Assembly: GCA_013178015.1 (NCBI GenBank)
Contig: JABLXR010000051.1
Coordinates: 1-44,318, forward strand
DNA from: Anaerolineae bacterium
GTDB taxonomy: Bacteria; Chloroflexota; Anaerolineae; DRVO01
Reading direction: 5' to 3'
Length of the DNA: 44,318 nt
This document shows, piece by piece, positions 1 to 44,318 of the stretch (position 1 is the first letter of the stretch; the number at the start of each line of letters is the position of its first letter). The translations under genes were made by a program, and so were the position numbers. The notes below the pieces were generated by a model. It saw only the letters and a program-made list of their open reading frames with translations, was not told the DNA's origin and searched no databases.

Positions 1-116
1 TCGTCATTGGGCTGCTGCGCCTAGCTGGCTTCACCAACCTCGCCGCTGCCCGCCGCTACTGCGCTGCTCACCTGGCCTACGCCCTTGCCCTCCTCACCTC
101 CTCACCGCAAACATGA
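1..116 (+). pseudogene. 3' end of an ISAs1-like transposase (partial, cut by window edge)
   Basis: The frame that starts at base 3 is open from the left edge to a TGA at 114-116 and encodes about 37 residues, beginning VIGLLRLAGFTNLAAARRY and continuing with an Ala/Leu-rich tail. I recall this type of ending (a small helix with LAG.TN.AAA.R followed by A..P..AL.LL) from the C-terminus of ISAs1/H-repeat family DDE transposases. Only the end is present, so whether the element is intact cannot be judged. I could not identify a terminal inverted repeat downstream. The assignment rests on a short recalled motif and is moderate. Confidence 0.5.
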
Positions 117-173
117 GAAAGCCCTACACCTGGCGTCAGGCCGACCGCACGTGGGCGCTCAACCGCCACCACG

Positions 174-333
174 CGAGGAGTTCGCGCGCCCACGCGCGAG
201 CGGGCTTCGAGAGGCATAGCGCCCCCACCACGCGCAATCACTCTCCCAGCCACTCTCCCAGCCACTCTCCGATGCAGGTCGCACCTGGCTGCCGAACGTC
301 CGCCACACGAGGAGTTCGCGCGCCCACGCGCGA
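174..333. repeat. 26-bp direct repeat pair with a 12-bp tandem repeat between them
   Basis: A 26-bp stretch beginning CGAGGAGTTCGCGCGCCCAC is present identically at 174-199 and 308-333. Each copy holds a small self-complementary core (CGCGCG-CCCA-CGCGCG) able to form a hairpin. Between them, at 241-270, the 12-mer CTCTCCCAGCCA occurs 2.5 times in tandem. The rest of 117-490 is a roughly 370-bp non-coding stretch next to the transposase tail; I see no credible gene in it. Function unknown; remnants of a repeat array or of a mobile-element end are possible. Confidence 0.7.
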
Positions 334-503
334 CCGGACCTCAACAGGCAGCCACCCCACGCCTGGGGGCTCGCTCCTCATTGCGGGCTCGGCCGCTGGC
401 AGGGCCCCAATTCGCCGTGCCCCCGGGACGGATGCTATGCTTGGTGTTTCTGCCGTTGCCGGCCGACGTGGACTCGCGAGGAATCTCCATCTGGAGGTAC
501 GCC

Positions 504-1178
504 ATGCTGCCGAGAGTCTTCATCCACAATCAGGTGAGCCTTGACGGGCGGATAGAGGGCTTCCCGGCCGACCCCGCCCTCTACTACTCCCTGGCCGGCC
601 GCTGGAACGTGGACGCTCACCTGACGGGCGCTGACACCCTGCTCAGCGGCGACCAACCCCTCCAGCCCGACGGTGAGGCGGAGTGTGCCGGGCCCGAACC
701 AGAGCCCAATGACACTCGACCCCTCTTGGTCGTCACCGACAGCCGGGGCCGCATCCGGCACTGGCAGCAACTCCGCTCGATGCCCTACTGGCGGGGCCAG
801 GTAGCCCTCTGCTCCCGCGCTACCCCGGAGGAGTACCTCGACTACCTGCGCCGCTCACGCGTCCACGCCATCATTGCCGGCGAGGATAGGGTAGACCTGC
901 GGGCGGCCCTGGAGGAACTGACCCGGCACTTCGGCGTCCGTCTGGTACACGCCGACAGCGGCGGCACCCTGACTGCTGCCCTTCTGAGCGGCGGGCTGGT
1001 CCAGGAGATCAGCCTGCTGCTGTCCCCTTACCTGGTGGGCGGCACCGAGCCGCGTCCGCTCTTTCGCTCCGTCGACCCGGGCCCGCTAGGCAGTGCCATC
1101 GGCCTCCGGCTGGTCCAAGTGGAGCAGCTACCCGGCGACGTCGTCTGGCTTCGCTACGAGATCGCCGCAGAAGCATAG
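504..1178 (+). CDS. RibD C-terminal/dihydrofolate-reductase-like reductase
   Basis: A 224-residue protein of the RibD C-terminal (pyrimidine reductase)/DHFR-like superfamily, which reduces pterin- or riboflavin-type intermediates with NADPH. The N-terminus MLPRVFIHNQVSLDGRIEGF has the family's 'N.VSLDG.I' strand-loop. The region near residues 120-160 (RVHAIIAGEDRVDLRAALEEL) and VRLVHADSGGTLTAALLSGGLVQEISLLLSPYLVGG matches the conserved 'EGG..L...LL..GLVDE..L...P...G' block. Here the usual Gly-Gly is present but the preceding acidic residue is Asp-Ser. The ORF extends upstream to 381, but ATG 504 has a GGAGG at 493-497 with 6-nt spacing and matches the family start. There is no deaminase domain and no rib operon nearby, so the substrate is unknown. 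Confidence 0.85.
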   Translation: MLPRVFIHNQVSLDGRIEGFPADPALYYSLAGRWNVDAHLTGADTLLSGDQPLQPDGEAECAGPEPEPNDTRPLLVVTDSRGRIRHWQQLRSMPYWRGQVALCSRATPEEYLDYLRRSRVHAIIAGEDRVDLRAALEELTRHFGVRLVHADSGGTLTAALLSGGLVQEISLLLSPYLVGGTEPRPLFRSVDPGPLGSAIGLRLVQVEQLPGDVVWLRYEIAAEA

Positions 1179-1345
1179 GGAGGCAGCTGCCGGGGCGACA
1201 GAGAGGCACACGTTCGGTAGGCCGGGACACGGGCGCAGGAGCGGAGGTTCGGTCTCAGGCCCTGCACGCCGCCCCTGCGCGAGACTGCGTAAGCGACCCA
1301 CTTGACCCGGGAGGCCGCCACAGCCGACCTCCCGGGCGCACATCG

Positions 1346-2695
1346 TTACAGCGCCAGCAGCGGATCCTCCACCAATTGCTTCACCCGCTGGAGGAACCGC
1401 GCCCCCGGCGCCCCATCCACCAGCCGATGGTCCGCCGTGAGACTGAGCACCACCGTGGGACGCGCCACGATGGCGCCCTGGTGTACCATGGGTCGCTCGG
1501 CGATCCGGCCCACCCCCAGGATGGCCACCTCAGGCACGTTGATGATGGGAGTGAACACGTCTATCTCGAACATGCCCAGGTTAGAGATGGTAAACGTACC
1601 CCCCGACATATCATCCGGGGTGAGCTGCCCCGCCCGGGCCTTCGCCACCAACTCGGCGCTGCCCTCGGCGATCTCGCTCAGGGTCAGCCGCTGAGCGTCA
1701 CGCAGCACGGGCACTACCAGCCCCCGTTCAGTGTCCACCGCCAGGCCCACGTTCACCGAGCCCGAACGGACGATCTCATCGCCCTCGAGGTGGGCGTTCA
1801 GGTCAGGGTACTCCACCAGAGCCCGCGCCAGCAGCCGTACTAACAGATCGTTGTATGTCGGAACGCGCTCGCCCGCCCGCGCTCGCGCCTTTAGCCTCTC
1901 GCGCCAGGCCACCAGGGCCGTAGCATCAGCCTCGGTGGTGAGGGTGTAAGCCGCCGTGGTGTGCACGCTGGCCACCATCCTCTCCGCAATCAGTGCGCGC
2001 ACTCCGGTCAGCGGCTGCCGTTCCTCCTCCGGCTTCGGCCTCTCGGGGCCGCCATCCCCGGCCGCGCGCACCGGCTCCACGGTGCGCAGAATGTCCTCTC
2101 GCGTCAGGCGGTCTCCGGCCTGCGGGCGAGGCAAGGAGGTCAGCTCCACTCCCAAGGATCGAGCCGCCTCCCGGGCCGCGGGCGTCACGCGAGGCAGGCT
2201 CTCCAGGTACGCCTGGACGTCCCTCTCCACGATGCGGCCCTCCGGGCCGCTGCCGGTGACGGCAGCCAGGTCCACTCCTTCTAGCCGCGCCAGTCGTCGA
2301 GCTCGGGGAGAGGCGACCACCCGCTCCCCAGCCGGCCGCTCCGCCGCTGCCTCCTGGGGCCCCGCCGCCGGTGCCGCCTCCACTTCCGGGGCGCGCTCTG
2401 CCTTGGACGCAGCACCGCCGGGCGACGCCTCCCCCACAAGAGCTGCGATGTCCTCGTCCTCCCGGGCGATCACTCCCACGCGGGAGAGAATGGGCGCCGA
2501 CCCGCCCTTCGGCACCAGTATCTTGCGCAAGACACCGGTGGCCGGAGCGTTGACATCCAGGACCGCCTTGTCCGACTCGATCTTGAACAGCGGCTCTCCC
2601 CGGCGAACCGGCTGGCCTTCCTTCACCAGCCACTCGGTGATGGTGCCCTTCTCCATGGTCTGGCCCAGCTTGGGCATGATGACTTCCGTGGCCAT
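1346..2695 (-). CDS. Dihydrolipoyl acyltransferase (E2) of a 2-oxoacid/acetoin dehydrogenase complex
   Basis: A 449-residue E2 core enzyme that carries the acyl group on a swinging lipoyl arm and transfers it to CoA. Residues 1-75 are a lipoyl domain; K43 in ESDKAVLDV is the expected lipoylation site. After an Ala/Pro/Glu-rich linker come two peripheral-subunit-binding-like segments (about 127-166, VVASPRARRLARLEGVDL, and a weaker one about 170-207). The catalytic domain runs from about 230 to the end and carries the HxxxDG motif, TADHRLVDGA (H423, D427). A Shine-Dalgarno AGGAGG overlaps the E1 stop codon 11 nt upstream, so E1 and E2 are co-transcribed. No E3 (dihydrolipoamide dehydrogenase) gene is in the window. 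Pyruvate, acetoin or a branched-chain oxoacid are all possible substrates. Confidence 0.92.
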   Translation of the reverse strand: MATEVIMPKLGQTMEKGTITEWLVKEGQPVRRGEPLFKIESDKAVLDVNAPATGVLRKILVPKGGSAPILSRVGVIAREDEDIAALVGEASPGGAASKAERAPEVEAAPAAGPQEAAAERPAGERVVASPRARRLARLEGVDLAAVTGSGPEGRIVERDVQAYLESLPRVTPAAREAARSLGVELTSLPRPQAGDRLTREDILRTVEPVRAAGDGGPERPKPEEERQPLTGVRALIAERMVASVHTTAAYTLTTEADATALVAWRERLKARARAGERVPTYNDLLVRLLARALVEYPDLNAHLEGDEIVRSGSVNVGLAVDTERGLVVPVLRDAQRLTLSEIAEGSAELVAKARAGQLTPDDMSGGTFTISNLGMFEIDVFTPIINVPEVAILGVGRIAERPMVHQGAIVARPTVVLSLTADHRLVDGAPGARFLQRVKQLVEDPLLAL

Positions 2696-2705
2696 GCGCC
2701 TCCTC

Positions 2706-4781
2706 CTAGCGGATCACCTTGCGGATGGCCGCGGCGATTCGGTCCGCGTTGGGAATGGCCGCGTCCTCGAGCGACTCGGCCATGGGCACGGGCACGTCAG
2801 CACCGCACACCCGCTCGATGGGAGCGTCCAGCCAATCGAAAGCCGCTTCGTTGACCAGGGTTACCAGTTCGCTGGTGAAGGCCCCGGTCTTGTAGGCCTC
2901 CGTCACCACCACCAACCGGCCCGTCTTCTTCACTGAGTCCACGATGGTGTCCAGGTCGAGCGGCTTTAGGCTGCGTGGGTCGATCACTTCGACGCTCACC
3001 CCGTCCGCTGCTAACTGCTCGGCAGCCTGCAGGGCCGTGTGCAGCATGCGGGAATAGGCCACCACGGTGGCGTCCGTCCCCTCCCGCTTAACGTCGGCCA
3101 CCCCCAGCGGCACGATGTAATCCTCTTCAGGCACCGGGCCCTGCACCCGGTAGAGCATCTTGTGTTCGATAAACATGACGGGGTTGTCCTGTCGGATGGC
3201 CGCCTTGAGCAGTCCCTTGGCATCGTAGGGGGTGCAGGGCATGACCACATAGATGCCGGGGAAGTGCACCCAGAGCGCTTCTAAGCTCTGCGAGTGGTGG
3301 GCGGCGATGCTGCGGCCGGCGCCACCTTCTGTCCGCACCACCAGGGGCACGGTAGTCTTCCCCCCGAACATGTAGCGGTTTTTGGCCCCCTGGTTGGCCA
3401 ACTGGTCCATGGCCAGAGGAGTGAAGTCCACGTACATGATCTCGATCACCGGTCGCATCCCCGACATGGCCGCTCCCACGCCGGCGCCACCGATGGCCGC
3501 CTCGGAAATGGCGGTGTCGCGGACCCGTTCAGGGCCGAACTCCTGGAACAGCCCCTTAGTGACGGCGTAGGCGCCTCCGTAGAGGCCCACGTCCTCTCCC
3601 ATGATGAAGACTCGCTCGTCGCGCTTCATCTCTTCCCGCAAGGCCTCATTGAGCGCCTGGCCGTAGGTGATGACTCGCCCCCCCTCGCCCCGGTGCACCC
3701 GAGCCCGCAGCTCGGCGTCGCGCTGCAGGACCTCGGGCGGGTAGGTCAGAGGGGCGTAGACGTCCTGGTACAGCTCGTCCGGTGAGGGCATGGGGCTGGC
3801 TAGAGCGAACTCGACGGCTTTGTCAATGGCCTCCTGAGCCCGCTGCTCCACCTCGTCCAGCTCCTCCTGCGTGGCGATGCCCTCCTCCAGGAGGAGTCGC
3901 CTCAGGCGCTGGATGGGGTCACGCTCCCGCCAGGCTTGCTCCTCTTCCTTGGTACGGTAGGCACGCGGGTCGCTGCGCGAGTGTCCGTAGTAGCGGTAGG
4001 TCTTGGCCTCGATGAGGCTGGGTCCCTCGCCCCGGCGGGCGCGCTCCACGGCTTCAGCCACCGCTTCCCTAACCGCCAGCACGTCCATCCCGTCGACGAT
4101 CACCCCGGGCATCTCGTACGCGGCCGCCCGGCGAGCCACGTCGGGGCAGGCGGCGGCGTTGCAGAAGGGGACGGACATACCGTACAGGTTGTTCTCCACC
4201 ACATACACCACCGGTAGCTTCCAGGTGGAGGCCATGTTGAGAGACTCGTGGAAGTTGCCCGTGTTGGAGGCACCGTCGCCGAAGAAGCACAGCACCACCT
4301 GGTCCGTCCCTCGCATCTTCACCGACAACCCGGCTCCCGTAGCCACTGGTATGTTGCCCCCCACGATGCCAGTGGCACCCAGGTTGCCCTTAGACACGTC
4401 GGCGATGTGCATGGACCCCCCGCGACCCCGGCAGTAGCCGGTGGCCCGCCCACACAGCTCGGCCATCATGCGGTTCAGGTGCTCCTGCTTGGCCTGCGGG
4501 CCCTTAGCGTGCTTGTCGCCGTGGGCGTGGCAGTGACCGTGCCCCCGATGGGTGCTAGTGATGAGGTCATTCTCGCCAATGGCGGACATGGCGCCCACCG
4601 CCACCGCCTCTTCACCCGCGTACAGGTGCGAAGCGCCCTTGATCAGGTCCCGGCCCAGCAAATCGTAGACCGTGTCTTCGAAGATCCGGATTTCCCACAT
4701 CTGCCGCAGCATGGTCATGAGCTCATCCTTGGAGGGCAGAGCCACACTGGCCACGTCGGCACCGGCGGGTCTTTCGCTCAT
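2706..4781 (-). CDS. Fused E1 alpha-beta subunit of a thiamine-diphosphate 2-oxoacid/acetoin dehydrogenase
   Basis: A 691-residue single chain joining the usually separate E1 alpha (about 1-350) and beta (about 365-691) subunits. The alpha half has the ThDP-binding motif GDGASNTGNFHES...VVENN (about 168-198) and STHRGHGH (about 76-83), which resembles acetoin-dehydrogenase E1 alpha more than classical pyruvate dehydrogenase. The beta half begins VITYGQALNEALREEMKRDERVFIMGEDVG and has EAAIGGAGVGAAMSGMRPVIEIMYVDF and the C-terminal transketolase domain. A segment after THRGHGH is Gly/His/Lys-rich. ATG 4781 has GGAGG 8 nt upstream. The gene lies 18 nt after mtlD and 10 nt before the E2 gene. Oxidative decarboxylation is sure; acetoin versus pyruvate is not. 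Confidence 0.92.
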   Translation of the reverse strand: MSERPAGADVASVALPSKDELMTMLRQMWEIRIFEDTVYDLLGRDLIKGASHLYAGEEAVAVGAMSAIGENDLITSTHRGHGHCHAHGDKHAKGPQAKQEHLNRMMAELCGRATGYCRGRGGSMHIADVSKGNLGATGIVGGNIPVATGAGLSVKMRGTDQVVLCFFGDGASNTGNFHESLNMASTWKLPVVYVVENNLYGMSVPFCNAAACPDVARRAAAYEMPGVIVDGMDVLAVREAVAEAVERARRGEGPSLIEAKTYRYYGHSRSDPRAYRTKEEEQAWRERDPIQRLRRLLLEEGIATQEELDEVEQRAQEAIDKAVEFALASPMPSPDELYQDVYAPLTYPPEVLQRDAELRARVHRGEGGRVITYGQALNEALREEMKRDERVFIMGEDVGLYGGAYAVTKGLFQEFGPERVRDTAISEAAIGGAGVGAAMSGMRPVIEIMYVDFTPLAMDQLANQGAKNRYMFGGKTTVPLVVRTEGGAGRSIAAHHSQSLEALWVHFPGIYVVMPCTPYDAKGLLKAAIRQDNPVMFIEHKMLYRVQGPVPEEDYIVPLGVADVKREGTDATVVAYSRMLHTALQAAEQLAADGVSVEVIDPRSLKPLDLDTIVDSVKKTGRLVVVTEAYKTGAFTSELVTLVNEAAFDWLDAPIERVCGADVPVPMAESLEDAAIPNADRIAAAIRKVIR

Positions 4782-4799
4782 ACCGATGACCTCCTGGTG

Positions 4800-6005
4800 T
4801 CAGTCGCTGACGCCCGATATCTCAGGCCAGGCGCCGTTGGAGAGCGACTGGTAACGATCCGTCACCATTTCGCTCAGCTGGCTACCCGGCTCAATCCCGC
4901 TTACCTCGTATAGCACCTGAGAGACGGGAGCGTCCCGCAACATAGCCTGAAGGCGACGAGCGCTCTCGTCCTCGGGCGGGTCGAATAGCAGCGCCGCCGC
5001 TATGCCCCATGCCAGCGCCTCCGGCCGGCCGGCCGTCTCTACCACCAGCCGCGCCGCGCCTGCCAATCGGTCGTTCGGGCCCAGCTTGCGGATAGGGTCC
5101 CGCCCCAGCCGGAAGATGGTGTCTCCCAGTCGGTGGTTGCGGAAGCGGCGCATCAGGTCCTCCACCAAAGCGTACTGCTCCGAGGGGTTGAGCCCATGCC
5201 TTCGAATGAGGGCCTCGCTCGATTCCTCCAGCGCCTGCTCGGTCAGCTCGGCCACCAGCGGGTCATCGAGGGCCTCGTACCCGTACTCGTAGTCGTTGAG
5301 GTAGCCCAGGTAGGCGATCATCGCGTGGCCAGCGTTGTGAGTGAAGAGCTTCTGGTCCACGTAGGCAGCGAAGTTGTCCCGCGGCTCCATCCCCACCACC
5401 CGGGGGATCTCGCCCTTGAACCGCGCCCGATTGACTGGCAGAACCTTGTACGGCTCGGCCATGATGAAGGAGGGGTCCTCCCGACTGATCTCGGGCGGAA
5501 TCAACGGAACCATGCGGGCGATCACGGCGTCCACCAGCCCTACCTGTTCTTCCAGATAGGCTCGACCCTCCGGCGAGAGGTGCTCCCGCAGCATGTCCGC
5601 GAACACGTCCGGGGCGTTCCTCAGGTTCTCGCACACAATGAGATTGAGGGGACCGCCCCCTTCTCGCCGACGGCGCTCCAACCCCGCCGCTATCACCGGC
5701 GCTACCTTGGGCAGGGCGGGCACGCCCACCGCGGTGGCCGCCAGGTCGCACCCAGCGATCGCCTGGGCCACCTCTTCCGTCTCTCCGGCCATCACAGCGC
5801 TCACGCCGGAGATCTCCAGCTCCTCCACCTCTGAGTCCGTCACCAACTGCAACGTATAGCGGCCCCGCTCGGCCAGCGCTCGCACCAGCGGCTCCACCAC
5901 GTCCACAAACAGCACCCTATAGCCGGACTCAGTCAGCAGTTGGCCCAGGAAGCCGCGTCCGACGTTCCCGGCGCCGAACACCACGCTCAGCGGCTCGGCT
6001 CTCAT
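4800..6005 (-). CDS. mtlD: Mannitol-1-phosphate 5-dehydrogenase family protein
   Basis: A 401-residue cytosolic NAD-dependent polyol dehydrogenase that interconverts mannitol 1-phosphate and fructose 6-phosphate. The N-terminal Rossmann motif is FGAGNVGRGFLGQLL (about 10-24). The catalytic-domain signature KLFTHNAGHAMIAYLGY (about 219-235) holds the Lys and the NxGHA residues of the polyol-specific long-chain dehydrogenase family, and CENLRNAPD is also typical. Length agrees with MtlD (about 380-400). The ATG overlaps the stop of the upstream ligase gene by 4 nt (ATGA), so translation is probably coupled. No mannitol PTS gene is near, so the flux may run towards mannitol synthesis or involve another polyol phosphate. 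Confidence 0.9.
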   Translation of the reverse strand: MRAEPLSVVFGAGNVGRGFLGQLLTESGYRVLFVDVVEPLVRALAERGRYTLQLVTDSEVEELEISGVSAVMAGETEEVAQAIAGCDLAATAVGVPALPKVAPVIAAGLERRRREGGGPLNLIVCENLRNAPDVFADMLREHLSPEGRAYLEEQVGLVDAVIARMVPLIPPEISREDPSFIMAEPYKVLPVNRARFKGEIPRVVGMEPRDNFAAYVDQKLFTHNAGHAMIAYLGYLNDYEYGYEALDDPLVAELTEQALEESSEALIRRHGLNPSEQYALVEDLMRRFRNHRLGDTIFRLGRDPIRKLGPNDRLAGAARLVVETAGRPEALAWGIAAALLFDPPEDESARRLQAMLRDAPVSQVLYEVSGIEPGSQLSEMVTDRYQSLSNGAWPEISGVSD

Positions 6006-7633
6006 GTTGTCCTCCGGTTGAGCTTCCCCGCCCCCTCAGGCGGCCAGGATCGCCCGCTCCCAACATGGCCCATCGCCGGTGCATCCGCTCCTGTGCCGCC
6101 TACCAGTGGCAGGGGTAGACCACCGTCCCTGCCCTCCGCTGCGCCACAGAGTTCTTGACTCACTCCGCCATCGCCCGGTGGTAGGGGCAGGCTACCACGC
6201 CCGCCCTCCGCCTCCAGGGCGGCCGCCACTCCCAGGGCCACCACCAGCCACAACAGAGTGGCTGCATGGGGGAAGGCAAGGTTGAACAGGTAGTGGTCCA
6301 GCACACCGGCCACCATCCCGGCGACCACGCCCGTCTGGGCTCCCAGCATAAGACCTTCCAGCTGCGGGTCCGACTGACGCACCGCCCGGCTTCGCGGCCA
6401 CACGTAGGCGAAGAAGACTCCGAGAGCGAGCAGGAACGCCGCCACGCCCACCAGGCCCATCTCCTCGGCGATCAGGAGGTAGACGCAGGACACCCCTAGG
6501 TAGATGTCCACGTCCGGGACTCCAGTGAACCCCACCCCAAACCAAGGGTAGCGAGAGATGAGCAGAAAGGCATCCTTGTACTCGCCGAAGCGCATCTGGG
6601 TGGCCACGTCCTGCCCCCTCAGCCCCTCGATAAAGTGCTGAACGTAGTCCCTGGTCATGGGTAACACTAGGACTAGAAGCAGCCCGGCGGCCAGCAGCCA
6701 CAGAATGCGGCGATGACGGACTAGGCCTAGCATTCCCAACGCCATCGCCAGACCGAACATGGAACCGCGCGAGTAGGTCAGCAACAGGGCCAGCGCCACC
6801 GCGCCCGCCACCCCTGCGGCGAACAGCCTGTCCCGACGCGGCCCAGGCACGAACAACTGGGGAGCCGCGAGCCCGCCCAGGATGGCCAGCATTCCCCCGA
6901 ACACGTTTGGGTCCACGGAAGTGCCGATGGCCCGCAGGGCCAGTTCGGGGTTGTCCTCCACGTAGCGCAGGACGTTGCCAGTGGGGTACCCCACCACCCC
7001 CAGGCGCCCCAGAAACGCTTCCGCCAGCTCCCGCGGGGCCATGTACAGAGCCACCCCGACCAGCGCCGCCACGGCCCCCAGAGCCAGTAGTAGGCGAAAG
7101 GTCTGCCGTACCAGCCTGCCCTCCAGGACGTTGACGGCCACGAAGAAGAAGCCCAGCGCCAGGACCAGATCAGCGAAACGGCGCAGGGAAGTGACGGTAG
7201 GCCGAGAGTGCGCCACCCCCAGGACAAAGGAAGCCAGCATGAGTCCTATGAAGAGAAGCAAGGCCACGCCCACCGGAGTCACATCAGCGCGAGAGCGACG
7301 CAGGTAGACGTAGCGCACCAGGGCCAGCGCTGTCGTGCCCAGTAAAGCCACCTCCAGCAGGGTGGGAGTCACTCCAATGTCCACCGGGAGGGTGGCGAAG
7401 GGCAGCAGAGTGATCACCGCCAGGCTACCCCAGAGGAAGTAGCGCACGTCGCGCAGCACCACCAGCCCTACAGGCACCGCCAGTGCTACCACGAACGCCA
7501 GTAGCCCCAGGCCGGCCACGGCCACGCCCGCCAGCACCGCTCCGGCGACGCACAGAAGAACCACGTAGAGGTTCTTTCCCCCTCGCTGAAGGAGTGCATC
7601 TTCCAGAACGTTGCCAGCCAGGTTCATGTGCAT
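6002..7633 (-). CDS. O-antigen ligase/Wzy-type membrane protein with repeat-derived C-terminal tail
   Basis: A polytopic inner-membrane protein of the O-antigen ligase/polymerase (Wzy_C) type, about 543 residues from ATG 7633 (an open frame extends to 7672). Roughly ten hydrophobic segments are visible. The conserved TYSRGSMFGLAMALG motif and the large loop with RFGEYKDAFLLISRYPWFGVGFTG match the family, which transfers or polymerises lipid-linked glycans at the periplasmic face. The transmembrane core ends near LWLVVALGVAAAL. The last 65 or so residues (Gly/Pro-rich, LPLPPGDGGVSQELCG...) are encoded by two copies of a dispersed hairpin repeat and are probably not a conserved domain. The chosen start has GGAG about 9 nt upstream. 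It stands in a glycan gene run with glycosyltransferases and GDP-sugar genes. Confidence 0.82.
   Translation of the reverse strand: MHMNLAGNVLEDALLQRGGKNLYVVLLCVAGAVLAGVAVAGLGLLAFVVALAVPVGLVVLRDVRYFLWGSLAVITLLPFATLPVDIGVTPTLLEVALLGTTALALVRYVYLRRSRADVTPVGVALLLFIGLMLASFVLGVAHSRPTVTSLRRFADLVLALGFFFVAVNVLEGRLVRQTFRLLLALGAVAALVGVALYMAPRELAEAFLGRLGVVGYPTGNVLRYVEDNPELALRAIGTSVDPNVFGGMLAILGGLAAPQLFVPGPRRDRLFAAGVAGAVALALLLTYSRGSMFGLAMALGMLGLVRHRRILWLLAAGLLLVLVLPMTRDYVQHFIEGLRGQDVATQMRFGEYKDAFLLISRYPWFGVGFTGVPDVDIYLGVSCVYLLIAEEMGLVGVAAFLLALGVFFAYVWPRSRAVRQSDPQLEGLMLGAQTGVVAGMVAGVLDHYLFNLAFPHAATLLWLVVALGVAAALEAEGGRGSLPLPPGDGGVSQELCGAAEGRDGGLPLPLVGGTGADAPAMGHVGSGRSWPPEGAGKLNRRTT
6105..6211 (+). repeat. 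Two copies of a dispersed GGTAGGGGCAGG-type hairpin repeat
   Basis: A 35-bp unit occurs at 6105-6139 and 6177-6211 with 26 of 35 positions equal. The consensus begins GGTAGGGGCAGGCYACC and ends GCCYGCCC, and each copy can fold into a short hairpin. The same unit appears on the opposite strand at 38613-38640. Here both copies lie inside the 3' end of the ligase reading frame and create its unusual C-terminal tail. They look like a non-autonomous dispersed repeat; its function is unknown. Confidence 0.7.
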
Positions 7634-7769
7634 TCGCATCGGCTCCGCTTCGCCTGCCCATTCTACCACCATTGTCCCAAGTTGCAGACTTCAGCCAGAG
7701 CCGGCGGCCAGTGAAGGGATACCACCGCCGAGGCCGTAGAGGTCGCAGGGGAAAGAGGACAGGGCAGAG

Positions 7770-7787
7770 GCCTGTCGAGAGACAGGC
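7770..7787. other. Perfect 7-bp stem hairpin between glycosyltransferase and ligase genes
   Basis: GCCTGTC-GAGA-GACAGGC forms a perfect 7-bp stem with a 4-nt loop in the roughly 220-nt gap downstream of the GT4 gene (on the minus strand). No T-run follows on either strand, so it is not a canonical intrinsic terminator. It could be a processing or attenuation structure, or another small repeat. Confidence 0.4.
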
Positions 7788-7853
7788 AGAATGAGACCTT
7801 GAATGTGGGCGGTGCGACGACTTGGCCCTCCGTCACCTACCCACTTGGCTGGC

Positions 7854-9044
7854 TCACCCCTTGTCCTTCCTCCGTGGCCTCTGCGCTCTCTGCGGCGAGA
7901 TCAGCTGAACGCTCTCGTAGACCTCTATCGTCCGGCGAGCGATGTCCGGCCATTGGAACTGCCGCGACAGCCGCCTAGCCGCCTCCCCCAGGCGGCGACG
8001 CTCCTCCGGGTTCCGAGATAGCTCCAGCAGCGCCTCGGCCAGCCCTTCTACGTCCCCGGGCGCCACCAGCCGCACGTTCTCTCCTTCGGAGAGTCCGGCG
8101 ACCGGGACGGCCGGCTGGGTGGTGATGGTGGGCACGCCGTGCGCCAGGGCCGCCATCAGGCTGCCCCGGCGGTAGGAGGCCCCGTCTCGGAAAGGCAGCA
8201 CGCACAGGTCGCTCGCCGCGAAAGCTACAGAGACCCCCTCCGGCTCCAGAAACCCGGTCCGGGACACCCACCTCTGCAGGCCCAACCGGTCAACCTCCTG
8301 GAACACCTCGCGGGCGTACGCGGCATTGGTGGGATCGGAGGCTCCCACGTCCCCGCCGATGAACAGCAGGCGGACGTCGTCACCCATCTCCCGCGCTCGC
8401 GCCACCGCCCGCACCAGGTCCAAGCCCCCCTTGGTGACGTTTAGGAAGGCGAAGTAGCACGCCAGCGTGGCTTCCTGCGGCACCCCGAGCGCCTCTCGGA
8501 ACTGCCGCCGCCGCTCCGGTGTCACCGATACGGGGGACACGTTACTCCCGATCCGGACCAGGTGTAGGTTGCCGCGTGGCGCCATGATGCGAGCTCGAGC
8601 CAGGTCCTCCTCGTTTGTGAGGATGGCGGCGCAACTGCCCCGAAGCAGCCCCCGAACGGACCACTGCCGCAGCGGTCCCGCCTTGGGAAAGAGATAGGGC
8701 ACCCGCAGGTCGTGGAAGGTGGTCACCAGCGGGGTCCCTCGGGAGAAGAGAGGAAGGAGGTGAACGGGCAGCCTCATGCCGTATGCGGCCGCCTGATACT
8801 GCAGGTTGAGGACGTCGTACTCTGAGGCGAGACGCCTAATCCGATCCAGGTCGCGCAGACCCCAGCCGCGCGCCTCCGCCCGCACCTCGAAGGGCCACGT
8901 CGGGTCACGAGGCACGGCCTCAGCGGGCGCCAAGACGGTAACGGCGCAACCCTCGTCCGCCAGGGCCTGAGTCAGACAGCGCGAGAAGTCGCCCAGGCCC
9001 CCCTGCATGGGCGGAAACTCTCCTGCCACCAAGAGCACCCTCAC
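7854..9044 (-). CDS. Glycosyltransferase family 4 (GT-B)
   Basis: A 396-residue GT-B glycosyltransferase expected at the cytoplasmic face of the membrane, adding sugars to a surface glycan. The N-terminal Rossmann half starts VRVLLVAGEFPPMQGGLGDFSRCLTQAL, the usual acceptor-side loop with GGxG(D)F. The C-terminal nucleotide-sugar half has CYFAFLNVTKGGLDLVRAV, LCVLPFRDGASYRRGSLMAALAHGVPTITT and the acidic donor-binding region. The start is GTG, 5 nt after the GT2 stop. The last residues (SPQRAQRPRRKDKG) are encoded by a stretch related to the CACAGAG-type dispersed repeat, so the natural C-terminus was probably shorter. Donor and acceptor cannot be inferred; GDP-D-rhamnose is a candidate given the nearby sugar-nucleotide genes. 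Confidence 0.9.
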   Translation of the reverse strand: MRVLLVAGEFPPMQGGLGDFSRCLTQALADEGCAVTVLAPAEAVPRDPTWPFEVRAEARGWGLRDLDRIRRLASEYDVLNLQYQAAAYGMRLPVHLLPLFSRGTPLVTTFHDLRVPYLFPKAGPLRQWSVRGLLRGSCAAILTNEEDLARARIMAPRGNLHLVRIGSNVSPVSVTPERRRQFREALGVPQEATLACYFAFLNVTKGGLDLVRAVARAREMGDDVRLLFIGGDVGASDPTNAAYAREVFQEVDRLGLQRWVSRTGFLEPEGVSVAFAASDLCVLPFRDGASYRRGSLMAALAHGVPTITTQPAVPVAGLSEGENVRLVAPGDVEGLAEALLELSRNPEERRRLGEAARRLSRQFQWPDIARRTIEVYESVQLISPQRAQRPRRKDKG

Positions 9045-9049
9045 GCCCT

Positions 9050-9982
9050 CTACCTCAGGCCGGAGGCCAGTGCCTGCCGGTAGAGACCCAGTCGCTCCCG
9101 CCTCAGATCCCTTCTGTGCCCGAGGGCCAGCTTGATCCCCTCCAGGCCCATCTCCCAGGCAAACGTGCCCAGGAGGTAGAGCCGGAGCGCCTCCGCCACC
9201 CCTCGGCTGAAGTGCTTCTCGGCGTACAGAACCTTGCTCCGGTTGAACCGCACCAGCCGGGCCGCCGGCACCTGCTCGCTGCTCTTGCCCTCATGGTGCA
9301 CGACCTCGGCCGCCGGCTCGAAGACCGCCTCCCATCCTAACTGGCCCAACCGTCGGCACAGGTCCACTTCTTCGGAGTACATGAAGAAGGTCCCATCCAG
9401 GCCCCCCACCTCCTGCAGCGCCTCCCGCCGCAGCAGGAAGCAGGCCCCCCCTACCCAGTCCACCCCCTGAACGTGGGCGTCGGAGCGGTCCTCCAGGCGA
9501 AAGCGGCGCGGTATCCGATCCAGGAGGGGCAGTCGCTGAGCCGGGGTACTCTCCACGAACAAGGTGCCGACGGTGGGAAACCGCCGCCGGGACGGCTGGA
9601 TCGAGCCCTCCGCGTCCACCAGCCGTGGCCCGACCACGGCTACGGATGCGTCCCGCTCCGGCAGGCGTCGCATCGCCTCCACGGCCCCCGGCGCGAGCCG
9701 GGTGTCGGGGTTCAGGATCAGGAGGAGGCTTCCTCGGGCGCGACTCAGCCCCAGATTGACGCCGCCACAGAAGCCCAGGTTGGACCCCGCCTGGATCAGC
9801 TGCACCTGGGGATAGTCAGTGGCAACGGCAGCCTCGGTGCCGTCCTGAGAAGCATTGTCCACCACAAGAGCTTCATCGCCTGGGCGGAGCTGAGGCAGCA
9901 GCGAATCGAGGCATTCCCGCAACAGGGGCAGAACGTTCCAGCTCACAATCACCGCAGAGAGGCCGGCAAGGGGCGCAGCCAT
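9050..9982 (-). CDS. Glycosyltransferase family 2, rhamnosyltransferase-like
   Basis: A 310-residue GT-A glycosyltransferase. The N-terminus SAVIVSWNVLPLLRECLDSLLPQL, then VVDNASQDGTEAAV, the DXD-type site NPDTRLAPGAVEAM and the acceptor-side segment MYSEEVDLCRRLGQLGWEAVFEPAAEVVHHEGKSS fit the WbbL/RfbF-like rhamnosyltransferase branch of GT2. No membrane segment is obvious beyond a C-terminal amphipathic region. It is 5 nt from the GT4 gene and 6 nt from the polyprenyl synthetase gene, hence one operon. A deoxyhexose donor would agree with the GDP-rhamnose module upstream, but that is inference. Confidence 0.9.
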   Translation of the reverse strand: MAAPLAGLSAVIVSWNVLPLLRECLDSLLPQLRPGDEALVVDNASQDGTEAAVATDYPQVQLIQAGSNLGFCGGVNLGLSRARGSLLLILNPDTRLAPGAVEAMRRLPERDASVAVVGPRLVDAEGSIQPSRRRFPTVGTLFVESTPAQRLPLLDRIPRRFRLEDRSDAHVQGVDWVGGACFLLRREALQEVGGLDGTFFMYSEEVDLCRRLGQLGWEAVFEPAAEVVHHEGKSSEQVPAARLVRFNRSKVLYAEKHFSRGVAEALRLYLLGTFAWEMGLEGIKLALGHRRDLRRERLGLYRQALASGLR

Positions 9983-9988
9983 CGGCTC

Positions 9989-10966
9989 TCAGTCAACCCG
10001 CTCCAGCGCGAACAGGCTTAGACCCCGCAGAGACTCGCCGTAGCGTCCATCGGTGAGGGACTCGACACTTCGCCAGGCAGCCTCGGCGTACTCCCTCGCC
10101 ATAGCCAAGGCCCGCTCCACGTAGCCACCCTCGATCACCCGCTGCACCAGCCGCCCTACCTGTCGCTGAGGCACTCGATCGGGCACGGAAGCGCTCTGCC
10201 AGTCGTCCCGCTCCCAGGCGTATAGGAGGGCCGGCAGGGTGAGCACCCCCCGCCTGATGTCGTTGAGCGTAGGCTTGCCCAGCCGCGAGGAATCCCCCAC
10301 ATAGTCCAGCACGTCATCGGCAATCTGGAAAGCCAGGCCTAGGTTCCGGCCGTAGAGCCCGAACCGACGCACCTCCTCCTGGGGGCGGCCCGCCAGCAGC
10401 GCCCCTCCCAGTGCTGCCGACTCGAAGAGGCAGGCAGTCTTGGCGTGGATGAGGCGCAAGTAGTCCTCGCGCGAGGGAAGGCTCTTCCGGCGCCGAATCT
10501 GCTCCAGTTCGCCCGCCGATATGGTCACCAGCGTCTGGGCGAAGATGCGCAGCGCCTCCAGGTCCTGCGTCTCGGTTACCACCACCGCAGCCCGAGCGAA
10601 GAGATGATCGCCGGCCAAGATGGCCGCGTCCGGCCCCTGAGTGGCGGAGATCGTGGGCTTCCCCCGCCGCCTGTCGGCTTTGTCTATGATGTCGTCGTGG
10701 ATTAGGGTGGCCGAATGCAGCATCTCCAGAGCCGCCCCCAAGGCCACCACCGTTTCGGAGCAAGCCCTCTCCGGACCGGCACACAGCAGAGTCACCGCCG
10801 GGCGGATCCGCTTGCCCCCGGAGAAGAGCGCGGCATAGGCCTCGGTTAGGTCAGGTTGTTCCGTCTGAATGGCCAGCGCAATGCGCCGCTCCACCAGCCC
10901 TAGAGCATCCCGCACCGGAGCCAGCAGCCGCTCCAGGTCGCCGGGGACCACTTCACCACCCTGCAC
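9989..10966 (-). CDS. Polyprenyl (octaprenyl/heptaprenyl-type) diphosphate synthase
   Basis: A trans-isoprenyl diphosphate synthase of about 325 residues that adds isopentenyl units to an allylic diphosphate. The first aspartate-rich motif is LIHDDIIDKADRRRGKPT (DDxxD) and the second is FQIADDVLDYVGD. The chain-length site before the first motif is small (ALEMLHSATL), as in long-chain quinone side-chain synthases. The open frame reaches 11095, but that part overlaps tatD. GTG at 10966 (or GTG 10951) directly after the tatD stop is the more likely start. Product: quinone tail or carrier-lipid precursor; the position among glycan genes does not settle it. Confidence 0.88.
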   Translation of the reverse strand: MQGGEVVPGDLERLLAPVRDALGLVERRIALAIQTEQPDLTEAYAALFSGGKRIRPAVTLLCAGPERACSETVVALGAALEMLHSATLIHDDIIDKADRRRGKPTISATQGPDAAILAGDHLFARAAVVVTETQDLEALRIFAQTLVTISAGELEQIRRRKSLPSREDYLRLIHAKTACLFESAALGGALLAGRPQEEVRRFGLYGRNLGLAFQIADDVLDYVGDSSRLGKPTLNDIRRGVLTLPALLYAWERDDWQSASVPDRVPQRQVGRLVQRVIEGGYVERALAMAREYAEAAWRSVESLTDGRYGESLRGLSLFALERVD

Positions 10967-10967
10967 G

Positions 10968-11741
10968 CTAATGTCCGCGTGCGATGCCAAAGAAAGCCTC
11001 CGCGTTCTCGAAGATGGCCGTCGCCAGATCCCCGACAGGCACTCCGCGAGCCTCCGCCAGGGCGGACACGGTATGGGCCACGTAGGCGGGCTCATTGCGC
11101 TGGCCCCGCCTGGGCATCGGCGCCAGGTACGGGCAGTCGGTTTCCGCCAGTAGCAGCGCCTGAGGTACCAGGCGCACCAGGCTTCGCTGCCGCTCGGCCT
11201 TGGGATAGGTGACGGTGCCTGCGAAGGAGATCGAGAACCCGAGCTGCACTGCCTCTTCCAGCATCGCTTCGCTACCGGAGAAGCAGTGCAAGACCGCCCG
11301 TACCTTCCCCGCCCAGGGCCGCAACCGCGCCATCAGCTCGGCGTCCGCCTCTCTGCTGTGGACCACTACCGGCTTCCCCACCCGGTGGGCCAGGGCTAGG
11401 TGGGCCTCAAAGGCAGCGATCTGAGCCGATCGCGGCGAGTGATCCCGGTAGAAGTCCAGGCCCGTCTCCCCCACGGCCACCACGCCCGGTTGGGCGGAGA
11501 ACTCCTCAATGCGCGCCAAGGCGGCGGCGTCGGCGCCGCGGGCGTTGTGGGGGTGGATTCCCACAGCGGCCCACACTCCCGGCTCTGCCGCCAGCGCCAC
11601 CGCTCGCTCACTGGTAGCCACGTCGGAACCCACGTCCACCACCAGCACCACACCGGCCCGGCGCGCCCTCTCGATCACCTGAACTCGGTCGGAGTCGAAC
11701 TGGGGATCGGAGAGGTGAGCGTGGGTGTCCGCCAGGAGCAT
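10968..11741 (-). CDS. tatD: TatD family metal-dependent hydrolase/3'-5' nuclease
   Basis: A 257-residue TIM-barrel hydrolase of the TatD/YcfH family, two-metal enzymes with DNase activity in characterised members. Metal-ligand motifs in order: MLLADTHAHLSDPQF (His-x-His), VVAVGETGLDFYRDHSP (Glu), VVHSREADAEL (His), VLHCFSGSEAM (His), LLLAETDCPYLAPMP (Asp). The frame is open to 11957, but ATG 11741 begins the conserved domain and lies 5 nt after the GDP-mannose dehydratase stop. The stop is followed within a few bases by the polyprenyl synthetase start. Confidence 0.93.
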   Translation of the reverse strand: MLLADTHAHLSDPQFDSDRVQVIERARRAGVVLVVDVGSDVATSERAVALAAEPGVWAAVGIHPHNARGADAAALARIEEFSAQPGVVAVGETGLDFYRDHSPRSAQIAAFEAHLALAHRVGKPVVVHSREADAELMARLRPWAGKVRAVLHCFSGSEAMLEEAVQLGFSISFAGTVTYPKAERQRSLVRLVPQALLLAETDCPYLAPMPRRGQRNEPAYVAHTVSALAEARGVPVGDLATAIFENAEAFFGIARGH

Positions 11742-11746
11742 CCGAG

Positions 11747-12724
<978 letters not shown>

Positions 12725-13687
12725 CTACTGCCCCCTCTCACTCGCCAGCTCCTTCCGCCAGTAGTTCATCACGTCCCGGACCGTCTGCTCCAAGCTGATG
12801 GAGGGCTGCCATCCGATGGCTTCCCGCAGCCGCGCCGCATCCCCCACCAACACCGGTACGTCGGACGGCCTCATACGGGCCGGATCGGGCTGCACCTCGA
12901 CCTGGACGCGACTCTCGGCCAGCATCAGGTCGAGCAAACGCCGCACCGGCACGGCCTGACCGGAGGCGACGTTGAACACCTCCCCCCAGCGCTGACTCTG
13001 GATCAGCCCTACGTAGGCGCGCACCACATCGCGCACGTCGGTGAAGTCACGCTCAGCCTCCAGGTTGCCCACGGTGATTCGCGCCGGCCGCAGGCCCATC
13101 TCCGCCTCCACCAGTTGCCGGGCGAAGTCCGCCGCTACAAACCCAGGACCCTGCCCTGGACCTACGTGGTTGAAGGGCCGCACGCGCACCGTCCGGACCC
13201 CGTAGGAAAGGTGGTACTGCAGCCCGAGGAAGTCCTGGGCCACCTTGCTCACCGCGTAGGGGCTGGCCGGCCGCAAGGGAGCCCCCTCGTTCAGCGGCAG
13301 GTCCTCCGGCCGGGCCAGGCCGTATTCCTCGCCTGAGCCCACCACCAACACGGCACAATCCGGATGATAGCGCCGCACCGCCTCCAGCACGTGCGTCTGC
13401 ATAGAGATGTTAGCGCTCAGCGTCTCCCAGGGGTCCTCGTGAGACGGACCGACAGCCGCCTGAGCCGCCAGGTGGAAGAGCGCTTGCGGCCGGGCCTCCT
13501 GTATCACCGCCCGAGCCGCCCGCGCGCACCGCAGGTCGGCAACCAGGAATCGTGCCCCGCCCCGAGCATCGCCAACCACAAGAGGGGGCCGCATCGAGCA
13601 GCCCCACACTTCCCAGCCCTCGGCCAGGAGATACCCGGTTAGGTGGCCTCCGACGAAGCCGGAGGCGCCGGTGACCAATGCACGCAA
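12725..13687 (-). CDS. rmd: GDP-4-keto-6-deoxy-D-mannose reductase (RMD-like)
   Basis: An extended short-chain dehydrogenase of about 320 residues that would reduce the Gmd product to GDP-D-rhamnose. It begins LRALVTGASGFVGGHLTGYLL. The active site is VGSGEEYG...SPYAVSKVAQDFLG (Tyr-x3-Lys). FNHVGPGQGPGFVAADFARQLVEAE and VGNLEAERDFTDVRDVVRAY are typical of RMD reductases and unlike GDP-fucose synthase. The open frame extends to 13795. TTG 13687 has GAGGG 8 nt upstream and matches family starts; ATG 13726 is an alternative. Transcription probably begins in the 220-nt gap before metK's end. The sugar is inferred from subfamily motifs. Confidence 0.85.
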   Translation of the reverse strand: MRALVTGASGFVGGHLTGYLLAEGWEVWGCSMRPPLVVGDARGGARFLVADLRCARAARAVIQEARPQALFHLAAQAAVGPSHEDPWETLSANISMQTHVLEAVRRYHPDCAVLVVGSGEEYGLARPEDLPLNEGAPLRPASPYAVSKVAQDFLGLQYHLSYGVRTVRVRPFNHVGPGQGPGFVAADFARQLVEAEMGLRPARITVGNLEAERDFTDVRDVVRAYVGLIQSQRWGEVFNVASGQAVPVRRLLDLMLAESRVQVEVQPDPARMRPSDVPVLVGDAARLREAIGWQPSISLEQTVRDVMNYWRKELASERGQ

Positions 13688-13909
13688 CTGCCTGACCCTC
13701 GGTTCGTGCCCCCATATTACAGGCATCACCAGGCTGCCACAACAGGAGCGCTGAACGCAGAGCCCATGCCCTGCCGGGCACCACAGAGGATGCAAACGCT
13801 CCGCATGTGCAGGTCAGATGGCGCCGACACCACGCCGAGTGCCGCTGATCTTCTTACTTCACTCTCTTTCACCAGCGCAGATCAGTGTAGTATCAGCGTC
13901 CTCAGCGTT

Positions 13910-15118
13910 CTATAGCCCCGCCTGCTGTCGCAAGCTATCTGCCTTGTCAGTTCTCTCCCAGGGCAGGTCTACGTCGGTCCGGCCGAAGTGGCCATAGGCC
14001 GCCGTGGGAAGGTAGATGGGCCGGCGCAGGTCCAGATCCCGGATGATAGCTGCCGGCCGCATGTCGAAGTTCTCCCTGATCAGGTCGCGAATGGTCGCAT
14101 CCGGGATTCGTCCGGTGCCGAAGGTCTCGACCTGGAGAGACAGAGGCCGCGCCACCCCGATCGCGTAAGATATCTGGAGCTCGAACCGCTCGGCGATGCC
14201 GGCGGCCACCACGTTCTTCGCTATGTAACGGGCCATGTAGGCCCCCGAGCGGTCCACCTTGGTGGGGTCCTTGCCCGAGAAGCAGCCGCCGCCGTGCCGG
14301 GCCACCCCGCCGTAGGTGTCCACGATGATCTTGCGACCGGTCAGCCCAGCGTCGCCCTTGGGGCCGCCGATCACGAAGCGGCCGGTAGGGTTCACCAGGT
14401 AGCGGGTCCCCTCAAGCAGATCCTCCCGCACCACGTGGCGTACAACCTGCTCGCACACTTCGGCTTCGATCTGCGCCTGGCTCACCTCGGGGCTGTGCTG
14501 CGCTGCGATGACCACCGTGTCCACCCGCGCCGGCACACCGAAGTGGTACTCCACTGTCACCTGCGACTTCCCATCCGGCCGGAGATAAGGGAGGGTACCG
14601 TCCTTGCGCACCTCGGCCAGGCGGCGGCACAGGCGGTGTGCTAGGGCGATGGACATCGGCATCAGCTCGGGGGTCTCATTGCAGGCGAACCCGATCATCA
14701 TCCCCTGGTCGCCAGCGCCGATGGCCTCGATGCTCTCGTCCGTCATCTCGCCCAGCCGTGCCTCCAGGGCCTGGTCCACCCCCCGGGCAATATCCGCCGA
14801 CTGCTCTTTGATGGACAGCAGCACTCCGCAAGTATCGGCATCGAATCCGAGGGCGGAGTCGGTGTAGCCAATGCGCCGAATGGTATCCCGCGCCACCTGG
14901 GCCATGTCGCAATAGCCGCAGGTGCTGATCTCTCCCATGATGAGCACCAGGCCGGTGGTCGTCGCCGTCTCGCAGGCCACTCGGGCCACGGGATCCTGGG
15001 CCAGGATGCTGTCCAGAATGGCGTCCGAGATCTGGTCACAGATCTTGTCCGGGTGCCCCTCGGTGACTGATTCGGACGTCAAGTACGACTTGACGGCGGT
15101 AGTGAAGGTGGTGGACAT
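13910..15118 (-). CDS. metK: S-adenosylmethionine synthetase
   Basis: A 402-residue cytosolic enzyme making SAM from methionine and ATP. Conserved blocks: [20 protein letters not shown] (ATP His), [21 protein letters not shown], and the glycine-rich P-loop-like [27 protein letters not shown]. Length is normal. ATG 15118 has GAGGG six nt upstream. It is the last of four SAM-cycle genes in the same direction, 168+ nt after ahcY. I see no recognisable SAM or SAH riboswitch in that gap. Confidence 0.97.
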
Positions 15119-15286
15119 CGCTATCCCTCTTGCTCTAGGTTCCTCACACAGCGAGACCGGGGCGGTGGCTCGATCTCGGGTGCGAGCCGCAGCAAACCGA
15201 CACGGGCCAACCCGCGCGGCCCTGCCTCGTAGGGGAACCGCCAGACGTCGAGCCTCCCGGCACAGGCGGCCAGTCCGTCGGCGGGC

Positions 15287-18632
<3,346 letters not shown>

Positions 18633-18755
18633 GCTACGGTCATACCTCCCAAGCGACAGCTGCCGCGCGGTCGGTGGGGTGCCCAGGGCGAAGGCAGATG
18701 GTAGCACCCCGGGCATGCCGTGTCAAAGCACCGGCCGCGCAAGCCAAAATGAGCG

Positions 18756-18866
18756 GGCACAGAGCCCACAGAGACGTCAGACGGTACACACCATGGAGCA
18801 GGCCATCTGGCCGGCCGGGTAGCTTGCCACTGCTCCCAGCCATTGCCCCTCTGTGATCCCTGTGCC
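18756..18866. repeat. CACAGAG-type imperfect inverted repeat
   Basis: The arm at 18756-18775 (GGCACAGAGCCCACAGAGAC) is matched by the reverse complement of 18846-18866 at about 15 of 20 positions. The motif resembles the inverted repeats at 37362-37499 and 41160-41286. It lies between the 5' end of mtnA and the 3' end of the unknown membrane protein. Confidence 0.5.
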
Positions 18867-18881
18867 TGTGCGGCAACCTCC

Positions 18882-19748
18882 CTAGAATCCGAAGCGCTGC
18901 ATCACCAGCATCAGCAGGGCGACCATAGCACCATGCTCCAGGACCGCCATCCAGCTCAGGCTTCCCTGGAACAGGCGTCTCGTCAGCCCGATAGTGACGT
19001 AGCTTACCATAAGCAGCACGAACCCGGCCTGCACTGGGCTCAGCCGCCAGAAGTTGAGCGCCCAGGCGCACTCCCCCACCAGCAGGCTGATGGTCAGCAC
19101 GGCGCGGACGGTCCGCCACTCGCCCGCGGCCTCGTACTGCAACAGATCCAGGGCCAGGAAGGCAGCAATGAGGAAAGCGGCCGGGGCGGCCACCAAGCTG
19201 CGCACCCGAGTGCCATAGAGGACGATCCACAGGTAGAACGCCACCGCCAGGCTGAGCACACTCAGTGCGGTCCGCAACCTCAGCACCCAGGGGGACTCCC
19301 CCGTCAGCGCCACGTACTGGCCCAGCATCACCAGCGACAGCAGCATGCCGATGCTGGCCGCCACGATGAGGCGGCCCTCCAGGGGTATCTCCGCCTGACG
19401 CTGCCAGAAGACCGTGGCTGCCACCGCAGTGACGGCCGGCAGGATGCGGTGGGTATAGATGCGCGTTCCGCGTTCGTAGGCCGGGTGCACGGTGAGGAGG
19501 GAGAACATGCCCGTCCAGGCCATTGCCCCCGCCATCACCCCTACCAGAAGCTCACGGGAGATCCCCAGATGCAGAGGCGAACCCAGTGCCACCAGGGGGA
19601 TGTCCACCCTCACCATGCTCAACAAGGGCGAGGCCAGGAAGAGGGCCACGATGCAGGAGACGGTGATTCCGATCCGCTCCACCTGCTCTGCCGTGAGCAG
19701 ACTGGCACCGCGGGCGCTCGAGTAGGACTGCTCGCCGGTCACGTCCAC
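18882..19748 (-). CDS. Conserved membrane protein of unknown function
   Basis: A 288-residue polytopic membrane protein with about eight hydrophobic segments, the first near residues 26-46 (IGITVSCIVALFLASPLLSMV) and the last near residues 265-285 (HGAMVALLMLVMQRFGF end). An N-terminal cytosolic stretch of about 24 residues precedes it. I do not recognise a catalytic motif. It resembles small-lineage membrane proteins that I associate with Chloroflexi (perhaps a DUF5656-like family), but I cannot confirm this. The start is GTG 19748 or GTG 19742 (GGGGGAG 5 nt upstream). Neighbours (an isomerase and nadD/obgE upstream) give no strong hint of its role. Confidence 0.75.
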   Translation of the reverse strand: MDVTGEQSYSSARGASLLTAEQVERIGITVSCIVALFLASPLLSMVRVDIPLVALGSPLHLGISRELLVGVMAGAMAWTGMFSLLTVHPAYERGTRIYTHRILPAVTAVAATVFWQRQAEIPLEGRLIVAASIGMLLSLVMLGQYVALTGESPWVLRLRTALSVLSLAVAFYLWIVLYGTRVRSLVAAPAAFLIAAFLALDLLQYEAAGEWRTVRAVLTISLLVGECAWALNFWRLSPVQAGFVLLMVSYVTIGLTRRLFQGSLSWMAVLEHGAMVALLMLVMQRFGF

Positions 19749-19820
19749 TCCCCCATCAGCTCCTCCTCCTGAACCGCAACTGCGGCAGGGCAGCCAATAA
19801 TGCCACCCCCACCGCCCTGT

Positions 19821-20684
19821 CTACGATGCGGCATCACGCAGGGGCAGCACCGGCGTAGCCTGCCCTCCCACCGCCCGCCACCCCCGCACCATGTCCACCG
19901 AATGGCGCAGCAACTGCGTCGCCAGGGACGGCCGCCATATCCGCAGGGCCACCGGGCTCACCTCCACCGTGACCGCCCCCGAGTAGCCATCCTCCTCCAA
20001 CCGGCGGAAGAACGACGCCAAGTCCAGTTCGCCCTCTCCCGGTAGCTGGTGATGCTTGAAGTAGGTATCCAGCGACGGACGATCCAGCCAGGCGTGTGGT
20101 TGGCGGAAATCGCTAAGGTGCACATGGCGCACCAGGCCAGCCACCTGGTCATACGCCTCTACCAACCCCAGGCCGGTGCTGGCAGCGTGGGTAGTGTCGA
20201 AGACCACCGGCATCCCCCGTTCGAGGGCGAAAGCAGCGACGCGTTCAGGCCAGACATACGGGTGTTGCCGGTCGCGCTCGAAGAAGACAGCCGAGTTCTC
20301 CAACCCGATGACCACTTCTTCCCCTGCCACCCGTCGGAAGCTGGCCAGCCCTTGATCGAAGAGACGGATGTTCTCCGCCAGCCCGGAGAAGCGAGGGGGG
20401 TGCACCACCACCAGAGGGCACTCCAGCGCCAACGCCCATTCGGCCAGACGGGGGAACGCCTCCGGGGCCGTTCGCCAACCCGGCAGACCAAAGAGCGAGG
20501 GATGTAGCGCCCGGATCGGGCACGCCATCCGGTGTCCGTACTGGCGCACTGCGTTGGGCCCGGCCATCAGCGACCACGGGTCGAGCACCAGCTCCACGCC
20601 GTCGCAGCCGGCGGCCGACGCCAGCCGGAAAGCCAGATGATATGGCAATCCATAGAGCGAGCCAGTGGAGAAGAGGACCGACAT
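19821..20684 (-). CDS. Sugar phosphate isomerase/epimerase-type TIM-barrel protein
   Basis: A 287-residue protein of the xylose-isomerase-like/AP endonuclease 2 TIM-barrel superfamily. Metal-site candidates in order: VVVHPPRFSG (His), VIGLENSAVFF (Glu), PVVFDTTHAAS (Asp, His), VRHVHLSDFRQPH (His, Asp) and VTVEVSPVAL (Glu). The substrate cannot be read from this; sugar, inositol or nucleic-acid targets occur in the family. ATG 20684 is 1 nt after the nadD stop and starts the barrel's first strand (MSVLFSTGSLYGLPYHLAF). The frame is open further but overlaps nadD. Confidence 0.82.
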   Translation of the reverse strand: MSVLFSTGSLYGLPYHLAFRLASAAGCDGVELVLDPWSLMAGPNAVRQYGHRMACPIRALHPSLFGLPGWRTAPEAFPRLAEWALALECPLVVVHPPRFSGLAENIRLFDQGLASFRRVAGEEVVIGLENSAVFFERDRQHPYVWPERVAAFALERGMPVVFDTTHAASTGLGLVEAYDQVAGLVRHVHLSDFRQPHAWLDRPSLDTYFKHHQLPGEGELDLASFFRRLEEDGYSGAVTVEVSPVALRIWRPSLATQLLRHSVDMVRGWRAVGGQATPVLPLRDAAS

Positions 20685-20685
20685 G

Positions 20686-22616
<1,931 letters not shown>

Positions 22617-22621
22617 TCAGG

Positions 22622-22849
22622 CTACCTGCGGCCGCCCACCAGTGCGAGAACCACCCTCGGGCAGTCCGGCACAAGAGAGCAGCCCCCAGGGTCGGGTCCA
22701 AAATCGGCGCGGAGGGCCTCAGCCCGAGGCTCGGCCCTGTTCCAGCGACACACAGGCCGCCGCTTGAGCACGGAAGCCAGAACCGCGTTGGACAGAACGC
22801 CCCAGTTCCACACCGCCCGTGCACCCCGTTTGCCTGCATCCTGTTCCAT
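22622..22849 (-). CDS. Possible 75-residue hypothetical protein
   Basis: An open frame fits exactly between the lipoprotein gene (8 nt after its stop) and obgE (11 nt before its start). ATG 22849 follows an AAGG-like Shine-Dalgarno that overlaps the previous stop. The product, starting MEQDAGKRGARAVWNWGV, is Arg/Val-rich with three Cys and no signal or domain I recognise. Tight spacing favours a real operon member, but GC-rich DNA gives many spurious frames, so this stays tentative. Confidence 0.4.
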   Translation of the reverse strand: MEQDAGKRGARAVWNWGVLSNAVLASVLKRRPVCRWNRAEPRAEALRADFGPDPGGCSLVPDCPRVVLALVGGRR

Positions 22850-22857
22850 CGCCGACC

Positions 22858-24561
22858 TTAGCGCCAGGTGAACACACGCTCGGCCGCGAACTCATACCGG
22901 AAGTCGAAGCGATCGAACACCTCTGGCAGGAACGGCCTCTGCCCCGACCCGTCCGCCTCCATGATATAAGGCCGCCACCGCCCATCCCGGTCGCTCAGGA
23001 AGAGCACCTGGCTGCCATCGGGAGACCACGTGGGCGCCACATTCTCCGCTGGCCGCTCCGCCAGGGGCGACGCCTGGGTCAGCGGCCTCAAGCCAGTGCC
23101 ATCGGATAGGGCGGTGTATATCTCCCAGTGATCGTGCTGCCGATACATGAACACCAGCCGCTGCCCGTCAGGCGCCACCTCGGGGCACACGGCGGCCACA
23201 TCGTTCAGGATCACCCAGGGCTGCTGACCCGGAGCCGTGGCCTTGAGGCCGTTCTCGCCCTGGTAGGCAATCCAGTCGCCGCGGGGCGACCAGCTGGGAC
23301 AGAAGCTACGCTGGTCGGCAGCGGGATCTGTGCGGGTGTTGCCCTCCAGGTCCACTACTGCCAGCGACCAGACCTCTTGGCCCGGCAGTTCGATGCAGCC
23401 GAAGCCAGGGAAGCAGAGGCGAGTGGGTTCGGCGCCGCTCGACTGCCAGGAAAAGGCTAGAAGATCCCCGCCCGGCGCCCAGGTAGGACGCTTGATCAGG
23501 TTCCCACCTCGCACCAGCCTCTCCTGGCCCGCCCCTACGTCCAGAACGTAAAGCCCCCGCGGCTCGTCCCAGCGCACGAAGGCCAGTTGCCGTCCGTCAG
23601 GCGACCAGGCCGGGTCGAGACCGTGCGTCAGCCGCGCCAAGCCCGAGCCGTCCGCTCCCACGGACCAGATGTCGCCGCCACTGCTTACCTGAAAGGCGAT
23701 TCGCCGTCCAGCAATCTCCGCCTGCCCCTCAGCCGACGCAGCCGGTGTCGGTGTCGGCGCCACGGTGGGCGTGACCATCGGTGCCGGAGGTACATCCGAC
23801 GTGGCCCCGGGGATGACCAGAACCTGGCCGATGTAGATTGCCGACGGATTGACGATTCCGTTGGCCTCAGCCAGTGCCTGAACAGTGGTCCCGTAGCGGC
23901 GGGCGATAGAAGTCAGGTTCTCCCCAGCGCGCACCACGTGCTCCACCGTTCTCGAGGCCGGGATCGTCTCTGTCGGCTGGCGGGGCGAGGCGAAGGGCGT
24001 AGGTGTCGGCGCGGGCACCATCGTGGCGGCGGCCGTCCCAACCGCAGCCGCGTCCTCAACCGCCCCGGGGATCACCAGGACCTGGCCGGCGTAGATAGCC
24101 GAAGGATTGGCGATACCGTTCGCCTCGACGATGGCCTGCACCGTTACCCCGTATCGGCGAGCTATGGCGGTAAGATGCTCACCCCACCGCACCACATGCT
24201 CCACTCTCTCTCCGACCGAGGCTGGGCTCACCACAGTGGGGCCGGAGCTGCCCTGTGATTGCGGCGCCATCGTCGGCGCAGCAGGAGTGAGAGTTGGGCT
24301 TACTGCGACTTCAGCCGCGGCCGGGGTTGAGGTCGAGCTATCCCTAGGAGGGGGGACGGGCGCCTCCGTCGCCGCTAACGTGGCCTGTCCGAACCGCCGC
24401 TGTGCCTGCTGCGTCTGGACTGCCGCTCTGGTCTCAGCGGGCAGCCGCATGATCGTGGGAGTCGGTGGAGCGCCCGACCCACCCGGGACGCAGGAGGCCA
24501 CCATTAGGGTCAATAGGCACGGAGCCAACCGGAAGCAGACTGATCGCACCAATCGGGTCAC
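22858..24561 (-). CDS. Lipoprotein with two LysM domains and a TolB-like beta-propeller
   Basis: A 567-residue predicted lipoprotein starting at GTG 24561 (GAGG about 5 nt upstream; open frame to 24591). The signal segment RLVRSVCFRLAPCLLTLMVASC ends in a lipobox (VASC). Two nearly identical LysM modules follow, at about residues 120-166 and 205-251 (VEHVVRxGExLTxIARRYG...NPSAIYxGQVLVIPG), joined by Pro/Thr/Ala linkers. From about 285 to the end there are PD40/TolB repeats (DPAWSPDGRQLAFVRWD, PTWAPGGDLLAFSWQ, CPSWSPRGDWIAYQGE, PTWSPDGSQVLFLSDRDG). It is probably an extracytoplasmic peptidoglycan- or glycan-attached protein with a binding scaffold. The downstream position after a MacB-like transporter suggests co-expression. 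Confidence 0.88.
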   Translation of the reverse strand: MTRLVRSVCFRLAPCLLTLMVASCVPGGSGAPPTPTIMRLPAETRAAVQTQQAQRRFGQATLAATEAPVPPPRDSSTSTPAAAEVAVSPTLTPAAPTMAPQSQGSSGPTVVSPASVGERVEHVVRWGEHLTAIARRYGVTVQAIVEANGIANPSAIYAGQVLVIPGAVEDAAAVGTAAATMVPAPTPTPFASPRQPTETIPASRTVEHVVRAGENLTSIARRYGTTVQALAEANGIVNPSAIYIGQVLVIPGATSDVPPAPMVTPTVAPTPTPAASAEGQAEIAGRRIAFQVSSGGDIWSVGADGSGLARLTHGLDPAWSPDGRQLAFVRWDEPRGLYVLDVGAGQERLVRGGNLIKRPTWAPGGDLLAFSWQSSGAEPTRLCFPGFGCIELPGQEVWSLAVVDLEGNTRTDPAADQRSFCPSWSPRGDWIAYQGENGLKATAPGQQPWVILNDVAAVCPEVAPDGQRLVFMYRQHDHWEIYTALSDGTGLRPLTQASPLAERPAENVAPTWSPDGSQVLFLSDRDGRWRPYIMEADGSGQRPFLPEVFDRFDFRYEFAAERVFTWR

Positions 24562-24568
24562 CAAGACC

Positions 24569-25822
24569 TCACTCGTACCGTAGAGCCTCAATCGGGTTCA
24601 GGGAGGCAGCTCGGCGGGCCGGGTAGATGCCGAAGAAGAGGCCCACCGCCGCCGACACTCCGGCAGCCAGTAGCACCGTCTCAGGAGTCACCAGCGGCCT
24701 GACGCCCTGGATGAAGGACCCGGCTTGCACAGCCACCAGCCAGCCCAGGGCAATGCCGGCTACCCCTCCCACCAGAGAGAGGAAGACCGCCTCCACCATG
24801 AACTGGGTGAGGATGTCCCGCCGCTTGGCGCCCACTGCTTTGCGAATGCCGATCTCCCGGGTGCGCTCGGTCACCGAGACCAGCATTATGTTCATTATCC
24901 CGATTCCGCCGACCAGCAGGGAGATGCCGGCGATGGCCCCCAGGAAGGCAGTGAGCACGCCCGTTATCTCCCCGAAGATGGCGGTCACGTCCCCCTGGTT
25001 GATGATGGTGAAGTCATCGTCGTCGCCGATACCTATGCGGTGACGGTACCGCAGGATGGCGGCAATCTCATCTGCCGCTCGGTCCAGGTCGGCCTCGCTG
25101 GAAGCCTGGACGTAGATGGTGCTCACCCCCAGTTGGCCGCCCTGCCCTCGCAGGGGGAGCAGCCGTATCTGGGCCGTAGACAGAGGCACGTAAACGTAGC
25201 TATCCACATCGGCGAAGGCTGAGCCACCTTTGGCTTCCAGGACCCCCACCACCGTGTAAGGCACGCCCCGGATCCGCACTCGCTCACCCAGAGGTAGCCT
25301 ATCGCCGAACAGCTCGCGGGCGATCTTGGGGCCGAGCACGCAGACCGTGGCCCGGCTCGACACGTCGCGCTCCAGGATGAAGCTCCCGTAGGCAACGACG
25401 AGATTCCGTACTTCGGGGTAATTGGGCCACACCCCAGCTGCTGTCACCCTCTTGCTCACCCCCCCGCTGGCTACCTCCGCTATGGTGCTGATCTCCGGGC
25501 TGACCTGGGCCACGTGCGGAGCAGCGGCCGGGTCCATCAGCGCCTCCACGTCGCCCATGGTGAGCACGGCGCGGTTGGAGCCCAGCACCGATGCCGCCCC
25601 GCCGCCTCCTAGCTCACTCAATGACCCGGGGGCCACGAAGAGCAGGTTGGACCCAATCGCCTGGAGCCGACGGGAGACCAAGTCCCGCACGCCCTCGCCC
25701 AGGCTCACTAAGGCGATCACCGCACCCACACCGATGACAATGCCCAGCATGGTGAGGGCCGACCTTAGCTTGTTGCCCATGAGGGCAGAGAAGGCCATCC
25801 TGATGCTATCCAGCAGCACCAT
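24569..25822 (-). CDS. MacB-like ABC transporter permease (FtsX family)
   Basis: A 417-residue permease with the MacB architecture: a cytoplasmic N-terminus and first membrane helix (MAFSALMGNKLRSALTMLGIVIGVGAVIALVSLGEGV, about 9-45), a large extracytoplasmic MacB_PCD domain (about 50-270), and three C-terminal helices (FLGAIAGISLLVGGIGIMNIMLVSVTERTREIGIRKAVGA; VFLSLVGGVAGIALGWLVA; VLLAAGVSAAVGLFFGIYPA). It ends in SLNPIEALRYE, the usual FtsX tail. It overlaps the ATPase gene by 17 nt and pairs with the adaptor gene upstream. MacB-type systems use transmembrane signalling to move peptides, lipids or drugs out of the envelope. The substrate is unknown. Confidence 0.93.
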   Translation of the reverse strand: MVLLDSIRMAFSALMGNKLRSALTMLGIVIGVGAVIALVSLGEGVRDLVSRRLQAIGSNLLFVAPGSLSELGGGGAASVLGSNRAVLTMGDVEALMDPAAAPHVAQVSPEISTIAEVASGGVSKRVTAAGVWPNYPEVRNLVVAYGSFILERDVSSRATVCVLGPKIARELFGDRLPLGERVRIRGVPYTVVGVLEAKGGSAFADVDSYVYVPLSTAQIRLLPLRGQGGQLGVSTIYVQASSEADLDRAADEIAAILRYRHRIGIGDDDDFTIINQGDVTAIFGEITGVLTAFLGAIAGISLLVGGIGIMNIMLVSVTERTREIGIRKAVGAKRRDILTQFMVEAVFLSLVGGVAGIALGWLVAVQAGSFIQGVRPLVTPETVLLAAGVSAAVGLFFGIYPARRAASLNPIEALRYE

Positions 25823-26592
25823 CGCTCACCACCTCGGCTTCCCGGGGCGTGGTGCTCATTGCCTCCCACACCTCACGCCGCTGGTCCTCAGGCACCGCCT
25901 CTTCCCCCACCAGACGGCCATCCCGTAGCCGCAGGATGCGCCCAGTGCAGCAGGCTATGTCGGGGTCATGGGTCACGAACACGATAGTGATGCCTTCCTC
26001 CTCGTTCAGGCGCCGAAAGATGCCCATCACTTCCGCTCCGGACCGGCTATCTAGGTTCCCAGTGGGCTCGTCCGCCAGAATGATGGCGGGGTCGTTCACC
26101 AGCGCCCGGGCGATGGCTACCCGCTGTCGCTCGCCGCCAGACAACTCGTTGGGTTTGTGATGCACCCGGTGGCCCAGGCCCACCGCCTCCAGCGCCCTCA
26201 CCGCCCGCGCCCGCCGGCCACTGACCTGGCCGGCATACACCAGCGGCAGTTCCACATTCTCTACTGCCGATATCCGAGGCAAGAGGTTGAACGACTGAAA
26301 GACGAAGCCAATCTCCCGGTTCCGGACCTCGGCCAGCCGGTTGTCGTTGAGTCGGCTTACATCCACACCCCGCAGTAGATACTGCCCATCGGTGGCCTGG
26401 TCCAGGCAGCCTATGACGTTCATCAGAGTGGACTTGCCCAGAGCCGGACGGACCCATGATGGCCACCGACTCTCCCGCCCATATGGTGAGGCTGACGTTG
26501 TCCAGGGCGCGCACCTGAACCTTGCCCAAGGAGTAGACCTTGCCGACGCCCCTCACTTCTATGACAGGCGCACCGGCGTTTGTGCCAGCCAT
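25806..26592 (-). pseudogene. MacB-like ABC transporter ATPase, frameshifted in Walker A
   Basis: The ATPase partner of the permease, about 261 residues if read across one frameshift. The first frame (from ATG 26592, MAGTNAGAPVIEVRGVGKVYSLGKVQVRALDNVSLTIWAGESVAIMGPSGSG...) ends its match within the P-loop. The other frame continues from LMNVIGCLDQATDGQYLLRG through IGFVFQSFNLLPRISAVENVELPLVYAG, LSGGERQRVAIARALVNDP and IILADEPTGNLDS to a TAG at 25806. The minus-strand codons read GGC TCT GGG CAA GTC where GGC TCT GGC AAG TCC is expected, so a single extra G at 26437-26439 splits GPSGSGKST. It is either a true inactivating insertion or an assembly error; the rest is intact and conserved. Confidence 0.9.
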
Positions 26593-28004
26593 CAGTCCCC
26601 CGTGGGTATGAAGGTGCGGCGCAGCTCCTCCAGCGAGGACGACGAAGGCAGGATCACCACCTCGCCCTCCTCCAGGCCGGCCAGCACCTCGGTCATCCCT
26701 AACTCCTGCACTCCCAGAATGACCTCGGCCCTTACGGGATCGCCGTTGACCAGCTTCTCGACGTAGGTGATGCCTGTCTCCCGGTCCAGTCGCACGGCGC
26801 GGTTGGGCACCACCAAGGCGTCCTCCCGTCTGTCTACTTGGATCAGCACCTGGGCCGTCATGCCCGGGCGCAGCCGATCGAAGGGCTCATCTACTTCCAC
26901 CCGCACGGCGTACTGCACTACTCCGCTTCCGCCGACTAGCGTGGTGGCCTCTTCGGCTACGGTACGGGTGATACCAATGTTGGCCACGTGCCCCGGCAAC
27001 GAGAGACCGGGAAAAGCTTCCGGCTCCACTACCGCGGGCTGCCCCACTGCCACCCGTCCAACGTCGGCCTCGTCCACCTGGACGTTGATGTGATATCGGC
27101 CGCAGTCCACCAGCGTGATGGCCGGCAAGCCGGTAGCAGCGATCTGCCCCGGCTCCACATTCACAGTCGCTACCAGGCCATCGAAGGGGGCCCTGAGGAC
27201 CGCGTTGTCCAGCTGCAGCTGGACCTGCTCTAGGTTCAGGCGAGCCTGCTCCACCTGCAGCTCCAGAACCCGTCGGTCCTCCGCCGTGGGCCCACGCTCG
27301 AGCCGGGCGAGCTGCGCCTCTGCCTGGGCGATCTGGGCAGCGAGAGCGGCCAGGTCTGCCGGCTGGGCCTGCCGGGTCTGCAATTCGTAGTTGGCTTTGG
27401 CAGCCTCGTAGTCCAGAGTGGCCGCCTGCAGGGAGAGCGCCTGGGGCAGTGCAGCTATGGCGCCCACCCACTTCACCTCGTCGTAAGCCGTCTGAGCTCG
27501 CTGCAGGGCGATCTCCGCCTTCTTGAGCTGGACTTCGGCCATAGTGATCTGCTCAGCTGTGGGACCTTCCAGGGCCCGGTCGTACGCTGCCCTTGCTGAG
27601 TGCAGCGCCGCGCGGGCCGCGGCGATGTCCTCCTGAGCAGCGGGGGCCATGCTTCTTTCCGCCTGAGCCTCCGCTAACCGCAGCGCCGTCTGCGCCAACT
27701 GCAGCTGCAACTCCAGCTCGGCCGTCTCCTGCGCCGCGAGCGGCTGGCCCGCCACCACCTGCTGGCCCTCCTCTACGTACACTTCGGCCACCCGGGCGGG
27801 CGTCTTGAACGAAAGGCTCACCTGCCGCTCGGCCGAGACTGAGCCCGAAGCAGCCACTTCGCTAGTCAAGGTCTGTCGGCTCACGACCACAGTTTCCGCC
27901 GATCCAACGTCGGCGGCCCGCGCCCCTCCGCCGGGATGCCACAGGAAGTAGGCAATTACACCCGCCATCGCCACCAACACCGCGACGAGCGCTACCCGCT
28001 TCAT
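26592..28004 (-). CDS. HlyD/MacA-like periplasmic adaptor (membrane fusion) protein
   Basis: A 470-residue efflux adaptor that bridges the ABC permease to the envelope. An N-terminal anchor (KRVALVAVLVAMAGVIAYFLW, about 2-22) is followed by a biotinyl-lipoyl-like half (SGSVSAERQVSLSFKTPARVAEVYVEEGQQVVAGQPLA), a long coiled-coil hairpin (about 95-265, rich in Ala, Gln, Glu and Leu), the second lipoyl half (VLRAPFDGLVATVNVEPGQIAA) and beta-barrel and membrane-proximal domains (VQVDEADVGRVAVGQPAVV...). ATG 28004 has AAGGTGA 8 nt upstream, and its TGA overlaps the ATPase ATG by one base. No outer-membrane TolC homologue is present in the window. Confidence 0.92.
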   Translation of the reverse strand: MKRVALVAVLVAMAGVIAYFLWHPGGGARAADVGSAETVVVSRQTLTSEVAASGSVSAERQVSLSFKTPARVAEVYVEEGQQVVAGQPLAAQETAELELQLQLAQTALRLAEAQAERSMAPAAQEDIAAARAALHSARAAYDRALEGPTAEQITMAEVQLKKAEIALQRAQTAYDEVKWVGAIAALPQALSLQAATLDYEAAKANYELQTRQAQPADLAALAAQIAQAEAQLARLERGPTAEDRRVLELQVEQARLNLEQVQLQLDNAVLRAPFDGLVATVNVEPGQIAATGLPAITLVDCGRYHINVQVDEADVGRVAVGQPAVVEPEAFPGLSLPGHVANIGITRTVAEEATTLVGGSGVVQYAVRVEVDEPFDRLRPGMTAQVLIQVDRREDALVVPNRAVRLDRETGITYVEKLVNGDPVRAEVILGVQELGMTEVLAGLEEGEVVILPSSSSLEELRRTFIPTGD

Positions 28005-28171
28005 AACTGCATCACCTTCTGCCCTTCCGACCTGTCTAGCTTTCTCAGGTCGCTATCTGCACCAATGTATCGCCCCCACACTGCCTGCGCAAAAGCCCCT
28101 TGGCCGCCCACTCCTCCTGGTGTAACATCCGCCGGATGAGTGAGCCCAATGTATCCCCCAGAGGAGGGCCT

Positions 28172-29212
28172 GTGACGCAGGAGTTCATCATCGGGTTGTC
28201 TCCGGACTTCAGGAGCGAGGGTCTGGCCTACGTGGAGGACTACGTCCGCAGCGTGGTAGGCGCCAACGAGGGGATGCGCTACGTCTGGCTGCCGGAGATG
28301 GGCGACACTGCCCAGGCGGAGGAGATCGGGCGGGTGGATGCCGTGCTCAGCCTGGGCATCCGGTACTCGGCCCGCTCATTCGAGGGCGTGCAACGGCTGG
28401 CCCTCATCGCCCGCTGGGGCGTGGGCTACGACATGATAGACGTGGACGCCTGCACCGCCGCCGGGGTAGCCATCGCCATCGCTCCGAGGGCCATCGGCCC
28501 CTCGGTGGCGGAGGGAGCCCTCACTCTCACGCTGGCCCTCCTGAAGCGCCTGCCGGAGAAGGACCGGGCCGTCCGGCAGGGGCTCTGGCGGGGCGACCTG
28601 CCCGAGTTCGGTCATAGCACCCGCGGCATAGTCCTGGGCTCGGTGGGGCTGGGCAACATCGGCAGCGAGTTCATGCGGCTGGCCGGGGTGTTCCGCTTCC
28701 CTCGCCTCCTGGCCCACGACCCCTTCGTGTCCCGGGAGAAGGCCGAAGCCCTCGGAGTCGAACTGGTGGACCTGGATACCCTCATGGCCGAGTGCGACGT
28801 GGTGGCCATCAACTGCCCCCTGAACGAGCAGACCCGCCACCTCATCGGCGCTCGGGAGCTCGCCCTCATGAAGCCCACCGCCTACCTGGTCAACACCGCC
28901 CGCGGCCCCATCGTGGATCAGGCGGCGCTGACCGAGGCCCTGCGCCAGGGTCGCCTCGCCGGGGCAGGCCTGGACGTCCTGGAGAAGGAACCGCCCGACC
29001 CGGACGATCCCATCCTTAAGCTGAACAACGTCATACTGGCCCCTCACGCCATCGCCTGGACCACCGAGCTCACGCGGGACCTGACCGAGGAGGCCTGCCA
29101 GGCCTGCCTCGCCGTAGCCCGCGGCGAGGTCCCCGAGCACGTCGCCAACCCCAACGTCCTGGACCATCCTCTCTTCCGGGCCAAGCTCGAGCGCTTCGGC
29201 GGAGTGGCGTGA
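28172..29212 (+). CDS. D-isomer-specific 2-hydroxyacid dehydrogenase (phosphoglycerate dehydrogenase-like)
   Basis: A 346-residue NAD(P)-dependent dehydrogenase. The NAD-binding core has VLGSVGLGNIGSEFMRLAGVF (GxGxxG), then the catalytic VNTARGPIVDQAAL (Arg), VLEKEPPDPDDP (Glu) and VILAPHAIAWTTEL (His). GTG 28172 has GAGGAGG at 28161-28167. An ATG at 28136 in the same frame is an alternative that would give 358 residues. It is followed directly by an aldolase gene, with the stop and start sharing one base (TGATG), so the pair probably serves one carbon-acid pathway, for instance a hydroxyacid or ketoacid degradation. The substrate cannot be told from the sequence. Confidence 0.9.
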   Translation: MTQEFIIGLSPDFRSEGLAYVEDYVRSVVGANEGMRYVWLPEMGDTAQAEEIGRVDAVLSLGIRYSARSFEGVQRLALIARWGVGYDMIDVDACTAAGVAIAIAPRAIGPSVAEGALTLTLALLKRLPEKDRAVRQGLWRGDLPEFGHSTRGIVLGSVGLGNIGSEFMRLAGVFRFPRLLAHDPFVSREKAEALGVELVDLDTLMAECDVVAINCPLNEQTRHLIGARELALMKPTAYLVNTARGPIVDQAALTEALRQGRLAGAGLDVLEKEPPDPDDPILKLNNVILAPHAIAWTTELTRDLTEEACQACLAVARGEVPEHVANPNVLDHPLFRAKLERFGGVA

Positions 29213-30003
29213 TGCAACCCAATCCCCTGAAGCAGGCTCTGGCCCAGCGCCGGCTCGTATTGGGGCACATGGTGATGGAGTTCGCCGTGCCTAACGTGGC
29301 TCACCTCCTAGCGCCTCTGGGATTGGACTTCCTCCTGCTAGACTTGGAGCACACCGGCCTGTCGCTGCAGACGCTGGCTCCTATCCTGGCCTCCTGCCAC
29401 GCGATCGGCCTTCCCGCCATAGTGCGGGTGCCCGGCCCCTGGGGCCATTACGTCCCCCGCTGTCTGGACCTGGGCGCCATGGGGATCATGATGCCCAACG
29501 TCAGGAGTGCCGACGAGGCTCGGAGGTTCGTGGAGGCGGCTAAGTATCCCCCCATGGGAAGCCGCGGCATGGGCCTGGGCGGGGCCCAGACGGGGTATCA
29601 GCTCCCCGACTTGCGTCAGTATGCCGACTGGGCCAACGAGCAGACGGTTCTGGTGGCCCAGATCGAGAGCCCCGAGGCGGTGGAAGCCATTGACGACATC
29701 CTCTCCGTACCCGGGATAGACGTGGGATGGGTAGGTCAGAACGACCTGACCCTGAACATGGGCATCCTGGGCCAGTTCGATGATCCCAGGTACATCGCCG
29801 CCCGCCGCCGGGTGGCGGAGGCTTGTCGCTCCCACGACAAGAGCGCCGGCTGCCAGCCTACGACGTTGCCGCTGGCCCGAGAATGGTTCGAGGCCGGCTA
29901 CAACATGGTCTCCCTGGGAACCGACATCAGGCTGTATCAGCAGGCCCTGCGGGAGTTCCTCCTGGCCGTGCGTGGCTTTGAGGCAGGACGCGCCGAGGGC
30001 TGA
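29212..30003 (+). CDS. HpcH/HpaI family aldolase
   Basis: A 263-residue class II pyruvate-type aldolase/citrate lyase family protein that cleaves or forms 2-keto-3-deoxy acids with a divalent metal. Motifs: LGLDFLLLDLEHTGLSLQTL, PAIVRVPGPWGHYVPRCLDLGAMGIMMPNVRSADEA, QIESPEAVEAIDDILSVPGIDVGWVGQNDLTLNMG (metal-ligand Glu and Asp region) and SLGTDIRLYQQALREF. The start overlaps the dehydrogenase stop (ATG 29212; GTG 29209 also possible). The pair suggests cleavage of a hydroxy-ketoacid to pyruvate or a related keto product. Confidence 0.92.
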   Translation: MQPNPLKQALAQRRLVLGHMVMEFAVPNVAHLLAPLGLDFLLLDLEHTGLSLQTLAPILASCHAIGLPAIVRVPGPWGHYVPRCLDLGAMGIMMPNVRSADEARRFVEAAKYPPMGSRGMGLGGAQTGYQLPDLRQYADWANEQTVLVAQIESPEAVEAIDDILSVPGIDVGWVGQNDLTLNMGILGQFDDPRYIAARRRVAEACRSHDKSAGCQPTTLPLAREWFEAGYNMVSLGTDIRLYQQALREFLLAVRGFEAGRAEG

Positions 30004-30011
30004 AAGCCCCC

Positions 30012-30077
30012 GGCTACCTAGGCGAAGCCGCCTTCGCGGGCTCATCCCCAGCCGGCCCTTCGGCCGGCTGGGTAGCT
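30012..30077. terminator. Compound GC-rich cruciform after the aldolase gene (bidirectional terminator-like)
   Basis: Three nested stems can form: GGCTACC/GGTAGCT outside (30012-30018 with 30071-30077), GCGAAG-CCGC-CTTCGC (30022-30037) and a perfect 10-bp stem CCAGCCGGCC-CTTC-GGCCGGCTGG (30048-30071). It lies between the + aldolase and the convergent - strand cobalt operon, so it could stop transcription from both sides; no T-run follows on either strand. It also resembles a dispersed repeat and forms the 3' boundary of the radical SAM remnant. Confidence 0.5.
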
Positions 30078-30081
30078 CTGG

Positions 30082-30417
30082 CATGAGGCTTCGGCGCGGC
30101 CCCAGCTTACCCTCCCCGGCCAACTGCCGCACCCAGCGAGTCACCAGATCCCTGCGTGTGTACAGGCGACCGCTCTCCGGTCGCCTGTGGCAGCACGCCG
30201 GTCTGGCCACCGGCATGTGGAACGAAGCCTGCTGACCCGGTGTCTCGTCAGCCCTGAAGCCGAGCCGCCGCCAGGCGCGGAACTCGGCCGCCACCTGCCT
30301 CAGGGCCTCGGCCGGTAGCCGCCGGTTACGCTCTGCCCCAAGCCAGCACTGACGACAGCATTTGGGGCAGCCGGCCATGTCTAGCAGCACGGCCACGTGC
30401 CGCGTCAGCTCAGGCAC
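30082..30417 (-). pseudogene. Internally deleted radical SAM protein remnant
   Basis: From GTG 30417 (overlapping the cbiO stop by 13 nt) the frame reads MPELTRHVAVLLDMAGCPKC CRQCWLGAERNRRLPAEALR..., with the radical SAM CX3CX2C cluster motif followed by a Trp (C17, C21, C24). After about 58 residues it jumps to TPGQQASFHMPVARPACCHR and then LYTRRDLVTRWVRQLAGE. These match, as far as I recall, the N-terminal and C-terminal ends of one radical SAM family of about 400 residues, so roughly the central 270 residues are missing. The normal stop codon is also lost; the frame runs on through the hairpin repeat. The gene is very probably dead. Confidence 0.65.
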
Positions 30418-31214
30418 CGGCTCGCTCCCCCAGCGACGGATCCCGGTACCATACCAGCCGGGGGCGCTCCCTGCCAGGGCGTCTCCAGCCCATGCGCCTC
30501 CAGCAGCTCAGCATCCGCCAGCAGCTCCGCGGTGGCTCCGTCAGCCACCACTCGGCCCCCGTCCATGATGACGGTGCGCGGGCAGAGCTCCCACACCAGC
30601 CGCATGTCGTGCGTCGCCACCAACATGGTCTGGGGCATGGACCGGAGCAGGGATATCAGCTCCCGGCGGCCCCGAGGATCGAGCCCGGCCGTGGGCTCGT
30701 CCAGCACCAGGAGGCGCGGCCGCATGGCCAACACGGTAGCGACAGCCACCCGCTTCCGCTCGCCCAGGCTGAGCTGGTGCGGCGCCCGCTCCGCCAGGGC
30801 CGCCATTCCCACCTGCTCCAGCGCCCACAGGGCCCGAGTCCGGGCCTCGGCCGGCGTCGCCCCCTCTTGCAGCGGCCCGAAGGCCACGTCCTCGATCACC
30901 CGTAGCGAGAAGAGCTGGTCATCCGGGTCCTGAAACACCAGCCCGACCATCGCCCGCACCACCCTCTTGGTGCGCTCATTCACGCCTACCCCTCCGACCC
31001 GCACCTCACCGGTGCCGGCCAGTATGCCGTTGAGGTGCAGCATGAGGGTGGACTTGCCCGCGCCGTTGGGCCCCACCAGTGCCACCCGCTCGCCCGGCCA
31101 CACCCGCAGGGAGACGTCACGGAGGGCTACCTGCCCGCTGGGGTAGGCGAAGGACAGCCCGCTTACCTCCAGGTCGGGGCTCTGCTCCCCGCCGAGGCTT
31201 CGGGCGCCAGTCAT
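30405..31214 (-). CDS. cbiO: Cobalt/nickel ECF transporter ATPase
   Basis: A 269-residue ATP-binding subunit of an energy-coupling-factor transporter. Walker A VGPNGAGKSTLMLHLNG (about 38-54), Q-loop GLVFQDPDDQLFS, signature LSLGERKRVAVATVLAMRPRLLVLDEPTAGLDPRGR, and the H-loop VATHDMRLV are present. It is the last intact gene of the cbiMNQO-type operon; its ATG overlaps the cbiQ stop by 4 nt. It drives uptake through CbiQ and CbiM. The gene downstream in the same direction is a radical SAM remnant. Confidence 0.95.
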   Translation of the reverse strand: MTGARSLGGEQSPDLEVSGLSFAYPSGQVALRDVSLRVWPGERVALVGPNGAGKSTLMLHLNGILAGTGEVRVGGVGVNERTKRVVRAMVGLVFQDPDDQLFSLRVIEDVAFGPLQEGATPAEARTRALWALEQVGMAALAERAPHQLSLGERKRVAVATVLAMRPRLLVLDEPTAGLDPRGRRELISLLRSMPQTMLVATHDMRLVWELCPRTVIMDGGRVVADGATAELLADAELLEAHGLETPWQGAPPAGMVPGSVAGGASRCLS

Positions 31215-31999
31215 AGCCAGACCGCCAAGGCCACTGCCGCCAGGGCGGCGGCCCAGATCGCCCCTGCCCGAGTGTCGGCGTCCGTCCAGCGCGACGGATC
31301 CAAAGGACGGAACTCTCCGGTGTAGCCGCGCGCCAACATGGCCTGATGCACCCGCTCACTGCGGTCGTAGGCGCGCAGGAACAGCGTCCCCACCAGCCGA
31401 GCGTAGGTCCGCACCTGGGCGCCGAGTCGTCGCAGAGAGGGGGGCTGCAACGTCCTAGACTCCCGGGCCCGATCCAGCCGGAACGCCTCGTCCAGCAGCA
31501 CGAAGAGGTAACGGTACACGAAGCTCAGGGTGGCGGTCAGCACGGCGGGGACGCCCAGGCATCGCAACGCCTGCACCGTATCCCCGAAGCGGGTCACCGC
31601 TATGTACACCGCCACCAGGGCGCCCGACAGCGCCGAGCGCATTATCAGCAGACCGCACTGCCGCGCCCCCTCCTCCGATACGACGAAGTCCAGCCAAAGG
31701 ACCCGGCCCAACCGGTAGGCGTGGTCGCCCGGCTGGAACAGCGCCCCTACCGCGGCGAGGCCGCCGAAGAGAACTATGGGGGCCACTCGGCGGAAAAGCG
31801 AACGGGGAGCGATCCCGGATGTCACCCAGACGGCCCCGGCCAGGGCAGCCAGCGCCGAATAGGCCGGCCACGCCCGCCAGGGGATGGCCCCCAGCAGGAG
31901 CACGTATGCGAGCATACCCACCAGCTTCAGGCGGGCGTCGGCTCGGTGGAGCGGGCTGGATCCAGGGATGTACGGGTCCAGACGATGGGCCTCCCTCAA
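31211..31999 (-). CDS. cbiQ: Cobalt/nickel ECF transporter transmembrane protein
   Basis: A 262-residue T-component with five or six membrane segments between residues 20 and 150, and the cytosolic coupling motifs of the family (AREVRTLQPPSLRRLGAQ-like region: RARESRTLQPPSLRRLGAQV, and RSERVHQAMLARGYTGEF) that engage the ATPase grooves. The start appears to be TTG 31999, overlapping the upstream stop (TTGA). It co-translates with cbiO. Confidence 0.93.
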   Translation of the reverse strand: MREAHRLDPYIPGSSPLHRADARLKLVGMLAYVLLLGAIPWRAWPAYSALAALAGAVWVTSGIAPRSLFRRVAPIVLFGGLAAVGALFQPGDHAYRLGRVLWLDFVVSEEGARQCGLLIMRSALSGALVAVYIAVTRFGDTVQALRCLGVPAVLTATLSFVYRYLFVLLDEAFRLDRARESRTLQPPSLRRLGAQVRTYARLVGTLFLRAYDRSERVHQAMLARGYTGEFRPLDPSRWTDADTRAGAIWAAALAAVALAVWL

Positions 32000-32319
32000 C
32001 CGGTCTCACGCCCCGGCCCGGGAGCCACGGTCTCACCGGCAGTCTTCGGCCGCTTCAGCAGGGTGCCAATGCCCCAGGTCACGCCGAATACGACCGTCAC
32101 GCCGATGGCCCCGGCCAGGATGGTGGAGAGGCCCTCACTGGCCACCCCCGGCACCGTGTAGTCCGGAAGAGTCTCGTAGGCGGGATCTTGAGCCCGATCA
32201 ATGAAGCCGAGGTCCTCGGCCACCCGCTCCAACCCATCGGGGAAAGAAGAGGCCAGAGGCGACAGGAGTACCAAAAGCATAGCCGCTAACAGACCGACCG
32301 CGAGCGTGCGCTTGGCCAC
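31996..32319 (-). CDS. PDGLE-domain small subunit of the cobalt/nickel ECF transporter (CbiN-like)
   Basis: A 107-residue protein with two membrane helices (about 5-25 and 66-86) and the extracytoplasmic motif SSFPDGLERVAEDLGF, which defines PDGLE proteins. In CbiMNQO-type systems such small subunits gate metal loading of CbiM. GTG 32319 has AGGAGG 6 nt upstream. It lies 10 nt after cbiM and overlaps cbiQ. Confidence 0.88.
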   Translation of the reverse strand: MAKRTLAVGLLAAMLLVLLSPLASSFPDGLERVAEDLGFIDRAQDPAYETLPDYTVPGVASEGLSTILAGAIGVTVVFGVTWGIGTLLKRPKTAGETVAPGPGRETG

Positions 32320-32329
32320 GTGATTCCTC

Positions 32330-32974
32330 CTAAGCCCGAGCCGGCTGCAGGGCGAGCAGACCCGGGCGAGTCGCCGTCACGAAAGCGATCACCGCGGTGG
32401 TGATCAGTCCCTCGCCCAGTCCGATCAGCAGGTGCACCCCACCCATGGCCGTCAACACCGCGCCGGCAGCGTAAGCGCCGGAGAGGGCCAGCTCCACCGC
32501 CGCGAGCAGCGATGCCACCACCACCGAGAGCCAGGCAGCCACGAAGGTGCTCACCAGAGAGGCGGTCCGCCCGCTACCCAGCAGGGCCAGTCCGGCCCGG
32601 TAGGTCAGCCAGGCCGTGAGCACACCCACCACCGCCATGTTGAGGACGTTCGCTCCCAGCACCAGCAGCCCGCCATCCTGGAAGAGCAGCGCCTGCACTC
32701 CCAGAACGGCAGTGAGCGCAAGAGCTGCCTGCCAAGGGCCGAGCAAGATCGCCGCCAGCGCGCCCCCAAGCAAGTGCCCAGATGTTCCCCCGGCAACAGG
32801 GAAGTTGAGCATCTGGGCAGCGAATATGAACGCCCCCGATACCCCCATCAGAGGCACCTGCCGGTCACCTAGCTCACGGGCGGCCCGGCGCGCGGCATAA
32901 CCGACAGCGCCGGTCGACACCGCCCAACTGCCAACGGCTACAGGAGTACTGAGAAACCCATCGGGGATGTGCAT
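32330..32974 (-). CDS. cbiM: Cobalt/nickel ECF transporter substrate-specific subunit
   Basis: A 214-residue S-component with about six to seven membrane helices. The N-terminus MHIPDGFLS is the hallmark; His2 coordinates the metal together with residues of later helices (AAQMLNFPVAGGTSGHLLGGALAAILLGP). ATG 32974 has AGGAGG upstream, embedded in a palindromic segment (32990-33004). Whether it takes up cobalt or nickel cannot be read from sequence. There is no cobalamin biosynthesis or nickel-enzyme gene in the window. Confidence 0.95.
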   Translation of the reverse strand: MHIPDGFLSTPVAVGSWAVSTGAVGYAARRAARELGDRQVPLMGVSGAFIFAAQMLNFPVAGGTSGHLLGGALAAILLGPWQAALALTAVLGVQALLFQDGGLLVLGANVLNMAVVGVLTAWLTYRAGLALLGSGRTASLVSTFVAAWLSVVVASLLAAVELALSGAYAAGAVLTAMGGVHLLIGLGEGLITTAVIAFVTATRPGLLALQPARA

Positions 32975-32989
32975 GGCGCCCCTCCTGCA

Positions 32990-33004
32990 AATACTTGCAG
33001 TATT
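32990..33004. promoter_or_regulatory. 15-bp palindrome upstream of cbiM
   Basis: AATACTTGCAGTATT is a perfect odd palindrome (arms AATACT/AGTATT around TGC), starting 16 nt upstream of the cbiM ATG and next to its Shine-Dalgarno. A second overlapping inverted repeat, CTGCAA-ATAC-TTGCAG, spans 32985-33000. The position suggests an operator for a metal-responsive repressor, but the regulator is unknown. Confidence 0.5.
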
Positions 33005-33137
33005 ATTCGCCGACTGCCCGTTCTTCGCAAGCGCGGCGCCTCACCGAACACTCCCACCTGGCAGTGACAGCCAGCCCCCTTCCTTGGCCAGACACCTCTC
33101 CGGCGGAGCCGATGGCCGGCCGGAGTAGGGGGCGGAC

Positions 33138-33317
33138 TCACTCCCTTAGAGCGCCCATAGGGCAGTGCCGCACGCACCGGCCGCAGTCTATGCACTTCTC
33201 CTCGTCCACCCTGGGAGCGGAGTAGCCCTCCTGCTTGAGCGCCCCCACTGGGCATAGGCGCACGGACGGGCACCTATGGTTCTGAGGACAACGCGTATCT
33301 ACTACTCTTATGGCCAT
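33138..33317 (-). CDS. Small 4Fe-4S ferredoxin-like protein (59 residues)
   Basis: From ATG 33317 to TGA 33138 the frame encodes 59 residues: it starts MAIRVVDTRCPQNHRCPSVR, continues LCPVGALKQEGYSAPRVDEE and ends KCIDCGRCVRHCPMGALRE. The second half is a classical CxxCxxCxxxCP 4Fe-4S motif (CIDCGRCVRHCP). The first Cys cluster (CPQNHRCPSVRLCPVGA) has irregular spacing that may bind a second cluster. I recall small proteins of this kind with CPQNHxCP and CPMGAL signatures; their partner is not known to me. Directly upstream is a CsoR/CstR-type palindrome. The gene is followed at 163 nt by cbiM on the same strand. Confidence 0.85.
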   Translation of the reverse strand: MAIRVVDTRCPQNHRCPSVRLCPVGALKQEGYSAPRVDEEKCIDCGRCVRHCPMGALRE

Positions 33318-33340
33318 GGTCGCTCTCTCGAATGGTGCTC

Positions 33341-33363
33341 TGTATACCCCTAGGGGGTATACA
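33341..33363. promoter_or_regulatory. CsoR/CstR-type operator palindrome
   Basis: Arms TGTATACCCC and GGGGTATACA face each other across a 3-nt spacer (TAG), giving a GC-tract core flanked by TATA, as in operators of the CsoR/RcnR/CstR family (copper, nickel/cobalt or persulfide sensing). It ends 23 nt upstream of the ferredoxin ATG, within the expected promoter region (a TATACA box lies in it). No CsoR-family regulator is encoded in the window. The 160 nt beyond it (33364-33529) hold no gene that I can support. Confidence 0.7.
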
Positions 33364-33529
33364 AATGCTACTCTAAGCCCGAGGAAGAAGCAAGCACGTA
33401 AGGGGACTCACCGTAGAGAAGCGAATAGGCGAGTAGCGAACAGGAACTGGCGAAGAGCGTTCCCTCCCCGCTGTCCCGTCTCCTTTGCTCCTGTCCCCCG
33501 TGCCCTTCTCTCCGCTCTACGCGGCTAGA

Positions 33530-34306
33530 TCACCCCGGCAGCAGCGCCCCCAGCAGCTCCGCTCGGGCGGCCACGAACTCCGGTGCCGCCAGTAGTGCCG
33601 GCCTCCGCGGCCGGGGCAGGTCCACCTCCATCTCGTGACTGACCCGGGCCGGTCGAGGCGTGAGGGCGTAGACCCGGTCGGACAGAAACACCGCCTCCTC
33701 CACGTCGTGGGTGACGAAGAGGATGGTCTTGCGGCGCTCCTCCCATACCGACATGAGCCACACCTGCATCTGCCGTCGAGTGAGGGCATCCAGGGCACCG
33801 AAGGGCTCGTCCAGCAGGAGCACATCTCGGTGAAAGAGGTAAGTGCGCAGGAGGGCCGCTCGCTGCCGCATACCCCCGGACAACTCGTGAGGATAGCGGT
33901 GCTCGAACCCCTCGAGTCCGAAGGCGGACATCAGCTCCAGCGCCTCCTGCCGCGCCTGGAGCATAGGCTGGCCATCCACTTCGGCGCCCAGAAGCACGTT
34001 CTCCAACAGCGTCCGCCAAGGCAGGAGCACGTCTTTCTGGGGCATGTAGGCCACCCGTCCTCGCTCCCCTCTCATCTCTCGGCCGTCCAGAAGGATACGG
34101 CCGCCGTCGGGACGACTCAGCCCGCAGATCAGGTTGAAAAGGGTTGTCTTGCCGCAGCCGCTGGGGCCGACGATGCTAACGAACTCGCCCTCGTCCGCCC
34201 CCAGCGTCACGTCGGCCAGCGCCTGGACCACGTGACCGTCCACGCGGTACCACTTGCTGAGGTGTTGCACCTGGACGGCGCGCCTACTCCTGGGGAAGGA
34301 AGTCAT
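33530..34306 (-). CDS. Thiamine/pyrimidine-precursor ABC transporter ATPase (ThiZ-like)
   Basis: A 258-residue ATPase of the nitrate/sulfonate/taurine-type ABC importer group. Walker A IVGPSGCGKTTLFNLICGL, Q-loop MPQKDVLLPWRTLLENV, signature LSGGMRQRAALLRTYLFHRDVLLLDEPFGALDALTRRQ and H-loop LFVTHDVEEAVFLSDR are all present. ATG 34306 overlaps the substrate-binding gene by 23 nt. It is the last gene of the TPP-riboswitch operon, so it most likely energises uptake of thiamine or a hydroxymethylpyrimidine precursor. Confidence 0.88.
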   Translation of the reverse strand: MTSFPRSRRAVQVQHLSKWYRVDGHVVQALADVTLGADEGEFVSIVGPSGCGKTTLFNLICGLSRPDGGRILLDGREMRGERGRVAYMPQKDVLLPWRTLLENVLLGAEVDGQPMLQARQEALELMSAFGLEGFEHRYPHELSGGMRQRAALLRTYLFHRDVLLLDEPFGALDALTRRQMQVWLMSVWEERRKTILFVTHDVEEAVFLSDRVYALTPRPARVSHEMEVDLPRPRRPALLAAPEFVAARAELLGALLPG

Positions 34307-35375
34307 TGGTGAAGGCAGCTTCGGCCTCGATAGGCTGAGCGATCAACCCGTTTTCGTACATCCAGTCGGTGAACCGCTGCCACACGGCCAGGTCCTGCTC
34401 GCCCCATCGGGGAGCGTCCTCGGCATAGCGGGGGCTGAGCCACTCCTGGCTGCGGCGCACCAGTTCCTCATCGGCCTCAGCGTGCGCAAGTAGAATCTCG
34501 GCCGCTCCCTCCGGGTCCTCGATGGCGTACTGGTAGCCTCGCGCCGTGGCCGCCATGAAGCGGCGCACCAGGTCCGGCTCCTCAGCGATCAGAGCTTCGC
34601 TGGTGATGATGATGGGCGTGTAGTAGTCGGGCACGCACTCGACGTAGTCCCGTAGCCAGATGACGTTGATGGGGACCTGGCGAATCTCCGCCTCGATCCC
34701 GGTCCAGGCGTAGTAGATCCAGGTGAAGTCCACCTCCCGCTGGGTGACCACGAAGAAGTCGGCATAGCCCACGTCCACGAATTCCACCCGATCGACATCG
34801 GCACCGTCGCACTCCATGAGGGCCCGCAGCATGGCCCGCTCGATCTCCAGCCCGCCACCCCCATACCGATGCCCCTCCAGGTCGCGAGGGCGTTCCAGCC
34901 CCTTCTCGGCCGGCGAGGCAAAGCCGGAAGTGTTGTGCTGGATGATGGCAGCGAGAGACACTATGGGAATCCCTTCCACCCGCGCCGCCGTGAGCCACTC
35001 GGCGAAGCTGATGCCGAACTGCGCCTGCCCCGCCCCCACTACCTGCTCCACACCAGCCTCCGCCGGTTGGATGATCTCCAGCTCAATGCCTTGTTCTCGG
35101 TACCAACCCTTATCCAGGGCCACGTAGATGCCGGTGTGGTTGGTGTTTGGCACCCAGTCCAGCATGAGCACCACCTGCTGCGCAGCCGGCGTCGGCCGGC
35201 AGGCGGCCAGCGCCAGCACCATGACCGCCATCAAGGCAATGGCGATCCACCTTGCCCCAGTCCGCGTCCCCGCCGGGGCTGACGTTGCATCTGCTGGTGT
35301 CTTGACCCACCTCACCACTGCCCTCGCCTCGTTAGGAGCGAACCTTGTGTTCGCCCGCGTCATGTCCAGTTTCAT
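34284..35375 (-). CDS. NMT1/THI5-like substrate-binding lipoprotein (ThiY-like)
   Basis: A 363-residue binding protein. The hydrophobic stretch ARWIAIALMAVMVLALAAC ends with a lipobox (LAAC, Cys59), preceded by a long charged N-terminus; one of the later in-frame starts may be used. The mature part begins VVLMLDWVPNTNHTGIYVALDKGWYREQGIELEIIQP, a hallmark of NMT1/THI5-like pyrimidine-precursor binding proteins (ThiY), and includes FGISFAEWLTAARVEGIPIVSLAAI. The ATG overlaps the ThiX stop (ATGA). Given the riboswitch and TPK context, the ligand is probably thiamine or a formyl-aminopyrimidine breakdown product. Confidence 0.88.
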   Translation of the reverse strand: MKLDMTRANTRFAPNEARAVVRWVKTPADATSAPAGTRTGARWIAIALMAVMVLALAACRPTPAAQQVVLMLDWVPNTNHTGIYVALDKGWYREQGIELEIIQPAEAGVEQVVGAGQAQFGISFAEWLTAARVEGIPIVSLAAIIQHNTSGFASPAEKGLERPRDLEGHRYGGGGLEIERAMLRALMECDGADVDRVEFVDVGYADFFVVTQREVDFTWIYYAWTGIEAEIRQVPINVIWLRDYVECVPDYYTPIIITSEALIAEEPDLVRRFMAATARGYQYAIEDPEGAAEILLAHAEADEELVRRSQEWLSPRYAEDAPRWGEQDLAVWQRFTDWMYENGLIAQPIEAEAAFTNDFLPQE

Positions 35376-36187
35376 CCCAGGTCCTCCCATCTTTCCTCCC
35401 GTCTGGCCGCGTAGTACCACGGCAATGCTACCCTCTCCAATAGCACCACCAGTCCGAACAGGCCGATGCTCAACAGCGACGTGACGGCAATGGCCGAGAA
35501 CAGGCGGGCCGTGAGGTAGGAATTGGCCGACCGGATCATGAAGATGCCTAGGCCCCGGCTCGCTCCCACCCACTCGCTGATGACGGCGCCGATCACGGCG
35601 TACGTGGCGGCGATGCGTAGCCCGGAGAAGGCCGCCGGCAGGGCCCCGGGCAGCCTCACCTTGCGGAAGATCTGCAGGCGCCCCGCTCCCATTGAGGCCA
35701 ACAGGGCCACCATGTCCGGGTCTGCCCCGGCCAGCCCCTGAGCGGTGCTGATGGCAATGGGGAAGAAGCAGACCAGCGTCACCACTAGTACCCGGGGCAG
35801 GAGCCCAAACCCGAACCAGACGACCAGCAGCGGCGCCAAGGCGATTATGGGAATAGTCTGGGACACCACTAGGATGGGGTAGATGGCCCGCCGCAAGGAG
35901 GGTAGGAGGTCCACCGCCACCGCCAGGCTCACCCCCGTCACTACCGACGCTGCCAGCCCCACAGCCGTCTCCACCAGAGTCCGCTCCGTGTGGCCCGCTA
36001 GCAGGGCGGCCGAATCCACCATAGCAGAGGCGATAGCACTGGGGGCCGGCAGGAGCCACTCCGGCGTGCCCGTGACCCGCACTGCTACCTCCCATACGGC
36101 CAGCAGCCCGGCGATGAGTAGTGCCGCTGGCGCCCACTCCCGCCAGCGCTGTGCCAGACGGCGGAAGGCCGAACTCCCGCCTGCCAT
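35372..36187 (-). CDS. ABC transporter permease (ThiX-like)
   Basis: A 271-residue permease with about six transmembrane helices and the EAA loop GAGRLQIFRKVRLPGALPAAFSGLRIAATYAVIGAVISEW typical of binding-protein-dependent importers of the SsuC/TauC/ThiX type. The order YkoF-like, permease, binding protein, ATPase is retained with 1-23 nt overlaps throughout. ATG 36187 overlaps the preceding stop by one base. Confidence 0.9.
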   Translation of the reverse strand: MAGGSSAFRRLAQRWREWAPAALLIAGLLAVWEVAVRVTGTPEWLLPAPSAIASAMVDSAALLAGHTERTLVETAVGLAASVVTGVSLAVAVDLLPSLRRAIYPILVVSQTIPIIALAPLLVVWFGFGLLPRVLVVTLVCFFPIAISTAQGLAGADPDMVALLASMGAGRLQIFRKVRLPGALPAAFSGLRIAATYAVIGAVISEWVGASRGLGIFMIRSANSYLTARLFSAIAVTSLLSIGLFGLVVLLERVALPWYYAARREERWEDLG

Positions 36188-36474
36188 CAGCGATATCGGG
36201 CCATGATGTCGGCGACGCTCACGTCGCGGCCCCCTCCCCGTTCCGCCAGCTTGATGTGAGTCTGGACACTGCGGGCGCCTGCCTCCAGGGCGGCTCGGTG
36301 CGCCCTTCTGGCCACGTCCAGCAGCTCGTCCAGCTCCCCTTCCACCACCGTCTCCATGGGCGTCACTTCGTAGCGCAGGCCGCTGGCCCGGATCGCCTCT
36401 ATGGCCCGGTCGACCACACCGTACACGTCCTCAGCCTGGGGGATCACCTGGATCCCCATTACCATCTTGGCCAT
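36187..36474 (-). CDS. YkoF/MTH1187-like thiamine-binding protein
   Basis: A 95-residue cytosolic protein of the MTH1187/YkoF thiamine-binding-like family (DUF77). MAKMVMGIQVIPQAEDVYGVVDRAIEAIRASGLRYEVTPMETVVEGELDELLDVARRAHRAALEAGARSVQTHIKLAERGG contains the family's TPMETVVEG turn and RSVQTHIKLAER strand. ATG 36474 overlaps the TPK stop codon. The genomic link to TPK and ThiXYZ supports thiamine or HMP binding. The longer open frame to 36855 is antisense-free but covers the TPK gene. Confidence 0.9.
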   Translation of the reverse strand: MAKMVMGIQVIPQAEDVYGVVDRAIEAIRASGLRYEVTPMETVVEGELDELLDVARRAHRAALEAGARSVQTHIKLAERGGGRDVSVADIMARYR

Positions 36475-37130
36475 CAGTCTACCTGCCTTGCCTTGCCACC
36501 GCGCCGCAGGTGCACCGCCAGCAGGGCGCCCCCTTGCAGGCTGACCTCGGCCACGTCTTCCTCGAACACGTTGCTGACCCCTCGGGCGAAACCCACCGGC
36601 AGGGTCTCCCCGTCGAGCGGATACGCCAATCCGGCCGTCCGTACCCCCACTGCGTCCGCCCCGAAAGGCAGGAGCGTCAGCAGGTCCCCCGCAGCCCCCT
36701 CGAGACGGGCAGTGCGACGCACTAGTCGCACCTCGGTGTCGCCGGAGGCCAGGAGGCCGCGATCGTCCATTCCGGGCAGGGCCAAAAGAAACACGTTCGC
36801 CAGAGTGTGGTCCAGGCGTCCGCCCAGGGCGCAAAGCAGCACCACTTCGTCGCATCCGCCGTCCAGGGCTGCCCGCAAGGCCAACTCGGTGTCCGTCTCG
36901 TCCTTGTCCGGGCGGTGACGTATAAACGTGACCGGCGCTGCCTCCAGCCTTTCCCGCACACGCGCCGACAGGGAATCCAGATCGCCCACTACTAGAGAGG
37001 GCGTCAGCCCCAGGCGCAGGGCGTGCTCCGCTCCCCCGTTGGCGGCGATCACCACCTCAGCCCGGCGGGACCACTCCTCGAGCCTATGAGGCGGCTCGCA
37101 GTCACCCCCCGACACTACCAGCCCCAGCAT
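36474..37130 (-). CDS. thiN: Thiamine pyrophosphokinase
   Basis: A 218-residue enzyme that converts thiamine and ATP to thiamine diphosphate in the cytosol. Motifs: VIAANGGAEHALRLGLTPSLVVGDLDSLSA (the NGG and GDLDS sites), PDKDETDTELALRAAL (the KDxTDTE metal site) and LCALGGRLDHTLANVFLLAL (GxRxDH). ATG 37130 has GGAGG 5 nt upstream; GTG 37145 is a weaker option. It is the first gene after the TPP riboswitch and terminator hairpin, so thiamine salvage is feedback-controlled by TPP. Confidence 0.94.
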   Translation of the reverse strand: MLGLVVSGGDCEPPHRLEEWSRRAEVVIAANGGAEHALRLGLTPSLVVGDLDSLSARVRERLEAAPVTFIRHRPDKDETDTELALRAALDGGCDEVVLLCALGGRLDHTLANVFLLALPGMDDRGLLASGDTEVRLVRRTARLEGAAGDLLTLLPFGADAVGVRTAGLAYPLDGETLPVGFARGVSNVFEEDVAEVSLQGGALLAVHLRRGGKARQVD

Positions 37131-37147
37131 TCCCACCTCCGGCACCC

Positions 37148-37186
37148 CAAAACCAAGAGAGCGGCTGCCTCATGGGTAGCCGCTCT
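37148..37186 (-). terminator. Expression-platform terminator hairpin of the TPP riboswitch
   Basis: On the minus strand, AGAGCGGCT (178-186) pairs perfectly with AGCCGCTCT (158-166) around an 11-nt loop, followed by CTTGGTTTTGG, a weak T-run that lies directly before the thiN Shine-Dalgarno. It is the plausible on/off element of the riboswitch, by termination or by RBS occlusion. Confidence 0.75.
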
Positions 37187-37190
37187 GTGG

Positions 37191-37300
37191 ACTCGTGCTT
37201 CCCTACGCTGGCCTTACCCAGTTCAGGTTCCAGGGGTCGGCCGCTAGCTCCCTCGCGGGTGCCACGACCCTCTCAGCCCGGTGTCACCGAGCTCCCCCAG
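37191..37300 (-). ncRNA. TPP riboswitch (THI element)
   Basis: The minus strand carries the conserved THI-box blocks in order: CTCGGTGACACCGGGCTGAG (P2 and CUGAGA), ACCC, then GACCCCTGGAACCTGAACTG, GGTAAGGCCAGCGTAGGGAA. CTCG/CGAG at the two ends can form P1. It sits about 60 nt upstream of thiN and controls the five-gene thiamine operon (thiN, ykoF-like, thiX-, thiY- and thiZ-like). Rfam THI (RF00059) should hit here. Confidence 0.95.
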
Positions 37301-37322
37301 CCGCTCTATTCAGTTAGCGTCC

Positions 37323-37351
37323 AGTATAGGCACCGCCTCGCGATGCAGCAA
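37323..37351 (-). promoter_or_regulatory. Promoter of the TPP riboswitch operon
   Basis: Minus-strand -10 TATACT (37323-37328) and -35 TTGCTG (37346-37351) are separated by 17 nt. The expected start near 37316 lies a few nt before the riboswitch. The -10 fits the consensus well; the -35 is weak. Confidence 0.55.
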
Positions 37352-37361
37352 GCGCCTCGGC

Positions 37362-37499
37362 CACTGAGACACGGAGACGGGGAGACACGGAGAGGGGGAG
37401 AGGGGGAGAGGGGAAGACCCTGAGAGGGGAGATGCGGAGGCGTCACAGCCTTCTCCGCGTCTCCCTGTCTCCCCCTCTCCCTGTCTCCGCGTCTCAGTG
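37362..37499. repeat. Long imperfect inverted repeat with polypurine arms
   Basis: The + strand from 37362 starts CACTGAGACACGGAGACGGG and continues as a purine-rich GAGACACGGAGAGGGGG tract to about 37414. The segment 37450-37499 is closely its reverse complement (CTTCTCCGCGTCTCC... ending TCAGTG). It could form a long hairpin downstream of the Gfo gene (-). This is the GACACGGAGAC/CACAGAG dispersed family also seen at 18756-18866 and 41160-41286. Confidence 0.75.
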
Positions 37500-37524
37500 T
37501 CTCCGCGTCTCCGTGTCCATCCCC

Positions 37525-38592
37525 CTACCGGCCCACGAAGTCCTTCATCACCACTTCCCGACCCGTCCGTGCCGACTGGTAGATGGCCAGGATGAGCTCC
37601 ACCGCCGCCCGAGCTTCCTCCACGGTGACAAAGGGCTTCTTGTTCTCGCGGATGGCCCGGGCCAGATCGTCCACGTGGAACCGATGTCCCTGGACCGCCA
37701 CGGCCCGAGGGTCGGCGCTGGAGAGCAGAGCCGGCTGCTCCTCGATCTGCACCTCCACCGGCTGGGCCACCTCCTCGCGGCTGGGAGCCACTGCCCACTT
37801 CTCGAGGCCTTTGTCGCCGAAGATGATGGTGCCCCGGTCGCCGTGGAGGGCGAAGGTGGTGGTTTCGCCCGGGTTACAGGAAGTGGTGCCCTCGATGACC
37901 CCGTAAGCGCCGTTCTCGAAGGTGAGCACCGCCACCGCCGTGTCCTCGACCTCGATGTCGCGCACCTTGGCCTCGGCCTTGCCAAAGACCGTCTTGACCG
38001 GCGAGCCCATGATCCACAGCAGCAAGTCCACCCCATGCACGCCCTGGTTCATGAGGGCGCCACCCCCGTCCAGGGCCCAGGTGGCGCGCCAGTCGGCGCT
38101 CTTGTAGTAGGCGGGGGAGCGGTAGTATTTGAGGTAGGCGTCTCCTAGGACCATCTGCCCCAAATCGCCTCTCTGCACTGCCTCCCGCACCTTCTGCGAC
38201 AAGGGGCTGGTGCGTCGTTGGAACACGACCTCGGCCTTGATGCCAGTCCGGTTGACCGCCTCCACCATAGCGTCCATCTGCTCCAGGGTGATGGCCATGG
38301 GCTTCTCGCACAGGACGTTCACCCCCCGGTCGGCCGCCTCGATGGTCATCTCCGAGTGCAGGCCGGAGGGAGTGCAGATGCTCACCGCCTCCAGGCCAGC
38401 CTCCTCCAACATCTGGATGTAGTCGGTGTAGACGGGCACGCTGCCATACTTGGCCGAGAACTCGCGCGCCTTAGGCTCGTCAATATCGCAGACCGCCACC
38501 AACTCGGCATAGTCGGAGGCCGCTATGGCGCTAGCGTGGCTGGGCGCGATCACACCCGTGCCGATGATACCCCACTTGACCTTCTCCATCAT
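37525..38592 (-). CDS. Gfo/Idh/MocA family oxidoreductase
   Basis: A 355-residue NAD(P)-dependent oxidoreductase. The Rossmann fold starts VKWGIIGTGVIAPSHASAIAAS, with the cofactor-loop Asp in CDIDEPKAREF. The catalytic EKP motif is VNVLCEKPMAITLEQMDAM (Glu-Lys-Pro), followed by the C-terminal domain with GGALMNQGVHGVDLLLWIMG. Family members act on sugars, inositols or sugar acids; the exact substrate is not evident. ATG 38592 has GAGGAGGG 7 nt upstream. It lies downstream of, and opposite to, the flavin-reductase promoter region and next to a dispersed repeat. Confidence 0.92.
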   Translation of the reverse strand: MMEKVKWGIIGTGVIAPSHASAIAASDYAELVAVCDIDEPKAREFSAKYGSVPVYTDYIQMLEEAGLEAVSICTPSGLHSEMTIEAADRGVNVLCEKPMAITLEQMDAMVEAVNRTGIKAEVVFQRRTSPLSQKVREAVQRGDLGQMVLGDAYLKYYRSPAYYKSADWRATWALDGGGALMNQGVHGVDLLLWIMGSPVKTVFGKAEAKVRDIEVEDTAVAVLTFENGAYGVIEGTTSCNPGETTTFALHGDRGTIIFGDKGLEKWAVAPSREEVAQPVEVQIEEQPALLSSADPRAVAVQGHRFHVDDLARAIRENKKPFVTVEEARAAVELILAIYQSARTGREVVMKDFVGR

Positions 38593-38612
38593 TCCCGAAC
38601 CCTCCTCAGACT

Positions 38613-38673
38613 GGGGCAGGCACGGTGGCCTGCCCCTACCAAGCATCCCGGGCAGGGCCGAACGACCCTGCCC
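38613..38673. repeat. Two adjacent hairpins of the GGTAGGGGCAGG repeat family
   Basis: GGGGCAGG-CACGGTGG-CCTGCCCC (38613-38636) and GGGCAGGG-CCGAACGA-CCCTGCCC (38650-38673) are perfect 8-bp stems with 8-nt loops. The minus strand of the first matches the copies at 6105-6211. The 3' end of the membrane protein gene (38636) lies inside this element: its last codons and its stop derive from it. Confidence 0.75.
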
Positions 38674-39319
38674 GCCCTCTCCTCACACTCGCAGCCAGGC
38701 CCAACAGGCCTGTAAGCCCCAGAACCGCCGCCGCAACGGCGAAGGTCGCGCGCACCCCAAAGGCGGGCATCAGCCACAGGACCGGAGCGAACGTGCCCAC
38801 CATGCTGCCCACGGTGGAGACGGCGTACACTCGTCCCGTCAGATTCCCCGCAACCGCCACACCCTCCAAAAGCAGCCGAATGGCCAACGGAGGTACCAGA
38901 CCCAGGAGCAGCACGGGCGCCGCCAGTAGGATGGTGACCGCCAGGAACGAGCCCACCACGCACCCCGTCTGGCTCACCGGCATGACCCGGTCTAGGTAGG
39001 GGAGCCAGACCGAACCCAGCGCTGGGATCCCGGCCGTCCACGTGCCGGCGCCCAGCAAAGCCAGGCCCAGCAGACGAGAGGACGGCCATCGGTCCGCCAC
39101 CGCCCCACCCACATAATAGCCCAGAGAGAGAGCGGCCAGCACCAGCCCGATCAAGTTGGCCCAGACCAGATAGGAGTCGCCGTAGTAGGGCAGCAGCATG
39201 CGGGAGGCCGTCATCTCCAGGGCCATGCCTCCGGCGCCGGCCACGGCCACGGCCGCGAACACCGTCCACGCGCCGGTGGCGGTCCGGTGGCGAGCCGTGT
39301 GGGTCGCAGGGCCATCCAT
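38636..39319 (-). CDS. Spermidine-synthase-like membrane domain protein (C-terminal synthase domain absent)
   Basis: A 227-residue protein with about seven membrane helices. AVAGAGGMALEMTASRMLLPYYGDSYLVWANLIGLVLAALSLGYYVGGAVADRWP and AGNLTGRVYAVSTVGSMVGTFAPVLWLMPAFGV match the membrane half of fused MFS/spermidine-synthase proteins. Such proteins usually continue with a cytosolic methyltransferase-like spermidine synthase domain; here the frame ends after the last helix, inside a dispersed hairpin repeat. It is therefore either a stand-alone membrane version or a truncated gene. Confidence 0.75.
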   Translation of the reverse strand: MDGPATHTARHRTATGAWTVFAAVAVAGAGGMALEMTASRMLLPYYGDSYLVWANLIGLVLAALSLGYYVGGAVADRWPSSRLLGLALLGAGTWTAGIPALGSVWLPYLDRVMPVSQTGCVVGSFLAVTILLAAPVLLLGLVPPLAIRLLLEGVAVAGNLTGRVYAVSTVGSMVGTFAPVLWLMPAFGVRATFAVAAAVLGLTGLLGLAASVRRGRAGSFGPARDAW

Positions 39320-39392
39320 TAGCGGGACTATAGGGCGACGGACCCGAAGGTGTCAAAGGGCTTCCCTCCCAGCCTGAGTCTGCCTCCTCAGG

Positions 39393-39420
39393 TTGACACC
39401 CCACCTCTCACCTCTATCAT
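39393..39420 (+). promoter_or_regulatory. Consensus sigma-70-like promoter of the flavin reductase gene
   Basis: TTGACA (39393-39398), a 16-nt spacer and TATCAT (39415-39420), followed by the gene's GAGGAGGGACC Shine-Dalgarno before ATG 39454. The -35 is a perfect consensus match. Confidence 0.75.
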
Positions 39421-39453
39421 GCACCCAGCCCAGCCGGCCCAAGAGGAGGGACC

Positions 39454-39957
39454 ATGAGAGAAGTCACCGCCAGCGAAGCCATCGCCGCGCAGCGGCCCGA
39501 GTGGATCGTCCTCGTCGTCACCCGCCGGGAGGACGGCTTTGTGGACGTCATGCCCGCGGGCTGGGTCATGCGCGTTTCCGGCACTCCGCCCATGTTCGCC
39601 GTCTCGGTCGGCCACAGCCGCTACACCAACGAGCTTGTCCGGCAGGCAGGCGAGTTCGTCCTCGCCTTCCCCTCTGCCCACATGGCCGAGACGGTCGCCA
39701 TCTGCGGCAGCCACTCCGGCCGCGAGATGGACAAAGTGGAGCGGTGCGGCCTGAAGATGGTGCCCGGCCGCGTCCTGAGCACCCCCCTCATCGAAGATGC
39801 CTTCATCAACTTCGAGTGCCGCCTCACCACCGCGACCGAGGCCGGAGACCACACCATCTTCGTGGGCGAGGTGCTTGCCTCCTACATGGGCGACGTCCCC
39901 GGCCCCCTGGTCAACTTCGGCGGCAACCGCTACGCTCTCGCCCGCCCAGCAGGATAG
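39454..39957 (+). CDS. Flavin reductase-like FMN-binding protein
   Basis: A 167-residue protein of the flavin reductase/flavoredoxin-like split-barrel family, which binds FMN and may reduce it with NAD(P)H or carry electrons. PEWIVLVVTRREDGFVDVMPAGWVMRVSGTPPMFAVSVGHSRYTNELVRQAGEFVLAFPS contains the FMN-phosphate loop region; IEDAFINFECRLTTATEAGDHTIFVGEV is the conserved C-terminal half. ATG 39454 has an ideal Shine-Dalgarno, and a strong promoter lies upstream. It is the first gene of the + strand block with an esterase downstream. Confidence 0.92.
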   Translation: MREVTASEAIAAQRPEWIVLVVTRREDGFVDVMPAGWVMRVSGTPPMFAVSVGHSRYTNELVRQAGEFVLAFPSAHMAETVAICGSHSGREMDKVERCGLKMVPGRVLSTPLIEDAFINFECRLTTATEAGDHTIFVGEVLASYMGDVPGPLVNFGGNRYALARPAG

Positions 39958-40109
39958 GCCGCTGATGCCGCTGATACGGCGCAGCTTCCCGCTGACGCCC
40001 GGATGTACACCTTGTTCCGAAAGCAGCTACGCAAATACCTACACAATACCTATTCCCTACAACCTATAACCTATCCCCTATAACCTGTAACCTGCCCTAG
40101 GGAGGAGAA

Positions 40110-41162
40110 ATGGCCGACCGAGCCAACGCAAACGCCTACGATGCCATCCAGGCCTTGGGCCGGCTGATCGAGCCCGTCCTCTGCTTCGACGGCGAGACCG
40201 TCGCCGACTACCACGCCTGGCGCAGTCGCTTCGCCGACGCCTACCGCCGCTGCCTCGGCCCCTGGCCGGAACCCGCGGATCCGGAGAGCGAAGTCGCTTC
40301 GGAGGAGGACATGGGAGATCACGTGCGCCTCAAACTCTACTTCCACTCCTCCCCCGGCGTCACCGTCCCTGCCTACCTGCTCATCCCCAAGGGCATCGGG
40401 CAGGGTGAGAGACGCCCGGGCATCCTGGCGGCCCACGGTCACGGCAACGGCAAGGACGACGCCGTCGGGCTGGACCAGGGCAAGGACGAGAGGACCGCCC
40501 TCATCCGCAGCCTCAACTACGACTATGGCCTCCAGGCCGTCCGCCGCGGGTACGTGGTGATCGCCCCCGACTGGATCCCCTTCGGCGAGCGTCGTCCTCC
40601 GGCGGAGTGGTCGCGCCCCAACCGGGACCCCTGCAACGTGGTGAGCATGGCCTGGGAGTACTATGGCTACACCCTGCTGGCCCAGAACGTCTGGGACGGC
40701 ATGCGCGCCCTGGACCTGCTCGCCGCTCGGCCGGAGGTGGACGCCGACCGCCTGGCCGTGCTCGGTCTCTCCTACGGCGGCACCATGACCACCCACCTGG
40801 CCATCAACGACCCTCGGGTCAAGGTGGCCGTCATCAGCGGCTACCTGAGCACCGTCAAGGGAGACGCCCTCACCATGCGGGGCAAGGGCAACTTCTGCGG
40901 CGCCCAGTACGTCCCCGGCTTGCTCCGCTACGGCGACATCCCCGAGATGGCGGGCCTCATCGCTCCCAAGCCGCTCCTCATCGAGGCCGGCACTCGGGAC
41001 GATTGCTTCGTCATCGAGGACGTCCGGGTAGCCTATGAGCGGCTAGCCCGCATCTACGCCGCCGCCGGCGCCTCCGATCGCCTGGCCTACGACGAGCACC
41101 CGGGCCAGCACGAATGGCACGGCACCGTGGCCTGGGACTGGCTGCACCAGTGGCTGAGATAG
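40110..41162 (+). CDS. Alpha/beta hydrolase (dienelactone hydrolase/acetyl-xylan-esterase-like)
   Basis: A 350-residue serine hydrolase. The nucleophile elbow is VLGLSYGGTMTTHLA (GxSxGG). Further conserved elements are LKLYFHSSPGVTVPAYLLIPKG, AHGHGNGKDD (oxyanion region), GTRDDCFVIEDVRVAYERLARIY (catalytic Asp region) and DEHPGQHEWHGTVAWDWL (catalytic His). There is no signal peptide, so it is cytosolic. It starts at an ATG with AGGGAGGAG upstream; its TAG stop lies inside the outer arm of an inverted repeat. Substrate class (ester of a sugar or aromatic acid) is unknown. Confidence 0.9.
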   Translation: MADRANANAYDAIQALGRLIEPVLCFDGETVADYHAWRSRFADAYRRCLGPWPEPADPESEVASEEDMGDHVRLKLYFHSSPGVTVPAYLLIPKGIGQGERRPGILAAHGHGNGKDDAVGLDQGKDERTALIRSLNYDYGLQAVRRGYVVIAPDWIPFGERRPPAEWSRPNRDPCNVVSMAWEYYGYTLLAQNVWDGMRALDLLAARPEVDADRLAVLGLSYGGTMTTHLAINDPRVKVAVISGYLSTVKGDALTMRGKGNFCGAQYVPGLLRYGDIPEMAGLIAPKPLLIEAGTRDDCFVIEDVRVAYERLARIYAAAGASDRLAYDEHPGQHEWHGTVAWDWLHQWLR

Positions 41163-41286
41163 CCGCAGAGACAGGGAGACACAGAGAACAAGCCAAGAAA
41201 GGTACTGGAGGCCAGGAGACTGACGAGCCTCCGAAGTTCGCTTCTCCCCTTTCTGGTCTATGCCCTTCTCTGTGTCTCCGTGGCTA
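41160..41286. repeat. CACAGAGAC-type inverted repeat enclosing two convergent stop codons
   Basis: The arm at 41160-41188, beginning TAGCCGCAGAGACAGGGAGA, pairs with 41266-41286 (TTCTCTGTGTCTCCGTGGCTA). The terminal TAG of the left arm is the stop of the hydrolase gene; the right arm's CTA is, on the minus strand, the TAG stop of the MaoC gene. It may act as a bidirectional terminator for the two convergent genes. Confidence 0.7.
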
Positions 41287-41745
41287 GTCCTGCGGTCGCG
41301 CACGCATGAGGAGGCGCCAGGTGCCCTTCTGGGCGGTGGTGCCGTCCTGCCTGACCACCGCCACCTCTATGTCCACGATGCCGCCGCCCAGTCGTGGCAT
41401 GGCCTTCTTGCCGGCGATGGTAGCCTCCACGTGCACTGTGTCCCCCGCCCGCACCGGCTCCCGGAACTTCCACTCCAGCCCCAAGAAGGCTAGGACCGTC
41501 CCTTCCAGGAAGCCCAGGCGCGACGCCAGCCCGCTGGCCACGCTCAGCACCAGCAGCCCGTGGGCGATGCGTCCCCCGAACATGGTCTGGCTGGCGTAGA
41601 CCTCGTCCGTGTGCAGCGGGTTGTAGTCGCCCGACAGCCCCGCAAACCACACCACGTCCGCCTCGGTGATGGTCCGGGCCGGGCTGACCATCCTGGTGCC
41701 GATCTCGAAGTCCTCGAAGTAGAGCCCCCGCCGGGCCTCAGCCAT
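41284..41745 (-). CDS. MaoC-like (R)-specific enoyl-CoA hydratase/dehydratase
   Basis: A 153-residue hot-dog fold hydratase. ITEADVVWFAGLSGDYNPLHTDEVYASQTMFGGRIAHGLLVLSVASGL contains the catalytic Asp and His of the MaoC type (DYNPLH). The rest, LEWKFREPVRAGDTVHVEATI and GTWRLLMRAR, completes the fold. It acts on an acyl-CoA-linked substrate in a fatty-acid, polyhydroxyalkanoate or related pathway. ATG 41745 has GAGGAGG upstream. Confidence 0.93.
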   Translation of the reverse strand: MAEARRGLYFEDFEIGTRMVSPARTITEADVVWFAGLSGDYNPLHTDEVYASQTMFGGRIAHGLLVLSVASGLASRLGFLEGTVLAFLGLEWKFREPVRAGDTVHVEATIAGKKAMPRLGGGIVDIEVAVVRQDGTTAQKGTWRLLMRARPQD

Positions 41746-41827
41746 TACGCCCTCCTCGATGGTGTGCCCGCTCTGCCGCGGTTAGCCTCGCGCGGCAATC
41801 TGTACCCTGCTTCCTATCCGCTGCAAC

Positions 41828-43756
41828 CTAGAACCTACCCCTCTCCACGTGCGCCAGTAGGACAGCCACGTCCGACGGGTTGACCCCCGATAGCCGGGCC
41901 GCCTGCCCCACCGTGAGCGGCCTGACGTCGCGCAACCTCTCCCGAGCCTCCGCGCGCAGTCCTACTACCCGGCTGTAGTCGAGCCCCGAAGGCAGCCGGC
42001 GCCGCTCCAGCCGAGAGAGTCGTTCCACCTCCGCCTCCTGCCGCTCCAGGTAGCCGGCGTACTTGGCCTCGACTTCTAGCGTCTGTCTGGCCTCGTCCTC
42101 CAGCTTCTCCGGTGGCGGTGCCAGCTCCTCGATCAGGTCGTAACCTACCTCCGACCACCGCAGGAGTTGCAGCCCCGAGATTGGTTGAGAGGGAGGCTCC
42201 AAGCCCCGCCGCTCGTAGGCCCTCCGTGCCTCCTCACCGGGGACCCGCACCCGGGCCAGCCGGCCCAGTTCTTGGCGTACCTGCGTCCGCTTGCGCTCTA
42301 CCCGGTCCCGGAACCTCTCCGACACCAGCCCTAGCCGCGCAGCAGTCTCCGTCAGCCGCAAGTCGGCGTTGTCCTGGCGCAGGAGAAGCCGAAACTCGGC
42401 CCGAGAGGTGAACAACCGGTACGGCTCAGTGTGCTCCTTGGTGATCAGGTCGTCCACCATCACCCCGATGTAGGCCTGATCGCGCCGCAGCATGACCGGC
42501 TCCTCGCCTCGGACGGTGAGGGCGGCGTTAACGCCGGCCAGCCAGCCCTGCCCGGCAGCCTCCTCGTAGCCCGAGGTACCGTTGACCTGCCCAGCGAAGA
42601 ACAGCCCCCGCACCGCCCGGGCCTGCAGCGACGGGTCGAACTGGCCTGCCACCAGCACATCATACTCCACGGCGTAGCCCGGCCGGGTGACGTGTACCTC
42701 TCGCAGGGCGGGGATGGACCGCAACATCGCCTCCTGTACCGCCAGGGGCAAGGCGGTGAAGAGGCCCTGGACGTACATCTCCGCCGTGTCGTGGCCTTCA
42801 GGCTCCAGGAACACCAGATGGGAGTCCCGGTCGGGATAGCGGATGAGCTTCTCCTCGAAGGAGGGGCAGTAGCGAGGGCCGGCGCCCCGGGAGATGCCAG
42901 CGGCGATGGGGGAGAGGTGCAGGTTCTCCCGACCGATTCGATGGGTCTCCGCGTTAGTGCGAACCACGTAGCAGGGTAGCTGCGTGCGCCAGTGCGGCTG
43001 GCGCTCTATCGGGTAGATGGGGTGGATCCGTCCGGGAGCGAACGGCGGAGGCGGCGGCTCTCGGTCGTAGTAGAGCCCGAAGTACAGCGGCTCCTCCGAA
43101 CCGGGCTGGCTCTCGGTTAGGGCGAAATTCACCGTTCGGGCGTCCACCCGCGGCGGCGTGTTAGTCTGCATGCGCGTCAGCCGGAGGCCCAGGCCCTCCA
43201 GCGACGCCGAGAGCCCCGCCGCCGGTGGGTCGCCCTGCCGACCGGCCGGCATCTCCCACTCGCCGGCCACTATGCGGGCCTCCAGGAACGTGCCCGTAGT
43301 AACGATCACCGCGCGGGCTGCGAAGCGGGCCCCGTCTGCCGTGCGCACCGCGGACGCGGCCCCGCTCTCCACCTCGATGGCCACCGCCATACCCTGCCGA
43401 ACCAGAAGGCCGGGCGTCCGCTCCAGAGCCGCCTTCATCGAGGCGGGGTAGAGGGTCTTGTCGGCCTGGACTCGCAGCGCCTGCACCGCCGGCCCCTTGG
43501 AGGTGTTGAGCATACGGACCTGGATGAAGCAGCGGTCGGCGTTGTAAGGCATCTCGCCTCCCAACGCCGCCAGTTCCCGCACCAAGTGCCCCTTGGCCGG
43601 GCCCCCGATGCTGGGATTGCAGGACAGGTACCCCACCCGCTCCAGGTTGTTAGTCAGCAGGAGGGTGCGGCAGCCCATCCGGGCCGCCGCCAGGGCCGCC
43701 TCGCAGCCGGCGTGGCCCCCGCCGATGACCACGCAGTCGAAGTCCTGTTCCCTCAA
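41828..43756 (-). CDS. mnmG: tRNA uridine-5-carboxymethylaminomethyl modification enzyme MnmG (GidA)
   Basis: A 642-residue FAD-dependent enzyme that, with MnmE, installs the (carboxymethyl)aminomethyl group at U34 of certain tRNAs. The FAD motif is DCVVIGGGHAGCEAALAAARMG, then TNNLERVGYLSCNPSIGGPAKGHLVRELAALGGEM and the GidA signatures GPRYCPSFEEKLIRYPDRDSHLVFLEPEG and YVQGLFTALPLAVQEAMLRSIP. The C-terminal helical domain ends in GVNPSDVAVLLAHVERG. TTG 43756 (GGGAG 9 nt upstream) matches family starts; the frame is open to TTG 43789. A perfect 8-bp hairpin at 43789-43812 precedes it. It lies 112 nt after the selenoprotein gene, on the same strand. Confidence 0.96.
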   Translation of the reverse strand: MREQDFDCVVIGGGHAGCEAALAAARMGCRTLLLTNNLERVGYLSCNPSIGGPAKGHLVRELAALGGEMPYNADRCFIQVRMLNTSKGPAVQALRVQADKTLYPASMKAALERTPGLLVRQGMAVAIEVESGAASAVRTADGARFAARAVIVTTGTFLEARIVAGEWEMPAGRQGDPPAAGLSASLEGLGLRLTRMQTNTPPRVDARTVNFALTESQPGSEEPLYFGLYYDREPPPPPFAPGRIHPIYPIERQPHWRTQLPCYVVRTNAETHRIGRENLHLSPIAAGISRGAGPRYCPSFEEKLIRYPDRDSHLVFLEPEGHDTAEMYVQGLFTALPLAVQEAMLRSIPALREVHVTRPGYAVEYDVLVAGQFDPSLQARAVRGLFFAGQVNGTSGYEEAAGQGWLAGVNAALTVRGEEPVMLRRDQAYIGVMVDDLITKEHTEPYRLFTSRAEFRLLLRQDNADLRLTETAARLGLVSERFRDRVERKRTQVRQELGRLARVRVPGEEARRAYERRGLEPPSQPISGLQLLRWSEVGYDLIEELAPPPEKLEDEARQTLEVEAKYAGYLERQEAEVERLSRLERRRLPSGLDYSRVVGLRAEARERLRDVRPLTVGQAARLSGVNPSDVAVLLAHVERGRF

Positions 43757-43868
43757 CTGCTTCTGCTCCCTTCCGATAGGCAATGGCAAGGGTGCGACTC
43801 TCGCCGCACCCTCAACGTCTTCCTGTCGTCCCTCGAAGGGACGGATCGCACAACGAACCGCCCGGCTA

Positions 43869-44099
43869 CTACTTCACCGGCAGCGCCTGCTGAATCTCAT
43901 CCACCTTGGGGAACCTGCCCGTCTCGGCTTTAGAGAACACCTGCTGCCCGTCCACGAACACCTCGAACCGGCCGCCGCTGGACGGTTGCAGAGTGAGTTC
44001 CTGGATCCCAGTCTTGTACGCACTCAGAAGCTTCTCCGCCAAACTGACGGCTTTTGGCAGGTAGCCTCAAGCAGTGCAATACTCGATGCGGATATTCAC
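43869..44099 (-). CDS. SelW/Rdx-family selenoprotein with in-frame UGA selenocysteine codon
   Basis: GTG 44099 to TAG 43869 encodes 76 residues if the TGA at 44067-44069 is read as selenocysteine (Sec11). It begins VNIRIEYCTAUGYLPKAVSL. The second half is GIQELTLQPSSGGRFEVFVD, GQQVFSKAETGRFPKVDEIQQALPVK, matching the SelT/SelW/SelH (Rdx) family, thioredoxin-like redox proteins with a CxxU or CxxC motif; here C8-x-x-U11. AGGAGGTGA lies 7 nt upstream of the GTG, and a consensus promoter lies at 44147-44175. The other genes in the window use TGA as stop, so UGA is not recoded globally. selA/selB/selC/selD are outside the window. Confidence 0.88.
44036..44060 (-). promoter_or_regulatory. Candidate bacterial SECIS hairpin
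   Basis: Starting 6 nt after the UGA on the minus strand, CUGCCAAA pairs with UUUGGCGG (8 bp, one G-U wobble) around the 9-nt loop AGCCGUCAG. The loop has G at its second position, 16 nt from the UGA. This fits the usual bacterial pattern (short stem, G near the loop start, about 16-37 nt from UGA). Confidence 0.7.
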
Positions 44100-44146
44100 T
44101 TCTTCACCTCCTCTGGCGATCACACGGTAGTCCACGAACGCAGTGC

Positions 44147-44175
44147 ATTATAGCCCAGTCAGACCGGCCCTACAA
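44147..44175 (-). promoter_or_regulatory. Promoter of the selenoprotein gene
   Basis: Minus-strand -10 TATAAT (44147-44152) is a perfect consensus; 17 nt upstream is TTGTAG (44170-44175). The predicted start near 44140 leaves a 5' leader of about 40 nt with a strong Shine-Dalgarno. Confidence 0.75.
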
Positions 44176-44189
44176 GGCACCGGCGACAA

Positions 44190-44318
44190 CCCCAGGGCTT
44201 TCTCAAAGTCCTATGGCAAGCGACCAGAGATGCCTATCAGAGCCAGTCTGGGCGCTATCGGATGCTGCATCGCCTCTGTTCCTCGCCTGCTCGCTGGCCG
44301 GCCGTGGTTGCTGGCCAG
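44190..44318 (-). other. Right-edge stretch with no gene I can support
   Basis: The 129 nt upstream of the selenoprotein promoter hold an open minus-strand frame that ends at a stop near 44213-44215 and encodes about 35 residues (ending ALIGISGRLP). It runs off the edge, so it could be the 3' end of a further gene. Too short to judge. Confidence 0.2.

Follow-up and report, generated by a model that had tools for sequence, protein, structure and literature searches.

A UGA-containing gene upstream of mnmG in an Anaerolineae bacterium is predicted to encode a SelW-like selenoprotein

The 44,318-nucleotide stretch of Anaerolineae DNA analysed here (the window) carries on its minus strand a gene that almost certainly encodes a genuine bacterial Rdx (SelW-like) selenoprotein, in which an in-frame UGA would be read as selenocysteine (Sec) through a SECIS element just downstream (Table 1). 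The gene is a new sequence in a known selenoprotein family, and it is probably unannotated. Translation table 11 closes the frame after 10 codons, where standard gene calling would truncate it, but a preliminary description of this DNA had proposed that a hidden gene runs on through the UGA. Read directly, the frame is indeed open from a GTG (44099-44097) through the UGA at codon 11 to a TAG (43871-43869), and with UGA as Sec and GTG as M its translation is MNIRIEYCTAUGYLPKAVSLAEKLLSAYKTGIQELTLQPSSGGRFEVFVDGQQVFSKAETGRFPKVDEIQQALPVK. The finer points of that description can be read off in the same way: the GTG is preceded by a strong Shine-Dalgarno sequence, the YCTAUGY (CxxU), GGRFEVFVDG and GRFP segments are all in the translation, and the normal TAG closes a protein of 76 residues including Sec. 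Purine-rich sites resembling AGGAGGT lie upstream of most homologues. The possible promoter further upstream was picked out by eye and was not reported by the promoter scanner. The plus strand of 43869-44099 holds overlapping mechanical ORFs only, none with supporting evidence, and its translation was set aside as meaningless, the gene being on the minus strand.

Table 1. Coordinates of the selenoprotein gene, its predicted signals and its downstream neighbour in the window
Feature	Position	Strand	Basis
UGA-containing CDS, predicted 76-residue Rdx/SelW-like selenoprotein	43869..44099	-	direct reading, profiles, alignment, fold model
In-frame UGA, codon 11, second redox residue of CxxU (Cys = codon 8)	44067..44069	-	same column in 41 loci
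Shine-Dalgarno AGGAGGT, 6 nt 5' of GTG	44106..44112	-	direct reading
Possible promoter TTGTAG-N17-TATAAT (-10 perfect, -35 weak)	44147..44175	-	by eye; below scanner threshold
Predicted bacterial SECIS hairpin CCGUC-AGUUU-GGCGG	44036..44050	-	covariation; fits published bSECIS model
Strong GC-rich hairpin GAGGGUGCGGC-GAGA-GUCGCACCCUU in the interval between the selenoprotein gene and mnmG	about 43784..43813 (approximate limits)	-	hairpin also at this place in G002
mnmG (gidA), downstream neighbour, outside the selenoprotein system	41828..43789	-	TIGR00136, 723.5 bits

Family membership was examined with the protein carrying Cys in place of the residue at the UGA. The Pfam Rdx model (PF10262) matched residues 2-72, a span that includes the UGA, at 88 bits against a cut-off of 22.6 (E 4.9e-25), which is far beyond chance. 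The NCBIfam model NF041051 (SelT/SelW/SelH family (seleno)protein) gave 91.9 bits (cut-off 88, E 2.2e-26) and TIGR02174 (CXXU_selWTH) 72.1 bits (cut-off 34.2), and with all three models above their cut-offs the SelT/SelW/SelH type assigned to the protein earlier is upheld. Both the Cys and the Sec column of the CxxU motif are invariant among 40 aligned sequences. An AlphaFold2 model, for which the input alignment comprised 40 window and locus sequences, reached a pLDDT of 93.7 and places a strand (residues 2-8) ahead of the motif. Foldseek returned the SelW-related crystal structures 2obk, 2fa8, 2oka, 2p0g, 3dex and 2ojl as the top matches of this model (TM 0.84-0.89), with mouse SelW (2npb) at TM 0.65, and a sequence search of the PDB recovered the same SelW-related set at E values from 3.7e-13 to 3.9e-4. 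The protein is thus predicted to adopt a thioredoxin-like fold as in SelW, with a shorter C-terminus, at 76 residues against 96-107 in the 2npb, 2obk, 2fa8, 2p0g and 3dex chains. The CxxU motif together with this fold suggests selenol/thiol redox as the molecular function.

The UGA itself is conserved. In a set of 100 genomes of the class, which includes the window's own genome and was searched with two queries (the protein and the Pfam model), all 38 Rdx genes found by each query contain exactly one in-frame TGA. A scan of GTDB contigs added 12 loci outside the class, from Clostridiales, Limnochordia, Verrucomicrobia, planctomycetes, Chloroflexi, Calditrichota and Desulforadius, and the TGA falls within CxxU in every one of them. 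Where loci were read base by base (29 from the class and the 12 outside it, spanning several phyla), the UGA occupies the second redox position of CxxU in 41 of 41; the remaining nine class genes were scored by stop count alone. The preliminary description had looked to an alignment of the UGA with Cys or Sec in homologues. In the 41 loci it aligns with UGA, and their frames continue past it, with conserved codons downstream, rather than ending there. Among the 63 codons downstream of the UGA, 27 differ synonymously and 19 non-synonymously between the window gene and its nearest relative (G002, related at family level), which corresponds to dN 0.27 and dS 2.1 (NG86), the latter near saturation; the sequence beyond the UGA is under strong purifying selection. 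A genome of the same genus (G001) has neither an rdx gene nor a full mnmG, and as the full mnmG is missing there too, the absence of rdx is likely an assembly gap.

These data bear on two simpler explanations of the UGA. If it were a genuine stop codon or had arisen by a disabling mutation, the part downstream would be a decaying remnant, and the closure of the frame after 10 codons under table 11 would be just what is expected. We consider this highly improbable, given the recurrence of the UGA at one motif position in 41 loci of several phyla, the signature of strong purifying selection beyond it, a stop that is intact at the family length, and the full Sec machinery in the genome described below. 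It might otherwise be proposed that a Cys codon (TGC or TGT) became TGA through a sequencing or assembly error, for which a single base change suffices. However, TGA stands at the same position in independent assemblies, that of G002 included, which in effect excludes such an error, and a SECIS element is predicted 3' of the TGA; the probability that we attach to this explanation is negligible.

By its pattern of covariation, the hairpin that follows the UGA is predicted to be a bacterial SECIS element. Counted from the U of the UGA, nucleotides 20-34 form a 5-bp stem (C20-G34 to C24-G30), with a possible extra A-U closing pair, round the 5-nt loop AGUUU, in which the second position is G; the distance from UGA to loop is 21 nt. 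The stem is fully paired in 35 of 40 distinct sequences and the loop G is present in all 40. In a 25-sequence alignment 98.4% of cells are paired, with changes on both sides in four of the five pairs, and none of 500 shuffles scored as high as observed. When the partner is shifted by one to three columns the pairing is lost (at most 64% paired), and RNAalifold, unaided, returned the same helix along with the A-U loop-closing pair. Identical codons among gene pairs with the same residue are also commonest at the loop and flank codons (0.75, 0.80 and 0.69, against 0.24-0.66 elsewhere). In the published bSECIS model the apical loop measures 3-9 nt, the upper stem 4-16 bp and the distance from the UGA 16-37 nt, with a G within the first two bases of the loop and a minimum free energy of at most -7.5 kcal/mol (PMC13188914). 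The window hairpin agrees with this model in the size of its loop and the length of its stem, in the loop G, in the N1-G-[G/U]-N-N2 pattern and in its 21-nt spacing, and with -7.2 kcal/mol in isolation (ensemble -7.49) it lies just short of the published energy limit. In single-sequence folding its advantage over shuffles is modest (z -1.2 to -2.6). When the surrounding 41-60 nt of the window are folded, the structure of lowest energy uses a different helix (-13.7 kcal/mol for the 41-nt stretch), which was rejected as the SECIS element for its lack of covariation.

Decoding of UGA as Sec would require selA, selB, selC and selD elsewhere in the genome, as the preliminary description had pointed out, and a search of the assembly (4.57 Mb, 97 contigs, 95% complete) recovered all of them. 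The tRNA-Sec scored 76.7 bits against a cut-off of 47 and was also called by ARAGORN as tRNA-SeC with the anticodon TCA (UCA), whilst profile searches gave selA at 536 bits (cut-off 268), selB at 336 (cut-off 242) and selD at 342-348 (cut-off 125). The selB and tRNA-Sec genes, whose absence would have told against the gene, are both present. A further, partial SelB-like match at G000:C8:105808-106703 (L010, L016) covers profile positions 1-207 and holds one TGA and one TAG; it perhaps represents an elongation-factor gene that is broken or frameshifted. The selD gene (L022, 1453-2535) is itself interrupted by one in-frame UGA, in IRLTAMTRAAGUAAK (a GUxxK motif), and 3' of it lies a stable hairpin of 7 bp. 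We take this UGA to be at the catalytic Cys/Sec position of SelD. The window gene is thus not the sole candidate for a UGA-containing selenoprotein in this genome. The UxxK motif of SelD has been tabulated (PMC13188914).

A changed genetic code, with UGA reassigned to Trp or Gly (codes 4 or 25) and a residue other than Sec at this position, would also keep the frame open, as any amino acid at the UGA does. TGA nevertheless terminates 15 of the 32 long ORFs in the window, which excludes a changed code, and a reading of the UGA as Trp was rejected on the ground that UGA is a common normal stop there. The position is moreover Cys-like in the family, as judged from the HMM match, and selA, selB, selC and selD are present alongside a conserved SECIS hairpin, so that we would give reassignment next to no chance of being correct.

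On the selenoprotein reading, the ribosome would initiate at the GTG and meet the UGA at codon 11, where the SECIS hairpin just 3' of it would be bound by SelB carrying Sec-tRNA(Sec). With this complex bound, Sec would be inserted in place of termination and translation would run on to the TAG. The product would be a small protein of thioredoxin-like fold, in which the Cys8-x-x-Sec11 pair probably closes reversibly to a selenenylsulphide and acts in thiol/selenol redox transfer. Whilst the frame, the family, the machinery, the conserved UGA and the covarying hairpin can be read from the DNA, and the fold modelled from it, we infer the act of Sec insertion and, beyond it, the redox activity, its partner and its physiological role.

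The gene lies just upstream of mnmG, as had been noted, and this neighbourhood had led to a hedged suggestion of a link with 2-selenouridine. For the two genes to cooperate in a selenium-dependent modification of the tRNA wobble base, one might point to rdx being directly upstream of mnmG both here and in G002. That family-level relative is, however, the one place in which the adjacency is kept: in the other 40 homologous loci, the flanking sequence searched (up to 1.5-3 kb) contains no mnmG. The genome profile search revealed no mnmH/selU (2-selenouridine synthase) above the curated cut-off, the only match being a partial one of 21.8 bits against 219.75, and a strong hairpin lies between rdx and mnmG in the window and, in the corresponding interval, in G002 (L039, near 575-600). 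We therefore regard the suggestion as very unlikely to be right. This hairpin may act as a terminator or attenuator before mnmG, although a clear T run is missing from the window copy. On the other side of the gene, upstream of it, 44194-44318 is the start of a dispersed, MITE-like repeat, which the contig end interrupts. The repeat measures about 175 bp and has the terminal inverted repeats AGGGCTTTCTCAAAGTC...GACTTTGAGAAAGCCCT. The genome contains 36 pieces that match it, several of them at the ends of contigs, and copies lie also upstream of selD (L022) and in L023.

In the class, each of the 38 Rdx-positive genomes has a confident tRNA-Sec, selA over cut-off, or both, and none of the eight genomes with neither (G005, G018, G033, G043, G065, G073, G081 and G083) has an Rdx gene; given that 38 of the 100 genomes carry Rdx, the zero in eight is suggestive only. 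Uninterrupted Rdx forms, presumably with Cys, are present elsewhere in the phylum. It is possible, and we advance it tentatively, that the class keeps Rdx only as a selenoprotein, which would have been lost rather than converted to a Cys form where Sec decoding had gone. If this is the case, then the lack of a Cys form in the 38 genomes, together with loss in place of conversion, would make Sec essential to Rdx function in the class.

SelW-like proteins with CxxU were the most abundant selenoprotein family in the Sargasso Sea data, with 48 genes (PMC1088965), and in 2006 ten SelW-like genes were known from bacterial genomes, Cys homologues being few or absent in organisms with Sec (PMC1794560). 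A 2026 review places them under PF10262, as proteins predicted with high confidence (PMC13188914). The window gene is, then, a further member of a kind already published. It has the domain, length and CxxU position of the bacterial SELENOW-like proteins (PF10262, TIGR02174, NF041051), and the thioredoxin-like fold predicted for it, the in-frame UGA and the putative bacterial SECIS are likewise common to both; we found no architectural difference, so that it is new in sequence only. With the Sargasso Sea proteins it has the CxxU motif in common, although the lineage differs and the likeness is drawn from their description. In Epsilonproteobacteria, another lineage likened here by description, some SelW-like genes were wholly overlooked in annotation, and an apical SECIS hairpin of 5/6 bp follows the UGA by a few nucleotides, as here (PMC4607533). 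A search of the literature on SelW in Chloroflexi/Chloroflexota returned nothing specific.

The window member brings no new mechanism, but the SelW-like family as a whole stays of interest. What this analysis contributes is a small predicted selenoprotein gene, truncated by ordinary ORF calling, in a lineage with full Sec machinery, and a clean set of putative SECIS hairpins whose compensatory changes span phyla. The apparent Sec-only distribution in the class also fits the earlier idea that SelW-like proteins may originally have been Sec proteins.
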